A stretch of DNA of 64,000 nucleotides, from the NCBI RefSeq assembly GCF_001942345.1, contig NZ_MKKI01000042.1:186001-250000 (forward strand). The letters are read 5' to 3'. This DNA is from Corynebacterium sp. CNJ-954. GTDB taxonomy: Bacteria > Actinomycetota > Actinomycetes > Mycobacteriales > Mycobacteriaceae. Shown here in pieces: positions 1-64,000 of the stretch; position 1 is the first letter of the stretch; each line of letters opens with the position of its first letter. A program made the translations under genes and the position numbers. Below the pieces are notes generated by a model that saw only the letters and a list, made by a program, of their open reading frames with translations, ran no database searches and had not been told where the DNA came from.

Positions 1-890
1 GAGTTCACCCACTGGTTCGTCACCGCGGAGATCTCCGGGGCATGTTCCAGGATCCCGGCGATGAAGGACTTCGCCGTCCCTGAGAGGTAGAACTGGTCGT
101 CCGGGTCGTGGAACGCGTTGTTCTCACCCTCGAACAGCGACATGTGGGTGTGCATGGCCGAGCCGGGGTATTCGTGGAACGGTTTCGGCATGAATGTTGC
201 CCGGACGTCGTTACGGGTGGCGACCTGCTTGACCATGTAGCGGAAACTCATCACGTTGTCCGCCATCGACAGGGCGTCGGCGAACCTCAGGTCGATCTCC
301 TGCTGTCCCGGACCTGCCTCGTGGTGCGAGAACTCCACGGAGATGCCCATCGACTCCAGCGCCGAGATCGCGTCCTGACGGAACAGCGGAGCGGCATCGG
401 TGACCGCCTGGTCGAAGTATCCCCCGGTGTCTGCGGGGACAGGACGACCGTCGGGGCCGTTGCCGTTCTTCAACAGGAAGAACTCGATCTCCGGGTGGAC
501 ATAACAGGAGAAGCCCTCGTCCGCGGCGCTGTTCAGCTGACGCCGCAGGACCTGGCGGGGGTCCGCCCAGCTGGGCTCCCCGTCCGGCATCGCGATGTCG
601 CAGAACATTCGTGCCGTGAGCACCTGGTTGTCGCCACCGGCCGTGTCCAGCGGGAGGATCTGGAACGTCGACGGGTCCGGCTTCGCGATCGTGTCGGATT
701 CGACGACGCGCGAGAAACCCTCGATGGAGGAACCGTCGAATCCGATTCCTTCGGCGAACGCGCCCTCGAGTTCCGCAGGGGCGACGGCGACCGACTTCAG
801 GTATCCCTGGATGTCCGTGAACCACAGACGGACGAAGCGAATGTCCCGTTCCTCGAGCGTGCGGAGGACGTATTCCTGTTGGCGACTCAT
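1..890 (-). CDS. glnA2: Glutamine synthetase, GlnA2-type (3' part beyond window edge)
   Basis: Leftward frame, open at the left edge, so only about the first 296 residues are present. It begins [17 protein letters not shown] and contains the beta-grasp segment ending [10 protein letters not shown], then the catalytic-domain start with [10 protein letters not shown] and [15 protein letters not shown], all typical of class I glutamine synthetase (glutamate + NH3 + ATP to glutamine, cytoplasmic). The start at 890 is preceded on the minus strand by TACCAT and exactly seven bases, a leaderless promoter arrangement; an in-frame ATG at 899 is less likely. In corynebacteria the second glutamine synthetase gene lies in this region, which favours GlnA2 over the main GlnA, but the C-terminal adenylylation region that would settle this is outside the window. 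Confidence 0.85.
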
Positions 891-1001
891 GGCCACCATG
901 GTAACGCCCGCCCCGGCGGACAGCCCCTTTTTCCGGGCCCGGTGGACGGGTTGTTACACATCGTTAACACCTGCCCGTCTGACGTGGCACAATGTCGTGA
1001 C

Positions 1002-1838
1002 ATGGCTGACAAGAAAGAGACCACCGGATACCTCGCCCCCACCCGTCAGGTCCGCATCGGCGACCTGCGTAAGCGTAAGGGATCAGGTGACAAATGGGCG
1101 ATGCTCACCGCCTACGACTACTCCACCGCACGGGCGTTCTCCGACGCCGGCGTCGAGTGCCTCCTGGTGGGTGATTCGGCGGCGAACGTGGTCTTCGGCT
1201 ACCCCCAGACCCAGCAGATCAGCCTCGACGAGATGATCTACATCGCCGCCGCGGTGGTCCGGGGTGCAGGCAATGCGCTGGTTATCGCCGACCTCCCGTT
1301 CGGCACGTACGAAGCGTCCGACGAGCAGGCGGTCCGGTCCGCTGCGGAGATGATGCGACGGTCCGGTGCCGCCATGGTCAAGATCGAAGGCGGGGTGCGC
1401 ATCGCTCCCCGGATCAGGGCACTGGTTGCCGCGGGCATCCCGGTGTGCGCCCACATCGGTTTCACCCCCCAGTCGGTCAACGCACTCTCCGGGTTCAAGG
1501 TGCAGGGCCGCGGGGACGCCGCGGAGCAGCTGCTCGCCGACACCCGCGCCGTCGCCGACGCCGGCGCCGACTTCGTCGTCCTGGAGATGGTCCCGGCAGA
1601 CGTGGCCGCCCGCGCCAGCGAGTCCGTCGACATCCCCACCGTGGGCATCGGCGCAGGTCCGGACACTGACGCCCAGGTCCTCGTCTGGCACGACATGGCG
1701 GCCCTGCCGGCAGACGGGCACCGTCCGAAATTCGCCAAACAGTGGGCGCAGGTCGGGGCGGAGCTCACCGCCGCTGCCGCGTCCTACAAGCGGGAGGTCG
1801 CCGAGGGGACCTTCCCGGCCGAGGAACACTGCTTCTAG
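1002..1838 (+). CDS. panB: 3-methyl-2-oxobutanoate hydroxymethyltransferase
   Basis: 278 residues. It transfers a hydroxymethyl group from 5,10-methylene-tetrahydrofolate to alpha-ketoisovalerate to make ketopantoate, the first committed step to pantothenate and CoA. Family motifs are clear: [17 protein letters not shown] near the N-terminus, [14 protein letters not shown] (metal-binding Asp), the VKIEGG block, [13 protein letters not shown], and VLEMVP followed by [19 protein letters not shown]. The open frame extends upstream, but homology begins at the ATG at 1002; a CACAAT hexamer lies 8 bases before it, so the message may be leaderless. It diverges from glnA2 and is not followed by panC, so it looks monocistronic here. 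Confidence 0.95.
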
Positions 1839-1846
1839 CCCCGGTT

Positions 1847-2017
1847 CTAGTCGTCGTCCCACTCGTCGGCGACTTTGGTCCGCTCTCTGGCGATCTGGAG
1901 GGCGTGCTCGGCTTCGTCACGGGACGAGTACGGGCCCATGCGGTTGTCCCACCCGGAGGTTTTTCCCTGGGTGACCTCACCGCTGGAGGTGTCGAAGTAC
2001 CACTGTTGATCGCTCAT
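1847..2017 (-). CDS. Small conserved acidic actinobacterial protein (56 aa)
   Basis: 56 residues starting MSDQQWYFDTSSGEVTQGK and ending in the acidic tail DEWDDD. The composition (aromatic N-terminus, GWDNRMGPYSSRDEAEHALQIARER) matches a family of tiny SPOR-like proteins common in Corynebacterium and Mycobacterium, with no established function. The open frame continues further upstream, but that extension has no protein-like character and would run towards the RNase P gene. GGAGG stands close to the ATG, and TACACT lies twelve bases upstream. It converges on panB with a short gap. Soluble, no signal peptide. Confidence 0.7.
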   Translation of the reverse strand: MSDQQWYFDTSSGEVTQGKTSGWDNRMGPYSSRDEAEHALQIARERTKVADEWDDD

Positions 2018-2083
2018 GCCTCCACAGTGTAACCACGTCGGACGGAGTGCGTGCGACGTGCATGGCGACGGGGGAAAAGGCGC

Positions 2084-2541
<458 letters not shown>

Positions 2542-2578
2542 ACGGGTACAACACTAGCACCCGCCGGGGCCTCGACCC

Positions 2579-3232
2579 TCACCTCAGGTAGTGGGTGTCG
2601 TTGACCTCCCGCACCATCGAGTGGCCCGGGTAGAACTCGACGACGGACAACCCCGCCAGGTCCAGGTGCAGGGTCGAGTACATCGTGGAAGGAACCTGCA
2701 ACGCGTCCCGCAGAATCGCCTTGATCGGCGACACGTGGCTGACCAGCAGGACGGTACCGGCACCATCCAGGCCACCCACCAGGGTGCTGCACCGCTGTTC
2801 GACCTGACTCATGCTCTCCCCGCCGAGCGTGGGTACGCAGGTGTCGGCGACCCAGGCAGCGTGTTCCTCGGGCCACCGCCGGTGGACCTCGTCGAAGGTG
2901 AGCCCCTCCCACTGTCCGAAGTCAGTTTCGATGAGATTCCCGTCGGTCTCGACGTCCAGCCCCAGCATCTGTGCCGCCGCGTCGGCGGTCTGCCGGGTGC
3001 GGGTCAACGGTGAACTGATCACGCGGTCGATCCCCTCTCCCGCGTCCTGGCGCGAGGCCAGGTACGACGCCGCTCGCCGGACCTGCTCCTGCCCCAGGTC
3101 CGTGAGCTCAGGGTCGCTGCGACCCGAGAACACCCCTGCCGCGGACATCGCGGTCTGCCCGTGCCGCAGGAGCAGAAGGCGCACCGGCTCTCCCCGGTCA
3201 CCGATCCACCCCGGCGTCGTCCGACTGGTCAC
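2579..3232 (-). CDS. Histidine phosphatase (phosphoglycerate mutase family), without RNase HI domain
   Basis: 217 residues. The catalytic LLLRHGQT motif starts near residue 20, with ISSPLTRTRQTA, ETDFGQWEGLTF and VSHVSPIKA supplying the other active-site Arg, Glu and His, so an active histidine phosphatase is expected. The gene sits in the same order as mycobacterial Rv2228c-Rv2229c-Rv2230c (phosphatase, zinc ribbon, Nif3). In Rv2228c an N-terminal RNase HI domain precedes this phosphatase; here only about 18 residues precede RHG and the upstream gene ends 6 bases away, so the RNase HI half is absent. The substrate is uncertain: alpha-ribazole phosphatase activity is reported for the relative, but no cobalamin genes are visible here. 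Confidence 0.85.
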   Translation of the reverse strand: MTSRTTPGWIGDRGEPVRLLLLRHGQTAMSAAGVFSGRSDPELTDLGQEQVRRAASYLASRQDAGEGIDRVISSPLTRTRQTADAAAQMLGLDVETDGNLIETDFGQWEGLTFDEVHRRWPEEHAAWVADTCVPTLGGESMSQVEQRCSTLVGGLDGAGTVLLVSHVSPIKAILRDALQVPSTMYSTLHLDLAGLSVVEFYPGHSMVREVNDTHYLR

Positions 3233-3237
3233 CGCGA

Positions 3238-4035
3238 TCAGCTCGCCGAGTGGGTCTGGTCGGCGAAGTCGGTGTACGACCCCGCGTCCGGCAACAGCAT
3301 CGTGTCACATTCCGGGCAGGACGCCGGGCTGTCCTCCGGCGCCCGCAGAATCTCCGCCAGCGATGCCCGGTCCAGGCTCATGAAGCAGGCCCGGCAGACC
3401 GAACCGGTCAACGTCGCTGCCCCGACGCCGTTCTCCTTCTCACTGCGCTCGTAGCGGCGCAGGAGATCCTGCGGCAGCTCGGCACGTAGCGCCGAGGAAT
3501 GCTCTTTCAGTGATTCACACTGACCGGAAAGCTCGCGCTCCCGGACGTCCTGACTGCGACGTGCCTCCTCGAGCGCCGCGACGGCGACTTCCAGGGCTCG
3601 GGCACGGTCGGCGTCCGTACCGGTGCGGCAGGCCTGCTCCTCGGCGGCGATCGCCTCCTCCACCTCCTGCAGACGCCGCTCCGCCACGGCCAGGTCATGG
3701 GTGAGGTCGCGGCGACGTTCACCGTCGACCGCCGCACCCAGGGACTTGATGTCGTCGCGGCGACGGGCACGCAGTTTCGCCGCGTCCTGACGCATCCGCT
3801 GCAGCCGCAGCTCATCATCACCGGCCGCCTGGTCTGCGGTGACCTTGGCGCGTCGTTGTTCGGCCACCTCCTGCTCGAGTCGTCGGACGTCGTCGGAGTC
3901 GTGCACCTCGGCGAGTTCTCCGCTCAACGCCCGCCACCTGTTGTCGACGTTCATCAGGTCGTTCACCACGATGTGTGCGGCGCGCCTGCGGGAGGCGTGG
4001 GGGCCGGTCGGAAAATCAGGCAAGGGGTCAGGCAC
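3238..4035 (-). CDS. Zinc-ribbon coiled-coil protein (Rv2229c family)
   Basis: 265 residues. The central part (about 45-185) is strongly charged with a heptad-like pattern, predicting a long coiled-coil hairpin. The C-terminus has two CxxC pairs (VCRACF and SCPECD) of a zinc ribbon of the C4-type domain family. The function is unknown; in actinobacteria the family is a constant neighbour of Nif3-like proteins. The start overlaps the last 8 bases of the upstream Nif3-like gene and the stop is 5 bases from the phosphatase gene, so the three are almost certainly one transcript with coupled translation. A shorter start at MNVDNRW is possible. Confidence 0.8.
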   Translation of the reverse strand: MPDPLPDFPTGPHASRRRAAHIVVNDLMNVDNRWRALSGELAEVHDSDDVRRLEQEVAEQRRAKVTADQAAGDDELRLQRMRQDAAKLRARRRDDIKSLGAAVDGERRRDLTHDLAVAERRLQEVEEAIAAEEQACRTGTDADRARALEVAVAALEEARRSQDVRERELSGQCESLKEHSSALRAELPQDLLRRYERSEKENGVGAATLTGSVCRACFMSLDRASLAEILRAPEDSPASCPECDTMLLPDAGSYTDFADQTHSAS

Positions 4036-5272
4036 GGGAATCTCCTCCAGACTGCGGTGACGGTGCGTGGACGGTCCACGGGTCGGTACGCAGGTCGATC
4101 ACGTCCGCGGACAGCGTGGGTTCCGCCGCGGCGATGATGTCGGCGGCCTGCGAGCACCAGGGGAACTCACTGGCCCAGTGCGCTGTGTCGATGACCGCGC
4201 ACCCACCGGCACGCAGATGCTCGTCCACCGGGTGGTGCCGCAGGTCAGAGGTCACGAAACAGTCGACATCCAGCTGGGCCACCGTACCCAGGAAACTGTC
4301 GCCGGCACCGGAGGCCACCGCTACCCTCCGGATGACGCGGTCGGGGTCGCCGGCGGCGCGGACGCCCCACCGGGTCGCCGGCAGACGGTCGGCGACACGG
4401 GCGGTGAACTCACGCAGCGTCATCGGGGTGTCCAGGTCCCCGACCCTCCCGATGCCGAAGGCGACCTCCGGGTCCGGGTCAACACCGACGGTCTCGGTGA
4501 TGTCGTAGGCGGGTTCCTCGTACGGATGTGCGTTCAAGAGAGCGGACAGCACGGCTGCACGCCTGGACCGTGGTGCCACGAACTCCACCCGCTGCTCCTC
4601 CACGCGTTCGAGCCCACCGGGGTGTCCGATGTGCGGTGACGCCACGCCACCGGGCCGGAACTGCCCGGAGACCGGCGACTCGAAACAGCATTCGGTGTAA
4701 CGGTCACCCGTCGTGCCTCCTCCCGCGGTGAAGATCGCTGACTTCACGGTTTCGGTGTCCGCGACGGGGACGGTGACGCCCCACTTGTCGAGCACCGGTG
4801 GGCTGGTTTCCCCGCGCACTGCACGTACTGCCGCGGTCGCCGCCGACGACGACGGACCCAGCGGGGCTCCCGGGGTGACCCCCAGTAGTTCCGCCAGCCG
4901 GTCGTTGACTCCGGGGCGTGCGGCGTCGGCACTGGTGTGCGCCGAATACAGTGCGATCCCCGCACGGATCAGCCGATGGACGATCCGCCCCTTCGGGTGG
5001 TCGGCGGGCACGCCGGTGACCCCTCGCATCAGGAGAGGGTGGTGCACCAGGAGGAAGTCCGCCCCACGGGCGACCGCCTCCTCCACGACCGCGTCGGTGC
5101 AGTCCAGCGCGACCGCCACCCGGCGGACCGGTGCCCCGGGGTCGCCGCAGACCAGCCCGCAGGCGTCCCACGATTCCGCGAGCTGCGGCGGGTAGGCGTC
5201 CTCAATGACGGACACGACCCTGGCGACCGTCGTGTCCGCTTCACTTGCCTGTTCACGTGCTCGTTGACTCAC
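4028..5272 (-). CDS. Nif3-like dinuclear metal-centre protein (DUF34)
   Basis: 414 residues of the Nif3/YqfO family, which forms toroidal hexamers with a two-metal site; a GTP cyclohydrolase-like role has been proposed but the cellular job is unsettled. Metal-binding motifs are visible: LLVHHPLLM in the N-terminal half, YSAHTSAD following, and the C-terminal DCFVTSDLRHHPVDEH and VIDTAHWASE. The central insert of about 130 residues (around 170-300) is the usual PII-like domain of the longer family members. The start is GTG at 5272, preceded by TATCGT and seven bases, so it is probably leaderless and the first gene of the three-gene leftward operon. Confidence 0.88.
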   Translation of the reverse strand: MSQRAREQASEADTTVARVVSVIEDAYPPQLAESWDACGLVCGDPGAPVRRVAVALDCTDAVVEEAVARGADFLLVHHPLLMRGVTGVPADHPKGRIVHRLIRAGIALYSAHTSADAARPGVNDRLAELLGVTPGAPLGPSSSAATAAVRAVRGETSPPVLDKWGVTVPVADTETVKSAIFTAGGGTTGDRYTECCFESPVSGQFRPGGVASPHIGHPGGLERVEEQRVEFVAPRSRRAAVLSALLNAHPYEEPAYDITETVGVDPDPEVAFGIGRVGDLDTPMTLREFTARVADRLPATRWGVRAAGDPDRVIRRVAVASGAGDSFLGTVAQLDVDCFVTSDLRHHPVDEHLRAGGCAVIDTAHWASEFPWCSQAADIIAAAEPTLSADVIDLRTDPWTVHAPSPQSGGDSRA

Positions 5273-5391
5273 ACCGACAACGATACGTGCCGGGCCGCCT
5301 CTGTCACCTCCCCTGTCCCGTCCGGGACACGATCAACGGTAATCGACCCCGGTCGTAGCCTGCGGCGCGGGATTCTGGCACCCTGGAATCC

Positions 5392-6579
5392 GTGACGGAC
5401 GCACATGAGCAAGCAGGTAACGGCAGCAGGACTCTACTTGTCGACGTCGACGGGACCCTCGTCGACTCCTTTCCCGGCATTCGGTCGAGTTTCCTGCGCG
5501 CCCTCGAGGACAACGATGTTCCGGCACCCGGGGAGGACCTGCTCCGCCTGATCGCCGGTCCGCCGATGGTCGACACACTGCGCAACCTGGGTCTCGAGGG
5601 GGAACAGCTCGAAGCGACCGTGGCCAGCTACCGCAGCCACTACGACGGCGGAGGATGGCTCGAAGCCGCACCCTTCGACGGTGTCGAGGAACTGCTGCGC
5701 TCCTGGAGGGACCAGGGCTACACGCTGTCGACGGCCACGTCGAAGTCCCTGAGTTCAGCGACACGGCTGCTCAAGCACTTCGACCTCTACGACTACTTCG
5801 ACGTCATCGCCACCGCCTCCGACGACGGTGAGCGACGTGCCAAGGACGCCGTCGTCGCCTACGGACTGGAACAGCTCGGTGCCCCCGGTGGCCCGGTGAC
5901 CCCTGCCGCCGAGGGTGGCCCGTCGCACCGGGACAACCTGCTGATGATCGGCGACCGTATCCACGACGTCGACGGGGCACGGGCCTACGGCATCCGCACC
6001 GTCCTCGTGGACTGGGGTTACGGCGTCAGAGACGAGCACAAGAAGGCCGACTACTCCGTCGCCGACGCCGCAGAACTCGGCCGGCTGGTGGAGGAATGGT
6101 CGGATGAGCGCCCGCACATCTGCGTGGTGTGCACCGGCAACATCTGCCGGTCCCCGATGGGCGAGATCATGCTGCGACAGGCTCTCAGGGAGGCAGGACT
6201 CGCCGAAGACATCCGCCTGAACTCCTGCGGGACCGACGGTTGGCATGTCGGTGAGGCTGCCGACCCGCGTGCGGTGGCACGCCTGCGGCAGGACGGGTTC
6301 AACGGTTCCGGGCACCGGGCCGCCCAGTTCGGCCCCGAGCACCGGGACGCCGACCTCTTTCTGGTGATGACCGCCGCCCACCGTAAGGCCCTGATCAAAC
6401 AGGGGGTCCCGGAGGACCGGATCGCGCTGTTCCGCAGTTTCGGCCCGGCCGGGGAGAAGGAGGTCGAAGACCCGTACTACGGGGGCAGGGACGGTTTCGC
6501 CGAAGTCTCGCGCCAGCTCGCCGAAGCGATCCCCGGGGTCGTGGAGTGGGCACGCGACCGGGTCTCCGCCAGAGACTGA
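5392..6579 (+). CDS. HAD phosphatase joined to low-molecular-weight protein tyrosine phosphatase (PtkA/PtpA-like) in one frame
   Basis: 395 residues in one uninterrupted frame from GTG 5392. Residues 14-235 form a HAD domain: nucleophile motif LVDVDGTLVDS (D18, D20), the TATSKSLSS motif II, an RRAKDA motif III lysine and IGDRIHDVDGA (D188) motif IV. Residues 243-392 form a low-molecular-weight tyrosine phosphatase: P-loop C247-TGNIC-R253 followed by SPMGE, and the general acid in VEDPYY (D360). In M. tuberculosis these are separate neighbours, PtkA (Rv2232) and PtpA (Rv2234), followed as here by a SURF1 gene. At the junction an SD-like GGAGGA precedes an out-of-frame ATG (about 6102); restoring missing bases there would make two genes, so the fusion needs confirmation. 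Confidence 0.85.
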   Translation: MTDAHEQAGNGSRTLLVDVDGTLVDSFPGIRSSFLRALEDNDVPAPGEDLLRLIAGPPMVDTLRNLGLEGEQLEATVASYRSHYDGGGWLEAAPFDGVEELLRSWRDQGYTLSTATSKSLSSATRLLKHFDLYDYFDVIATASDDGERRAKDAVVAYGLEQLGAPGGPVTPAAEGGPSHRDNLLMIGDRIHDVDGARAYGIRTVLVDWGYGVRDEHKKADYSVADAAELGRLVEEWSDERPHICVVCTGNICRSPMGEIMLRQALREAGLAEDIRLNSCGTDGWHVGEAADPRAVARLRQDGFNGSGHRAAQFGPEHRDADLFLVMTAAHRKALIKQGVPEDRIALFRSFGPAGEKEVEDPYYGGRDGFAEVSRQLAEAIPGVVEWARDRVSARD

Positions 6580-6602
6580 CCGGAACCCACCGCTCAGCCC
6601 GC

Positions 6603-6824
6603 TCAGCGCAGTTCGAACTCCGTGGAGTCGAGCGTGCCGTGCCGCGAGCACGTCGCCGTCCATCCGTGGGGGGTGACCTGCGCGACGGTCCGTCGTCCGC
6701 ACACCGCGCAGTACCGGGGTACGTCCAGTCCTGCTTTCTGGGCCGGGGAGTAGTTGATGACCTCCCCGCGACCGATGTCGGCACCCGTGTACGGGTCGAA
6801 GGGGCCGGTACCGCGGTCAGACAC
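6603..6824 (-). CDS. bsaP: Biotin synthase auxiliary protein BsaP
   Basis: 73 residues directly downstream of bioB and overlapping its 3' end by 8 bases, so translation is coupled. It starts [14 protein letters not shown] and contains YCAVCGRRT and a later TATCSRHG, giving three cysteines and a histidine that could hold a metal or cluster. Small proteins of this shape next to bioB in Mycobacterium (Rv1590) and Corynebacterium have been shown to be needed by the local biotin synthase to turn dethiobiotin into biotin. The assignment rests on position, size and the Cys pattern. Confidence 0.85.
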
Positions 6825-7815
6825 TGCGGCTCAGGACCTTGATCGGGAGGTTCAGTCGACCGACCATGTCCATGTCCTGCTCGGCCGGGCGTCCGAGCGT
6901 GGTCAGGTAGTTGCCCACGATGACACCGTTGATTCCACCGGTGAGTCCCTGCTCCACGCCCAGGTCACCGAGAGTGAGCTCGCGACCTCCGGCGAACCGC
7001 AGTGTCGTCCCGGGCATCGCCAGGCGGAACATGCCGACCGCGCGGAGTGCGTCTTTCCCGTCCATGACGGGCATGTCAGAGAAGGGGGTGCCGGGGCGGG
7101 GGTCCAGGAAGTTCAGGGGAACTTCGTGTGGGTCGAGTTCAGCCAGCTGGACGGCGAACTCGGCACGCTGCTCCAGGGACTCCCCCATCCCGATGATTCC
7201 GCCGCAGCAGACCTCGATCCCCGCCTCCTTGATCAGCAGCATCGTCTCACGCCGCTCCTCCCAGGAGTGGGTCGTGACGACGTTCGGGAAGTAGCTGCGC
7301 GCCGTCTCGAGATTGTGGTTGTAGCGGTGCACGCCGACAGCCTTGAGGCGGTCAACCTGGTCCTGGGTGAGGATACCCACGGAGACCGCGACATCGATGC
7401 CCTCGACGTTGGCGTAGATCTCCTCGACCGCCTGCTCGAGTTGGTCCATGAGCCTCTCGTCGGGGCCTTTGACGGCGGCGACGATGCAGAACTCCGTGGC
7501 GCCGGTCTTCGCCGTCTGGCGCGCCTGCTCAATGAGTTGTGCGATGTCGAGCTTCGTGGAGCGGACCGGGGACTCGAAGAGGCCCGACTGCGAGCAGAAA
7601 TGGCAGTCCTCCGGACAGCCACCCGTCTTCAGGCTGACGATGCCTTCCATCTCGATCTCCTCCCCGCACCACCGCACACGGACTTCATGTGCCAGTGCCA
7701 GCAGGTCCGGGATGCTCTCGTCGGGGAGGTTGAGGATACGGATGAGATCGTCGTAGTCGAGTCCCCGGCCTTCGTCGAGAACCTGGGCGCGTGCAGCAGT
7801 GAGGATGTTGTCCAT
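6817..7815 (-). CDS. bioB: Biotin synthase (radical SAM)
   Basis: 332 residues from ATG 7815. It inserts sulfur into dethiobiotin, the last step of biotin synthesis. The radical-SAM cluster motif is [12 protein letters not shown] (C67, C71, C74); other BioB landmarks are [40 protein letters not shown] and [10 protein letters not shown] near the C-terminus. A GTG six bases upstream (7821) is an alternative start, but TAGGGT followed by six bases and the ATG looks like a leaderless promoter. It heads a two-gene unit with bsaP. No other biotin genes are in the window; corynebacteria often keep bioB apart from bioAD and lack bioF. Confidence 0.95.
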
Positions 7816-7826
7816 GGACACACCCT

Positions 7827-7847
7827 AACTTGAACACCGTACAAGTT
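7827..7847. promoter_or_regulatory. BioQ-like operator in the bioB promoter
   Basis: A 21-bp palindrome with arms AACTTG and CAAGTT and inner TGnAC-N3-GTnCA symmetry, immediately upstream of the bioB start and overlapping its TAGGGT -10 hexamer. Its core resembles the TGAAC-N3-GTTnn operator of the corynebacterial TetR-type biotin regulator BioQ. Repression of bioB when biotin is sufficient is inferred; no bioQ gene is in the window. Confidence 0.7.
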
Positions 7848-7891
7848 CCACCGGAAAAGTATATCCGGTAACGAATCGCAGGTAGAGCCGC

Positions 7892-8926
7892 TCAGAACCG
7901 TTCCTCGTCCCGCGCGTTCCTCTTCTCATGGAACCGGGTCCGCGATCCTCCGTAACGCGCCTCAAGTTTGCCGGCACGCGACTGTGCCGGCGGAGCATCG
8001 TCGTCCTTCGCCGAGGTGGTCCTCTCAGCATCTGTCCCGACGTCCGTCACCGCGCCTGCGGTCCCGGGGCCTGCGGCCGCCACCTCATCCCGCCGACGTC
8101 GACGTTCACGCACCTCCGCCCACACGAAGTACACCAGACCCAGGGGAACCATCACCCCGAAAGCGATCCACTGGAGCCCGTAGGACAGGTACGGTCCCGA
8201 GTCGAGGTTCGGCAGATCCAGTGCCGACAACTCGCCGCTGGGGTCCGCCACCGGCACCGACGCCTCGTCGAGCTGGACGTAATCCGCCGCGAGGTCGAGC
8301 CCCACCGCATCCCCCACCATGGACGTGTTCATGCTGTAGACCTGCAGCCGATCATCGGAGGTCATCGGTGGGTTGGCAGGCGGAGCCTCGGACATTCTCA
8401 CGAAACCGGTGACTGTCACCGGTGTCGACACCGCCTGCGGGACGTTCGGGGCAGCGGTGCCCTCAACCGGACGCGCCCACCCGCGGTTGACGAGGACCGT
8501 CGGCCCACCATCCAGCCGGAACGGTGTCAGCGCGTGGTAGGCCGGTCGTCCGTCGACGGGACGGTTCCGCAACAGCACCTCGTCATCGACGAGGAACCGC
8601 CCCTGCATCTCGACGCTGGTCCATTCCTTCTCCACGCCGGCGCTGGAACCGTCTCCCGGCAGAACGTCCGAGGCGGGAACCGGGTCCGCCTCCAGCCCGG
8701 CGCGGAGCCGGTCATTGAATTCATTGGTGTCATGGTTCTTACCCAGCTGCCACGGCGCGAGCACCGTGAAAGCCACATAGGCGAACGCCACCACCACGAC
8801 TGCAGTGATCACCCACCCCGGGGTCAGGAACGACCGCCATCCGGTCCGCCGTCGCTGTGCTGCCCCGGCAGACGGAGAACGACCGGACGGGGAGGCAGAC
8901 TCACGCTCAGGAACTGGCTCAGACAC
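7892..8926 (-). CDS. SURF1-family cytochrome oxidase assembly protein
   Basis: 344 residues. An N-terminal transmembrane helix (about 35-58, GWVITAVVVVAFAYVAF) is followed by LAPWQLGKN, the exported domain with PVDGRPAYHALTPF and VLVNRGWARP, and a second helix (about 238-260, YGLQWIAFGVMVPLGLVYFVW); this two-helix layout with the NRGW motif defines SURF1, which helps assemble the aa3 oxidase. The C-terminal cytoplasmic tail of about 80 residues is highly charged and low in complexity. GTG start at 8926 preceded by TAGACT and seven bases (leaderless). In M. tuberculosis the gene after ptpA is also SURF1-like (Rv2235); here bioB-bsaP lies between. Confidence 0.88.
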   Translation of the reverse strand: MSEPVPERESASPSGRSPSAGAAQRRRTGWRSFLTPGWVITAVVVVAFAYVAFTVLAPWQLGKNHDTNEFNDRLRAGLEADPVPASDVLPGDGSSAGVEKEWTSVEMQGRFLVDDEVLLRNRPVDGRPAYHALTPFRLDGGPTVLVNRGWARPVEGTAAPNVPQAVSTPVTVTGFVRMSEAPPANPPMTSDDRLQVYSMNTSMVGDAVGLDLAADYVQLDEASVPVADPSGELSALDLPNLDSGPYLSYGLQWIAFGVMVPLGLVYFVWAEVRERRRRRDEVAAAGPGTAGAVTDVGTDAERTTSAKDDDAPPAQSRAGKLEARYGGSRTRFHEKRNARDEERF

Positions 8927-8993
8927 CTTTCCGAGTCTAGTACCGTAGGCATCCCCCGGGACAGTCGACAGAATCTCCTGCCGGCCCCTACCG

Positions 8994-10013
8994 TCAGTCG
9001 CGCCCTCCGGACCCCCGACGCCGAATGCCGAACCAGGCCCCGAGCACCACCACGAGTGCCACCACCGCCGTCGGTATCGCCGTGGACGGGGTCGTCAGGA
9101 AGGCGACGACGGGATTCTCATCGTCCTGCCCTCCGTCCTGCCCTCCGTCGGAATCTCGGTTGCCATCGCGGATGGTGACCTCACCGTCGGCCTCATCATC
9201 GTCCGACGTCCCGTCGCCTTCGTCCTCCGGCATTGCCCCGAGATCGGGTCCGCCGCCCTCACACCCGTCGGCGAGCGCCGCCCGGAACGTCAACGGATCC
9301 ATTTCCGCACCTGCCTCGTAGAACTCCCCCATCGCCTCCGACCCCGCCGGTGTCAACGTCGCGGAGGCACCACCGTCGACTATGCCGTCAGTGACGCTGT
9401 TCCGGGAGTTGTCTCCTGAGAATGACAGGGCCGCGACATCGATACGCCCGTAGCTGTGGGGAGCGCCGTCGGTGTCATTCGACGTGACGTCGGCGACGAG
9501 GGTCCCCTCGTCGCCGGAGACACGGACCTCCGGATTCGCGACGGTCATGTCGAGAACGCCGTCATGACCGGTGAAGTTCACCGAACCGGCGAACGACAGT
9601 GCCGCATCGGCTACTTCCCCGTCCACCACAGAGACGACGCCGTCCTTCCCGTCGAAGACAAACTCGCCGTCGCTGAACACCGCGCCATTATCCGAGGTCC
9701 AACCACCGTTGGCGATGCTCGAGGTGATGTAGCTCCTGAATGATTCGCGCACACCCCACCCCATCCGGGCGTCGACGACCTTGTTCGCGGTAGGATCCTG
9801 CGGGTCACAGGATGTGTCAGTCTCGGTCGCGGGGGACGGCTGCGCAGCAACGGTTGCCGGAGCCAGAACCGCCGCGGCACCGGCGAGGGACACCAGGGTG
9901 GCTGCCACACCGGCGGAGAAACCCCTCGCGACCTGACTGTTCGGGGAACGGAGACCGGAACGGGGCGAGACGGGATTCACTGGTGACACATTCCTCGGCA
10001 TGTCGGAGATCAT
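8994..10013 (-). CDS. HtaA-domain haemin-binding surface protein
   Basis: 339 residues. The signal peptide (about 27-57, ending VAAQ) is followed by one HtaA domain (about 75-245) with the hallmark GWGVRESFRSYI, GGWTSDNGA and a conserved Tyr region (HSYGRIDVAALSF). A long acidic low-complexity linker (DEGDGTSDDDEADGEV) leads to a C-terminal membrane anchor (TAVVALVVVLGAWFGI) with a basic stop-transfer RRRGSGGRD. This is the layout of the HtaA/HtaB/ChtA haem-uptake proteins that pass haem to the HmuTUV importer, but no hmu genes are here. A DtxR-like box overlaps the promoter. ATG 10001 is an equally plausible start. Confidence 0.85.
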   Translation of the reverse strand: MISDMPRNVSPVNPVSPRSGLRSPNSQVARGFSAGVAATLVSLAGAAAVLAPATVAAQPSPATETDTSCDPQDPTANKVVDARMGWGVRESFRSYITSSIANGGWTSDNGAVFSDGEFVFDGKDGVVSVVDGEVADAALSFAGSVNFTGHDGVLDMTVANPEVRVSGDEGTLVADVTSNDTDGAPHSYGRIDVAALSFSGDNSRNSVTDGIVDGGASATLTPAGSEAMGEFYEAGAEMDPLTFRAALADGCEGGGPDLGAMPEDEGDGTSDDDEADGEVTIRDGNRDSDGGQDGGQDDENPVVAFLTTPSTAIPTAVVALVVVLGAWFGIRRRGSGGRD

Positions 10014-10018
10014 CTACA

Positions 10019-10037
10019 TTCAGTTAGGCAAGGCTAC
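10019..10037. promoter_or_regulatory. Candidate DtxR (iron) box upstream of the HtaA gene
   Basis: The 19 bases match the corynebacterial DtxR consensus TTAGGTTAGSCTAACCTAA at 13 positions, with the central GTTAGGC well kept. It lies six bases upstream of the HtaA start, where a bound repressor would block transcription. Iron-dependent repression of a haem-acquisition gene is the expected biology. Confidence 0.6.
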
Positions 10038-10118
10038 ATCGCGGTGCCTGGAGCGGCCAACCGGGGAATCCCCAGCCGGCAGCAACCGGGGTTGCCTCGC
10101 CGGAGCAGTCTCTAGCGT
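10038..10118. other. Intergenic region with small hairpins after map
   Basis: Short gap between the stop of the methionine aminopeptidase gene and the DtxR-like box. It holds the inverted repeats GCAACCCCGGTTGC and GGGGATTCCCC but no T-run, so a terminator is only possible. No gene seen. Confidence 0.35.
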
Positions 10119-10880
10119 TCAGACCGCCGTCAGGATCTCCCCACCGCCAGGACGGATGACCACCGTGTGCTCGGAGTGTGCGGCACGTGACCCGTCTACG
10201 GTGACAACGGTCCACCCGTCGTCCCCGACATCCACCCGGCTCGTGCCGGCGAACCACGGTTCGATGGCGAACGTCATACCCTCCTGCAGCTTCAAGCCGC
10301 GGTGCGCCTTACCCACGTTCGGGATAACCAGGTCACCGTGCATATGCCGTCCGATATCATGGCCGCCGTACTCAGCGTTCGGCCGGATGCCGTAGTCCTT
10401 CGCGACCGCGCCGATGGCGTGGGAGATGTCACCGAGCCGGTTTCCGACCTTCGCAGCGGCGATACCGGCGTCCAAGGCAACCCGGGTCGCCTCAATCAGC
10501 CGTTCATCCTCCTCACGGGGCGTGCCGGCAATGACAGAGACAGCACTGTCGCCACACCAACCATCGAGACTGAGCGCAAGGTCGATGCTCAACAGGTCAC
10601 CGTCGGTCAGCACAGTAGGGTGTGGGAGTCCGTGGAGGGCGCCGTCATTGAGCGACAGGCAGACGGTGTTGCGGAACGGACCGTCACCGAAGTCGGGGTC
10701 GTAGTCCCAGTAACAGGACTCCGCACCGGCATCGCTGATCAGCTCGCGGCAACGGTACTCCAGGTCCATGAGGTTGACGCCAGGCGCCACCATGCCGCTG
10801 AGGTCACTGAGAATCGTGGCGACCAAGCGCCCGGCTTCACGCATTTTCGCGATCTCTGTCGCAGTCTTGATTTCCACCAT
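10119..10880 (-). CDS. map: Methionine aminopeptidase, type I (short form)
   Basis: 253 residues; removes the initiator methionine from nascent proteins. It has the type I ligands: HGLPH, the metal Asp residues in LSIDLALSLDGWCGDSA, GHDIGRHMHGDLVIPN (His), AIEPWF (Glu) and the final SEHTVVI Glu. It lacks the N-terminal SH3-binding extension of the MapB form, so it is a compact second-copy type. It diverges from an HTH gene with a 39-base spacer containing both promoters, and the ATG at 10880 is only 10 bases after TATTAT, giving a very short leader. The pairing with a dedicated regulator suggests controlled, perhaps accessory, expression. Confidence 0.92.
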   Translation of the reverse strand: MVEIKTATEIAKMREAGRLVATILSDLSGMVAPGVNLMDLEYRCRELISDAGAESCYWDYDPDFGDGPFRNTVCLSLNDGALHGLPHPTVLTDGDLLSIDLALSLDGWCGDSAVSVIAGTPREEDERLIEATRVALDAGIAAAKVGNRLGDISHAIGAVAKDYGIRPNAEYGGHDIGRHMHGDLVIPNVGKAHRGLKLQEGMTFAIEPWFAGTSRVDVGDDGWTVVTVDGSRAAHSEHTVVIRPGGGEILTAV

Positions 10881-10883
10881 GAA

Positions 10884-10899
10884 CGGTACAATAATACCG
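10884..10899. promoter_or_regulatory. Operator with overlapping divergent -10 elements (map / HTH regulator)
   Basis: Inverted repeat CGGTA-N6-TACCG in the 39-base spacer. It contains TACAAT (10887-10892), a good -10 for the rightward HTH gene, and on the other strand TATTAT (10891-10896), a good -10 for map. One bound dimer would shut both promoters. Autoregulation by the adjacent HTH protein is inferred. Confidence 0.6.
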
Positions 10900-10919
10900 G
10901 TAGACGAAAAGGAGCAACT

Positions 10920-11195
10920 GTGGTCAGAAATCCACTCACAGAGTCAGAGATCGAAGCAGGACGGCGCATCGGCCAGATCCTGCGGGACGCCCGGAACCAT
11001 GCCGACCGGACGCTCACTGCGGTCGCAGAGGAAGCTGGCATCTCTGCTGAGACGCTTCGCAAGATCGAGACCGGGAGACTGCCCTCCCCCGCTTTCGGTA
11101 CCGTGGTGCGTCTCTGTAGAGCTCTTGAACTGGACATCCGCTCCATGGCTGACGTCTGGGAGCACTGCACGGCAGGCGTTGTGCCGGTGGCGTAA
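10920..11195 (+). CDS. XRE-family helix-turn-helix regulator (91 aa)
   Basis: 91 residues from GTG 10920, which is preceded by AAAAGGAG at good spacing; the upstream open frame has no start with comparable support. Residues 15-75 form a Cro/C1-type HTH: RRIGQILRDARNHADRTLTAVAEEAGIS then AETLRKIETGRLPSPAFGTVVRLCRALELDI. No further domain, so it is a DNA-binding-only repressor. It diverges from map and the shared spacer holds a palindrome that covers both promoters, so it probably regulates itself and map. What signal it reads cannot be told. Confidence 0.8.
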   Translation: MVRNPLTESEIEAGRRIGQILRDARNHADRTLTAVAEEAGISAETLRKIETGRLPSPAFGTVVRLCRALELDIRSMADVWEHCTAGVVPVA

Positions 11196-11307
11196 TCCGC
11201 CGCTCGCAGGGATCAGATCGGCCCAGCGCGTAGTCAAAATGTAGTCACGGAGGCCGTTTCCGGCGGGGACCAGGTGCCCGACGTCATCTCCGTTGCCTGG
11301 TCAGTAG
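11196..11307. other. Intergenic region after the HTH gene
   Basis: No gene seen. GTAGTCA occurs twice, 12 bases apart (near 11230 and 11242), beside the 3' end of tRNA-Val, a place where integrative elements insert. This may be coincidence; no matching repeat was found on the other side. Confidence 0.3.
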
Positions 11308-11383
11308 TGGTGCGCACTGACGGGTTCGAACCGCCGACCTGCTGGGTGTAAACCAGCTGCTCTTCCAGCTGAGCTAAATGCGC
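11308..11383 (-). tRNA. tRNA-Val (anticodon TAC)
   Basis: Read leftward: acceptor GCGCATT pairs with AGTGCGC, discriminator A, and CCA is encoded (11308-11310). D arm GCTC...GAGC, anticodon loop GTTTACA with TAC, and T loop TTCGAAC are all regular. 76 bases including CCA. Confidence 0.95.
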
Positions 11384-11434
11384 GTCATCCCCACACGGTC
11401 GGAACACGACCGCTCAACGGGAACCTCTAGAACT

Positions 11435-11863
11435 CTAGCGCTTTGTGCCGCCGGGTACCAGACAGGCCCCCTGCCAGCTGCCGAGCCGCGTCGATGTCGT
11501 CTGGACCAGACCCGCGACCTGAGCGGATTCGGCGATCTCACCGGGCTCCACCGTCCCAGCGGTGCCCGCTGCCGGGGTCAGCAACCAGATCCGACCGGAT
11601 TCCCCGAGATTCCTCGTCGCATCGACGAGCCCGTCGACGAGGTCACCGTCGTCGTGGCGCCACCACAGCAGGACAACGTCGACCATCTCGTCGGTCTCTT
11701 CGTCCAGAAGAGCTTCGCCGATGACCTCCTCGAGGCCTTCACTGATCGAGCTGTCAGCATCTTCGTCCCAACCGAGCTCCTGCACGATCTGGCCGTTGGT
11801 CACATCCAACATCTCTGCCCAGTCCTGTCCTTCGTGCACTGCTGCGCCGGAGGCGTCTCCCAC
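11435..11863 (-). CDS. DUF3052 family protein (Rv2239c-like)
   Basis: 142 residues from GTG 11863. Conserved family text: GQDWAEMLDVTNGQIVQELGWDEDAD, then DEMVDVVLLWWRHDDGDLVDGLVDA, WLLTP and a C-terminal AGLVQTTSTRLGSWQGACLV. The function is unknown; it is a small acidic soluble protein. The frame extends another 31 codons upstream to an ATG at 11956, but that stretch is basic and unlike the family, so the GTG is preferred (AAAGG 14-18 bases upstream, weak). As in M. tuberculosis (Rv2239c next to aceE Rv2241), it lies beside aceE, transcribed away from it. Confidence 0.82.
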   Translation of the reverse strand: MGDASGAAVHEGQDWAEMLDVTNGQIVQELGWDEDADSSISEGLEEVIGEALLDEETDEMVDVVLLWWRHDDGDLVDGLVDATRNLGESGRIWLLTPAAGTAGTVEPGEIAESAQVAGLVQTTSTRLGSWQGACLVPGGTKR

Positions 11864-12216
11864 TTGCGGTTCCCTGACCTTTCGTCTGATATTTCTGGTG
11901 CCATTACTTGTTGCACCCTCTGTGAGGGTACTTCGCGTAGATCTTCCGAGTGGCATATTTCACCATTCGCACGGAGCCCCTATGCTGCACGAGCCGCGTT
12001 GAACGCGACACCCCGCAGTTCAAGGCACCGATCTCCCCTGCATAGTAGGGGAAGTATCTGGTCATGGCTAGACGACGAGCCAACTTCGCCGCCCTCGCGC
12101 TGGAATTACCCGCCAGGGTCTTCCGTAGTATCGGACAGTGACAGACCGTCGACAGGCGCCGCAGTCGTAATCCTGAACTGCGGGGCACGTCCTTTCCCGT
12201 ACCCAGGAGGAGCGTC
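11864..12216. promoter_or_regulatory. Divergent promoter region between DUF3052 gene and aceE
   Basis: About 350 bases without a recognised gene. Immediately before aceE is a strong ribosome site (AGGAGGAG, 12206-12213), and TAATCC near 12170 could be its -10 hexamer. A 25-codon reading frame (12064-12141, MARRRANF...) is present but has no convincing ribosome site. Upstream control of pyruvate dehydrogenase would act here; no clear operator is seen. Confidence 0.4.
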
Positions 12217-15029
12217 ATGACAACTGCATCCAGCAGGTCACCCAAGTCCGACTCGTCGGACAGCAATTTCAGCAGTATCCGCGACGGCGTCGCGTCATAT
12301 CTCCGGGATTCCGACCCCGAGGAAACCAGGGAGTGGATGGACTCGCTCGACGGCCTCCTCGGGGACGCCGGCCCCGAACGCGCCAGGTACCTGATGCTGC
12401 GCCTGCTGGAACGCGCCTCCGCCAAACGCGTCCCGATGCCGCCGTTGCTCTCGACGGACTACGTGAACACCATCCCCACGACGATGGAACCGGAGTTCCC
12501 CGGCGACGAGGACATGGAGAAGCGCTACCGTCGCTGGATCCGCTGGAACGCCGCGGTAATGGTCCACCGCGCCCAGCGCCCCGGAATCGGCGTCGGCGGC
12601 CACATCTCGTCCTACGCCTCCGCCGCCGCGCTCTACGAAGTCGGTTTCAACCACTTCTTCCGCGGTAAGGACCACCCCGGTGGCGGCGACCACGTCTACT
12701 TCCAGGGGCACGCCTCCCCGGGTGTGTACGCCCGCGCCTTCCTCGAGGGACGCCTGTCCGAGGAAGAGATGGACGCCTTCCGCCAGGAGAAGAGCAAGCC
12801 CGGAAAGGGAATGCCCAGCTACCCGCACCCGCACGGCATGCCTGAATTCTGGGAGTTCCCCACGGTCTCCATGGGTCTCGGCCCCATGAACGCGATCTAC
12901 CAGGCACGGTTCGACCGCTACCTGCACGACCGCGGCATCAAGGACACCTCCGACCAGCACACCTGGGCCTTCCTCGGTGACGGTGAGATGGATGAGCCGG
13001 AGTCCCGCGGACTCATCCAGCAGGCTGCTCTGTACAACCTGGACAACCTGACCTTCGTGGTCAACTGCAACCTCCAGCGTCTCGACGGCCCTGTCCGCGG
13101 CAACACCAAGATCATCCAGGAACTCGAGAGTTTCTTCCGGGGTGCCGGCTGGAACGTCATCAAGGTCGTCTGGGCGCGTGAGTGGGACGACCTTCTCGCC
13201 AAGGACAAGGACGGCGACCTCGTCAACGTCATGAACACCACGCCGGACGGCGACTACCAGACCTTCAAGGCCAAGGACGGCGCCTACGTCCGCAAGTACT
13301 TCTTCGAGAAGAACCCGGAGACGGCGAAGCTTGTCGAGGACATGACCGACGAGGAGATCTTCGCTCTCCGCCGCGGCGGGCACGACTACCGCAAGATCTA
13401 CGCCGCCTACCAGCGCGCCCTGGAGACCAAGGATCAGCCGACGGTGATCCTCGCCCACACCATCAAGGGGTACGGGCTCGGCCACAACTTCGAGGGCCGT
13501 AACGCCACCCACCAGATGAAGAAGCTGGCGCTGGAGGACCTCAAGCAGTTCCGCACCAAGCAGGAGATCCCGATCTCCGACGAGGAACTCGAAAAGGACC
13601 CCTACCTGCCCCCGTACTTCAACCCGGGTCCCGACTCACCCGAGGTGCGCTACATGCTCGAACGCCGCAAGGAGCTCGGTGGCGCCGTCCCGGAGCGCCG
13701 GAACTCCTACACGCCGCTGCAGGTTCCGGAGGTCAAGGACGTCGCCAAGAGCGTGCTGAAGGGGTCCGGCAACCAGGAGGTCGCCACGACCATGGCGCTG
13801 GTGCGCGCACTCAAGGACCTGATGCGCGACCCGGAGATCAAGAAGCGTCTCGTCCCGATCATTCCCGACGAGGCCCGTACGTTCGGTATGGACGCCTGGT
13901 TCCCGACGCTCAAGATCTACAACAACCACGGCCAGAACTACACGCCGGTGGACGCCGACCTCATGCTCTCGTACAAGGAGGCCACCACCGGCCAGATCCT
14001 GCACGAGGGCATCAACGAGGCAGGCTCCGTCGCGTCCTTCACCGCCGCGGCGACGCCTACGCGACCCACGGCGAGCCGATGATCCCGCTGTACATCTTCT
14101 ACGCGATGTTCGGTTTCCAGCGCACCGGCGACGGCATCTGGGCCGCCGCAGACCAGATGGCCCGCGGTTTCCTCATCGGTGCCACCGCCGGACGTACCAC
14201 GCTGACCGGTGAGGGCCTCCAGCACATGGACGGTCACTCGCTGCTGCTCGCGGCCACGAACCCGGCCGTCGTCGCATGGGATCCGGCCTTCGGCTACGAG
14301 ATCGCCTACATCCTTCGGGACGGTATCCAGCGCATGTACGGTGACGGTTCCGGTGAGGACAACCAGGGCGAGAACGTCATCTACTACCTCACCGCCTACA
14401 ATGAGCCGGTCCATCAGCCGGCCGCACCGGACGACCTGGACGTCGAGGGTCTGCTCAAGGGCATCTACCTCTACTCCCCCGCCGACCGGCTGATCGGCAC
14501 CGGGGCGAACTCCGCCGGCGACGCCGGTGCTGCCCCGGAGACCGACCTGCAGGCCAATATCCTGGCGTCCGGCGTCGGAGTCACCGAGGCCATCCGCGCC
14601 AAGGAGATGCTGCGTGAGAATTACGACGTCAACGTCTCCCTGTACTCGGTCACGTCCTGGACCGAACTCGCCCGCGAAGGCGCCGCGCTGTCCCGGGACG
14701 CCCTGCGCCACCCGAGCGCCGAGACCCGGACCCCGTATGTCACCGAGGTGCTGAACAAGGCCTCGGGCCCGTTCGTCGGTGTGTCGGACTTCGCCACGGA
14801 CCTGCCCGAGCAGATCCGCGCCTACGTCCCCGGTGACTACTCGACACTGGGCTGCGACGGCTTCGGCTTCGCCGACACCCGTGCCGCGGCACGTCGGTTC
14901 TTCAACTCCGACGCCGAGTCGATCGTCGTGGCTGTGCTCTCCGCCCTCGCGCGCGAAGGCAAGGTCAGCTGGGACGATGTCAACGACGCCGCCGACGAGC
15001 TGAACCTGACGGACCCGACGAAGGCGTAG
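12217..15029 (+). CDS. aceE: Pyruvate dehydrogenase E1 component (AceE), frameshifted near 14048
   Basis: Homodimeric E1 that decarboxylates pyruvate with thiamine diphosphate and acetylates E2; about 937 residues if the frame is repaired. The first frame (12217-14082) has the ThDP motif [13 protein letters not shown]...NCN (near residue 254), [21 protein letters not shown], and HTIKGYGLG. It goes off frame after [14 protein letters not shown]; the second frame (14079-15029) resumes at [31 protein letters not shown]. One base lost in the GCCGCGGCG tract (14046-14051) explains it; GCCGGC would read [18 protein letters not shown], the family sequence. As written, the stop and the downstream ATG overlap as ATGA, but a split enzyme is unlikely. 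Strong AGGAGG ribosome site. Confidence 0.9.
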
Positions 15030-15101
15030 CACCGGCTCCCGGACCGTCTGTTGGTAATGTGGTGCCCGACAGGTACGGGACCACAGAACCCAGAAAGGTC
15101 G

Positions 15102-15485
15102 ATGTCCGTGGAGATCTCATCGGATGCCCGAGACAAGCTCGCCGAGAAACTCGGCGGTGACCCCGCCGTGGCAGAGGGCGGGGCAGCCAAGGGGACGCGT
15201 CCGTCCCGCAACGCCCGCAGCACCTCCGTCGACCCGGTGACACGGATCTCGATGATCATCGAGGACGCCACCGGCGTCGACGTCGAAGAGATCAGCGCCG
15301 ACAGCGACCTGACCGACGACCTCCACATCGACTCGGTCTCGCGCATCGACATCGCCATCCGCATCGAAGATGCTTTCGGCGTACGGGTCGAGGAAGAGGA
15401 CCTGGACGCGGCACGTACCGTCCGGGACATCGTGCGGTTCGTCGAATCCCGTACCCCCGGTACCACGCAGACGGAAAACTCCTAG
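15102..15485 (+). CDS. acpM: Acyl carrier protein (AcpM-like, N-terminally extended)
   Basis: 127 residues. The C-terminal 80 residues are an ACP fold: ISMIIEDATGVDVEEISADSDLTDDLHIDSVSRIDIAIRIEDAFGVRVEEEDLDAARTVRDIVRFV, with the phosphopantetheine serine in HIDSVS (DSV in place of the common DSL). About 45 residues of charged N-terminus precede it, unlike the minimal fatty-acid ACP. The ATG at 15102 follows AAAGG at normal spacing. It lies 72 bases after aceE, as acpM does in related corynebacteria, and is followed after 4 bases by a serine hydrolase, so the two are probably co-transcribed. Confidence 0.85.
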   Translation: MSVEISSDARDKLAEKLGGDPAVAEGGAAKGTRPSRNARSTSVDPVTRISMIIEDATGVDVEEISADSDLTDDLHIDSVSRIDIAIRIEDAFGVRVEEEDLDAARTVRDIVRFVESRTPGTTQTENS

Positions 15486-15489
15486 CTGC

Positions 15490-16353
15490 ATGTCCGTGCA
15501 GGGGGCGCTCAGTGACGTCGGTACCTGGCCGGTGGACACGGTGGCCGCGGGGGTCCTCAGCGGCGCGGGGACATCAGTGTACGGGGACACCGGAAGACTG
15601 TTCCCCCTGGCCAGCGTCAGCAAGCTGATCACGGCCTACAGCGTCCTCATCGCCGTCGAGGAAGGCGCATTCGACCTCGACGACACCGTCGCCGACATCG
15701 GTTCGGAGTACGACTCCTCCGTCGAGGGGCCTGCGGACGCCACGGTGCGTGAGCTGCTCAGTCACGCCTCCGGTGTCGGTATGCAGTCACGGCAGCGGGA
15801 GAAGCCCGCCCGGTCTCGTCGCATCTACTCCTCCGCCGGGTACGAGATTCTCGCCGATCTCGTGTCTGCGACCGGTATCCCGTTCACCGAGTACACGCGT
15901 GCGGCCGTATGCGAACCGCTGGGAATATCTGCGGACGCGGTGGATCTCTCGGGTTCGGCCGGGCATGGTTTCAGCTCCTCCGTCGACACCCTTCTTGTCC
16001 TCGCCACGGAGTTCCTCTCCCCCACGCTGGTCTCCACACAGACGTGGGACGATGCACTGTCCGTCCAGTACAGGGACCTCGACGGCATCGTCCCGGGCTA
16101 CGGACGCCAGGTCCCCTGCCCCTGGGGGCTGGGTGCCGAGGCTCACGGCACCAAGTCTCCCCACTGGATGGGGCGGACGATGCCGCAGGACGTCACCGGC
16201 CACTTCGGTCAGTCGGGGACGTTCCTGTGGTTCCACCGCCCCACCGGCCGGGCAGCCGTCGTCCTGACTGACCGTGATTTCGGCCCGTGGGCGAAAGACC
16301 GCTGGGACGGGTTCAACGACCGACTCTGGGCTGAGCTTCAGCCGAGCAGCTGA
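15490..16353 (+). CDS. Serine hydrolase, beta-lactamase/DD-peptidase-like
   Basis: 287 residues. The class C/esterase catalytic pattern is present: S42-VSK45 (SxxK), Y113-SS115 in place of YxN, and GHFGQSG near residue 240 in the KTG position. It has no signal peptide, so it acts in the cytoplasm, more like an esterase or amidase than a wall-active peptidase. It begins 4 bases after the ACP stop, so a role in acyl transfer or thioester cleavage linked to that carrier is possible but unproven. Its 3' end overlaps the convergent SRPBCC gene by 16 bases. Confidence 0.75.
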   Translation: MSVQGALSDVGTWPVDTVAAGVLSGAGTSVYGDTGRLFPLASVSKLITAYSVLIAVEEGAFDLDDTVADIGSEYDSSVEGPADATVRELLSHASGVGMQSRQREKPARSRRIYSSAGYEILADLVSATGIPFTEYTRAAVCEPLGISADAVDLSGSAGHGFSSSVDTLLVLATEFLSPTLVSTQTWDDALSVQYRDLDGIVPGYGRQVPCPWGLGAEAHGTKSPHWMGRTMPQDVTGHFGQSGTFLWFHRPTGRAAVVLTDRDFGPWAKDRWDGFNDRLWAELQPSS

Positions 16354-17339
16354 TCCAGCCTCGCGTAGCTCATCTCCATCCCGTCCACCATGCCGGTTCC
16401 GAGAATCATGTCTCGGGCGGCCACCCCCGGATACGTGACGACCAACGTCAACAACGTTCCGTCCGCCACCGGGGAGAATGTCAGATCGTTGCGAGTCTCC
16501 GGTCCGTCCGCCACCGGTGTGCCCTCACCGTCGGTCATCATCTCCGTGGTGACGATGCGGTAGGGTTCCTCGGACTCCAGAACTGTACCGGTGAAGCCGA
16601 ACGCTTCAGCGTCCCGGCCCTCCGCGGCCACATCCTGGGCCCAACCGAACCGGTAATTCTCCCCGACCGTGGTGGTCACGTCGCACACCGGCATCGACCA
16701 GCCGTCCGGGCCGAGCTGCCAGCGCCGGAGCACATCAGCATCATGGTGTGCCCTCCATGCCCCCTCGACCTCCCCGGGAAGCACACGGTTGATCCTGACA
16801 AGCGTGTCCCCGAGGATCGTCAGCCGCGTCTTCGCACCGGGAGCGGCTGTGTCAGGGTCCGCCAGCACGGCGTCGAGTTGGCTCAGAGCCGCCTCCATCC
16901 CCTCTGCCATGCCCATCTCGAGCATGTCCTGCATCTCCGAGTCACTGGCAAAGGATGTCAGCATGGTCATTGTCGACCCTTGGTCGGTGTCATCGAACCG
17001 GAATGACATTGTCACCTCCGGGGTCTGCGGATTCGGTGTGCCGGACTCGTCGGCGAACCCGTCCCGCACCGTGAACGAGTGCGGCGCGTTGACCTCGGTG
17101 AAGGTCCAGTAGCCTGCGGACCTGTCACCCTCTGGGCCTGTCATGAAATAGTGGGAACGGCCGCCGACGGCGACATCATGACGGGGGAAGGTTGCCGGAT
17201 AGGTCGGTGGTCCCCAGAAACGTTCGAGCTGATTCGGGTCGGCGTAGGCGTTCCAGAGCCTCCTGGCGGAGACGGGATAGTCGGCGATGATCTCGATGGT
17301 CGAGTCACCGGTGTTCTTGTTGACAGTACGCACGGGCAT
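16338..17339 (-). CDS. Double SRPBCC (AHSA1/Bet v1-like) domain protein
   Basis: 333 residues from ATG 17339, well placed after GAAGGAG; the frame extends upstream without support. Two tandem START-like domains: residues 1-160 (STIEIIADYPVSARRLWNAYADPNQLERFWGPP ... MTMLTSFAS) and 170-333 (VRINRVLPGEVEGAWRAHHDADVLRRWQLGPDGWSMPVCD ... GTLLTLVVTYPG). Each carries the hydrophobic-cavity fold typical of Activator of Hsp90 ATPase-like proteins, which bind small hydrophobic ligands. Proteins of this type often accompany ArsR regulators; none is adjacent here. No catalytic function can be assigned. Confidence 0.8.
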   Translation of the reverse strand: MPVRTVNKNTGDSTIEIIADYPVSARRLWNAYADPNQLERFWGPPTYPATFPRHDVAVGGRSHYFMTGPEGDRSAGYWTFTEVNAPHSFTVRDGFADESGTPNPQTPEVTMSFRFDDTDQGSTMTMLTSFASDSEMQDMLEMGMAEGMEAALSQLDAVLADPDTAAPGAKTRLTILGDTLVRINRVLPGEVEGAWRAHHDADVLRRWQLGPDGWSMPVCDVTTTVGENYRFGWAQDVAAEGRDAEAFGFTGTVLESEEPYRIVTTEMMTDGEGTPVADGPETRNDLTFSPVADGTLLTLVVTYPGVAARDMILGTGMVDGMEMSYARLDQLLG

Positions 17340-17790
17340 GGCGGGCGCTCCTTCAGCGGGAGATCCAGTATATGCACAGCGCACAGGATCCGGGTAGGGC
17401 TTACCGGGTGTGCGGTGCAATGCGGCGTGTGGGCGGTGAGTATGGGCGATGCGTGTGGGCGTACCCGAATCACGGTTTCGCTGCCACGGTTCAGCGGATT
17501 TCGGTACGCTTCCACTGCCATTGACCCGATCGTGAAACCGTCGCTGCACGGCTCCCCCTACTCAGGTCCAGAAGTCGAGCTCGCCGAGATTGAGGTGCTC
17601 GACGACTGACATCGTTCAGCGACTGGCCGCGTATCCCGCTCACTCGGATGGCCGGAGCATCATGGGGAACTGCAACTGAAGCACCGGCACTTGGAAGCGA
17701 TCCGAGTCGCGGAGGATCCACCGAGATTTCTTGGGCACTTCTTGGTCACCTGCCGTGTTATCCAGGTCGTGCGGGGGTGGGACACGCGAA
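17340..17790. other. Intergenic region, with a possible gene fragment
   Basis: About 450 bases. The first 60 hold the ribosome site and presumably the promoter of the SRPBCC gene. From 17514 to 17609 the plus strand reads like the C-terminus of a protein (...SPYSGPEVELAEIEVLDD, stop) with no start or upstream domain, suggesting the remnant of a lost gene; I do not recognise the family. Nothing else convincing before the tRNA terminator. Confidence 0.35.
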
Positions 17791-17822
17791 AACCCCCGAC
17801 CATTAGATCTGGTCAGGGGTTG
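17791..17822 (-). terminator. Terminator of tRNA-Asn
   Basis: On the minus strand, AACCCCTGACC pairs with GGTCGGGGGTT around an AGATCTAAT loop, followed by TTTTCG. It lies just downstream of tRNA-Asn. Confidence 0.75.
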
Positions 17823-17827
17823 TTATG

Positions 17828-17899
17828 CTCCTCCAGCTGGACTCGAACCAGCAACCCTTCGATTAACAGTCGAATGCTCTGCCATTGAGCTATGGAGGA
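17828..17899 (-). tRNA. tRNA-Asn (anticodon GTT)
   Basis: Read leftward: TCCTCCA pairs with TGGAGGA, discriminator G, no encoded CCA. Anticodon loop CTGTTAA (GTT), D arm AGCTCAATGGCAGAGC, T loop GTTCGAGTC. 72 bases, all arms intact. Confidence 0.95.
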
Positions 17900-18105
17900 A
17901 TACTGCAACCGGGAGATGCTCTCCCCGGCAACGGAATGGAACTTTACAGAGCGCGGCGCACAGGATCAAATCATGGCCTTTACCTGCACTGACGGCGACA
18001 GTCAGCGAGCATCGGAAGTTGCGGACACAGGACCCCGCTGAAACGTTTGCAGAGCAAGGGGTACCCGACGGGAGCACTACCAGCCGTGTGCTTAAATGTC
18101 CTCAC

Positions 18106-18179
18106 GGGGCTATAGCTCAGTTGGTTAGAGCCGCGGACTCATAATCCGCTGGTCGCGGGTTCAAGCCCCGCTGGCCCCA
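18106..18179 (+). tRNA. tRNA with CAT anticodon (Met or lysidine-type Ile2); attachment site of the integrated element
   Basis: Acceptor GGGGCTA pairs with TGGCCCC, discriminator A. Anticodon stem GCGGA/TCCGC with loop CTCATAA, T arm GCGGG TTCAAGC CCCGC. The acceptor does not look like initiator tRNA. CAT could be elongator Met or Ile2 (modified by TilS), which I cannot separate by eye. Its last 14 bases are also the left copy of the att core, so integration kept the tRNA intact. TTAAAT near 18093 is a likely -10. Confidence 0.9.
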
Positions 18180-18181
18180 CA
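18166..18181. repeat. attL core of the integrative element
   Basis: CCCCGCTGGCCCCACA, covering the 3' end of the CAT tRNA and two bases beyond; an identical 16 bases lies at 26139-26154. Sequences on either side of the two copies differ, as expected for the product of site-specific recombination. Confidence 0.85.
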
Positions 18182-18185
18182 AGAT

Positions 18186-18220
18186 ACCCCCGGTTTCCAC
18201 CCACGGGACCGGGGGTTTTC
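18186..18220 (+). terminator. Terminator after the CAT tRNA
   Basis: ACCCCCGGT pairs with ACCGGGGGT (18208-18216), followed by TTTC. It is just inside the element, so the element supplies the tRNA's terminator and also shields itself from tRNA read-through. Confidence 0.8.
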
Positions 18221-18295
18221 TCGTATCTAACTGCAATAACGCTCTAGGGGTACAGTGGACACAAAGGGACGGCAAGGCCCATATCCCCCCACCCA

Positions 18296-18320
18296 TTTCC
18301 CACGTATCTCCCACGGAGGC
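18296..18320 (+). repeat. 25-bp direct repeat, left copy (candidate integrase arm site)
   Basis: Identical to 26057-26081 near the right end. It contains TCCCACG twice, 11 bases apart, and ends in the GGAGG that serves as ribosome site for the integrase. Repeats of this kind in both arms are what arm-type binding sites of lambda-like integrases look like; a duplicated leader sequence is the alternative. Confidence 0.6.
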
Positions 18321-18324
18321 TGAC

Positions 18325-19557
18325 ATGCCGAGGAAGAAGGCGCGCACCCGCCGGTCATTCGGACAGCTCGACCGGCTCCCCTCCGGACGGTGGCGCGCCC
18401 GCTACACCGCCCCCACACAGGAGCGCGCTAGAGCACCCCACACGTTCGCCGAGAAGATCGACGCCGAAGGCTGGCTTGCCGAGGAACGTCGCCTCATAGA
18501 CCTGGGCACATGGACGCCACCGAAAGAACGGGAGAAGAAGAGGGCAGCGGACACCCTGACCGTCCGTGAACTGTGTGATCGGTGGTTGTCCTCCGGATAC
18601 CTCAAAGAATCCACCGTCGCATCACACAAGTCGAAGTTGAACCACCGCGTCCTGTGCACCGCGCTGGCAGACGAACCTGTGGTCGGGGTGGACCGCGCCC
18701 GCGTCGCCCTGTGGTGGGCCGAGGTGCAAGAAAAGTGGCCCGACACCGGGAACACCAACGCTGCAGCCTACAAGCGACTGCACACCGCGTTTCAGTTCGC
18801 GATGGACACCCTCGACATCATCCCCGCGAACCCCGTGCAGGTTAAAGGGGCGGGGAAGGCACCTCGTCCGAAGACGAGAGACCGGCCCCTGATCACCCTC
18901 GCCGAAGCCGGGGCACTGACAGACGGGATGCCTGACCGTCTCCGCGCCCCGATGATGCTGCTGCTGTGGGCCGGACTCCGACTAGGGGAACTACTGGAAC
19001 TCCGACGTAAAGACCTCCGGGGTCTAACCGGGAGTGAATCAGTCACCCTGCAGGTACGGCGTACCGCTCAACGCATGGAAGACCCCGACTCTCACCGACA
19101 GGTCATGGTGCCGTTCGACACCCCGAAGACGGACGCCGGGAACCGGGACATCGTGCTCCCGAAGACCGTCTCGACGGCACTAGGCGCTCACTGCCGGGAC
19201 AACGTCGCCGACGACGCCGAGGCATTGATCGTGACGACGCGGACCGGGGAACAGATGCTCGACACGACGTTCCGTAACCGACTGGCACCGGTGAAGAAGG
19301 CGGCTGGCAGGCCCGACATCACCCCGCACGACTGCAGGCGGTTCTACGGCACGCAACTCGTCACCGAAGGGCGCGTGTCCCTCGAAGAAGCCCGTCGACT
19401 CATGGGGCATGAGACGGTGGAACAACTGCTCGACTACCAACGTGCCGCTGCAGGGTACGAGAAGCGGGCGGCGGCGGCATTGGACCCCCTCGTCCCGCCG
19501 ATGAAGAAGGCCGAGAAGAAAACAGTATCGAAGAAGGCGACGGAGGGCGCGGCATGA
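18325..19557 (+). CDS. int: Tyrosine recombinase (phage-type integrase)
   Basis: 410 residues. N-terminal arm-binding region (about 10-65: GQLDRLPSGRWRARYTAP), core-binding SAM-like domain (75-175), then the catalytic domain with R219 (WAGLRLGELLEL), K268 (TPKTDAG), H335-xx-R338 (PHDCRRF), H362 (MGHE) and nucleophile Y371 (LLDYQRA): complete, so probably active. It should recombine the element with the 3' end of the CAT tRNA. GGAGG precedes the ATG at good spacing and lies within the 25-bp repeat. The basic Ala-Lys tail is ordinary. Its stop overlaps the next start (ATGA). Confidence 0.93.
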   Translation: MPRKKARTRRSFGQLDRLPSGRWRARYTAPTQERARAPHTFAEKIDAEGWLAEERRLIDLGTWTPPKEREKKRAADTLTVRELCDRWLSSGYLKESTVASHKSKLNHRVLCTALADEPVVGVDRARVALWWAEVQEKWPDTGNTNAAAYKRLHTAFQFAMDTLDIIPANPVQVKGAGKAPRPKTRDRPLITLAEAGALTDGMPDRLRAPMMLLLWAGLRLGELLELRRKDLRGLTGSESVTLQVRRTAQRMEDPDSHRQVMVPFDTPKTDAGNRDIVLPKTVSTALGAHCRDNVADDAEALIVTTRTGEQMLDTTFRNRLAPVKKAAGRPDITPHDCRRFYGTQLVTEGRVSLEEARRLMGHETVEQLLDYQRAAAGYEKRAAAALDPLVPPMKKAEKKTVSKKATEGAA

Positions 19558-20129
19558 CCGGCGACAATGAGCACCGAACCTACACCGATGCCGAGATGAC
19601 CGAGATAGCGGCGGACCTTGTGAGGAAAGGTATGTACTCATGGTCCGGGCCGTCCTACAACCCGTTCACGCAAGAGCGACCGAGGCTGTCAGCGCTGCCC
19701 TTGTTCGTGCGCGTCACCGACCATGACAAGGTTCGGGCATTATTCCGTCTCGTCCCGGTCTACGACGACACCGAGGGTGTCCTCGTGGACGGGGAAAAAG
19801 GTCTCCGGGTACGCCTCGACCAGATCGAACCGGGCAACGATGCAGGGGCAGGTGACCGTGAAGCCCGGCGCGACCGGCCCACCGTAGCCACATACGATGC
19901 CGAGGAACGTGCCGCCCGGCACCTACCGCTGCTGCGGGTGGGGTACGACGATGCCCGGGGCATCTATCGGTTCGACATGCGGCCCCTCAACGAGAAGGGG
20001 CACCGCACCCGCTCCGGGCACCTGTTCGATGTCCAGGCTGACCGCCTCGCTCGGGTGCTGTGGATGCTCAACGAGAACACTGTGACCGTGGAGCTTCTGC
20101 GCGCCGCGCTGGCCCGTCTCTCCGACTGA
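19554..20129 (+). CDS. Unknown element protein (191 aa)
   Basis: Starts inside the integrase stop codon (ATGA), so its translation is coupled to int. The first half has hydrophobic beta-like segments (LPLFVRVTDHDKVRALFRLVPVYDDTEGVLVDGEKGLRVRLDQI), the second ends in an amphipathic helical part (QADRLARVLWMLNENTVTVELLRAALARLSD). No signal peptide or membrane segment. I do not recognise the family. Coupling to the integrase suggests a directionality or regulatory accessory role, but nothing in the sequence shows it. Confidence 0.65.
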   Translation: MTGDNEHRTYTDAEMTEIAADLVRKGMYSWSGPSYNPFTQERPRLSALPLFVRVTDHDKVRALFRLVPVYDDTEGVLVDGEKGLRVRLDQIEPGNDAGAGDREARRDRPTVATYDAEERAARHLPLLRVGYDDARGIYRFDMRPLNEKGHRTRSGHLFDVQADRLARVLWMLNENTVTVELLRAALARLSD

Positions 20130-20212
20130 GGGTAGACAAATAGCCCCACAGTGGGCCATACTGTGCATGCGGACGTTGGTCCGTGGGACACAAGAAATGC
20201 TCTCGATTGATT

Positions 20213-20237
20213 CGCCACCCTGGATAGGAATGTGGCG
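20213..20237. promoter_or_regulatory. Inverted repeat upstream of the excisionase-like gene
   Basis: CGCCAC and GTGGCG separated by 13 bases, in the 147-base gap after the integrase operon. TAGGAA lies in the loop. It may be an operator for the HTH protein downstream or a weak attenuator; no T-run follows. Confidence 0.4.
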
Positions 20238-20247
20238 GTCGACCCAA

Positions 20248-20262
20248 TGCGCCTAAGGCGCA
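20248..20262. promoter_or_regulatory. Perfect 15-bp palindrome upstream of the excisionase-like gene
   Basis: TGCGCC-TAA-GGCGCA, 14 bases before the start of the small HTH gene. Position and symmetry suit a binding site for that protein or for another element repressor. Confidence 0.45.
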
Positions 20263-20276
20263 GTGAGAGCAGAACT

Positions 20277-20468
20277 ATGTCAACGACAATCGAACGACTG
20301 TCCCTGAAAGAGGCGGCTGACCGGGTGGGGGTCAGTGTGAAGACACTTCGCCGACGCATTGCGTCCGGAGACCTCCCCGCCTACCGCTCCGGCCGAATCA
20401 TCCGCGTCAACGCCGAAGACCTCGATGCGATGATGCAGCCGGTAAACCCGTGGGCGGCGGTGAAGTAA
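20277..20468 (+). CDS. Excisionase-like MerR/AlpA-type HTH protein (63 aa)
   Basis: 63 residues beginning MSTTIERLSLKEAADRVGVSVKTLRRRIASGDLPAYRSGRIIRVNAEDLDAMM. This is the HTH_17/excisionase family winged helix: 'helix, turn, recognition helix RVGVSVKTLRRRIASG, then wing YRSGRIIRV'. Such proteins act as excisionases or activators of integrase and early genes in small integrative elements. The start at 20277 has only a weak ribosome site. Two inverted repeats lie just upstream. Confidence 0.85.
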   Translation: MSTTIERLSLKEAADRVGVSVKTLRRRIASGDLPAYRSGRIIRVNAEDLDAMMQPVNPWAAVK

Positions 20469-20470
20469 CC

Positions 20471-21082
20471 GTGACCACCACAGAGAAGACCCCGCCGCTG
20501 GGAATCGACGGGGCCGAAGTCTTGGAAAGCAACCACCCCCACAGTACCAACCCGCGGCCCACCGTCCGGTACGCGGAACTGAGCCTCATCCGCGCCCTGC
20601 TCAACTCGCGATGCGGTGATGCTGTCGCCCTGTGCGCCGGGCAGGACATCCGCGCCCTGCACTCCGACGACCGCCGTCTCGTCCTCCGCGAACTGCTGGC
20701 CTACGGCGCCGAACAGGCCCTCGCAGGTCACCCAGACCAGCCCGTGGCCCCCGCTGCCGTCATGGCCCGCGTACAGGCTGCCGGTGGCACCACTGCCGCA
20801 ATGCAGGAACTCACCGACGCCCTCACCGGACCTATCGACGGAATGCAGGCGGGCACCGTAGACATCTTCGCTATCCCGGACCTATGGCAGGCCGTGAACA
20901 TCGAACGGCTATGGCGCGCGATGGACTCACACGCCTACGCCCTCCGTGAGGCTGCCGCCCGGCGCGATGCTGTCGCCGTCCCACGGCTGCTGAACTCACA
21001 CGCGCCCATGCTCCTTAACCTCGCCGAGGTCGCCGGACTCATCCCGAACACTTCCGACGCTGAAGGGAGTGAAGACCGATGA
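20471..21082 (+). CDS. Unknown helical element protein, DnaB N-terminal-like
   Basis: 203 residues from GTG 20471 (an in-frame upstream start would overlap the preceding gene by 19 bases). The part from about residue 30 to 110 (YAELSLIRALLNSRCGDAVALC ... RRLVLRELLAYGAEQALAG ... PAAVMARVQAAGGTTAAMQELTDALTG) has the helical pattern of the N-terminal domain of DnaB-type replicative helicases, without the ATPase domain. The gene overlaps the DUF3631 ATPase by 4 bases (ATGA). A role as loader or scaffold for that ATPase is a guess from the neighbourhood. Confidence 0.6.
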   Translation: MTTTEKTPPLGIDGAEVLESNHPHSTNPRPTVRYAELSLIRALLNSRCGDAVALCAGQDIRALHSDDRRLVLRELLAYGAEQALAGHPDQPVAPAAVMARVQAAGGTTAAMQELTDALTGPIDGMQAGTVDIFAIPDLWQAVNIERLWRAMDSHAYALREAAARRDAVAVPRLLNSHAPMLLNLAEVAGLIPNTSDAEGSEDR

Positions 21083-22517
21083 CCGAGATACAGACCACGG
21101 GCAGCCACCTGCTCGACACCGTCACCGAATGGTTGGGAACCTACATCCGGACCGCGAACACCGGCGACCTCCACACCCTTACCCTATGGGCGGTACACAC
21201 CCACCTCGTCACGGAGACCTACACAACCCCGCGCCTACTGCTGGACTCCCCCGCTCCCGGCGCGGGCAAGACGACGACGCTCGATCACCTGCAACGACTC
21301 TGCCACCACCCGGTACAGGCGGCATCCCTGTCGTCACCGTCGCTGCTGGCCCGACTGCTGCAGCACGGACCGAGGACCATCCTGGTAGACGAGGCTGACC
21401 GCACCCTCAACCCGAAGAACGAGGGGGTGGGTGAACTGCTCGCCGTGCTGAACTCCGGGTACCGCCGTGGCGCGTCCCGGCCCGTCCTCGTCCCGGGTAA
21501 GGACGAAGGATGGAAGGAACGGGAGATGTCCACCTTCGGGCCGGTGGCAATGGCGGGGAACTCCCCGGACCTGCCGGACGACACCCGAAGCCGCTGCATC
21601 CGCGTCCTGCTGCTCCCTGACTACGAGGCACCGTCGCCGATAGTGATTGGCAGTACATCGAAGACGACGCCGCTCTACTCCGGGAGCAGATCGAAGCGTG
21701 GGCCAATGAAGTCCGGGACGCGGTGCGGGACAACCGCCCGACATACCCGGAAGGACTCACCGGAAGGAATCGGGAACGATGGGCACCGCTGTACAAGGTC
21801 GCACTTGCCGCCGGTGGAGCATGGCCCGACTACTGCCGAGACCTCATTGACGCCGACCTCGCCGACATGCAGGCCGACCATGAAGATGGACTCACCCGGA
21901 TACCGAGGCATGTACAACTACTCCGAGACATCGCGGCGGTCTGGCCCGACGGTGAGACGTTCTTCCCCACCGGGGAACTGCTCGACGCTGTGCAGCGACG
22001 ACAGCCCGGCATGTGGGGTGCCGTCTCTCCTTACGGTGCCCTTACCCCGCAAGGGATGGGTCGGATGCTCGTTAAGAACTTCGGTATCCGGTCGGAACGA
22101 CTGACCGGTATCCGGTCACGGGGAGGAAGGGGTTACTACCTGCATGTTTTCTTCCCCTCGATGTCGTCGTTCGGCATTCCCGTGCACGATAGGAAGGGGG
22201 GTGTAGGGGAACCGGTCAATGCGGTACAGCCGGTCGAACCGGTCGGGAATCTGACCGGTCTGACCGCCTCAACCGGTCTGACCGGTTCACCTAGACCCCC
22301 TACCGAACCGGACGAAGAACCGGACGACCGGACCACTGCCGCTGTCCTCGCCGCACTCTCCCACACCTTCGGGCAGACCATCGGGAAGATCATGCGAACC
22401 GTCAAAGATAAGACCGGCGATGCCGCAACCGCCGTCCCCGACATCCTCGACCGACTCACCACCGACGGCAGAGTCACCGAAGAGGATGGACGCTACACCC
22501 TCCGGGAGGACCTGTGA
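21079..22517 (+). CDS. DUF3631-type ATPase/helicase-like protein, frameshifted near 21627
   Basis: Repaired length about 480 residues. The N-terminal frame (21079 to about 21630) has Walker A LDSPAPGAGKTTTLDHL, Walker B RTILVDEADRTLN, a sensor-type AGNSPDLPDDTRSRCIRVLLL. It then goes off frame; the downstream frame continues DWQYIEDDAALLREQIEAWANEVRDAVRDNRPTYPEGLTGRNRERWAPLYKVAL, the DUF3631 domain, then a winged-helix-like tail. Adding one G in GAGGC (21625-21629) joins them as DYEGTVADSDWQ. The family occurs in mobile elements and plasmids of actinobacteria, likely in replication. The C-terminal 80 residues contain repeated EPVGN/LTGLTAST low-complexity sequence. Confidence 0.75.
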
Positions 22518-23020
22518 CGAATGCGAAACCTGACCCCGCCCGGAACTCCCCAGCACGCATCGAAGCGCGGGAGAAAGCCACACAGGCCGTCTCCCTTCGC
22601 ACCCACGGGCTATCGTGGGCGGAGGTTGCCGTCCGCGCCGGGTACCCGTCACCGGATGCCGCCCGCGTCGCTGTGGCCCGCACCCTCGACAGAGTGGAAG
22701 CAGGCAACGTAGCTGACCTGCGTGCCGAGGAGGACGCGCACCTGATGCTCATTCGCAAGGCGGCCCTCCCTGCAGCGTTGGAAGGTAATCCTCAATCACT
22801 GGCCGTACTGCTACGCACCTCCGAGTCGCGGCGCCGATTGTTCGGGGCCGACGGGCCAGAGGCGCAGGCCGCCACCAGTGACGAGCTCGAACAGCTGGCT
22901 CAGGAAGCCACTGACGCGTTCAATGAGATGTTCGATCGGGTGCGGAAGGAAGCCCGGCAGGAAGGGTTACGCCAGGCACACGAAGAACTCTCACAGGAAC
23001 AGATAGCCCAAGGCCTGTAG
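22514..23020 (+). CDS. HTH protein resembling a phage terminase small subunit
   Basis: 168 residues, GTG start overlapping the previous stop (GTGA). After a short N-terminus, residues 18-55 form an HTH (EKATQAVSLRTHGLSWAEVAVRAGYPSPDAARVAVARTLDR), followed by a charged helical region with LLRTSESRRRLFGADGP, and an acidic/helical C-terminus. The pattern (HTH then helical oligomerisation region) is that of small terminase subunits or their satellite counterparts, but there is no large subunit here. The resemblance is only at the level of layout; it could equally be a regulator. Confidence 0.55.
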   Translation: MTNAKPDPARNSPARIEAREKATQAVSLRTHGLSWAEVAVRAGYPSPDAARVAVARTLDRVEAGNVADLRAEEDAHLMLIRKAALPAALEGNPQSLAVLLRTSESRRRLFGADGPEAQAATSDELEQLAQEATDAFNEMFDRVRKEARQEGLRQAHEELSQEQIAQGL

Positions 23021-23116
23021 CTGAGGCCATCGAGCGAGAACAAGACGGGGAAGGTGCAGCCGACCCATGGGTGTCATGGTCACCGCATGGCCGTGTCATG
23101 GGATACTTTTCTACCT
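23021..23116 (+). promoter_or_regulatory. Leaderless promoter of the MmeI-type gene
   Basis: TACTTT at 23104-23109 is followed by seven bases and the GTG at 23117, the TANNNT-N7-RTG arrangement of leaderless transcripts. The R-M gene can thus be expressed independently of the integration and replication genes. Confidence 0.6.
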
Positions 23117-25945
23117 GTGACTGCTTCCTTCACCACTCAGCTCGACCGTGGCTCTATTAGACGCAAGCTCGACAGCTTCGCCACCGACTGGCGCGCCATC
23201 ATCAACGACTGGCGTGTCACCGGGGCCAAGCACACCGAGAAGTCCCACGCGCAACAGTTCTGGTCGGATCTGCTGCGCTGCTTCGGGGTGATCCCCGAGC
23301 GCATCAGACTGTTCGAGCGTGATGCCACCCGCGCCTCAACCGGCAACACCGGCTACATCGACCTGTTCTGGTCCGGTGTGGTCATCGGTGAGGCTAAGTC
23401 CCTTGGCAAGGATCTCGATGCTGCCGAACACCAGGCGATCGACTACCTCGCCGGAGGCTCGATCGGTCAGCACGAGTGGCCCCGCTACGCCATCGTCGCC
23501 GACTTCGAGAACCTCCGGGTCACCAAACTCGGCGACGACGGCTGGACCGTCGCCTTCACCATCGACGAGATCACCGACCACGTCGACCAACTGATCTTCC
23601 TCGCCGGCCAGGAGACCGTCACCAAGGCCGAGGAAGAGGAAGCCTCGATCCACGCCTCGAAGCTAATGGCGAACCTCTACACCGCCATGCTCGGCGACAC
23701 CGACGAGGCTGTCGGTGACGACGCCCCCACCGACCCCGAGGAAGAGGACTGGCAGGTACAGAAGACCTCCGTGTTCCTCACCCGCGTGCTGTTCTTGCTC
23801 TACGGCGACGACGCCGGACTGTGGGAGGAAGACCTGTTCTACCGCTTCATCCTCTACGACACCACAGGCGAAACCCTCGGCTCACGGCTCAACGCCCTGT
23901 TCCAGGTCCTCAACACCCCCGAGAGCCGACGGCGGCGGGTACCCGAGGAGATGGCGAAGTTCCCCTACGTCAATGGCTCGTTGTTCGCCGACCAGTGGCC
24001 GCAAGACTTCTTCGACGACGAGATGCGCGAAGCCCTGTTGGACGCCTGCCGGTTCCACTGGACCAGAATCTCTCCGGCCGTGTTCGGCTCCATGTTCCAG
24101 CTGGTCAAATCAAAGGAAGCCCGTAGGGCTGACGGTGAGCACTACACCACCGAGACCAACATCCTGAAGGTCATCGAACCGCTGTTCCTCGACGAAGTGC
24201 GCGACAAGGCCAACCGGTTGGTCCACAACAAGTCCACCACTGTCAAAGCCCTGCGGGAGTTTAGGGACTCGTTGGCGGAGATGGTGTTCCTCGACCCGGC
24301 GTGCGGCTGCGGCAACTTCCTCGTCGTCGCCTACCGGGAGCTCCGGTCGATCGAGACCGACATCATCGTCGCGCTGCGCGCCAAGGAAGGACAGCAGACC
24401 GCGTCGCTGGACGTATCCCTGGACCAGCGTCTGTCCATCGGCCAGTTCCACGGCTTCGAGATCAACTGGTGGCCGGCGAAGATCGCCGAGACCGCGATGT
24501 TCCTCGTCGACCACCAGGCCAACCGCGCCCTCGCGGCCGCTGTTGGTGACGCCCCAGACCGCCTGCCGATCACGATCACAGCCCATATCCGCCACGGCAA
24601 CGCCTTGCAGCTCGGGTGGGAGTACGAGATCCCCCGCACCAGCGGGGCGACCTATGTCTTCGGCAACCCGCCGTTTCTGGGACACATCTCGCGCTCAAAG
24701 GAACAGGTCGCCGAGATGCATGAGATCTGGGGAACCAAAGACATCTCCCGGCTGGACTATGTCACCTGCTGGCACGCCAAGACCATGCAGCTGTTGGAGC
24801 GCCGCCGCGGTGCATTCGCGTTCGTGACCACCAACTCCATCACCCAGGGCGACCAGGTCCCCCGCCTGTTCGGACCGATCTTTGACGCTGGTTGGCGTAT
24901 CCGCTTCGCCCACCGCACCTTCGCCTGGAACTCTGACGCGCCGGGCAAGGCAGCGGTGCACTGCATCATTGTCGGCTTCGATCGGGATACCGTACCGCGA
25001 CCGCGACTGTGGGATTACCCCAATGTGAAAGGTACGCCCATCTCCGTCGATGTTCATGCCGCGGTCAACGCCTATCTCGTTGATGGGCCGAATGTTCTCG
25101 TCGACAAATCTTCGAGCCCTCTGTCTCCGGAGCTCGCTCCGGCGTATTTCGGCAACATGGCCAGGGATGGAGGGAATCTCATCGTCGATCCGGGCCAGTA
25201 CAACGAGGTCATGGCCGATCCAATCGCAGCCAAGTACGTTCGCCCGTTCCGGGGCAGCCGCGAACTGATGCACAACAAGGATCGCTGGTGCCTCTGGTTG
25301 GTCGGTCTCAACCCAGCGGACATCAGCCGTAGCACGATCCTCAAGAAGAGACTCGATGCTGTCGCATCGTTCCGCCGGGACAGCAAGGCCGCCAGCACCC
25401 GGAAGATGGCGGAGACCCCGCACTTGTTCGGCCAGCGATCACAGCCGGACACGGACTACCTCTGCCTGCCGAAGGTCGTCAGCGAGACCCGCCGTTACTT
25501 CACGGTGCAGCGTTACTCGGCTGAGGTCATTGCTTCCGACCTCGTATTCCACGCCCAAGACCCCGATGGACTCCAGTTCGCGTTGGCATCGTCCTCGATG
25601 TTCATCACCTGGCAGAAGACAATCGGGGGTCGCCTGAAATCCGATCTCCGCTTCGCCTCGACGCTGACCTGGAACACATTCCCTGTCTCCGAGCTCGACG
25701 ACAAGATTCGTGCAGCGATCATCGCAGCCGGACAGGGCATCCTCGAAGCCCGTTCCCTTCACCCTGAGCGCAGTCTCGCCGACGCCTACAACCCTCTGGC
25801 CATGGACGCAGCTCTGGTGAAAGCCCACGACAAGCTGGACCGTGTGGTCGACAAGGCCTTCGGTGCCGAGCGGAAGCTCACCACCGAACGCCAACGCCTG
25901 GAGATCCTCTTCGCTCGTTACGCGGAGTTGAAGTCAGCCGGCTAG
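23117..25945 (+). CDS. MmeI-type (type IIL) restriction-modification enzyme, single chain
   Basis: 942 residues from GTG 23117. The N-terminal PD-(D/E)xK nuclease has D82-x9-E92-A-K94 (GYIDLFWSGVVIGEAKS), the same spacing as MmeI. A helical spacer follows, then a gamma-class N6-adenine methylase: motif I D393-PACGCGNFL and motif IV N517-PPF. Next come a target-recognition region (about 650-860) and the helical C-terminus typical of the family (RSLADAYNPLAMDAALVKAHDKLD). One protein recognises, cuts and methylates; host protection is by methylation of one strand. Catalytic residues are intact. The TRD determines an unknown recognition site. Longer starts (ATG 23087) are possible. Confidence 0.9.
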   Translation: MTASFTTQLDRGSIRRKLDSFATDWRAIINDWRVTGAKHTEKSHAQQFWSDLLRCFGVIPERIRLFERDATRASTGNTGYIDLFWSGVVIGEAKSLGKDLDAAEHQAIDYLAGGSIGQHEWPRYAIVADFENLRVTKLGDDGWTVAFTIDEITDHVDQLIFLAGQETVTKAEEEEASIHASKLMANLYTAMLGDTDEAVGDDAPTDPEEEDWQVQKTSVFLTRVLFLLYGDDAGLWEEDLFYRFILYDTTGETLGSRLNALFQVLNTPESRRRRVPEEMAKFPYVNGSLFADQWPQDFFDDEMREALLDACRFHWTRISPAVFGSMFQLVKSKEARRADGEHYTTETNILKVIEPLFLDEVRDKANRLVHNKSTTVKALREFRDSLAEMVFLDPACGCGNFLVVAYRELRSIETDIIVALRAKEGQQTASLDVSLDQRLSIGQFHGFEINWWPAKIAETAMFLVDHQANRALAAAVGDAPDRLPITITAHIRHGNALQLGWEYEIPRTSGATYVFGNPPFLGHISRSKEQVAEMHEIWGTKDISRLDYVTCWHAKTMQLLERRRGAFAFVTTNSITQGDQVPRLFGPIFDAGWRIRFAHRTFAWNSDAPGKAAVHCIIVGFDRDTVPRPRLWDYPNVKGTPISVDVHAAVNAYLVDGPNVLVDKSSSPLSPELAPAYFGNMARDGGNLIVDPGQYNEVMADPIAAKYVRPFRGSRELMHNKDRWCLWLVGLNPADISRSTILKKRLDAVASFRRDSKAASTRKMAETPHLFGQRSQPDTDYLCLPKVVSETRRYFTVQRYSAEVIASDLVFHAQDPDGLQFALASSSMFITWQKTIGGRLKSDLRFASTLTWNTFPVSELDDKIRAAIIAAGQGILEARSLHPERSLADAYNPLAMDAALVKAHDKLDRVVDKAFGAERKLTTERQRLEILFARYAELKSAG

Positions 25946-25955
25946 TACAACGATT

Positions 25956-25995
25956 CCCCCATGCCCGGCGCGCCGGGGCCTGTTCGTCATGGGGG
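25956..25995 (+). terminator. Terminator-like stem after the MmeI-type gene
   Basis: CCCCCATG pairs with CATGGGGG with an inner hairpin CCCGGCGCGCCGGG. No clear T-run, so efficiency is uncertain. Confidence 0.55.
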
Positions 25996-26056
25996 TGTTC
26001 GGCGGGCCGTAGAATGGCGGAGAAAGGGGCGAAACCGGCGGGGGTAGCACAGCCCG

Positions 26057-26081
26057 TTTCCCACGTATCTCCCACGGAGGC
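26057..26081 (+). repeat. 25-bp direct repeat, right copy (candidate integrase arm site)
   Basis: Identical to 18296-18320. Here no start codon follows; instead CCACGGAGG recurs 16 bases on (26090-26098). The 60 bases upstream also vaguely match the integrase leader (a TAGAAT -10-like hexamer in place of TACAGT). It lies 58 bases inside attR. Confidence 0.6.
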
Positions 26082-26138
26082 ACTTACTCCACGGAGGTCA
26101 CCCACTTCTACCTGTATAAATGACGTAACGGGTTAGCC

Positions 26139-26154
26139 CCCCGCTGGCCCCACA
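26139..26154. repeat. attR core of the integrative element
   Basis: Second copy of CCCCGCTGGCCCCACA, an orphan tRNA 3' end with no tRNA attached. It marks the right boundary; the original chromosome resumes immediately with the csoR terminator. Confidence 0.85.
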
Positions 26155-26157
26155 GAA

Positions 26158-26197
26158 AACGGCAGTGCCCCACGAACTAACGTGGGGCACTGCCGTT
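26158..26197 (-). terminator. Strong terminator downstream of csoR
   Basis: A 17-bp perfect stem (AACGGCAGTGCCCCACG with CGTGGGGCACTGCCGTT) around AACTAA; on the minus strand it is followed by TTCTG. It ends the leftward csoR transcript, and being symmetrical it may also stop read-through from the element. Confidence 0.85.
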
Positions 26198-26240
26198 GGC
26201 CCACGGGAGCCGCCAGCGCAGGACGCGCCTTCGCTCCGCC

Positions 26241-26612
26241 CTACTTCAGCAACCGGCCGACCGCGGCCGAGACCTCATCGAGCTTCTCCATGGCCTCGTC
26301 CTCCCCCTGCTGCGCCGCGTGCAACACACAGTGCTGCATGTGGTCGTCCAGGAGCGCGAGTGCGACACCCTTGAGCGCGGACTGAACCGCGGACACCTGG
26401 GTGAGCACGTCGATACAGTAGGTGTCCTCGTCAACCATGCGGTGCAGACCGCGGACCTGCCCCTCAATGCGCTTCAGGCGGGCGAGGTAGCGCTTCTTGT
26501 CCGCACTGTAGCCGTGGGTCGCATCGCCGTCACCGGACGTCCCCGCATGCGCGTCGCAGCCGCAACCAGTTGCGTCCGTCGACACGTCCTCGGCGAGTAG
26601 ATTCTCGGGCAC
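26241..26612 (-). CDS. csoR: CsoR-family metal- or sulfur-sensing repressor
   Basis: 123 residues from GTG 26612, placed after GAAGGAGAGAAC; an earlier in-frame GTG lacks a ribosome site. The family fold (KKRYLARLKRIEGQVRGLHRMVDEDTYC ... LLDDHMQHCVLHA) has C66, H91 and C95, the Cys-His-Cys set with CsoR spacing for Cu(I), not the FrmR set. The N-terminal 35 residues are unusual, with CGCDAH and histidines that could also bind metal. The gene follows the mycothiol formaldehyde-detoxification pair in the same direction, 60 bases away, with its own operator. Copper is the likely inducer; no copper exporter or chaperone is adjacent. Confidence 0.88.
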   Translation of the reverse strand: MPENLLAEDVSTDATGCGCDAHAGTSGDGDATHGYSADKKRYLARLKRIEGQVRGLHRMVDEDTYCIDVLTQVSAVQSALKGVALALLDDHMQHCVLHAAQQGEDEAMEKLDEVSAAVGRLLK

Positions 26613-26652
26613 GTTCTCTCCTTCGTTCAGCCCCACTCAGTGGAGCACACTG

Positions 26653-26667
26653 TACCCCTCCAGGGTA
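26653..26667. promoter_or_regulatory. CsoR-type operator with overlapping -10
   Basis: TACCC-N5-GGGTA in the gap before csoR. On the minus strand TACAGT, a good -10 hexamer, adjoins it directly. This is the usual form of CsoR operators and implies self-repression, relieved by copper. Confidence 0.65.
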
Positions 26668-26673
26668 TGGCGA

Positions 26674-27336
26674 TCAATAGCCTCGGGCGATCCACTCCTC
26701 CAAATGAGGAGCCTCATCACCAATCAACGTCGCATCACCATGACCCGTATACACCTCCGTCTCCCCCGGCAACACCAACACCTTCGACCGCAACGACTCA
26801 ATAATCGTATCGAAATCACTGAACGACCGACCCGTCGCACCCGGACCACCGGCAAACATCGTGTCCCCACTAAGCAACACCTTCGCCTCCGGCAGATACA
26901 GACAACACGACCCCGGCGAATGCCCCGGCGTATTGATCACCCGCACCCTAGTCCCGGCAACATCAAACACCTGCCCATCCGCCAGATCCTCATGCCCCAC
27001 ACCAGGATGGGTCTGATTCCACAACATCTGATCACCCGGATGCACATGAATCTGCGTGTCCAACCGCTCCGCCAACTCCGGGGCCACAGTGATGTGATCA
27101 TTATGCGCGTGCGTACAGATCACACCGCGCACCGACCTGTCCCCCACCGCCGACACGATCGCATCGGCGTCATGCGCGGCGTCGACGACAACCACCTCGT
27201 CATCATCACCGATCACCCAGATATTGTTGTCGACCTCCCACTGACCACCATCCAAGGCAAACACCCCGTGGGTCACCACCCGGTCGATACGCAGACCACT
27301 GGCCGCAGCCCCTGCCGTCATCTCCGACCCACTCAC
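26674..27336 (-). CDS. Metallo-beta-lactamase-fold hydrolase (S-formylmycothiol hydrolase candidate)
   Basis: 220 residues. The zinc-binding motif is CTHAHNDH (HxHxDH), with further ligands in [22 protein letters not shown] and a final GHGDATLI: a glyoxalase II-type hydrolase. Its GTG start overlaps the stop of the mycothiol-dependent formaldehyde dehydrogenase gene (GTGA), so the two are translated together. In actinobacteria this pair is conserved (fadH/mscR with a downstream hydrolase), and hydrolysis of S-formylmycothiol to formate and mycothiol is the expected step. Cytoplasmic. Confidence 0.85.
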
Positions 27337-28449
27337 AGCTCCACCACCGACCGCAGCACCGACCCCTGCTTCATCTTCGCAAACGCCGACTCCACCGCAT
27401 CAATACCGACCCGCTCATCAACAAACTCACCCAACGGGAACCTACCCTGTAGATACAACTCGGTGTACATCGGGAAATCCCGCTCCGGCAGACAGTCGCC
27501 GTACCACGACGACTTCACCGCACCACCACGGGAGAAGACGTCCACAAACGGCAACTGAACGGTCATCTCCGGGTCGCACCCCCACCAACACCACCCGCCC
27601 GGCCAGATCACGCATGTAGAACGCCTGAGTGAACGTCGCCGGCAACCCGACGGCATCCACGACGACATCAGCACCGACACCACCGAGGATCTCGTGGACA
27701 GCCTGCACCACCGGCTGATCCTCACCAGTGGCAGCCGCATCCCCGCCGAGTGACCCCGGGTTCACCGTGTGCGTCGCACCGAAGTCACGTGCCCGCTCAA
27801 GCTTGGCATCCGACAGGTCCACCGCGATGACCGTGGTCGCCCCCGCCAACTTCGCCCCAGCGATCGCCGCCATACCAACCCCACCACAGCCGATCACCGC
27901 CACAGTCTCACCACGGGCAACCTCACCGGTGTTCACCGCAGCACCCAGACCAGCCATCACCCCACACCCCAACAACCCCACCGCCGAAGGATCAGCATCC
28001 GGATTCACCTTCGTGCACTGACCCTCATGCACCAACGTCTTCTCCACAAACGCGCCGATACCCAACGCAGCCTCCAACTCCGTACCATCGGCCAGGGTCA
28101 TCTTCTGCGAGGCATTAAACGTGTCGAAGCAGTACTTCGGCTCACCCTTCTTACACGCCCGGCACTGCCCACACACCGCACGCCAGTTCAACACCACGAA
28201 GTCACCCACAGCAACATGGGTGACCCGCTCACCGACCGACTCCACCACCCCAGCAGCCTCATGGCCCAGCAGAAACGGGTAATCATCACTGATACCACCA
28301 TCACGGTAGGCCAGATCAGTGTGGCACACCCCGCACGACTGGATCTTCACCACCACATCATTGGCCCCCGGATCCGGCACCACGATATCGGTCAACTCGA
28401 CCTCGGCACCTCTACCCCGGGCGATAACACCCTTCACCGTCGTACTCAT
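27333..28449 (-). CDS. fadH: S-(hydroxymethyl)mycothiol dehydrogenase (FadH/MscR), frameshifted near 27573
   Basis: Zinc-dependent class III alcohol dehydrogenase that oxidises the formaldehyde-mycothiol adduct and can reduce S-nitrosomycothiol; about 371 residues if repaired. It starts [22 protein letters not shown], with catalytic zinc CGVCHTD and GHEAAG, structural zinc cluster [15 protein letters not shown] and the NAD motif GCGGVGMAA. The frame breaks after AGRVVLVGV; another frame carries the rest ([47 protein letters not shown]...). Adding two bases, in GGG and in the next G (27571-27576), gives VLVGVPTPEMT, exactly the family text. First gene of the pair; ribosome site GGAAG. Confidence 0.88.
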
Positions 28450-28489
28450 GTGTTGAATCTTCCTCTCCTCGTGCAGACCTTCACTCTTT

Positions 28490-28504
28490 CCGTACAGGAT
28501 ACGG
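28490..28504. promoter_or_regulatory. Inverted repeat over the fadH promoter
   Basis: CCGTA-CAGGA-TACGG, about 41 bases upstream of the fadH start. On the minus strand it contains TATCCT, a plausible -10, so a protein bound here would repress the formaldehyde operon. The regulator is unknown; the site differs from the CsoR operator. Confidence 0.5.
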
Positions 28505-28614
28505 ATGATTTCCGTCGAGCGCGGTCGACTGTCAAGGTAGGCTGGTGCCCAGAGCGAACCCCAGAGTGAGCCAGGCCGACACTCATCTCGTTGAATTCCA
28601 GGAGCGTATTTTTC

Positions 28615-29001
28615 ATGATCCAGCTGGTCATCGGAGCTGCCGCCGGTTACGTTTTCGGCACCAAGGCCGGACGACGCCGGTACGAGCAGATCCGGCGCGG
28701 TTACGAGGCTGCGGTCAACTCCCCTGCCACCCGGCGCGCTGTACAGGCCGGACGTAAGGCCCTGGCTGACCGCCTCGACCCCGACCCACGCATGCGGGAA
28801 CTCCGCGATCTCCGTGGTGCAGAGGACCTTCACGGTGACGCCGTCCTGGAGAATGACGCCGTCGACCACGAAGAGGACATCTACATCGAGGGTGAGCAGG
28901 CGCGCATGCGTGACAGCAAGGGCCGCCGCGTCAGCGACCAGGACGGCGCAGGGGGACCCGTCCAGAAGCGGTTCGACCGGTTTACCCGGCGTCGTCCCTG
29001 A
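28615..29001 (+). CDS. YtxH-like small membrane-associated protein
   Basis: 128 residues starting [52 protein letters not shown]: a short N-terminal hydrophobic segment with a glycine-rich [12 protein letters not shown] motif, as in YtxH-like proteins of actinobacteria, then a long charged cytoplasmic tail. No enzymatic motif. The ATG at 28615 has GGAG about 11 bases upstream; TAGGCT (28536-28541) is a possible -10. It diverges from fadH and converges on dnaG. Function unknown; relatives are stress-linked. Confidence 0.7.
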
Positions 29002-29013
29002 CCCAGGGGCCAG

Positions 29014-30999
29014 TCAGCCGCGCAGATCGCCGTAGTTCTGCGCCTGTTCCTGCAGGGTGCGACGGTACTTCTCCAGCGCCATGAGGTCAGCGAAAGTGTT
29101 GTTGTACTCCTGTTTCTTACTTCCCCCCTGGTCGGGACGCATACGCTGCATCCGTGACTTCAACTCGGCGATCTCCATCCCGACCCACCGTTCCTCCATC
29201 CGGGCGACCACCGCACCGGCGTAGAACTCCAGTCGGTCTCGCTGACACCGCGGCTCCTCCACCGCCAACTCACTGATCACCGCGCGACACATCACGTCGT
29301 CCGTGGCCGAACTGACGGCGTCCAGCCATGCTGCCCCGGCGGCGTGCCCACCCTCGGAACCGACCGAACCGACGCCGCCCGCTGCCGCGATAGCCGTCGC
29401 CACCGCGACGTAGGTCGGATGTTCGAAGGAGTCAGGCAGAAGACCGTCCGCGTCCGCCCCGACCATCTCCGGCTCCTGCAGCATCAGCTTGAGCACCTCG
29501 CGCGCCGGCTCCAGGTGGACGTCAGCAGGATCAGGACGACTGAGCATCGAGGTGACATTCGACCCCGTGGCGGCACCTGCCTTCTCCGCCTCCGCGGAAC
29601 GCCGCGCCAGCCGTGCCACCCCCTCCTTGAGCTCCGGCCCCTGGCTGCCCCGCCGACCCTTCGCTGCCTCGGCGCGGACCTGACTGACCACCTCGGTGGG
29701 GTCAGGCCAGCTCAACCACCCGGCAGCCTGGCGTGCGTACTCGTCACGCAGGGCGTCGTCCCTGATGCCGGCAAGCACCGGGACGATCCGGCGCATCGCC
29801 TCCACCCGTCCGTCGATGTGGTGGGTGTCGTAACCGCGGAGGACGGTCCGGATCACGAACTCGAACATCGGGATACGGTCGGCCACGATCTCCCGTACCG
29901 CGGCGTCACCCTTTTCCATCCGCACGTCACAGGGGTCCATTCCGTCGGGGGCGACGGAGACGTAACTGCGGCCGGTGAACTTCTGGTCCCCCTCGAAGGC
30001 ACGCAGCGCGGCTTTCTGCCCGGCTTCGTCACCGTCGAAGGTGTAGATGATCTCGCCGCGGAAGAACTGGTCGTCCACCATGAACCGGCGCAGCATCTGC
30101 AGGTGGTCCTCGCCGAAGGCGGTCCCGCAGGCCGCCACAGCGGTCGGCACCCCCGCCGCATGCATCGCCATGACGTCCGTGTAGCCCTCGACCACGACCG
30201 CCTGGTGGTCCGATGCGATGGACTTCTTGGCCAGATCGATCCCGAACAGCACCTTCGACTTCTTGTAGAGCAGTGTCTCGGGGGTGTTCATGTACTTGCC
30301 GAGGTTGTCGTCCTCGAAGAGTTTGCGCGCACCGAACCCGATGACGTCGCCCGCCACGGAACGGATCGGCCACAGGAGACGACGGTGGAACCGGTCGATC
30401 GGCCCCCGGTTGCCCATCCTGCTCAGGCCGGCGTCCTCGAGCTCCTTGAACTCGAAACCACGACGCAGGAGGTGCTTGGTCAGGGTGTCCCACCCGGCGG
30501 GGGCATAACCGCACCCGAACGTGTCGACGATCTCGCCTTCGAACCCCCGGTCACGGAGAAAGGCCCTCGCCGTCTCTGCACCGGCGTCCTCCGGGTCGCG
30601 TAGTCGCTCCATGTAGAACTCGTGTGCTGCCCGGTTCGCCGCCACAAGCCGCTGTCGCGTCCCCGGCTCGACCCGGTTGACTGGTCCGCCGCCCTCGTAG
30701 TTGATACGGAATCCGATACGCTCGGCGCACTGCTCCACCGCCTCCGGGAAACTGACGTGTTCCATCTTCATCAGGAAGCTGAAGACGTCCCCTCCCTCGC
30801 CGGTGGCGAAACAGTGGAAGTAGCCCTTGTTCGGCCGTACGTGGAAGGACGGGGTCTTCTCGTCCTTGAACGGGCTGAGACCTTTCATCGAGTCCACTCC
30901 ACCCGGCGTGAGCTGGACATACTCACCGACCACCTCCTCGATCGGGGTCTGCTCCCTGATCGCGGCGATGTCGGTGTCCGGAATCCGCCCTCGTGCCAT
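29014..30999 (-). CDS. dnaG: DNA primase DnaG with a degenerate zinc-binding motif
   Basis: 661 residues from ATG 30999 (ATG 31008 also possible). It makes RNA primers at the replication fork. The N-terminal domain reads GLSPFKDEKTPSFHV...GYFHCFATGEGGD: the CHC2 zinc ligands Cx2Hx17Cx2C are replaced by S42, K45, C63 and T66, so zinc is unlikely to bind. The TOPRIM core is intact, with VVEGYTDVMAMH and TFDGDEAGQKA, as is the FGARKL basic ridge. The C-terminal helicase-binding region is alpha-helical. It diverges from the ChoD-like gene. In M. tuberculosis and C. glutamicum dnaG lies near dgt, as here. Confidence 0.93.
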   Translation of the reverse strand: MARGRIPDTDIAAIREQTPIEEVVGEYVQLTPGGVDSMKGLSPFKDEKTPSFHVRPNKGYFHCFATGEGGDVFSFLMKMEHVSFPEAVEQCAERIGFRINYEGGGPVNRVEPGTRQRLVAANRAAHEFYMERLRDPEDAGAETARAFLRDRGFEGEIVDTFGCGYAPAGWDTLTKHLLRRGFEFKELEDAGLSRMGNRGPIDRFHRRLLWPIRSVAGDVIGFGARKLFEDDNLGKYMNTPETLLYKKSKVLFGIDLAKKSIASDHQAVVVEGYTDVMAMHAAGVPTAVAACGTAFGEDHLQMLRRFMVDDQFFRGEIIYTFDGDEAGQKAALRAFEGDQKFTGRSYVSVAPDGMDPCDVRMEKGDAAVREIVADRIPMFEFVIRTVLRGYDTHHIDGRVEAMRRIVPVLAGIRDDALRDEYARQAAGWLSWPDPTEVVSQVRAEAAKGRRGSQGPELKEGVARLARRSAEAEKAGAATGSNVTSMLSRPDPADVHLEPAREVLKLMLQEPEMVGADADGLLPDSFEHPTYVAVATAIAAAGGVGSVGSEGGHAAGAAWLDAVSSATDDVMCRAVISELAVEEPRCQRDRLEFYAGAVVARMEERWVGMEIAELKSRMQRMRPDQGGSKKQEYNNTFADLMALEKYRRTLQEQAQNYGDLRG

Positions 31000-31164
31000 G
31001 TCGACCATGATAGCCACCGTCCCGACGAAGTCCCCGATTCGGCTGAACTCGCCGTCACCGCATCCTAGGATGTCTCCTATCTGTTGCAAAACAGTATCGA
31101 CGACTACCGCACGCCGTTCCGGAGTGACTACCGGGCCGCGGCGTGGAGAGAAGAGCAGTGCACC

Positions 31165-32979
31165 ATGAGTAACACCCACTATGACGTTCTGATCGTCGGG
31201 TCCGGGTTCGGCGGATCCGTGACCGCCCTGCGTCTGACCGAGAAGGGCTACAAGGTCGGCATCATCGAGGCTGGACGCCGTTTCGCCGACCATGAATTCG
31301 CCAGGAACAGCTGGCATCTCAAGGAGTTCCTCTGGGCACCGAAGCTCGGCCTCTACGGGATCCAGCGGGTCCACCTGCTGAAGGACGCGATGATCCTCGC
31401 GGGTGCCGGTGTCGGCGGCGGTTCACTGAACTACGCCAACACCCTCTACAAGCCTGGTGAAGACTACTTCCACAGCTCTGCCTGGGACCACATCACCGAC
31501 TGGGAGGACGAGCTCTCCCCCTACTACGACCAGGCCCGGCGGATGCTCGGCGTGGTGACGAATCCGACGGTCACCCCGGCCGACCGCCTGTCGAAGAAGG
31601 TCGCCGACGAGATGGGGGTCGGTGACACATTCCGGATGACCCCGGTCGGGGTCTTCTTCGGCAAGAAGGTCGGCCTGGAGGGCGAGGAAGGTGAAACTGT
31701 CGCAGACCCCTACTTCGGCGGAGTCGGGCCGGACCGTACCGCGTGCACGGAGTGCGGTGAGTGCATGACCGGTTGCCGGCACGGCGCAAAGAACACCCTG
31801 TTGAAGAACTACCTCTATCTCGCTGAACAGGCGGGAGCGACGGTCCACGACAGGTCCACCGTCACCGGCATCACCAAGGTCGGCGCGGACGAGGACACCG
31901 GTTGGACGGTCACCACCGAAACCACCGCACCGTTCTTCGGCAGGAAGAAGCGCCGGACATTCACCAGTGACTACGTGGTCATGGCGGCTGGTACCTGGGG
32001 CACCCAGAACCTGCTGCACCGTGGGAAGGAGGACGGCACCCTGCCCCGGATCTCCGATCATCTCGGACAACTCACCCGGACCAACTCGGAGGCCCTCCTC
32101 GGCGTCGGTTTGGACAAGCCCGACCCCGACCACGACTTCTCCCGTGGTGTGGCGATCACCTCGAGTTACTGGCCTGCCCCGGACACCCACATCGAGCCGG
32201 TACGGTACGGCAAGGGATCCAATGCGATGGGCCTGCTCCAGACACTGGTGACCGACGGCGACACGACGTGGCCACGGTGGGTCGAGTTCCTCCGCCAGCT
32301 GGCGAAGAACCCGTCGGCGGTCAAACTGGTCCTGGACCTGCGAGGTTGGTCGGAGCGGACGATGATCAACCTGGTGATGCAGGCGCGGGACAACTCCCTG
32401 ACGACGAGTCTGAAATCCTTCGGGCCCCTCCGGTTCCTCACCAGCAGGCAGGGGGAGGGAGATCCGAACCCGACCTGGATCCCCGAAGGCAACGACGCCA
32501 CCCGCCGTGGCGCGGCGCACTTCCCCAAGGCAGTCGCCGGTGGCGTGTGGTCAGAGGTCTTCAATATCCCCCTGACCGCGCACTTCCTCGGCGGATGCAC
32601 CATCGCCGACTCACCTGAGCGCGGTGTCGTCGACCCCTACCACCGGGTGTGGGGGTACCCGTCCATGTTCGTCACCGACGGGGCGTCGATCACGGCGAAC
32701 CCGGGGGTCAACCCGTCACTGTCGATCTCGGCGAACGCGGAACGGGCAGCGGCGCTCTGGCCCAACAAGGGCGACAGTGATCCCCGCCCGGCACAGCAGG
32801 AGTCGGTGAAGTCCTACCAGCGGGTCGCACCGGTCCGCCCCGACCACCCTGTCGTCCCGGACAGCGCCCCCGCCGCACTGCGGCTGCCCATCACCCCGGT
32901 GTCCTCCAGCCGGTCGAACGCGGTGCCGAAGATCGAGCCGGAGGCCACTTCCGCGGTGACGCCGGACGTGAACATCTAG
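31165..32979 (+). CDS. GMC-family FAD oxidoreductase, ChoD-like (putative cholesterol oxidase)
   Basis: 604 residues from ATG 31165; the upstream in-frame start lacks support. The FAD-binding motif DVLIVGSGFGGSVTALRL is at residues 6-23, GAGVGGGSLNYAN follows, and the C-terminus has HFLGGCTIADSPERGVVDPYHRVWGYPSMFVTDGASITANPGVNPSLSISANAER, the conserved GMC end. Between them is CTECGECMTGCRHGAKNTL, a cysteine-rich segment typical of the ChoD (Rv3409c) subgroup. These are annotated as cholesterol oxidases, yet the true substrate is usually unproven. No signal peptide; cytoplasmic. It diverges from dnaG across about 165 bases. Confidence 0.85.
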   Translation: MSNTHYDVLIVGSGFGGSVTALRLTEKGYKVGIIEAGRRFADHEFARNSWHLKEFLWAPKLGLYGIQRVHLLKDAMILAGAGVGGGSLNYANTLYKPGEDYFHSSAWDHITDWEDELSPYYDQARRMLGVVTNPTVTPADRLSKKVADEMGVGDTFRMTPVGVFFGKKVGLEGEEGETVADPYFGGVGPDRTACTECGECMTGCRHGAKNTLLKNYLYLAEQAGATVHDRSTVTGITKVGADEDTGWTVTTETTAPFFGRKKRRTFTSDYVVMAAGTWGTQNLLHRGKEDGTLPRISDHLGQLTRTNSEALLGVGLDKPDPDHDFSRGVAITSSYWPAPDTHIEPVRYGKGSNAMGLLQTLVTDGDTTWPRWVEFLRQLAKNPSAVKLVLDLRGWSERTMINLVMQARDNSLTTSLKSFGPLRFLTSRQGEGDPNPTWIPEGNDATRRGAAHFPKAVAGGVWSEVFNIPLTAHFLGGCTIADSPERGVVDPYHRVWGYPSMFVTDGASITANPGVNPSLSISANAERAAALWPNKGDSDPRPAQQESVKSYQRVAPVRPDHPVVPDSAPAALRLPITPVSSSRSNAVPKIEPEATSAVTPDVNI

Positions 32980-33004
32980 GCGGCGTGTGATGTACTGACG
33001 TGCT

Positions 33005-33421
33005 GTGAGCACTCGGAACAACAGACTGGCCGGTGGAGTCGCCGGCGCGGCGATCGTCCTCGTCGCAGGGTACTTCGGGCTCGATGCCGTCACCGGCGAC
33101 GACGAGCCCGGCGCCACCGGAGACACCTGCACCGTCGCGTCGCTCCCGGGGCAGGCGGACGACGTCATCGACTCCATTCTCGGCGACGGTGACTTCGAGC
33201 ATCCTGACCATGACGGTAAACACTTCGGCAACTACGAAGGACGGCTTCCCGAAGAGCCCGGCAGCTACTACCGGGAATACACCGTCTCGACACCGGGGCT
33301 GGACCACCGTGGAGCACGCCGGATCGTCGTCGGCGGCGGAACCGACACCGATCCGGATGTCTGGTACTACACCGCGGACCACTACGAGTCCTTCTGCTCC
33401 ATCCCCGACGCCGAGGACTGA
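33005..33421 (+). CDS. Secreted guanyl-specific ribonuclease (N1/T1, RNase Sa-like)
   Basis: 138 residues. A single hydrophobic helix at 9-27 (AGGVAGAAIVLVAGYFGL) is a signal peptide or anchor. The mature part matches RNase Sa: NYEGRLP, catalytic E91 (YYREYTV), R102 and R106 (HRGARRIVVGGG) and H126 (DHYESF), with C42 and C131 as the likely disulfide. All catalytic residues are present, so an active extracellular ribonuclease that cuts after G is expected. There is no barstar-like inhibitor in the neighbourhood. GTG start at 33005; it converges on dgt. Confidence 0.88.
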   Translation: MSTRNNRLAGGVAGAAIVLVAGYFGLDAVTGDDEPGATGDTCTVASLPGQADDVIDSILGDGDFEHPDHDGKHFGNYEGRLPEEPGSYYREYTVSTPGLDHRGARRIVVGGGTDTDPDVWYYTADHYESFCSIPDAED

Positions 33422-33434
33422 GGAGTCAGCACAG

Positions 33435-34739
33435 TCAACCCCAGGCCGCGCTGATGGCCGAGGCTGAACGGTCCAGTCGTTCGAGACGTGCCTCGGTCAG
33501 CGACGCCACCTGGTCAATGACCACCCGCATCTTCCCGGCATCGGTCGTGGCAGCCTCCCACCACGGTCGGAACAGCAGGTCGAGGCTGCCCGGTGCGCCC
33601 TGGGCGAGATAATTCGTGACGCGGAAGATCCGGTCCCGCTGCCGTTCCTGGTCCGCGAGGTGACGGTGCTCATCCATCACGTAGAGCACGGCCAGTGACT
33701 TCAGCAGCACCACCTCTGCCTTCACCTCTGCGGGAATCACCAGGTCAGCAGCATACCGCCCCAAGGGGACCCGCTGGTCCCCCTCACTGGACGGGTTGAG
33801 ATGCGATTCGCGGGTGGCGGTGACTGACGCGGTGACGAACCGACTGACCAGTTCGCTGGTCAGCCCCTTCAACGCGGCAAGGTCCTGGAGAGTGCCGTGG
33901 AAGTCTGCTGCGCGGGCGACCGGGGGCATCCGCCGGAGCCGGTCCGCGGCGTCGAGCAGTTCCTCCGGGTCGCCGCCGAAGGCGCGGGCGCCCTTCTCCG
34001 CCAGTGTCGCGAGCTCCACGAGGTCCCACAGGACGTTCATGCTGATCCGCCCGGAGACGATGCCGTCCTCGACATCGTGCACCGAATAGGCGACGTCGTC
34101 CGACCAGTCCATGATCTGCGCCTCGAGGCATTTGCGCCCGTCCGGTGCACCGTCCCGTATCCACGACAGGATGTCCAGGTCGTCGGCGTAACAGGAGTAC
34201 TTCGCACGGGCCGTGCCGTCGGGCGCCGTCGGCCCCCACGGGTACTTGCAGGCCGCGTCGAAGGATGCCCGGGTCAGGTTCAGTCCGTAGCTCTGACCGT
34301 CCGGGCCGACAGTCTTCGGTTCGAGCCGCACCAGGATCCGAAGCGTCTGCGCATTCCCTTCGAATCCCCCGCACGACGCTGCTGCTTCGTCCAGGGCGCG
34401 CTCGCCGTTGTGCCCGTACGGCGGGTGCCCGATGTCGTGGGTCAGACCGGCGAGATCGGCGAGGTCGGGGTCCACACCGAGGGTCTTGCCGATGCCTCGG
34501 GAAATCTGTCCGACCTCGAGGGAGTGGGTCAGTCGGGTACGTGGGGTGTCGCCCGAACCAGGTCCGACGACCTGGGTCTTGTCGGCGAGACGGCGCAGTG
34601 CCGCACTGTGGAGCACCCGGGCGCGGTCCCGGTCGAAGTCGTCGCGGGCGTCGGGCACCGCACCGTCGACGCCGAGTGATTTCCCGGGCACGCCGATGAT
34701 GCGCTCCAGGTCGTGGGCGGTGTAGCCGTACCGTTGCAC
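33435..34739 (-). CDS. dgt: Deoxyguanosinetriphosphate triphosphohydrolase (Dgt-like)
   Basis: 434 residues. It belongs to the HD superfamily and splits dNTPs (classically dGTP) to deoxynucleoside and triphosphate. Metal ligands: H in RLTHSLEVGQI, HD in LAGLTHDIGHPPYGHNGE, and the later D in DWSDDVAYSVHDVED. The start is GTG 34739 preceded by AGGAGACAG. YdcF-like gene ends 15 bases upstream, so the two form one transcript led by the YdcF gene. The dgt-dnaG neighbourhood is common in corynebacteria and mycobacteria. Confidence 0.92.
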   Translation of the reverse strand: MQRYGYTAHDLERIIGVPGKSLGVDGAVPDARDDFDRDRARVLHSAALRRLADKTQVVGPGSGDTPRTRLTHSLEVGQISRGIGKTLGVDPDLADLAGLTHDIGHPPYGHNGERALDEAAASCGGFEGNAQTLRILVRLEPKTVGPDGQSYGLNLTRASFDAACKYPWGPTAPDGTARAKYSCYADDLDILSWIRDGAPDGRKCLEAQIMDWSDDVAYSVHDVEDGIVSGRISMNVLWDLVELATLAEKGARAFGGDPEELLDAADRLRRMPPVARAADFHGTLQDLAALKGLTSELVSRFVTASVTATRESHLNPSSEGDQRVPLGRYAADLVIPAEVKAEVVLLKSLAVLYVMDEHRHLADQERQRDRIFRVTNYLAQGAPGSLDLLFRPWWEAATTDAGKMRVVIDQVASLTEARLERLDRSASAISAAWG

Positions 34740-34754
34740 CGTGATCTGTCTCCT

Positions 34755-35423
34755 CTAGCTCTCGTCGACGGTGTAGTCACCGCCGCCTTCCTCGGTCGCA
34801 CGGTAGTACAGCAGGCCGCCGGTCTCATGGATGATGGCGTCCAGTTGTTCCTTCCGACTCGACACCGCCGGCCCCTGCCTCGTCGGCGAAGCGTGGGCAT
34901 CCACGCCCTGGTCGCCGACCATGTTCGTCGCACGTAGAGAATGGTTGGGATCCGTGACGACGAGAACCCGGTCCCAACCGTTGTCTTCAGCCACCGGTGC
35001 AAACGCCTCCGCCGAGCCGAGCGTGTCCATCCCCTCGTTGACCTCCGTGATCGCCTCGTCAGGAACCCCCTTGTCCCGAAGGTATGTCGCACCTGCCTCG
35101 GCCTCCGTGTAAGCGTCTCCCTCGAGCTTTCCACCGATGGTGGTGATGTGTGAGGACACCCCCTCTTCGTAGAGCTCCACGGCATGGTCGAGTCGGGCTG
35201 CGAACCACTGTGACGGCGTGCCGTTGTACTGGGCAGCGCCCAGCACCAGGATGGTGTCTGCGCCGGCGCGGTCGTCCTGGCGGGCGTAGGCCCAGACGTG
35301 CGCCGCAGTGGCGAGGGTGATCACCAGACCGATGACGACGGTGCCGATGATCATGTAGATCAGTCCACGAATACCCGCACCGACCGTACGACCCGCGGTG
35401 CTACCGATGGTTCTGCCGTTCAT
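34755..35423 (-). CDS. YdcF/DUF218-family membrane protein
   Basis: 222 residues from ATG 35423, which follows TAGTCT and seven bases (leaderless). An N-terminal transmembrane helix (about 20-45, GLIYMIIGTVVIGLVITLATAAHVWAYA) anchors an extracellular DUF218 domain: DTILVLGAAQYNGTPSQWFAARLDHAVELY, ITTIGG, TLGSAEAFAPVA, RVLVVTDPNHSLRA. In relatives this fold (YdcF, SanA, ElyC) affects envelope permeability or undecaprenyl-phosphate use, and the exact activity is unknown. Co-transcribed with dgt. Confidence 0.85.
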   Translation of the reverse strand: MNGRTIGSTAGRTVGAGIRGLIYMIIGTVVIGLVITLATAAHVWAYARQDDRAGADTILVLGAAQYNGTPSQWFAARLDHAVELYEEGVSSHITTIGGKLEGDAYTEAEAGATYLRDKGVPDEAITEVNEGMDTLGSAEAFAPVAEDNGWDRVLVVTDPNHSLRATNMVGDQGVDAHASPTRQGPAVSSRKEQLDAIIHETGGLLYYRATEEGGGDYTVDES

Positions 35424-35473
35424 GCGACTAAGACTACGCACCCCAGTTCGTGGATTTCGTTATTGTGGGGTGC

Positions 35474-37545
35474 ATGTATGCTGCGAATCACCCCAGGCCC
35501 GCCTCCCGTATCCGACTCCGACGGTTCGCCGCCTCCGTCGCCGTCGCCGGGGTGGCTGGTCTCGGCGTCGGGGCCGGCGCCGCTCTGGGGTTCGGGACGG
35601 CGGCCGCAGAGCCCTCACCCGCTGACGCCACCGTCCTCGCCCAGGGGACGGCGACAGACACCGGTTCCGCCACCGACATCACCCTGGACTCGCAGGTTGT
35701 CGACCAGGCAGGCGTGCTGTCGGACTCCGAGCGCAGCTCCATCGAGGAGACACTGGCCAAGGGCCCGTCGGAGACAGGGGTGAAGGCGTACCTGGTGTAC
35801 GTGGACAACTACGGAGGGGACGAGAATGCGTTGGCTACAGAACTGTTGTCACAGGACGGCGGAGACAATGTCCTCGTAGGGGTGATCAATGTCCTCTCCG
35901 AGACTGACGGGAGGATCGGAACCGCACCCGGCCCCGCCGTTCCCGACTCCATGACCGAAGATGTCCGCTCGGCCGCTCGGGAAAACCTCGGAGGCGGAAA
36001 TTGGGCTGGGGGCGGTCAGGCGATCGCCGATGTCGTAGCCGACGTCACCCCGGCTTCCACATATGCCTGGGGTGGTGCCGCGGCAATCGTCGTCGTCGGC
36101 GGCGCAGGTGGCGCGATCTGGTACACGCGGAAGAAGAAGCGCGAGAACGAGGCCGAGCAGCTCGAGTCCGCCCGCACGATCACTCCGGAAAACACCGACG
36201 ACCTCTCGCAGCAACCCACCCACGTGCTGCGCACCCTGGCCAGCGAGGAGCTCCACAGCACCGACGAGTCGATCCGCAAGGGCCACCAGGAGCTGGACAC
36301 CGCCGAAGCAGAATTCGGCGAGGAACGCACGCGGGACCTCCGCAAGGCCCTTGATGTGTCAAAGAAGGCACTGGCAAAGGCCTACGACACTCACCAGCGG
36401 CTCCAGAATGGTCTGGTCAGCGGTGAGCACGAGGAACGCGCACAGCTGATCGACATGATCTCCTCTTGCGGAACAGCGGAACAGAATCTGCGGGATCAGG
36501 CCGAACGGTTCGCCACTCTGCGCGAGAAGTTGATCGACGCGCCTGAGATCGTAGACAAATTCTTCCAGCAGACGGTCGAGCTTCGCTCCCGTATCCCCCG
36601 GTCCCGCGAGATCCTGGAGAACCTGGCCAGCAAGGTGGAACCTGAGCTCCTGGAATCCGTCTCCGACAACCCGGACATTGCTGAAGCCGAAATCACTGAA
36701 GCAGAGCAGGCTATCTCCCGCGCCCGTGAACTGCTGAACCTGCCTGCCGGCCAGCAAGGTGAACTCATTGACGCCGCCAGTGCCGCGCATCTGGCCATCA
36801 GTCAGGCCGACAGCCAGCTGTCAGCCGTCGAGCATGCTGAAACCCAGCTCCAGGAGGCACAGAAGAACCTCGACTCGCTGATCCAGGAGGTCGCCGAGGA
36901 GATCACGGAGTCCACCCATCTCGCCGCGAGCAATGCTGACATCGACCGTGACGAACTCGGTAAAGCCGTCGAACGGGCTAGGAAAGCACTCGACGCAGCC
37001 AGGGAGAATGGTGACCGGGACCCGCTGGGAACCTACTCGGAGCTCCTTGACGCCGACGGTGAGCTCGACATCCAACTGGATGAAGCCCGCGGCGTCGAGA
37101 ACAACTACCAACGTACGTTGGGAATGGTGGACCGCACCATTGCAGAAGCGACGAACCACCTGCGGGCGGTCGAGGACACGATCCACACCCGCGGCCGCAT
37201 GATCGGAGTCGAAGCCAGGTCCTCCGCCCAGTCCGCGGCTCAGGCTCTCGACGCTGCACACAAGCAACGGGACTCTCAACCGCGTGCGGCATTCACGGCC
37301 GCACAACAGGCGAATGCTCTGGCGCGCCAGGCATCGCAGATGGCTCGTCGAGATATCGACGACTACAACCGGAGCAACAACTACTACGGCGGAGGCGGAG
37401 GCGGTGGAAATCTCGTCGCCGGTATGCTCCTCGGTTCGCTTCTCAGCGGGAACGGCGGATTCGGTGGAGGAGGTTTCGGTGGAGGCTTCGGCGGTGGGGC
37501 GGCGGAGGAGGATTCGGCGGGGGCGGCGGAATCGACAGCTTCTAG
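35474..37545 (+). CDS. TPM-domain membrane protein with coiled-coil region and Gly-rich tail, frameshifted near 37497
   Basis: About 690 residues if repaired. A signal peptide (about 8-50) precedes a TPM/Psb32 domain (VVDQAGVLSDSERSSIEETL ... VGVINVLSETDGRIGTAPGPAVPDSM), then a transmembrane helix (about 200-223, YAWGGAAAIVVVGGAGGAIWY) and RKKKRENE. A long charged coiled-coil stretch of some 400 residues follows, and a tail GGGGGGGNLVAGMLLGSLLSGNGGFGGGG. The written frame then leaves the Gly-rich pattern; one extra G in the GGGG run at 37496 restores GGGFGGGGGIDSF and the stop at 37545. ATG 35474 is preceded by TATTGT and seven bases (leaderless). TPM proteins are linked to membrane repair or stress; no direct function is known. 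Confidence 0.8.
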
Positions 37546-37700
37546 GCTCCCGATTCCTGTCACGGATTACGCCGGCCGCCTCCGACGACCCGGGGCTATT
37601 CTGGACCGCCACCGCACTCGGGCGTAATCGGTGCCAAGAGGTGATGCAGTAGCAGTCTGGCTAGCACCCCGTCGGGGCCAAAGCAACTAGCCTAGGCCAC
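37546..37700. promoter_or_regulatory. Spacer with leaderless promoter of the RibD-C gene
   Basis: TAGCCT (37688-37693), seven bases, then ATG 37701. No gene in the rest. Confidence 0.55.
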
Positions 37701-38222
37701 ATGACAACCCACTACTTCACCGCGTCCAGTCTCGACGGATTCATCGCCACGACCGACCACTCACTCGGCTGGTTGACCTCCCAGGACTTCGACTGGGACG
37801 GGCCGATGTCCCCTACCAGCTTCGTCGAGGGTGTCGGCGCCATAGCGATGGGCGCGACCACCTATGAATGGATTCTGGCGAATGATGACGGGTGGAGCTA
37901 CAACGTTCCCGCCTGGGTATTCACTCACCGTGACCTTCCCACCGTCGACGGCGCAGACGTCCGCTTCACATCGGCATCCGTCACCGAGGTACACGCACAG
38001 ATGACGGAAGCCGCCGGTGAGAAGGACTTCTGGATCGTCGGCGGAGGGGACCTGGCGGGTCAGTTCGCCGACGCCGGACTCCTCGACGAGGTGTGGATCC
38101 AGTACGCACCTGTCACCCTCGGAGACGGCGCACCGCTACTCCCCCGCCCCCTCAGCATGGAGCTCCTGGAGACAGTGAGAAACCGGGCGCTGGTGTGCAC
38201 CCGGTTTGCGGTCCTCAGGTGA
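37701..38222 (+). CDS. Dihydrofolate reductase-like (RibD C-terminal domain) protein
   Basis: 173 residues. Begins MTTHYFTASSLDGFIATTDHSLGWL, the typical N-terminal strand and SxDG motif of the RibD C-terminal/DHFR-like family; VGAIAMGATTYEWIL and FWIVGGGDLAGQFADAGLLDEVWIQYAPVTLGDGAPLL provide the nucleotide-binding GGG and the conserved end. Such stand-alone reductases bind NADPH, but substrates are rarely known, and riboflavin genes are not nearby. Monocistronic with its own leaderless promoter. Converges on the glyS operon. Confidence 0.85.
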   Translation: MTTHYFTASSLDGFIATTDHSLGWLTSQDFDWDGPMSPTSFVEGVGAIAMGATTYEWILANDDGWSYNVPAWVFTHRDLPTVDGADVRFTSASVTEVHAQMTEAAGEKDFWIVGGGDLAGQFADAGLLDEVWIQYAPVTLGDGAPLLPRPLSMELLETVRNRALVCTRFAVLR

Positions 38223-38255
38223 ACGGATCACGTACTCCCCGCCGGGAAACTTCTC

Positions 38256-38849
38256 TCAGAGGAAACCGAGGAAGTACAGAACCAGGAACGGCACCAGGAT
38301 GATCAGGAAGATCGACAGGCGCCAGGTGGCGGACAGTACCCGTGTCTCCATGGCGTGACGGGCCACCCATGACAGGAACACCTGGACATCCAACGGCAGT
38401 TTCTCACCCGCCCCCTCGAAGGAGACGTGGACGTTCTTGAGACCACCGTTCTCTGAACTGAACTGACCGATCTTCTCCGCTTTCCTGAGATCCAACGGCT
38501 CATCCTGCTCGGAAGGAGCCTTGAAGAGGACAAAATCCTTCTTGCTCTCCGCGTGGATCAGGACACGGTGCCGGTCGGCGGTGCAGCTGACGTTCTTGGA
38601 GGCGCCGAACGTCTTCGCATCTCCGACGGCGGTGAACACCTGTGACCCGGTGGCTTCACCGGTGGTCGCCGTCATGGCCGGACCTTTGTCTGCGTCAAGC
38701 TTCCAGGTGTCTCCGCCGAAACGGATCGTGGCGACGTCCCGTTCCACGGAGTACTCCCCCACCCTGTCCATGTCGCTGGGAAGGCCTGCGTAGATCGGGA
38801 AGGTGTGCCCGTCGGAGGGGACGGTCCAACGGATGTCAGGGTTCGGCAT
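38256..38849 (-). CDS. Unknown corynebacterial tail-anchored membrane protein
   Basis: 197 residues. The soluble part (1-165) is beta-rich (DIRWTVPSDGHTFPIYAGLPSDMDRVGEYSVERDVATIRFGGDTWKLDADKG); the C-terminal 30 residues are a membrane helix (WRLSIFLIILVPFLVLYFLGFL) ending at the stop, so it is a tail anchor with the bulk in the cytoplasm. I do not recognise the family. It starts 18 bases after the glyS stop, so it is read with glyS. No clear link to tRNA charging. Confidence 0.65.
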   Translation of the reverse strand: MPNPDIRWTVPSDGHTFPIYAGLPSDMDRVGEYSVERDVATIRFGGDTWKLDADKGPAMTATTGEATGSQVFTAVGDAKTFGASKNVSCTADRHRVLIHAESKKDFVLFKAPSEQDEPLDLRKAEKIGQFSSENGGLKNVHVSFEGAGEKLPLDVQVFLSWVARHAMETRVLSATWRLSIFLIILVPFLVLYFLGFL

Positions 38850-38867
38850 GTCTCAGTTCCGTTCCGG

Positions 38868-40250
38868 CTAGCAGCCTGCGAGCCGCTCGGCCAGGTAGCC
38901 CTGCAACTTATCCAGGCTGACCCGCTCCTGGGACATGGTGTCGCGCTCGCGCACGGTCACCGCATTGTCCTCGAGGGTGTCGAAGTCGACGGTGACGCAG
39001 AACGGCGTACCGATCTCGTCCTGACGGCGGTACCGGCGTCCGATGGCACCGGACACGTCGTAGTCGACGTTCCAGAGGCCGCGGAGCTCCTCTGCCACCT
39101 TCTCCGCCGTGGGGGTGAGAGTCTCCTTCTTCGACAGGGGCAGGACGGCGACCTTCACCGGTGCGAGACGGCGGTCCAGGCGCAGGACGGTGCGCTTGTC
39201 GACGCCGCCCTTGGTGTTCGGTGCCTCGTCTTCGAAGTAGGCGTCAACCAGGAAGGCCATCATGGCACGGCCGAGACCGGCGGCCGGCTCGATGCAGTAC
39301 GGGATCCACCGCTCGCCGGTCTCCTGGTCGAAGAAGCTGAGATCTTCGCCGGAGTGCTCGGCGTGGGTCTTCAGGTCGTAGTCCGTGCGGTTGGCGACGC
39401 CCTCGAGTTCACCCCACTTCGAACCGGCGAAGTTGAAGGCGTACTCCACGTCCACGGTGCGCTTGGAGTAGTGGGAGAGCTTCTCCTGCGGGTGCTCGTA
39501 CAACCGCAGGTTCTCCGGGTCGATACCGAGGTTGACGTACCAGTTGAACCGGTCGTCGATCCACCTCTGGTGCCATTCCTCGTCCTCGCCCGGCTTGACG
39601 AAGAACTCCATCTCCATCTGCTCGAACTCCCGGGTGCGGAAGATGAAGTTACCCGGGGTGATCTCGTTGCGGAAGGACTTTCCCGTGTTGGCGATACCGA
39701 AGGGCGGCTTCTGACGGGCAGAGCCCATCACGTTCTTGAAGTTGATGAAGATGCCCTGCGCGGTCTCCGGACGCAGGTAGTGCAGGCCCTCCTTGTCGTC
39801 GACAGGGCCGAGGTAGGTCTTCAGGAGACCGGAGAACTCACGCGGCTCGGTCCACTTTCCTGGTTGGCCGGTGACCGGGTCATTGATGTCGGCGAGACCG
39901 TTCGGCGCCTCGTGACCGTGCTTCTCCTCGTAAGCCTCCAGAAGGTGGTCCGCGCGGTACCGCTTGTGGGTGTACAGCGACTCCACCAGCGGGTCACTGA
40001 ACACCTCGACGTGCCCCGAGGCCTCCCAGACCTGCGTCGGCTGGATGATCGAGGTGTCCACGCCCACGACGTCCTTGCGGGAGGTCACCATGTGACGCCA
40101 CCACTGGCGCTTGATGTTCTCCTTGAGCTCGACGCCCAACGGACCGTAGTCCCAGGCGGAGCGCGTACCGCCGTAAATCTCACCCGCAGGGAACACCAGT
40201 CCCCTGCGCTTGCAGAGGTTGACGACGGTCTCGATGTTACTTGCGGCCAT
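38868..40250 (-). CDS. glyS: Glycyl-tRNA synthetase (homodimeric alpha2 type)
   Basis: 460 residues. Charges tRNA-Gly in the cytoplasm. Class II landmarks: [35 protein letters not shown] at the start, motif 2 [26 protein letters not shown], motif 3 [15 protein letters not shown], and the anticodon-binding domain from about 365 on ([14 protein letters not shown]). Corynebacteria use this eukaryote-like form, not the bacterial alpha2beta2 enzyme. GAGGAG is about 12 bases before the ATG. 6C RNA is transcribed in the same direction upstream with its own terminator. The downstream tail-anchored protein is probably co-transcribed. Confidence 0.96.
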
Positions 40251-40378
40251 GGGCTCGGGGCACTCCTCGTTGACGGTGGGGTTGACGGTCGTTCAGACAA
40301 TCACGCCCATGATACCGGGACGGCCACCGCGAGGCACCCCCGGGTCACGCACTCCGACCCGACCTTCCTGAGGGCATT

Positions 40379-40503
40379 AAAAAGGACCCGCGAAAGGGGG
40401 GGTTATCGCGGGTCCCGGCCACGCTGTCCTCCGAAGAGGATGGGGCCTTGTTCCCCGTTTGATGGGATGGACTTAGGGGGGGACAAGCCATCCCTGGGGA
40501 ACT
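40379..40503 (-). ncRNA. 6C RNA
   Basis: Small actinobacterial RNA defined by two stem-loops with at least six cytosines in each loop. On the minus strand the first stem GGATGG...CCATCC (about 40465-40493) has CCCCCCC in its loop; the second, GGACCCGCG...CGCGGGTCC (40384-40414), has another CCCCCCC, and is followed by TTTTTAATG, so it doubles as the terminator. TAAATT (40510-40515 on the minus strand) is the likely -10, giving a 5' end near 40503 and a length of about 125. In mycobacteria the C-rich loops pair with G-rich mRNAs. Confidence 0.88.
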
Positions 40504-40682
40504 GGCACTAATTTACGGCGGCTCCGCCACCCCTGTCAAGTCCACCGATCCTACCTCGAATAAGCCACTCTCACCTGCGCATTCCGAGGCATGGGACGGG
40601 CTCCGGACAACACTTCCCCGACGGGTCCCGGAATGCCGTTCCGTTCCCTCCGTCCGCGTGAACGGTTAGGGTGGAGGGCACG
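40504..40682. promoter_or_regulatory. Divergent promoters of 6C RNA and zur
   Basis: The 6C promoter (TAAATT, 40510-40515, minus) and the zur promoter (TAGGGT, 40665-40670, plus) with GGAGGG as zur ribosome site. No gene seen between them. Confidence 0.5.
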
Positions 40683-41099
40683 ATGAACACTCCCCGGATC
40701 GGACAGCGAAACACCCGCCAACGCGCGGCGGTGGTCGACACGCTCGAAGGGATGACCACCTTCGCCAGCGCGCAGGACATCCACGCCACCCTCAGCGAGC
40801 GCGGCCACAAGGTCGGCCTGACGACGGTGTACCGCACGCTCCAACAGCTGAACACCCAGGGGATGATCGACACTCTGCAGGACGACAGCGGCGAGATGCT
40901 CTACAGGAGCTGCAGCTCCGTGCACCACCACCATCATCTCGTGTGCACGTCATGCAGAAAAGCGGTGGAGATCGACGGCGGTCCGGTGGAACGGTGGGCC
41001 ACGGATGTCGCCCGTCAGCACGGCTTCGTGATGACCGGCCACACCGCCGACGTCTTCGGACTCTGCGCCGACTGTGCCCGCACGCAACGCCGGAACTGA
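40683..41099 (+). CDS. zur: Zinc uptake regulator, Fur family
   Basis: 138 residues. The winged HTH (RNTRQRAAVVDTLEGMTTFASAQDIHATLSERGHKVGLTTVYRTLQQL) is followed by the dimer domain with HHHHHLVCTSCRKAVEI and a final CADC, giving two CxxC pairs for the structural zinc plus a histidine sensing cluster. It matches Zur more than Fur, and its place beside glyS agrees with C. glutamicum zur. There an ArsR/SmtB-type gene stands between glyS and zur; here it is absent and the 6C RNA occupies the spacer. ATG 40683 follows GGTGGAGGG. Confidence 0.9.
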   Translation: MNTPRIGQRNTRQRAAVVDTLEGMTTFASAQDIHATLSERGHKVGLTTVYRTLQQLNTQGMIDTLQDDSGEMLYRSCSSVHHHHHLVCTSCRKAVEIDGGPVERWATDVARQHGFVMTGHTADVFGLCADCARTQRRN

Positions 41100-41124
41100 G
41101 CAGGGACTGCCGCTCCCCCAGCTC

Positions 41125-42276
41125 CTACGCCGCGGCGACGTCGAACAGGCTTCCCAAAGCGAATGTCACGGCTGCCGCGCCGAATCCGATGGCCAGCTGT
41201 CGCAAGGCACGCTTCCAGGACGACATCCCGGACAGTAGTCCCACCATGGCACCGGTGACGAGAAGAACCACTCCCACCAGTACACAGGACAGGACGATCG
41301 CAGGCAGACCCACCAGCCCGAGGATCAACGGGATCACCGGTACAAGCGCGCCGACACCGAAGCACAGGAAGCTCGAGACGGCTGCGGACATGCCGGACCC
41401 ACCGTTTTCAGTGGCCTCGACGCCCTCCTCGGCAAGCTCAGCTATCTCGTCCTCTGCGCCGGAGTCCAGCCCACCGGCGAACTCAGGATCAGCGTCCGGC
41501 CCGTCGGTGGCGTCCTTGATCTCCTTGAGCCGGGACAACTCGGCGAACACGCGCCGCGCCTTCCGTCCGGCAGCCTCCGGGTCCATTCCACGCGCCCGGT
41601 AGACCAGCTCCAGTTCATTGCGGTCCACGTCCAGCTTCGGCACCGCCGTGCTGGCATTCGGGTCAGGGGTCGACGCTTCCAGCAGCTCCTTCTGGCTCGT
41701 CACCGACACATATTCACCGGCGGCCATCGACAGGGCACCCGACAACAGGCCGGCGATACCCGCCGTCAGCATCGTCGCCTGCCCGGCGCCGGCACCGTAC
41801 ATCCCCAACAGGAGCGCCAGGTTCGACACCAGTCCGTCGTTGGCGCCGAAGATCGCGGCGCGGAAATCCCCCGACATCTTCGCTCTGCCCCGTGCTGCCA
41901 GCCCCCGGACGACCTCGGCGTGGATCGCCTCATCCGCCGCCATCTGTTCGGTGGCGTCCTTGTCTGACAGGTAGTGGTTGCGCGACTCCGCGGACTGGAG
42001 CAGTGCCAGGACGAACACCGACCCGAATCTACGTGCCATCCAGGCCATCAGCCTGGTGTTCAGCCCAGCTTTCCGGGGCAGTCCGACGTCGTCTCCCAGA
42101 CGGGCCCGCCAGTACTCCTCGTGGCGGGACTCTGCCTCGGCGATGCCCAGCAGGATCTCGCGTTCCTCACCGGTCCGTTTCCGGGCGAGCTCCCGGTACA
42201 CTGTCCCCTCCGCCCGTTCGTCGGCCAGGTAGCGTCGCCACCGGTTGAGTTGTCGGCGGGTCGGTTCGTCGTTCAT
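41125..42276 (-). CDS. VIT1/CCC1-family transporter with ferritin-like N-terminal domain (MbfA-like)
   Basis: 383 residues. Residues 1-135 are a ferritin-like four-helix domain with Glu/His ligands ([39 protein letters not shown]). Residues 140-383 form the VIT membrane domain: [50 protein letters not shown], and C-terminal helices. This combination is found in MbfA-type exporters that remove iron (or manganese) from the cytoplasm. Its start overlaps the uppS stop by 4 bases (ATGA), so the two are translationally coupled. The 3' end converges on zur. A link with iron and zinc homeostasis is possible by function only. Confidence 0.9.
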
Positions 42277-42998
42277 TTCACACCGCCGAACCGCCGGTCC
42301 CGTTTCGCGTACTCCAACACCGCTTCCCGCAGATGCTCCGGGGTGAAATCAGGGAACAGGACGTCCTGGTACACCATCTCGGCGTACACCGACTGCCACG
42401 GCAGGAAGTTCGACGTCCGCTGCTCGCCGGACGGGCGCAGGAACAGGTCCACGTCGGGCATACCGGGATCGTTCATGAAGGCCGAGACCGTCTTCTCGGT
42501 GATCTCACGGGGCTTCAACCTCCCTGCGGCGACCTCCGCGGCGATCGCCCGCGTGGCGTCCGTGATCTCCGCCCGCCCGCCGTAGTTCACGCACATGACC
42601 AGGGTCATCCTGGTGTTGTCGCGGGTCTGGTCCTCGGCCTTCGTCAGTTCCGAGATCACCGACCGCCACAGCCGCGGGCGTCGCCCCGCCCAGATGACCC
42701 GTACACCTTTCGCATCGAGTTCGTCGCGTCGCCGACGCAGCACGTCGCGGTTGAACCCCATGAGGAAGCGCACCTCCTCGGCGCTCCTGCGCCAGTTCTC
42801 CGTGGAGAAGGCGTACGCGGAGAGGTAGTCGACCCCGAGTTCCAGGCATTCGTCGATGATGTCCATCAGGACGCCTTCGCCGCGCTTGTGCCCCTCTGTG
42901 CGGGGAAGGCCCCGGTCCTGCGCCCAACGGCCGTTGCCGTCCATCACGATCGCGACGTGACGGGGAATGAACTCGGCGGGGATCTCGGGTCTACTCAC
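42273..42998 (-). CDS. uppS: Isoprenyl transferase (undecaprenyl/decaprenyl diphosphate synthase)
   Basis: 241 residues from GTG 42998 (TTG 43004 is in frame). It adds cis-isoprene units to make the lipid carrier of wall polysaccharides. Motifs: [27 protein letters not shown] with the catalytic Asp, [14 protein letters not shown], and the C-terminal [35 protein letters not shown]. The synteny recO-uppS matches Rv2362c-Rv2361c, whose product makes decaprenyl diphosphate, so that chain length is likely. CACAAT is close to the start. Overlaps the downstream VIT-type gene. Confidence 0.95.
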
Positions 42999-43023
42999 GC
43001 CCAATATTGTGCCAGACGGCGGG

Positions 43024-43827
43024 TCACAGAGAAGAGAATGCCCGACACGGGGATTCCGTCTGGTTCTTCACATGGGCGAGGAGAAGCTCGTGGGCGATGC
43101 TCAGTATGCGGGCGCCGTCCGCCTCGTCGGCGACGGCGTCTACCGCGGCAAGGTCGCCCGGCCGGCCCCGGGACAGCAGCCAGAGGACCCGGACGGACTG
43201 TGCCGGCGGGGTAAACGCCCCCGGCGGGCGACAGGACGTACACACCGCGCCGCCGGCCAACGGGTGGAAGGCGGAGTGCGGGCCCGCCCGTCCGCACTGC
43301 GCGCAGTCCACCAGACTGGGGGCCCAGCCTGCCATTCCCAGGGACTGCAGGACGAACCGGTCCGCCTGGGTGCGAGGGGGGAGTTCGGTGCCCGGGGTGC
43401 CCGCGTCCCGCCATGCCAGCGCTGCCAGCGCCTGGTCAAGCCCGTCGAAAATGTGTCCCGCGTCCTCCCCTGACCCTTGGACGGTGAGTTCGGCGATCTC
43501 CAGCATCGCCACGCCGGCGTAGTACCGGTCGACGTCGGTACTGATCTGGGGTGCGAATGTATGGACCGTGACGGCGTCGGTGACGTTGGCCAGGCCGCCG
43601 TCCGGCTTCGACCGGTTCCGCCCCGGGTAGATCTGGACATTCACGCGGCAGAAGCGGTCGAGCCGGGCGCCAAAGCGCGACTTGGACCGGCGGATCCCCT
43701 TCGCGACGGCGCGAACCAGTCCGTGCTCCCGAGTCAGCAGCACGACGATGAGGTCGGCTTCACCGAGTTTGTGGGTGCGGACGACAAAAGCCTCGTCCCG
43801 GTACTGGGGACGAGAGCTCCTGGACAT
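43024..43827 (-). CDS. recO: DNA repair protein RecO
   Basis: 267 residues. It anneals SSB-coated single strands and loads RecA with RecF/RecR. N-terminal OB-fold ([51 protein letters not shown]), helical middle, and a zinc finger with CAQCGRAG and [11 protein letters not shown] 43827 is preceded by TACACT and seven bases, so it is leaderless with its own promoter though uppS follows after 25 bases. Upstream gene is the DUF4282 protein, whose stop lies 46 bases away. Neighbours era and uppS match M. tuberculosis. Confidence 0.95.
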
Positions 43828-43873
43828 GGTGACCAGTGTACGACCGGAGGCCGCGCACTGGTCGGGCGAGGTG

Positions 43874-44407
43874 TCAGTACCTTCCGGGCTGGCCACCCTG
43901 GCGCTCCAGCAGTCGCTGGTCGATCGACTGTGCGGACTGTGCGATACGGATGTTGGAGAGGTAGAACTCCAGCATCATCCGCAGGGACATCAGCATGAAG
44001 AGCATGCCGACCGTGAGAATGATGACGCCGAACAGTCCGAGGACGAAACCGCCGACGCCGAATTCACTGGTCGGCGCGATGAGGGCGAAGAGGACGTAGC
44101 CGACCCACAGCAGAGCGATGAAGGCGAAGCCCAGCGCGTAGGCGAACTTGATGATCGACGGCGTCGCGTAGCGGGTGAAGCTGAAGTCGAACAGTGCGGA
44201 GAAGAACGAGTCCTGGTTCGTTCCTCCACCGGGCGCAGCGGTGTAGGTGCCGGGGCCGGGCTGTGGTTGGGCGCTGAAGGATGGGTAGCCCGACCCCTGG
44301 TTCGAGGCACCACCGGAGGGGTTACTCCACCGGTTGGCGCGGTACTCGCCGTTGTCTCCGTTGTCACTATTACGGCTGTTGTCGCTGTTGTCACCGGGGG
44401 TGCTCAT
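43874..44407 (-). CDS. DUF4282 membrane protein
   Basis: 177 residues. The N-terminal 65 residues are disordered (Ser/Asn/Gly/Pro-rich, NSDNSRNSDNGDNGEYRANRW). Then SFFSALFDFSFTRYATPSIIKFAYALGF begins the DUF4282 domain, with two membrane helices (about 88-112 and 122-146) and a C-terminal helix SLRMMLEFYLSNIRIAQSAQSI. The family is widespread in actinobacteria and lacks a known function. AGGAGACTTTC precedes the ATG. It stands between era and recO where the mycobacterial order has other genes, so it is probably a lineage-specific insertion. Confidence 0.82.
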   Translation of the reverse strand: MSTPGDNSDNSRNSDNGDNGEYRANRWSNPSGGASNQGSGYPSFSAQPQPGPGTYTAAPGGGTNQDSFFSALFDFSFTRYATPSIIKFAYALGFAFIALLWVGYVLFALIAPTSEFGVGGFVLGLFGVIILTVGMLFMLMSLRMMLEFYLSNIRIAQSAQSIDQRLLERQGGQPGRY

Positions 44408-44469
44408 GAAAGTCTCCTGGGAGCGTCGGGTTAGGTCACACCGACATTATCATCGTGATCATCGCATCC

Positions 44470-45456
44470 TCAGAACCCCAGGCGCCCCAGCTGCTTGGGG
44501 TCGGACTGCCAGTTCTTCGCGACCTTCATCCGCAGATCCAGGTACACGTTCTGTCCCAGCAGGTCCATGAGGCTCTGCCGGGAGTTGTGGATGATCCGGC
44601 CCCAGCGGCGGTTGTCCTTGCCCCGCAGGATCCGTTTCTGGCCTTCACGTTCCAGGAAGATCACCGCGTGGACCTCCAGGACCCCCTCCCGCTCCTCCGA
44701 GGGCAGCACCTCGTCGATCTGGACGGCGACCGAGTGCGGCAGCTCGTCGTGCAGACCGGACAGGGCCGCTTCCCTGATCAGTTCCGACATCCGGGTGTCC
44801 CGGTCATCGTCGGTGACGTGGTCGTCCGGGTAGAACTTCGGCCCCTCCGGCAGCAGGCCGGTGACGATGTCGAGCAGGACGTCCAGCTGCACCTCACCGG
44901 CGGCGGAGACCGGGACGACCTCTCCCCCGTCCAGCAGGTCGTGCAGGGCCATGAGCTGTGCACCGACCTGGTCCTTGGACGCCTTGTCGAGCTTGGTGAC
45001 GATGCCGACCACCGGGGTCTTCGGCGCAGCCTTATGGACCGCATCCAGAATCCACCGGTCGCCGGGGCCGATCTTCTCGTCCGCCGGGATGCACAAACCG
45101 ATGACGTCCACGTCCGCGTAGGTCTCCTTGACGACCTCGTTGAGACGCTCCCCCAGCAGGGTACGCGGCCGGTGCAGCCCGGGGGTGTCGACGACGATGA
45201 TCTGGGAATCCGGACGGTGCACGATTCCGCGGATCGGGTGCCGGGTGGTCTCCGGCTGGTCGGCGGTGATCGCGATCTTCTCGCCGACCAGGGCGTTGGT
45301 CAGGGTGGACTTGCCGGTGTTCGGGCGACCGACGAAGCTGATGAACCCACTGCGGAAGCCCTCGGGTGCGCTGAAGTCGACCGCGGGTGCGGCGACAGCG
45401 TCGGACGGCAGATCCGTCTCGTCGGGAAAATCGGGGAAGTCCGGGGCGTCACTCAT
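44470..45456 (-). CDS. era: GTPase Era
   Basis: 328 residues from ATG 45456. Ribosome-assembly GTPase that binds the 3' end of 16S rRNA. G1 GRPNTGKST, G3 DTPGLH, G4 TKLD, G5 VSAA, and a KH domain at about 235-325 (LPHSVAVQIDEV ... GRIIHNSRQSLMDLLGQNVYLDLRMKVAKNW). It has an acidic N-terminal extension of about 32 residues ([17 protein letters not shown]) not in E. coli Era. The start overlaps the upstream CorC-like stop by 8 bases, and it is the last gene in the run phoH-ybeY-corC-era. Confidence 0.95.
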   Translation of the reverse strand: MSDAPDFPDFPDETDLPSDAVAAPAVDFSAPEGFRSGFISFVGRPNTGKSTLTNALVGEKIAITADQPETTRHPIRGIVHRPDSQIIVVDTPGLHRPRTLLGERLNEVVKETYADVDVIGLCIPADEKIGPGDRWILDAVHKAAPKTPVVGIVTKLDKASKDQVGAQLMALHDLLDGGEVVPVSAAGEVQLDVLLDIVTGLLPEGPKFYPDDHVTDDDRDTRMSELIREAALSGLHDELPHSVAVQIDEVLPSEEREGVLEVHAVIFLEREGQKRILRGKDNRRWGRIIHNSRQSLMDLLGQNVYLDLRMKVAKNWQSDPKQLGRLGF

Positions 45457-46867
45457 GGTCGGTCCTGTCTCTGGTGTTGTCCGGCACATCGGTGTCCGGG
45501 GTGGGTTCCGATCCCGTGTCGGAATCGTCGTGCATTTCGTCGTGCATTTCATCATCTTTGCGGGGGGACCGCGTCGGCCCGGAGACCACCACGGTGCGCA
45601 CCTTGATCCGACCGCGTCTGTCGCGTCCGCCTTCGCAGGTCAGGTGCAGACCCGCGACATCGAGCTCGGCGCCCGGCAACGGGACCTTACCGAGCTCGAA
45701 CGCCGCCAGTCCGGCGACGGTGTCGACCTCGTCCTGGATCTCGTCAGAGAACTCCAGGTCGACGTCCTCGTAGAGTTCCGCGAGGTCATTGAGGCTCATC
45801 CAGGCCTCCACGCGGTAGACCCCGTCGGTGATCTTCTCCACCGGCACGTCGTCGCCGTCGTCGTATTCGTCGCTGATCTCTCCGACGATCTCCTCCAGGA
45901 TGTCCTCGATGCTCACCAGCCCGGCTGTTCCGCCGTACTCGTCGACGAGCACGGCGATGTGCACCTGGTCGCGTTGCATGTCCTCGAGGAGGTCATCAAG
46001 GTTGCGGGAGTCCGGGACGAAGACGGGTTCCCGCATCATGTCGCGGACGGGCACCGCCCGGTCGGCGGTGGACGCGTCGTAGGTGGCGGAGACGAGGTCC
46101 TTGAGGTAGACCACCCCGACGATGTCGTCGACGCTTTCGCCGACCACCGGCACCCGGGACAACCCGGACCGGACGCACAGACGCACCGCCTGTGCGGCGG
46201 TCTTGTCGTCCTCGATCCACAGGATCTCCGGACGCGGCACCATGATCTCCCGGGCGGTGGTGTCCGCCAGGTCGAAGACCGACTGGATCATCCGACGCTC
46301 GTCGATCTCGACGACGCCCCGTTCCTGGGCGATGTCGACCATCTCCCGTAGCTCGATCTCCGTGGCGAACGGACCTGCCCGCAACCCACGCCCCGGGGTG
46401 ACCACGCCGCCGAGCCAGACAAGGACCCTGGACAGCGGTCCGAGGATCTTACGCACCACCACGAGCAGCGTCGCCGAGCGTAAGGAGACGCTGTACGGAT
46501 TGCGGCGTCCCATGGTCCGGGAGACCACGCCCACGATGACGTAGATCAGCAGGGTGACGACGATGATCGACACGGCGATCGACCAGCTACGCTCCCCCAC
46601 CATGTCCAGTGCGACGACCGTGACCAGCACAGCCGCCGAGGCCTCGCAGACGGTCCGGAGCAGGACCAGGAGGTTGATGTAGTCCGGTCTGTCGCGCACC
46701 ACCTGCAGCAACCGGGAAGCCCCGGGCTTGTCATCCTTCACCAGGGATTCCACCCGTGCCAGCGACAACGAACTCAACGCCGTCTCTGTCGAGGACAGCA
46801 CCCCCGCCAGTGGCAGAATGACCAGCAACGCCACGACCGCGGAGAGGATGACGGAGAGATCAGGCAT
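45449..46867 (-). CDS. CNNM/CorC-type transporter with CBS domains (HlyC family)
   Basis: 472 residues. An N-terminal DUF21/CNNM membrane domain (1-190; [21 protein letters not shown]), two CBS domains (about 210-335; [37 protein letters not shown] and [38 protein letters not shown]) and a CorC_HlyC C-terminal domain to about 425, with an acidic tail. Members move Mg or Co, or sense it. The start overlaps ybeY by 8 bases, and the era start overlaps its stop. Order as in Rv2366c. ATG 46867 is preferred; GTG 46882 is also in frame. Confidence 0.9.
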
Positions 46868-47453
46868 CGGTGGGGGGCTCACTGAACGGCGGTGGCACCG
46901 GATTCACCCAGCGGTCGGTACCCGCGTCGGAGGCGCTGGGGAAGGCCGCCGCACCGCTGGGCTTCGGCCCGTACGAGATACCCCGCTCCGCCTGGGAGTC
47001 GTACCAGTTGACCAGGATCTCATTCTGCAGCGCGAACATACGCTGCTCCTCCTCCGGCACGACGTGGTCGAACCCGAGCAGGTGGAGCACGCCGTGGACG
47101 GTGAGCAGGTCGAGTTCGTGGGCCAGCCCGTGGCCGGCGCGTTCCGCCTGTCCCCGCGCGAACTCCGGGCACAGCATGATGTCGCCGAGGACGCCCGGCC
47201 CCGGCGGAGGTCCGTCCTTGCGACCCCAACCCGGCGTCAGTTCATCCATCGGGAAGCTCATCACGTCCGTGGGCCCGGGAAGGTCCAGCCACCGCACGTG
47301 CAGGTCGGCTATGGTCTCCAGGTCCACGATATGGATGGACAACTCGGCCGAGGAGTGCACGTCCAGGCTCCACAGGGCGAAGCGCGCGACGTCAATCAAC
47401 TCCTCCTCGTTGACCTCTCCGAAACCCGACTCGTTGAATACCTCGATACTCAC
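46860..47453 (-). CDS. ybeY: Endoribonuclease YbeY (16S rRNA 3' maturation)
   Basis: 197 residues. The zinc motif [11 protein letters not shown] (H3 set) at about 117-127 is complete, and [10 protein letters not shown] and [11 protein letters not shown] are conserved. It processes 16S rRNA and helps ribosome quality control. The C-terminal 45 residues ([18 protein letters not shown]...) are an unstructured extension. The gene overlaps both neighbours, phoH upstream by 4 bases (ATGA) and corC downstream by 8, so expression is tightly coupled. Confidence 0.95.
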
Positions 47454-48526
47454 CGGTTCCTCCTCTCTTCGCGGTCCTGGCGCGCCAGCTCGGCGTCCGC
47501 GGCCTGCTCGGACTCATAACGTTCATAGGCCTGGATGATCCGCCCGACGAGGTGGTGACGGACCACGTCGGTGGTGTCGAACTCGGTCACCGTCACCCCG
47601 TCCACACCGGAGAGGATCCGGTGCGCCACGCTGAGACCGCTGGCCTGGTGGTTCGGCAGGTCGACCTGGGTGAGGTCGCCGGTCACCACGATCTTCGTCC
47701 CGAACCCCAGACGGGTCAGGAACATCTTCATCTGGGCGGGGGTGGTGTTCTGTGCCTCGTCGAGGATCACGAAAGCCCCGTTGAGGGTACGTCCGCGCAT
47801 GTAGGCCAGCGGGGCGACCTCGATGACCCCGGACTCGATGAGGCGCGGGATGGTCTCGGGCTCCAGCATGTCCCGGAGTGCGTCGTAGAGGGGACGCAGA
47901 TAGGGGTCGATCTTCTCGCCGAGTGTTCCGGGGAGGAAGCCGAGTTTCTCCCCCGCCTCCACCGCGGGACGGGTCAGGATGATCCTGTTGACCTCACGCT
48001 TCTGCAGCGCCTGCACCGCCTTGGCGACGGCGAGGTAGGTCTTGCCGGTGCCGGCCGGTCCGGTGCCCACCACCACGGTCGAGGCGTCGATGGCGTCGAC
48101 GTAACTACGCTGCCCGACCGTCTTGGGACGGATTGTCTTGCCCCGGTGCTCGACGATGACCTCACCGGTCACCGACGCCATGCCGGCAGCGCCCGTGGCC
48201 CCGTCCGCGGGCAGGGAGTCCCGGGCCTCTGCATCGGCACGACGGTCCGTCTCGTCGACGAGGTCGATGGTGCGGCGGGTGAGGTCCGGGGTCACCTCGG
48301 AACCACGGACCGCCATGGCTTCGAGTTCACGCAGCACCCGACGGGCACGCGCAACCTGGGACGCCTCGCCACGCAGGGTGACATGGTTCCCCCTGCTGAG
48401 CAGGTCAGCGTCGATGTGGTCCTCGATGATGCGGAAGTTCTCGTCGGCGAGACCCGAGACCGTCTGTGCGGTCTCCGGATCAAGTTCGACAGAGGTGGAG
48501 GCGATACGCCTTGGTGGTTGCTTCAA
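47450..48526 (-). CDS. phoH: PhoH-family ATPase
   Basis: 358 residues from TTG 48526 ([15 protein letters not shown]), which follows GGAGAACCCGGAAG; no ATG or GTG lies nearer. An N-terminal KH-like/PIN-associated region (1-95) precedes the PhoH ATPase: [32 protein letters not shown] (Walker A), [41 protein letters not shown] (Walker B and following motif). PhoH proteins are RNA-linked ATPases of unclear role; pairing with ybeY is one of the most conserved in bacteria and suggests RNA turnover or ribosome maturation. Confidence 0.92.
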
Positions 48527-48587
48527 AATGCTTCCGGGTTCTCCTGTGAATATGTGGAACACGTGGCCACGTGCTGATACATGAAGC

Positions 48588-49397
48588 TTAGCGTGACCAT
48601 CGTGTGGTGAGCACCCCGATGGCACCCAGGGCGACAGCGGCGGCCGTCGCGGTACGCAACACCTCCGGGCCGAGTACGACCGACGAACCGGCTTCCCGTC
48701 CGTCGGGTGCTGAAGTGACAGCGGCGATCTCGCGGTCGCTGACACCGCCCTCCGGGCCGATGACGAGGACGACCTCGTCGACGTCAAGATCGACCTGGGC
48801 AAGCGGAGTGGTCGCGTCCTCGTGGAGGACGAGGACCCGGACCGTCGGGGTGCGGTCATCCGCCGGTGCGGACCACGGCCGTGACGCGAGATGCTCACCG
48901 AGATCGTCGATGTCGGTGAGCAGCTCTCCGACATGGGCCCCGGACAACCGCCGTGACTGCTTCATCGCTGCGAGCGCCGTCGCGGACCACCGTGCGTGGG
49001 CCTTGGCTGACTTGTCTGACTTCCCGCCCTTAGCCCCGGTCCAGCGGGACACGCATCTGTCGGCCTGCCACGGGATGATCCTGTCCGCCCCGGCCTGCAC
49101 CGCGAGGTCGACGGCGAGTTCCGCCCGCTCGGACTTCGGTATCGCCTGCACCACGGTGACACGCGGGCGGGGTTCATGCCCGATGATCCGGTGTCCACCG
49201 GCCACGGCGCCGTCACCGGCCCAGTGACCTGCCACCCCGAGACCCGAACCATCGGTCAGCACGACGGATTCGTCCTGGCGGATCCGTTTCACCGAGGCGT
49301 GCCGGGCCTCCGCATCGGGGAGGGTGAACACACCGGTCTCCCCCACCCGCGCCAACTGGTCCCCAAGGTCGGGGACGACGAAGACAGGATCACTCAC
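48588..49397 (-). CDS. rsmE: 16S rRNA (uracil1498-N3)-methyltransferase
   Basis: 269 residues from GTG 49397. Methylates U1498 of 16S rRNA with SAM. PUA-like N-terminus (1-75), then the SPOUT knot: [61 protein letters not shown], and the SAM loop [20 protein letters not shown] with [12 protein letters not shown]. Contains a [11 protein letters not shown] insertion. It starts 15 bases after the repaired dnaJ stop. M. tuberculosis has the same order (Rv2372c after dnaJ2 Rv2373c). Confidence 0.93.
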
Positions 49398-49411
49398 CGG
49401 GCCGCCACCGC

Positions 49412-50559
49412 TTACCTTCCGAACTTCTGGCGCAGCGGGAGAACAGCCCGCCGGAGTGCTCGTCCTCACTGGACTGCACACCTGCGACGTGCTTGGAGGT
49501 GCCGCGGAACTGCTCAAGCAGATCCCGCTGCTTCTTGTCGAGGTCGGACGGGACGGTGACGTCGACGTGCGCGATGAGACTGCCGTGCCCCTCGCGGCGC
49601 AGGTGCGGCATCCCCTTTCCCTTCACCCGTACGATCGCTTCGGGCTGGGTGCCCGGTTCGACGGCGACGGTGGCCACCGAATCATCGAGCAACGGAACCT
49701 CCACGGAGGTTCCCAGGGCGGCGTCAACCATGGGCACGTTCACGGTGACGTGCAGGTCGTCAGCATCACGGAGGAAGTAGGGGTGCTCCTTGACCTGCAC
49801 CTCCACATACAGGTCACCGGCGGGGCCGCCACCGGGGCCGACCTCACCCTCACCGGACATGCGGATCCGCATGCCGTCGCGGATACCGGCGGGGATCTTC
49901 ACCTCGATGTCGCGGCGGGCGCGCACGCGTCCGTCGCCGGCGCATTCCTGGCACGGGTCCTCGATGATCTCACCGACACCCTGGCACCGGGGGCAGGCAC
50001 GGGCCACCTGGACGCGTCCCAGGATCGACTGCTGGATCTCCATGACCTGGCCCTGGCCGTGGCACGTCGGACAGGTGACCGGATCCGACTTGGACTCGGA
50101 GCCGCTTCCGTCGCACACCTCACACAGGACGGCGGTGTCCACGGTGACGTCCTTGGTGACGCCGGCGAAGCACTCGTCGAGCGTCATCTGAAGTCGCAGG
50201 AGAGCGTCGTTGCCCGGGCGTACACGGGACACACGGGGCCCCCCGCCTGCACCACCGGCGCCGCCGCCGAAGAATGCGTCGAAGATGTCTCCGAATCCAC
50301 CGCCGCCGAATCCACCGGGACCCCCGCCGCCTCCGGGACCCTGCTCCTCAGGGTCCCCGCCGGCGTCGACGATCCGACGCTTCTGCGGGTCGGTCAACAC
50401 CTCCTGTGCCAGGGACGCCTCACGGAACTTCTCCGCGGCCTCGTCGGACGGGTTGACGTCCGGGTGGTACTTGCGGGCCAGGCGTCGGTAGGCCTTCTTG
50501 ATCTCGGCGTCAGACGCATCACTGCTGACGCCGAGAATTCCGTAGTAGTCACGTGCCAA
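49412..50559 (-). CDS. dnaJ: Chaperone DnaJ (DnaJ2 type), C-terminus frameshifted near 49435
   Basis: About 382 residues if repaired. J domain with HPD ([16 protein letters not shown]), Gly-rich linker ([24 protein letters not shown]), four CxxCxGxG zinc repeats ([32 protein letters not shown]) and the substrate-binding beta domains. The frame as written ends in [17 protein letters not shown] at 49390; one extra C at 49435 gives FSRLRQKFGR and a stop at 49412, the normal end of the family. Partner of DnaK and placed after hrcA, as in Rv2373c-Rv2374c; hrcA lies 87 bases upstream. Confidence 0.93.
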
Positions 50560-50646
50560 GGTGGCTGATTCCTTCTCACCGTAATTGGGGTCTGTCCTGG
50601 GGCTCAGGCGAGCCCCCTAAAATCACCCCGACAAGTGTAGTACGTC

Positions 50647-51681
50647 CTACTCGCCGGCGAGAATGCGGGAGACGTAGTGGCCCACCGCCTGCACCGAACT
50701 GATCGTTCCCGGGTAGTCCAGATACGTCGGGCCGAGCACCCCCATGCCACCCATCACGCCCTCGCGGGTGCCGTAACCTGTCGAGACCACGGCGGCGGAC
50801 TGCAGCTCGGCCGTGCCGTTCTCCTCACCGATCGTCACGCTGACCCCGTGGTCCCTGGCCGCGGAGAGCAACCGGAGAACCACGACCTGCTCCTCCAGCG
50901 CCTCCAGCACACTCTCCAGCTCGCCTGCCCGGACCAGGTTCGGGGTTCCCGCCAGAATCAACCGGTCCGTCGGACGCTCCAGCATGGTCTCCACCAGGAC
51001 CGTCGCACAGGTGAGGGCCGGGCCACGGAGTTGCGGCGACACTCTGTCGTCGTCCCCCGCCGCCATCTCCGCGATGGCCGCGGATGCATCGTCGAGCGTG
51101 TGCCCGACCAACGTCTCATTGATCAACTGGCGCAGCTTCGGAAGATCCTCTGCAGCCAACGGTTCGCTGAGGTCCACGTTGCGCTGCTCCACCTGGCCGG
51201 CGTCCGTGATCAGCACCAGCAGCAGCCTGGCGTCCGCGAGCTGCACGATCTCGCAGTGTTTCACCCGCCCACGACGCAGGTCCGGGATCTGCACCACGGC
51301 GACCTGGCGGGTCAGTTGGGCAAGCAGCTGCACACTGCGTCGCAGGACGTCCTCCATGTCGACCCCGTCCTCGAGGAAGCCGAGGATCGCACGGCGCTCG
51401 GGACGGCTCAGTGGCTTGATCTGGGCGATCCCGTCGACGAACGTACGGTAGGCCTTCTCCGTGGGGATCCGTCCTGAACTGGTGTGCTGCTGGATGATGT
51501 ACCCCTCGGACTCCAGCACCGCCATGTCGTTGCGGATCGTCGCCGACGAGACGCCCAGACTGTGGCGCTCCACCAGAGCCTTCGAACCGACCGGTTCATG
51601 GGTGGAGATGAAATCGGCGACGATGGCGCGCAACACCTCGGAACGTCGCTGTTCCGTACCCGTCATCGCCTTGGACGCCAT
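50647..51681 (-). CDS. hrcA: Heat-inducible repressor HrcA
   Basis: 344 residues from ATG 51681, after AAAGGGAG; GTG 51690 is an alternative. N-terminal winged HTH ([75 protein letters not shown]) and the GAF-like domain with VVSTGYG and [28 protein letters not shown]. It represses chaperonin genes by binding CIRCE (TTAGCACTC-N9-GAGTGCTAA). No CIRCE is seen upstream of hrcA or dnaJ here, so this operon is not obviously self-regulated. Confidence 0.95.
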
Positions 51682-51752
51682 CAGGTTCACTCCCTTTCCT
51701 CGGACCTCAGTATGCCACCTGACCCCGATTGTCCCATGTCTTCCGCCACGCG

Positions 51753-52973
51753 TCAGGTCTCCTCTGCCAGCAGGATGTCGGTGATGATCCCGTCGGCCAG
51801 CAGACGCCCCCGGTCGGTCAACCGGGTCCGTCCGTTGCCCCGCTCCAGGAGTCCCAGCCCGACATGGTGGTCCACGGCGCTTCCCGCCGAGGTGAGCACC
51901 TCGTCCGGCAGCCCCTCACGAAGCCGCAGTCCCAGCATGACGCGCTCGGTGTGCAGGTCACCGGCCCCCAGGGGCTCGACGGTCGTCACCGGACTCCCAC
52001 CCGCGCCGACCGCTTCCGCGTAACGCCGCGGCAGCTTGGCGTTCACCAGACGTGTCACACCGCTGCCGGCACCGACCCCCGTGTCGCCGACCGGGGTCAC
52101 GCCCCGTCCGCTGACCGGATCATCGACCAGCCGCACACACCCGTGGGCGCCGGGGCCTGCGCCCCACCACTGGCCCGAACGCCAGTAGACCATGTTGTGA
52201 CGGCACTCTCCCCCGGGCCGTGACCAGTTGGACACCTCGTACCACTGCATTCCCGCGGCCCGGAGCGCCGCGTCGATCATCTCGTAGCGGTCGGCGTAGA
52301 CGTCCTCGTCGGGCTGAGGCAGCAGCCCTTTCCGTACCTTCCGGGCCATGGCGGTCCCGTCCTCGACGATCAACGAATAGGCGGAAACGTGATCCACGCC
52401 CGTGGACAGCACCTGGTCCAGGGTGAGCCGGAGATCATCGTCGGTCTCGGTGGGGGTGCCGTAGATCAGGTCCAGGTTCACATGGTTGAATCCTGCCGCC
52501 AGTGCCTCCCGGGCTGCCTCGGTGGCACGGCCCGGGGTGTGCGTGCGGTCGAGGACCTTCAGCACGTGGCCGGCAGCCGACTGCATACCCAGGGATATCC
52601 GCGTGTAACCGGCGTCGAGAAGGGTGTCGAAGAACTCCGGTGAGGTCGACTCGGGGTTCGACTCGGTGGTCACCTCCGCCCCCGGCGCCAGGCCGAGACT
52701 CCGCTTCACCGCACCCAGAACACGGGCCAGGCCATCGGCACCCAGCAGTGACGGGGTTCCTCCCCCGAGAAAGACGGTGGACGGCGGTCCGGTCCGGTCC
52801 CAGTCCGCAGCCGCAAGGTCCAGTTCAGCCTCCAGTGAACTCAGGTAGGTCGACATCGACGACGAACCCGACTCACCCGGCGTGTAGGTGTTGAAGTCAC
52901 AGTAACCGCACCTGGTGCTGCAGAACGGCACATGGATGTAGAGGCCGTACCGGTCGTCAGGAATAGGGGTCAT
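51753..52973 (-). CDS. hemW: HemW-type radical SAM protein (coproporphyrinogen III oxidase-like)
   Basis: 406 residues from ATG 52973, preceded by TAGCAT and seven bases (leaderless). Radical SAM motif [10 protein letters not shown] (Cx3Cx2C) at about residues 18-27, followed by [40 protein letters not shown] and [16 protein letters not shown]. It carries the C-terminal HemN domain. The HemW subgroup is a haem chaperone and lacks the extra Cys and Tyr of true oxygen-independent oxidase HemN. In M. tuberculosis the equivalent (Rv2388c) is also near hrcA. Confidence 0.92.
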
Positions 52974-53039
52974 TGGGTCCATGCTATCGGTCCGGTTCCC
53001 CACCACCGAACCGGTCCACGGGGGAGTTTCTACGAGGGC

Positions 53040-53705
53040 TCAGCCTGCGGCGACGCGGCGTGACCGGATCTTGGAGAGCACCTGTTCCACCCTCGCGCGT
53101 TCCGCGAGGAAGCGTGGCGGTGCCTCACCGCGCAGTTCCGCCACCAGTGCGGGGTGCTCACCGATGACCGCGGTCTTCCACCGCGCGACGACCTCACGGG
53201 CGTGTTTCTCCGCGCGCGCGAGGGCCTGCGGCAGCAGGACGCTCTGCTCCTCCACTGCAAGACGGGTCTGCTCGACCGTCCACTCGGCCAGGTCTTCGAG
53301 CATGTCCGTGAGTTCGGCGTTACGACGTCGCAGGTTCACCCGCAGCGTCGCGGTACTGACCATCGGCGACGGGGCGGCCTCCACCGGTATGACAGCATGG
53401 TCACGCAGGAAAGACAGCGTGCGACCCGGGTGATTGTCGACGACGGTCGTGGCCGACAGTGACCCGGACCGGATACCCGAGACGAATGCCTGGCGGAGGC
53501 CGTTGAGTTCGGCCAGTGCGGCACGCACCTCTGCCCGCCCCTCGGCGACGGACTCAGCGAGTTCCAGCAGGCAGTCGTCCACCAGTTCCTGGTCCCAGTC
53601 CGCCAGGGACTCGGCGAGATTCTCGATGAGTTCGGCAACCTCGTCGCCGATGTCGTAGACACCCTGGGTGAGCTCGCGCAGTCGCAGGCGGGCGGCGTCG
53701 TGCAC
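53040..53705 (-). CDS. Unknown all-helical protein (221 aa)
   Basis: 221 residues, GTG start with GAGAGGAG upstream. Almost wholly alpha-helical and acidic at the front (LRLRELTQGVYDIGDEVAELIENLAESLADWDQELVDDCLLELAESVAEGRAEVRAALAEL), with repeated Leu/Ala/Glu spacing. No signal peptide, membrane segment or recognisable motif; middle KxVVARWKTAVIGEHPALV-like block is conserved in appearance. I do not recognise it. It lies alone between hemW and fadD, leftward, separated from each by about 60-155 bases. Confidence 0.65.
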   Translation of the reverse strand: MHDAARLRLRELTQGVYDIGDEVAELIENLAESLADWDQELVDDCLLELAESVAEGRAEVRAALAELNGLRQAFVSGIRSGSLSATTVVDNHPGRTLSFLRDHAVIPVEAAPSPMVSTATLRVNLRRRNAELTDMLEDLAEWTVEQTRLAVEEQSVLLPQALARAEKHAREVVARWKTAVIGEHPALVAELRGEAPPRFLAERARVEQVLSKIRSRRVAAG

Positions 53706-53786
53706 GGATGGCTCCTCTCAGCAAGGTCAGAAGTCGTCGGCGGATCGTCAGGGGGTCGCGACTGAAGGACAGTGTAGGACATGGAG

Positions 53787-53817
53787 AACCCCGGCCCAGG
53801 GAGGCTGGGCCGGGGTG
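53787..53817 (-). terminator. Terminator downstream of fadD
   Basis: CCCCGGCCCAG pairs with CTGGGCCGGGG around GGAGG; on the minus strand it is followed by TTCTCC. It lies 44 bases after the fadD stop. Confidence 0.75.
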
Positions 53818-53860
53818 ACGGGGTTAATTGGGAGGGTGTCGGTCGCTCCCTGGCCGAGGC

Positions 53861-55687
53861 CTACTTCGAGGTGTAGATCCAGGCGATGTCGTCGGCGAAG
53901 TTCTTCGACACGGCATGCCGCTTCACCTTCATCGACGGGGTGACTTCGCCGTCATCCTCGGTGAAGTCCCGGGCACAGATCCGGAACTTCTTGATGCCCT
54001 CGGAGTGCGAGACGGTGTCATTGGCCTCGTTGATCGCGTCCTGGATCTCCGTGCGCAGCACGGGGTTCTTGGCCAGCTCCTTGACCGGGGTGTCGGCATT
54101 GATCCCGTTACGTTTGCGCCAGCCGACGAGGGCCTCCTCGTCGAGGGTGATCAGCGTGCCGATGAACTTCTCGTTGTCGCCGACCACCATGGCCTGGGAG
54201 ATCAGGGGCGCTGAGCGCAGAATGTCCTCCAGAGGTCCGGGAGACACGTTCTTACCACCGGCGGTGACGATGATCTCCTTCTTCCGTCCGGTGATCTTCA
54301 GGTGCCCGGTGGGCAGGAGTTCACCGAGATCACCGGAGATCACGAAGCCGTCCTCGGTGAACGACTCCTTGGTCGCCGTCTCGTTCCCCCAGTACCCGTC
54401 GAAGACGACGGTGCCCTTCATGAGGATCTCACCGTCGTCGGCGATCCGGATGGTGTTGCCGCCGACCGGCTTGCCCACCGTGCCGATGATGTTGTCCGGC
54501 TCGAAGTTCACCGCGATCGCCGCGGTCGTCTCGGTCATCCCGTAGCCCTCGTAGATGCGCACGCCGATGCCCCGGAAGAAGTGCATCAACTCCGGGTTCA
54601 ATGCGGAGCCGCCGGAGATGCAGTACTGCAGTTCCCCGCCCATCGCGGCCTTGACCTTGCCGTAGACGAGCTTGTCGAAGACCGTGCGCTTGATCTTCTG
54701 GCCCACGGTCGGGCCCGATGCCGTGTCGAGGGCCTTGGAGTACTCCACTGCGGCCTTCTCTGCCAGAGGGAAGATCTTGGCCCCGAGGCCGCCGCCTTCG
54801 GTGGCTTTGGTCTTGACACCGGCGTGAACCTTCTCGAAGACGCGCGGCACCCCCAGAATCAGCTGCGGCTGCGAGCGCTGGAACTCCGGGACAAGGGTGG
54901 ACATGTCCGCCCAGTGGGACTGGGTGGCCCCGCCCAGTGTCGCCGCCAGTGACACCGCACGGGACAGGACGTGCGCCAACGGCAGGAATGTCAGCGTCCG
55001 GTTGCCCTCCACGGCGATGCCACCGATCGGGTGGGTCAGGATGGCCCGGGCCTCGCCCAACCAGTTCGAGTGCAGCAGCCTGCAACCCTTGGGCCGCCCG
55101 GTCGTGCCCGAGGTGTACACCAGGGACGCCAGGTCAGAGGACTTCGTGTTCGCGATGCGCTCCTCGACGACATCGTCTGAAACGTCCTTACCCTCGGCGA
55201 CCAGGGTACCGACAGCATCCTCGTTGAAGGAGAGCACGCGGTTGAGGTGGGCTGTCCCTTCGACAGGCTCGCCGTCCTTGACGAAAGTACGGAGGCGGGT
55301 CGCATGCCCGGACTTCTCGGCGATACCCAACTTCGCACCCGAGTCCTCGACGATCCACTCACACTGCGAGGTCGACGATGACGGGTAGATCGGCACGGAG
55401 ACCGCCCCGGCCGCCATGATCGCGAAGTCCAGCAGCGACCACTCGTAACGCGTGTCCGACATCAGCGCGACGCGGTCGCCGGGCTCCACACCGTTGGCGA
55501 TCAGGCCCTTGGCGACGTCGTAGACCTCCCGGAGAAACTCGTCCGCCCGCACGTCGACCCACTCGAACTTCCGGGGACGGCTGTACAGGATCGTCTGCGG
55601 GCGCTTCAGGGCGTTCTCCCTGAGCACGGTCAGACAGGTCTCGCTCTCGCCGATGGTGTACAGCGCCTCCGAGGAGTACTCCTGCAT
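53861..55687 (-). CDS. fadD: Long-chain fatty acid--CoA ligase (FadD15-type)
   Basis: 608 residues. It adenylates long-chain fatty acids and transfers them to CoA. AMP-binding motif LVYTSGTTGRPKG at about residue 195, ILGVPRVFEKVHAGV, GYGMTETTAAIAVN and the GRKKEIIVTAGGKNVSP hinge; MKVKRHAVSKNFADDIAWIY ends the protein with the conserved catalytic-loop lysine region. It is closest in layout to FadD15 (Rv2187). Single gene with its own terminator and a 5' leader containing a perfect inverted repeat. Membrane-associated by function. Confidence 0.93.
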   Translation of the reverse strand: MQEYSSEALYTIGESETCLTVLRENALKRPQTILYSRPRKFEWVDVRADEFLREVYDVAKGLIANGVEPGDRVALMSDTRYEWSLLDFAIMAAGAVSVPIYPSSSTSQCEWIVEDSGAKLGIAEKSGHATRLRTFVKDGEPVEGTAHLNRVLSFNEDAVGTLVAEGKDVSDDVVEERIANTKSSDLASLVYTSGTTGRPKGCRLLHSNWLGEARAILTHPIGGIAVEGNRTLTFLPLAHVLSRAVSLAATLGGATQSHWADMSTLVPEFQRSQPQLILGVPRVFEKVHAGVKTKATEGGGLGAKIFPLAEKAAVEYSKALDTASGPTVGQKIKRTVFDKLVYGKVKAAMGGELQYCISGGSALNPELMHFFRGIGVRIYEGYGMTETTAAIAVNFEPDNIIGTVGKPVGGNTIRIADDGEILMKGTVVFDGYWGNETATKESFTEDGFVISGDLGELLPTGHLKITGRKKEIIVTAGGKNVSPGPLEDILRSAPLISQAMVVGDNEKFIGTLITLDEEALVGWRKRNGINADTPVKELAKNPVLRTEIQDAINEANDTVSHSEGIKKFRICARDFTEDDGEVTPSMKVKRHAVSKNFADDIAWIYTSK

Positions 55688-55858
55688 GTCTCTCCAATCA
55701 CAGTCTTGTCAAGGGGTAGCCCGGCTCACACCGGGGAACCCGGTGTGTTCCGGTGCATGATCCTAGCCGATTCCTGTATCGGCATAAGCAAAAACGGAAT
55801 TCCAAGGGAAATCCGGGGAACACTTCACGCTGCAGTACAGAGTTGGACCAGGAGGCAC
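55688..55858 (-). promoter_or_regulatory. fadD promoter and leader with operator-like inverted repeat
   Basis: CACACCGGG-GAA-CCCGGTGTG at 55727-55747 is a perfect 9-bp inverted repeat. TAGGAT (55760-55765 on the minus strand) with TTATGC 16 bases further upstream forms a promoter whose start would be near 55752, so the repeat lies at the beginning of the transcript. It may be an operator of a TetR-type fatty-acid regulator, or a leader hairpin. Confidence 0.55.
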
Positions 55859-55945
55859 TCAGAAGAGGGAGGTGACCAACCACACCACGACGAGCAGAAC
55901 GATCAGCAGAATGAGAGCCTGCCTGACCCTGGAATGGTGTTTCAC
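55859..55945 (-). CDS. 28-residue membrane protein, coupled to the gene upstream
   Basis: Tiny frame translating as MKHHSRVRQALILLIV then LLVVVWLVTSLF: a basic N-terminus and one transmembrane helix. The GTG at 55945 overlaps the stop of the upstream 71-residue gene (GTGA) and is preceded by GAGAAGGAGAGAACCG, a strong ribosome site, so expression is likely. It resembles small membrane peptides found beside envelope or fatty-acid genes, but has no recognised family. Confidence 0.65.
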   Translation of the reverse strand: MKHHSRVRQALILLIVLLVVVWLVTSLF

Positions 55946-56157
55946 CGGTTCTCTCCTTCTCCACGGGACGGATCATCCACGGGCGCGAACGCCCGTTCCT
56001 CGTCCTCGGTCGCGGGTAGCGCGCCGAACGCCACCTTGATCATGACGACGGCCGCAAGCGAGGCCAGCAGCACCAGAACGACCAGCGTCAACGGGGTCTG
56101 CAGCCAGAGAGGCAGGTCGAGGACCCATTGTTCAATGCCGTCAGTCACAGCAGACAA
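55942..56157 (-). CDS. Small membrane protein (71 aa)
   Basis: 71 residues: amphipathic start (SAVTDGIEQWVLDLPLWLQT), one transmembrane helix (about 22-46, PLTLVVLVLLASLAAVVMIKVAFGAL) and an acidic cytoplasmic tail (PATEDEERAFAPVDDPSRGEGENR). No known family. Translationally coupled to the 28-residue membrane peptide downstream, suggesting a two-component membrane unit. It lies 26 bases after the M3 peptidase stop and may be read from that gene's promoter. Confidence 0.7.
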   Translation of the reverse strand: MSAVTDGIEQWVLDLPLWLQTPLTLVVLVLLASLAAVVMIKVAFGALPATEDEERAFAPVDDPSRGEGENR

Positions 56158-56183
56158 GTTTACCTTCCGTGTGAGCTACAGGC

Positions 56184-58339
56184 CTAGTCCGTCCCCAGTC
56201 CGTCGACATCCATTGACCCGGCCAGCCCCCGACGGCGCAACAACGGTTCCACGCTGCGTTGTTTCCCCCGGAACATCCAGAAGGCGTCGTCGTAGTCGAT
56301 GGTCGCACCCCGGGACAGGATCATCCGCCGGAACCGGTCACCGGCGAAACGAACGTCGTCCGGGTCAATATCGGCGACGGCGCCGGGACGGTCTCCCGCG
56401 CCGTCGCCCCGGGCGGCGTCGGTGTCGACGAACCCCTCGAAACCGTCGGCGTCGAGAACCTCCGCCCAGAGGTAACTCCAGTAGTCCGCTGAGTATCCCC
56501 CGGCGAAAATATGGTTGAAGTAGGCCGAGGAATACCGCGGTGCCAGAGCCTGCAGCAGGTCTGCTCCGAATCCTGCGGCCTCCAGGGCCTCTTTCTCGAA
56601 GGCTGCGACATCGGTGACTGCCGCCGCCTCCCGGGTGCTGAGACGGTGCCACGCCAGATCCAGCCAGCAGGCCGCCAGGTACTCCGACGTGGCGAACCCC
56701 TGGCCCCAGGCTGCCTGCGCCCGCACCGCGTCCACCATCTGCTGCGGCAACTGTTCACCGGTGTCCACATGCCGGGCGTAGTTGCTGAGGATCTCCGGCT
56801 CCAGAGCCCAGTTCTCGTTGATTTGACTGGGGAACTCGACGAAGTCCCGCGGTACGTTGGTCCCGGACAGGCTGGGGTACCGGACGTCAGAGAGCAGCCC
56901 GTGGAGCGCATGCCCGAACTCATGGAAGACGGTGGCGACCTCATCGGGCGTGAGCAGGGCCTGTTCACCCTCGGCAGGTTTCGCGATATTGAGGACGTTC
57001 ACCACGACGGGCGTCTGCCCCAGCAGGTTGTTCTGTTCGACGAAGCTGCTCATCCACGCCCCGCCGCGCTTGGTCGGCCGGGCGTACATGTCGGTGAGGA
57101 GAAGACCGACCGGTGCACCCGGACGCACAGGGTCATCCTCGGCCTCCCTGACCTCCCAGACCTGCACATCGGGATGATAGCCCTTGAGGTCCCCACGTCG
57201 CTCGACCGTGATGCCGTACAGGCGGTGGGCGGCGAAGAACGCACCGTCGCGCAGTACGCGCTCCAGGGGGAAGTACTTCTTCAGTTCCGCTTCATCGACG
57301 TCGAGTTCCTCGGCCCGGAGTTTGGCGGCCCAGTACGGCCAGTCCGCCCCGGCCACATCGTCTGCAGCATCCGTACCCGCCTTGTCCACGGCTTTCTTGT
57401 ATTCCCCGGCAGCGTTCGCCACGGCGGCAGGAGTCAGCTTCCCCAGCAGGTCATCGACCTCGGCGAGCGAACCGGCGGTCTCCGCCTCCGCGACGAACTC
57501 CGCATGGTTCGCGTATCCCAGCAGCTCGGCGCGGCGTGCGCGTAACCGGACGATCTCAAGCAGAACCCCGGTGTTGTCCGTCTCACCGCCGGCCCCACGG
57601 CGCAGCGACGCGTCGTGGATACGGGCACGGGCCGCGGGTTCTTCGAGTTCCTCGAGCACCGGTTGCACGCTCGGCAGCCCAGCCGGACGAGCCAGCCGTC
57701 CTTCCCCGCCGCCGCCGCGTCCTCCGCCAGGCGGGACCTGTGCGTGTCGCTCAGCCCGGCGAGCTCGTCCTCGTCGGTGAACAGGACGGCGCCGGCTTCG
57801 GTCGCAGCGACCAGGTTGCGGCCGAACCGGGTCGAGAGTTCCGCGAGTCGCGCGTCGATCGAACCCAGTTCGGTCCGTCCTGCGTCATCGAGAGCCGCAC
57901 CACCGCGCCGGAACCGTCGCAGCCAGTAGGTCAGCAGCGCCTCGTTCTCACTGCCCTCCGGCTGCGTCGGAAGTGAGTTCACCCGGGCGAACAGGCCCGG
58001 ATCAAGATTGACACTGCTGATGTGCTCGGCGAGTTCGGGGGCCACCGTCTCTTCGACGGCGACAATGTCGTCACTGGCGTCTGTACCCGAGTAGTTGAAG
58101 ACGATGGCGAGGACACGGTCGAGCAGCTGGCCGCTGGCTTCGAGGGCCTCCATCGTGTTCTCCCAGGTGGGCTCCTCCGGGTTGGCGACGATGGCCGCTA
58201 TCTCCGCCTCATGGTCGACGACTCCGGTCCGGAACGTCGGGACGAGATCGTCGACGGAGATCGCGGCGAAGTCCGGAAGTTCATGGTCGAGTTCAGAGGG
58301 GGCGAGCAGCGGGTTCTGCTGGGTGTTGTGACCGGTCAT
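56184..58339 (-). CDS. dcp: M3-family peptidyl-dipeptidase (Dcp-like), frameshifted near 57677
   Basis: About 718 residues if repaired. Zinc metallopeptidase that removes C-terminal dipeptides or degrades oligopeptides. The C-terminal frame (from about 57680 to 56184) contains FHEFGHALHGLLS (HExxH with Glu further on), PSQINENWALEPEILSNYA and the helical cage. The N-terminal frame (58339 to 57680) begins NPLLAPSELDHELPDFAAISVDDLVPTF. It breaks after GWLVRLG; adding one G at 57677 gives GWLVRLGLPSVQPVLEEL, the family text. Signal peptide absent, so cytoplasmic. Start at GTG or ATG 58339. Confidence 0.88.
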
Positions 58340-58420
58340 GCACGCCAGCTTAACGCCGTGCGGTCGGCGGGACCGGGGGCGGATACGCCACAGGTAGTTA
58401 TTTTCAGTAGGATATTCACC

Positions 58421-59115
58421 ATGTCAGCCCCGGTAGAACTCAGCACGACCACTGCTCCCCACAACAACCCCCAGGACGATGCGACGGGCAAACCCGCCCC
58501 GAAGCGGCGCGCCCGGAATCGGCGCGCCGACGGCGAGCGTTCCCGCCAGCGCATCCTCGACGCCGCCACGAGCATCGCCACCGAACGAGGGTACGACGGG
58601 ACCAGCATCGCGGAGATCTGCCGGGAATGCGGGTTGCCGGCCAGCTCCCTCTACTGGCACTTCGAGGACAAGGACGACCTGATGTCCCAGGTCATCGGCA
58701 AGAGCTTCGACGCCTGGAACGCCGCCTGGAACATCCCTGAAGACGAGGACATCCTCCAGCACCTGCCGCAGATCGCCGAGCAGCTCCTGGATGCACTGGA
58801 GAACCATCCGGAGTTCATCCGGTTGTGCCTGCCGCTGGCGCTGCAGAAGCGGAGCGACGACCCCGGTCCCGGCGAATGTACCTGGAGATGCGCGCCGACG
58901 TGATTCAACGGCTCTCGGACATCGGCGGGACGCACTTCGGCTATGTGCCGGAGGCCCGTCGCACGGCCATCGTGACCTACATGGTGTCCGGGGTGGAAGG
59001 GCTTTTCGTCGACCACGAGATGAACCCCTCCTCCGACCTGCGTGAACAACTGGATCTGCACGCGATGGGCGTGATCGCCATCATCCTGCAGGAAGCCAGC
59101 CAGCACCCGTCCTGA
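58421..59115 (+). CDS. TetR-family regulator, frameshifted near 58870
   Basis: About 231 residues if repaired. ATG 58421 preceded by TAGGAT and seven bases (leaderless). N-terminal HTH (RSRQRILDAATSIATERGYDGTSIAEICRECGLPASSLYWHFEDKDDLMSQVI) with a 35-residue basic extension. The frame goes off at DDPGPGECTWRCAPT; one added C in the CCC run (58868-58870) continues DPGPRRMYLEMRADVIQRL... to the stop at 59115 (GVIAIILQEASQHPS). It precedes an esterase gene by 4 bases, so it probably controls that gene and itself. Divergent from the M3 peptidase. Confidence 0.85.
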
Positions 59116-59119
59116 TCCC

Positions 59120-60601
59120 GTGAGAACCGATCCGGCCACCGGTGTTCCACTGCTCCGGACGCCTTCCGGGGACGTGTCCGGGTCATGGCGGAACACCCCT
59201 GACGGGGGAAGGGTCGCGGTCTTCCGCGCCGTGCCCGTCGCAGCGCCCCACACGGAGGGGCCCGCAGCCTTCGCCGCACCCCGCCCGGCACCAGCCTGGT
59301 CGGGGACGGTGCCGTGCGAGGACACGGCGGAACGTCGCGGTATGCGGGCCACACACACCGCCACCGTGACGTGCCCGGCGGAGGCCACGGACCGCACTCA
59401 CCCGGTCATGGTGTGGATCCACGGCGGACGGTTCGAGACCGGCCACGCCGATGAACCGTGGTACGACGGCACCGCGCTCGCGCGGGAGGGCTGTGTGGTG
59501 GTGTCGCTGAACTACCGCAGACGTTTCGAGGGCTTCCTCCCGCTCGCCAGTCCCGGCGACGGTCCTGACTTTCGCGGCGTCGACGATCTCCTCCTCGGTC
59601 TGCGCTGGATCCGTGAGTGCATCGCCGAGGTCGGTGGAGACCCGGGTCGGGTCACGTTGGCCGGGCAGTCCGCGGGTGGGGCACTTGTGGCATGGCTGCT
59701 CACCGACCGCCGGGCGGACGGGCTCTTCCACCGGGCCGTGATGATGTCGCCCGGCGCGCCGCGCAGGGGGTGGACCCGCCGGCGTCTCACCACACGTCTG
59801 GCACTGCGGTCACGGCACCGCCCCACCGCAGAACGGATGGGCGCACTGTCGTCCGAGGAACTCACGTCGGCGTACCGGCGTTTCGCCCGGCTGCATGCCA
59901 CGGACTGTGCGGTGGGGGTGTACCCGTTCTCTCTGACGCAGATGCGGCCGGTGCCCGTCATTGTCGGGACGATGCACGATGAATTCGTGCGGTTCCCCGG
60001 GGTCCGCCAGGTCGATGCCGTGCTGCGCCGGACGGTGGGACGCCTCGGCTTTCCACGGGTGCTGGAGGCCTGGCTTGTCGCCCCGGCGATGGTGGCCCTC
60101 GGGGTCCCCCTGCGCCACCTCCCGGCGTGGTGCCGCTGCGTCGTCACCACACGGCCCGTCCGCCCGTTGGGCCGTACCGTCGGTGACCGTACGATCCGAC
60201 GCTGGGCCTCAGCGTTCGCCGAGGCTCTCGCCGAGGCGGGAGCGCCGGTCTGGGCCTATGAGTTCCGTGGCGGCGCCCGTCCCGCCCAGCACTGCGCCGA
60301 GCTTCCGCTGCTGTTCGACACGCTGACGGTCGGACGGTCCGAGGTCGAGGAGACGTGTGGCCCCGAGGCGGAGCGCCGCCTCGGCGGCCCTGACGGTGTC
60401 GGTGCACAGTTCCGTTCCGCGGTCGCCACCTTCGTCCACGGAGGTCGACCAGGCTGGGACCGCTTCCGGGAACCCACGCGGCATGCGCGGATATTCGACA
60501 TGTCCGGCGCCCCGGCGTCCCCGACGTGCCCGTCTCAGTCAGAGGACCCGTGGCGGGCGGTGAGGACTCTGCTCGGCTCCCTCTACACCGGGCGGTCATA
60601 G
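59120..60601 (+). CDS. Type B carboxylesterase
   Basis: 493 residues, GTG start 4 bases after the TetR stop. Alpha/beta hydrolase of the carboxylesterase B family: oxyanion hole VMVWIHGGRFETG, nucleophile elbow VTLAGQSAGGALVAW (Ser about 180), acid and His in the C-terminal part (VIVGTMHDEF and AQHCAELPLLF). No signal peptide. These enzymes hydrolyse carboxylic esters, often xenobiotic. The pairing with a TetR gene suggests induction by an ester or phenolic compound. Arginine- and proline-rich insert around 235-260 is unusual. Confidence 0.85.
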   Translation: MRTDPATGVPLLRTPSGDVSGSWRNTPDGGRVAVFRAVPVAAPHTEGPAAFAAPRPAPAWSGTVPCEDTAERRGMRATHTATVTCPAEATDRTHPVMVWIHGGRFETGHADEPWYDGTALAREGCVVVSLNYRRRFEGFLPLASPGDGPDFRGVDDLLLGLRWIRECIAEVGGDPGRVTLAGQSAGGALVAWLLTDRRADGLFHRAVMMSPGAPRRGWTRRRLTTRLALRSRHRPTAERMGALSSEELTSAYRRFARLHATDCAVGVYPFSLTQMRPVPVIVGTMHDEFVRFPGVRQVDAVLRRTVGRLGFPRVLEAWLVAPAMVALGVPLRHLPAWCRCVVTTRPVRPLGRTVGDRTIRRWASAFAEALAEAGAPVWAYEFRGGARPAQHCAELPLLFDTLTVGRSEVEETCGPEAERRLGGPDGVGAQFRSAVATFVHGGRPGWDRFREPTRHARIFDMSGAPASPTCPSQSEDPWRAVRTLLGSLYTGRS

Positions 60602-60647
60602 ACGCCTGCGCAAACCCGGGTCGTGGCAGGGGGTTAGAGTTGTCGTC

Positions 60648-61862
60648 ATGGCTCTCACCTTTCCCGACCTTGATACCCTGCGTGCCCGCCGCACGATGAA
60701 ATGGACGGCCTATGAGCCCGATGTCCTTCCTCTGTGGGTGGCTGAGACCGACTTCGACACCTGTCCCCCGGTAGCGACCGCCATTCGCGACGCGGTCGAC
60801 CGGGAGTACTTCGGCTATCCCGAGCTGGGCGCGGGCTCGCGTCATCTTGCCGAGGCCCTGGCCTCGTTCTCTGCGGCACGGCACGGTTGGACGATCGACC
60901 CGGCGAATGTGACGGTGGTACCCGACGTGGTCAAGGGCATCGTCGTGGCCGTCGACAACCTGACCGCTCCCGGGTCGTCGATCGTCATCCCCCTTCCCGC
61001 CTACCCCCCGTTCCAGAAGGTGCCCGCGGCGACCCGGCGGCCGGCGACCTACGTGCCGATGGGCTCCGACGCGGACGGCGGAGCCGTATTCGATCTCGAT
61101 GCGCTGGAACGCGCGTTCACCTCGACGGACAATCCGAACGGGGTGGGCAGCATGATCCTGTGCAACCCGTTCAACCCGCTGGGACGCGCCTTCACCGCCG
61201 ATGAGTTGCGCGACGTCACCGACCTGGCTGCGAAGCACAGTGTCCGGGTGATCTCCGACGAGATCCACGCGCCCCTGGTGTACTCCGGAAACCATGTCCC
61301 GACAGCCACGGTGTCTGATACCGCGGCATCGGTCACGGTCACGGTGACCGCCACCTCGAAGGGGTGGAACACCGCCGGGCTGAAGTGTGCCCAGATCATC
61401 AGCACCAACGAGGAGGACTCCCGCGAGATCGGCCGGCTGTCGAACCTCGTCACCGGGGAGGCGTCCACTATCGGGCTGGCCGCGGCCACCGCCGCCTACA
61501 CCGACGGACGGGAGTGGTTGGCCGAGGAGGTCGACTACCTCGCCGAGAACTGGAGGTACCTCGCCGACCGGCTGCCCGGGGTTCTCCCCGGGATCAGGCT
61601 CCCGAAGGAGGAGGCGACGTTCCTGGCCTGGCTGGACGTGTCCGAGGTCGACCGTCTTCGCGGACCGGACGAGTCAGTCACCGCCCCCGCGGCGCGGTTG
61701 CGCACCCTCGCGCGCGTCGGGCTGAATGAAGGAACGGATTTCGGTCCGACGGGTGCCGGGCACGTCCGACTGAACTTCGGTACGTCCCGCGAGATCCTGG
61801 ACGAGGCCCTCGACCGTATCGCCGAGGCCGACCTGCGGAGCGGAGACGCGTGCGAAGCCTGA
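60648..61862 (+). CDS. PatB/MalY-type PLP aminotransferase (C-S lyase)
   Basis: 404 residues from ATG 60648, preceded by TAGAGT and seven bases (leaderless). Fold-type I, aminotransferase class I/II: YEPDVLPLWVAETDF, FGYPELGAGSRHLAEAL, MILCNPFNPLGRAFT, ISDEIHAPLVY (Asp and Tyr of the PLP pocket), Schiff-base K238 in TATSKGWNTAGLK, and the C-terminal RLNFGTSREIL. The PatB/MalY family cleaves C-S bonds (cystathionine beta-lyase) or acts on sugars. A VTVTVTAT repeat precedes the PLP lysine. The ABC transporter gene overlaps its 3' end by 13 bases. Confidence 0.88.
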   Translation: MALTFPDLDTLRARRTMKWTAYEPDVLPLWVAETDFDTCPPVATAIRDAVDREYFGYPELGAGSRHLAEALASFSAARHGWTIDPANVTVVPDVVKGIVVAVDNLTAPGSSIVIPLPAYPPFQKVPAATRRPATYVPMGSDADGGAVFDLDALERAFTSTDNPNGVGSMILCNPFNPLGRAFTADELRDVTDLAAKHSVRVISDEIHAPLVYSGNHVPTATVSDTAASVTVTVTATSKGWNTAGLKCAQIISTNEEDSREIGRLSNLVTGEASTIGLAAATAAYTDGREWLAEEVDYLAENWRYLADRLPGVLPGIRLPKEEATFLAWLDVSEVDRLRGPDESVTAPAARLRTLARVGLNEGTDFGPTGAGHVRLNFGTSREILDEALDRIAEADLRSGDACEA

Positions 61863-63763
61863 CCCGCATTGTCAGCTCCATGAAGGAGCTGTGGCCGTAC
61901 TACACGATGGTCATCGTGGCAGCGCTGGCGACAGTGCTGCTCTCACTCGCGTCGCCGTTCCTGATCAGCCATGCCACCGACACCATCGTGTCGACGGTGA
62001 ACGGGTCGACCCCGATGGAGACCGCGACCCGCACGGTCATCGCCGTCGCCCTCGGCCTGCTCGCCGCCGAGCTGGCGCACACGGTGATCCACAACATCGG
62101 CGGCTGGTTCGGCGACGTCATGGGGATGCGGATGCGGCAGATCCTGTCCAACCGCTACTTCGCGAAACTGCTGTCCCTGCCGCAGAGTTACTTCGACCGA
62201 CAGATCACGGGCACGGTCATCTCCCGGCTGGACCGGTCGATCATGGGGTTGACCCAGTTCCTCCAGGCCTTCGCCAACAACTTCTTCTCGATGATCCTCA
62301 CCGTCATCGTGGTGCTGGGAATCTCCGCCTGGTACTACTGGCCACTGGCCCTGCTGCTGGTGGTCATCTTCCCGATGTACCTGTGGCTCACAGCACTGAC
62401 CAGTAGACGGTGGATGCGCTGGGAGAAGACCAAGAACGAGCACATCGACACCGCCCAGGGACGTTTCGCCGAGGTCGTGGGCCAGGTCAAGGTGGTGAAG
62501 TCCTTCGTCTCCGAGCTCCGCGAACTGCGGCTGTTCCAGACGCACTTCGCCGAGACCGTCGACGTGACGAAACGTCAGTCGCGGTGGTGGCACATGATGG
62601 ACATCTTCCGGATGGCCGGCATGAACCTGATCTTCTTCGCGATCTACCTGGTCCTCTTCCTCCGTACGCTCAACGGGTCGTTCACCATCGGTGAACTGGT
62701 TCTCCTGGTCCAGCTGGTGGCGATGGCCAAGCAGCCCGCGACGATGATGAGCTGGATGGTCGACTCCGCACAACGGGCGGCCGCCGGGTCCAGGGAGTAC
62801 TTCGAGGCGATGGACGAGCTCGAGGAACCGACGACGTCCCCGGTGCTGCTCGCAGCATCGCGCGAGTACGGCCCGTCCGTGGTGGACGAGCGGGAGGTGC
62901 GGGACGCGGTGCCGTCACCGCCGGCCGTCGCCCGGGAGGACGGCCACCCCGGGGAGACCCCGGTGTTCGAGTTCGACGACGTGACCTTCGGCTACGATCC
63001 TGGCGATCCCGTCATCCACCACGTCAGTTTCGCTGCCGGGAACAACGAGAAGGTCGCCCTGGTCGGCGAGTCCGGTGGTGGTAAATCCACCCTGGTCAAC
63101 CTCATGCTCGGCCTGTACCGCCCCACTGGAGGCACGCTGAAGGTCTGCGGACACGACATCCGTGAACTCTCCGCCGCGCAGCTGCGGGGCATGGTGGGCG
63201 TGGTGTTCCAGGATGCCTCCCTGTTCTCGGGGACCATCCGGGAGAACATCGCCTACGGACGCCCCGACGCCACCGACGAGGAGATCCTCCGGGTGGCTGA
63301 GCGTGCCAACGCCGACGCCTTCATCCGGAACTTCACCGACGGCTACGACACCCTGATCGGCGAGCGCGGCCTGCGTCTGTCCGGCGGACAGAAGCAGCGT
63401 ATCGCCGTGGCGCGTGCGATGTTGAAGGATGCTCCGATTCTGGTGTTGGACGAAGCCACGTCCGCACTGGACACCCGTGCCGAACGGGCGGTCCAGGCCG
63501 GTCTGGAGGAACTCATGGTCGGGCGGACCACGCTGGTGATCGCACACCGCCTCTCCACGATCGCAACGGTGGACACCATCGTGACCCTGGACTCCGGACG
63601 CGTCGACGAGATCGGATCCCCCGCGGAACTGGCGACCAGTGGCGGCATCTACGGCGAGCTCCTGCGACTGACGGCGAGTTCCTCCGAGGAGGACCGTGCC
63701 CGGTTGCGCAGGTTCGGTTTCCACGGCGACGGCGGCTCCGGGGACGAGGACGCCGACGAATAA
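61850..63763 (+). CDS. ABC exporter, membrane domain fused to ATPase
   Basis: 637 residues, GTG start overlapping the aminotransferase stop by 13 bases. Six predicted membrane helices in residues 1-310 (MVIVAALATVLLSLASPFLIS ... FFAIYLVLFLRTLNGSF), and after a low-complexity linker the ATPase with Walker A GESGGGKST, Q-loop VVFQDASLF, signature LSGGQKQR and Walker B ILVLDEATSALD, H-loop VIAHRLST. This is a half-transporter that must dimerise; with the PLP enzyme in front it may export a sulfur or amino compound made by it. Terminates at a strong bidirectional hairpin. Confidence 0.92.
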   Translation: MRSLTRIVSSMKELWPYYTMVIVAALATVLLSLASPFLISHATDTIVSTVNGSTPMETATRTVIAVALGLLAAELAHTVIHNIGGWFGDVMGMRMRQILSNRYFAKLLSLPQSYFDRQITGTVISRLDRSIMGLTQFLQAFANNFFSMILTVIVVLGISAWYYWPLALLLVVIFPMYLWLTALTSRRWMRWEKTKNEHIDTAQGRFAEVVGQVKVVKSFVSELRELRLFQTHFAETVDVTKRQSRWWHMMDIFRMAGMNLIFFAIYLVLFLRTLNGSFTIGELVLLVQLVAMAKQPATMMSWMVDSAQRAAAGSREYFEAMDELEEPTTSPVLLAASREYGPSVVDEREVRDAVPSPPAVAREDGHPGETPVFEFDDVTFGYDPGDPVIHHVSFAAGNNEKVALVGESGGGKSTLVNLMLGLYRPTGGTLKVCGHDIRELSAAQLRGMVGVVFQDASLFSGTIRENIAYGRPDATDEEILRVAERANADAFIRNFTDGYDTLIGERGLRLSGGQKQRIAVARAMLKDAPILVLDEATSALDTRAERAVQAGLEELMVGRTTLVIAHRLSTIATVDTIVTLDSGRVDEIGSPAELATSGGIYGELLRLTASSSEEDRARLRRFGFHGDGGSGDEDADE

Positions 63764-63802
63764 GGAACCCCCGCCACCCGGTCACGGGTGGCGGGGGTTC
63801 CT
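63764..63802. terminator. Bidirectional terminator between ABC exporter and CsbD-like gene
   Basis: 17-bp perfect stem GGAACCCCCGCCACCCG with CGGGTGGCGGGGGTTCC around a 4-base loop GTCA. It serves both convergent genes. Confidence 0.85.
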
Positions 63803-63824
63803 CCGGTTCAGCTGGAGACCGCGG

Positions 63825-64000
63825 TCAGTTGTCCTTGAACTTGCCGATGACCTCGTTGGCCTTGTCGGTGGCCTTGTCCTTGGCGTCCTCGAACTTCTGC
63901 TTCGCGTCCGACTTGACCTGGTCGGCCTTGCCTTCGTTCTTCAGATCGTCATTGCCAGCGGCGTCCCCGGCGGCTTCCTTGGCCTGACCGGCGGCGTCCG
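63825..64000 (-). CDS. CsbD-like protein (5' end beyond window)
   Basis: Leftward frame ending ...KGFKDN-like text (AKDKATDKANEVIGKFKDN stop at 63827), made of Lys/Asp/Ala-rich repeats such as AAGQAKEAAGDAAG, the pattern of CsbD stress proteins. Only 57 codons lie inside the window. CsbD proteins are small, hydrophilic, general-stress-induced proteins of unknown function. Confidence 0.75.
   Translation of the reverse strand, partial: DAAGQAKEAAGDAAGNDDLKNEGKADQVKSDAKQKFEDAKDKATDKANEVIGKFKDN

Follow-up and report, generated by a model that had tools for sequence, protein, structure and literature searches.

The two tiny membrane proteins that we label A (the larger) and B (the smaller), encoded in a 64,000-nucleotide stretch of DNA from Corynebacterium sp. 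CNJ-954 that was analysed as a whole (the window), turn out to belong to an old gene pair that is nearly always adjacent in mycobacteria, corynebacteria and their relatives. From the sequences, we lean towards the view that A and B form a two-subunit, antiparallel two-helix membrane module able to keep a partner on the outer side of the membrane.

The pair and its surroundings in the window

The genes lie on the minus strand in the order Dcp-type M3 peptidase, A, B, fadD. Protein A (56157..55942, minus strand) is read as an ORF of 71 amino acids from a TTG at 56157, or of 68 amino acids from a GTG at 56148. Since the TTG is retained by the two nearest relatives only, and the in-frame GTG three codons further on is more widely common, the start of A is uncertain between these two lengths. 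The protein opens with a short segment, GIEQWVLDLPLWLQ, on the predicted outer face, which is followed by one transmembrane helix and an acidic tail. Protein B (55945..55859, minus strand), a 28-residue ORF with a GTG start, has a basic N-terminus and then a transmembrane helix that runs to its C-terminus. The GTG of B and the TGA stop of A overlap as GTGA (55945..55942, minus strand), an arrangement read in the sequence that is likely to couple their translation. Seven bases before the start of B, and within the end of A, the purine-rich GGAGAAGGAG (55962..55953, minus strand) is the likely ribosome-binding site of B, and comparable purine-rich stretches precede B in near relatives. An earlier note on this DNA had described two tiny, coupled single-helix membrane proteins with a ribosome site before the smaller one; the two ORFs (68 or 71, and 28 residues), the overlap, both helices and the purine-rich stretch were confirmed, and the proteins are conserved. 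In simple scans of 55600..56400, neither a sigma-70-like promoter nor a terminator-like site was found.

Upstream, the Dcp-type M3 peptidase gene (56184..58339, minus strand) has its stop 26 bases from the TTG of A, and downstream a gap of 171 bases separates B from the gene for a fadD-type acyl-CoA ligase (55687..53861, minus strand); both neighbours lie outside the conserved module. The Dcp gene is split in the window by a one-base frameshift near 57650-57680 (minus strand), which is either an assembly error or a real lesion; in two close relatives (L316 and L317) the gene is a single open frame of 740-749 codons. The gap between B and fadD holds a perfect 9-bp inverted repeat at 55727-55747, reading CACACCGGG-TTC-CCCGGTGTG on the minus strand, and folding of the 173-base stretch beats that of 198 of 200 shuffles. 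Nine relatives lack this repeat between B and fadD; two of the nine have other, shorter repeats there.

Conservation of the pair, selection and changing neighbours

When the sequence of A alone served as the query, 92 of 201 genomes of the window's genus gave a match (E 0.01); profiles of A and of B matched 190 and 193, respectively, of the 201 sampled genus genomes (E 0.1). To count pairing, the 150 best places listed for each profile were compared, with 119 genomes common to both lists: in 117 of these, with both best places among the matches listed, A lies ahead of B on the same strand, no more than 700 bases away, and in the other two the best places of A and B are separated by 2.6 kb and 8.4 kb. 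A further twenty loci from the genus, 11 of them Pks13-negative and nine with weak B scores, all carry A and then B, with A resting on a profile match in three. Among the eight genus genomes that gave no match to the B profile, three (G094, G138 and G167) proved on reading to have a B-like ORF behind A; the others are G092, G108, G111, G131 and G151. Within the genus, B is 26-31 residues long, or 37 to 99 residues with an N-terminal extension, and its helix always lies at the C-terminal end. Several of these loci (L265-L269, L271, L272, L289 and L294) have a long extension, mostly with DPREGLWDPE before KRKRALPKS[RW]V.

Across the family, the B profile matched 246 of 251 genomes, 22 of which belong to the window's genus, and 28 of 31 genera (E 0.05). 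The five genomes that it missed, from three genera, all have A; a B-like ORF follows A on reading in G210, G216 and G241, and in G203 and G233, both of one genus, no recognisable B lies within about 600 bases. For mycobacteria, a scan with a mycobacterial A from which the best 80 of 291 relatives were used (most labelled Mycobacterium, Mycolicibacterium or Mycolicibacter) yielded A followed by B in 79 loci by pattern and in the remaining one by reading. One of these records (L230), titled as a Bifidobacterium breve MAG, carries a mycobacterial-type locus and is probably a misbinned contig. Such near-universal pairing in the sampled genomes makes a joint function of A and B likely.

The conservation of the 28-codon frame, on which the earlier note had staked its reading, extends from these genome counts to the pattern of substitution. 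Over 79 mycobacterial loci, pN/pS is 0.41 in the frame of B, whereas the other two frames of this DNA give 0.84 and 2.57; the substitutions are concentrated in third codon positions. The median dN/dS is 0.29 for B (21 codons, 79 mycobacterial loci) and 0.17 for A (44 codons, 77 loci), and among ten B sequences near that of the window it is 0.32, with 24 of 45 pairs usable. B thus evolves as a protein, under purifying selection.

The expectation that the overlap would be kept in relatives was borne out in part. A four-base NTGA overlap is common, being found in 14 of 30 genus loci and, when the most upstream start codon is taken, in 55 of 79 mycobacterial loci (B start at -4; a further 7 of 79 start at -1). 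It also occurs in 7 of 7 loci from f4, one of the other families of the order that we label f2, f4 and f14, the window's own family being f1. It is not universal, however: about half of the genus loci have short spacing or another overlap instead, and just one of 13 f14 loci has NTGA.

A link of the pair to mycolic acids was considered and rejected. Of the 201 genus genomes, 14 gave no Pks13 match (E 1e-60), and all 11 of these that were fetched keep A and B, so that mycolic-acid synthesis is not required for keeping the pair. The helix tryptophan of B is missing in ten of these 11 loci (L254-L263) and present in L264. Since some Pks13-positive loci are also without it, and the ten represent few clades, we claim no link between Pks13 and this residue.

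The position between fadD and an M3 peptidase, also put forward in the earlier note, is a local feature. Dcp precedes A in 29 of 30 genus loci, the window included, and fadD lies within about 1.5 kb after the pair in 12 of 30, but most other genera have neither gene next to the pair. In several genomes A lies within a long open frame; these frames were considered as Dcp-A fusions and rejected, being out of frame with Dcp. Outside the genus, 14 of 20 larger loci have near the pair both a trehalase-like gene in divergent orientation and a substrate-binding protein of the sulfate type, and a lepA-cluster gene is present in 11 of the 20; NCBIfam served to identify the neighbours in L119 and a lepA member, the trehalase score lying under the family cut-off. 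The 80 mycobacterial loci have a trehalase-like DNA match in 75, the substrate-binding protein in 79 and both in 74, and in the f4 loci a HemW-type gene (cluster d12) directly follows the pair in four of seven, with a lepA-cluster gene upstream in six of seven. No neighbour among those seen is common to all loci. Because the neighbours differ between clades while the pair stays, we regard A-B as the unit.

We take the Rv2402/Rv2400c gene order of M. tuberculosis to be the mycobacterial context of the pair, and Rv2401A, between these two genes, to occupy the place of A, as the trehalase-like and substrate-binding-protein counts in the mycobacterial loci suggest. Rv2401A is presumably annotated as a 'possible conserved membrane protein' with no function given, and we know of no annotation of B at this locus. 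Two papers treat Rv2402 and MSMEG_4535 as trehalose genes (PMC6606615, PMC5371599). Among the titles and abstract openings searched, none described the A-B pair, and Rv2401A gave one unrelated match, a docking paper with those letters in a ligand code.

A ribonuclease fusion in another family of the order

Over 150 genomes of the order, the B profile listed 20 f1 genomes and nine others, all from f14, and the A profile gave 53 matches, comprising 19 from f1 (G221 was missed), 18 from f14, 15 from f4 and one weak match from f2. All nine f14 matches to B, which were found before A was searched there, lie directly behind A. A chance match to a ribonuclease anchor was rejected as a reading of these nine, because A directly precedes each of them. 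In 11 of 13 fetched f14 loci, a ribonuclease Sa-like enzyme is anchored at its N-terminus by the B helix (tblastn). Pfam found PF00545 in all three f14 ribonucleases scanned; among solved structures, one of them is closest to RNase Sa3 (E 1e-26), and what we take to be the active-site Glu, Arg and His of the ribonuclease are present at the aligned positions. The fusion, seen in f14 only, supports both the reality of B's frame and an outward C-terminus.

Barstar is encoded in 13 of 13 f14 loci by tblastn with an f14 barstar, and in 11 of 13 by looser gene clustering; Pfam found PF01337 in all three loci scanned. In two f14 loci (L344 and L345), a free 30-residue B follows A and stops 52-59 bases short of the barstar gene, and the ribonuclease domain has no match, which implies that helix and enzyme are separable; the barstar there is possibly an orphan immunity gene. 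Among six proteins scanned from the window (A, B and the products of four ORFs next to them), Pfam found neither PF00545 nor barstar. The ribonuclease domain had no match in 20 f1 or 80 mycobacterial loci, and tblastn detected barstar in none of the 20 f1, 80 mycobacterial and seven f4 loci.

Measured with a profile of free B against shuffled sequences, nine ribonuclease anchors score 4.0 to 9.2 sd above their own shuffles, and the two free B proteins of f14 score 4.2 and 5.1 sd above theirs. Six of the seven f4 peptides, free and 31-32 residues long, were scored in this way and lie 0.3 to 2.1 sd above their shuffles, with no likeness to B beyond composition; all seven overlap A, and they are probably B, an assignment by position and size alone. 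At the level of the class, A is present in at least 36 of 394 genomes, all from f1 and f14 (E 1e-5), a lower bound since the f1 genomes G121 and G221 were missed and no f4 genome matched.

A candidate membrane module and competing accounts

Each protein has one strong hydrophobic segment, the best 19-residue means being 2.79 for A and 3.09 for B, and the charges that flank these segments are biased in opposite directions. Lysine and arginine are richer after the helix of A in 98 of 100 rows, with two ties, and richer before the helix of B in 83 of 98 rows, with 15 ties and no reversal. By the positive-inside rule, an indirect guide to topology, A is therefore predicted to be N-out/C-in and B N-in/C-out, and the secreted-type ribonuclease on the C-terminus of B agrees with the latter. 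AlphaFold2 models A (67-residue input) as a short helix over residues 2-9 and a long one over residues 13-42, with block means of 90-97 over residues 11-40 (20-row alignment). No PDB chain is significantly related to A or B: up to E 10, the mycobacterial A profile found only two AcrZ sequences, with values no better than chance (E 0.67 and 0.91), and a wider A profile did not recover AcrZ. In Pfam, the best scores were those of DUF997 for A (15.6 bits, cut-off 26.3) and DUF2116 for B (11.6 bits, cut-off 26.8), and NCBIfam has no family for either protein.

Given that A, B, their order and their tight spacing are constant and that their predicted topologies are opposite, a two-helix module is the simplest account. 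In the arrangement that we favour, A and B would be made from one message, often by termination-reinitiation. A would span the cytoplasmic membrane from an outer N-terminus to an inner C-terminus, and B would run in the other direction, its basic N-terminus lying inside and its C-terminus on the outer face. Inserted side by side as an antiparallel two-helix unit, they would scaffold or anchor some other component on that face. The RNA-cutting enzyme on the outer end of B in f14 suggests such an anchoring role: the item held there would be the ribonuclease Sa-like domain that continues from B, with its inhibitor barstar encoded close by, and in mycobacteria and corynebacteria, whose B stops at the membrane, the partner on which the pair acts would be a separate one. 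A bolder form of this idea, which we offer tentatively and with some doubt, is that A-B is an ancestral membrane display module of the order, a two-helix base with B as an interchangeable outer-face mount. In f14 this mount would carry a ribonuclease kept in check by barstar, forming a toxin-immunity set tethered at the surface; in mycobacteria and corynebacteria the bare base would be kept under selection because it mounts a separate envelope protein.

AcrZ, CydX and MgrB are small single-helix accessory membrane proteins, and A and B resemble them in size, in having one helix and in being easily overlooked. It is a real possibility, though short of our preferred reading, that A and B likewise act as small regulatory accessories to a single larger membrane machine that is conserved, such as a transporter or a respiratory or envelope enzyme, with the ribonuclease fusion as a side branch. 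Their single helices, the lack of an enzymatic domain and their near universality in the sampled family fit this, and AcrZ gave the only PDB matches of the mycobacterial A profile; those matches are not significant, however, and vanish with the wider profile, and no constant membrane-protein neighbour was seen. A and B also differ from these regulators in being two coupled genes of opposite predicted topology with no known client. The f14 gene order of A, B-ribonuclease and barstar could instead mark the pair as the remnant of a secreted ribonuclease system of the barnase-barstar kind that has lost both enzyme and inhibitor in mycobacteria and corynebacteria. We consider this unlikely. The f14 loci do encode enzyme and inhibitor (PF00545, PF01337) behind A, with the helix of B as anchor, and the two loci without the enzyme still have B and barstar, but the f1 and mycobacterial loci have A and a bare helix only, with no match to either partner; purifying selection on free B speaks against mere decay, and with a free B present throughout f1, and probably in f4, acquisition of the enzyme by f14 is no less simple an explanation.

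A membrane-tethering role of A and B for the Dcp peptidase, for instance in signal-peptide clearance, seems very improbable, even though Dcp lies directly upstream in nearly all of the 30 genus loci and is also found there in a further genus (L095, M3 by Pfam; L120, same cluster). In 24 of the 25 loci L094-L118, including L112 of the window's own genus, no Dcp match lies within about 1.5 kb upstream of B, and in four of the 20 larger loci the Dcp-cluster gene is 2 to 6 kb upstream rather than adjacent. We give least credence to B as a regulatory leader peptide or type I toxin-like peptide. It is indeed a short hydrophobic peptide upstream of other genes, but its amino-acid sequence is conserved, its pairing with A is constant, the downstream genes change, it can be fused to a folded domain, and the scanned region around the pair has no terminator-like site.

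A study of M. tuberculosis reports 50 small ORFs coupled to annotated genes (PMC11133741), and B may already be in such published lists. A protein of 25-28 residues in nearly every sampled genome of the family, which includes the mycobacteria and presumably the corynebacteria, with the same partner gene next to it, makes a strong candidate for an envelope component that has escaped notice. Its natural fusion to a secreted ribonuclease indicates which side of the membrane the end of B faces and offers an easy handle for probing the module in safe laboratory species.
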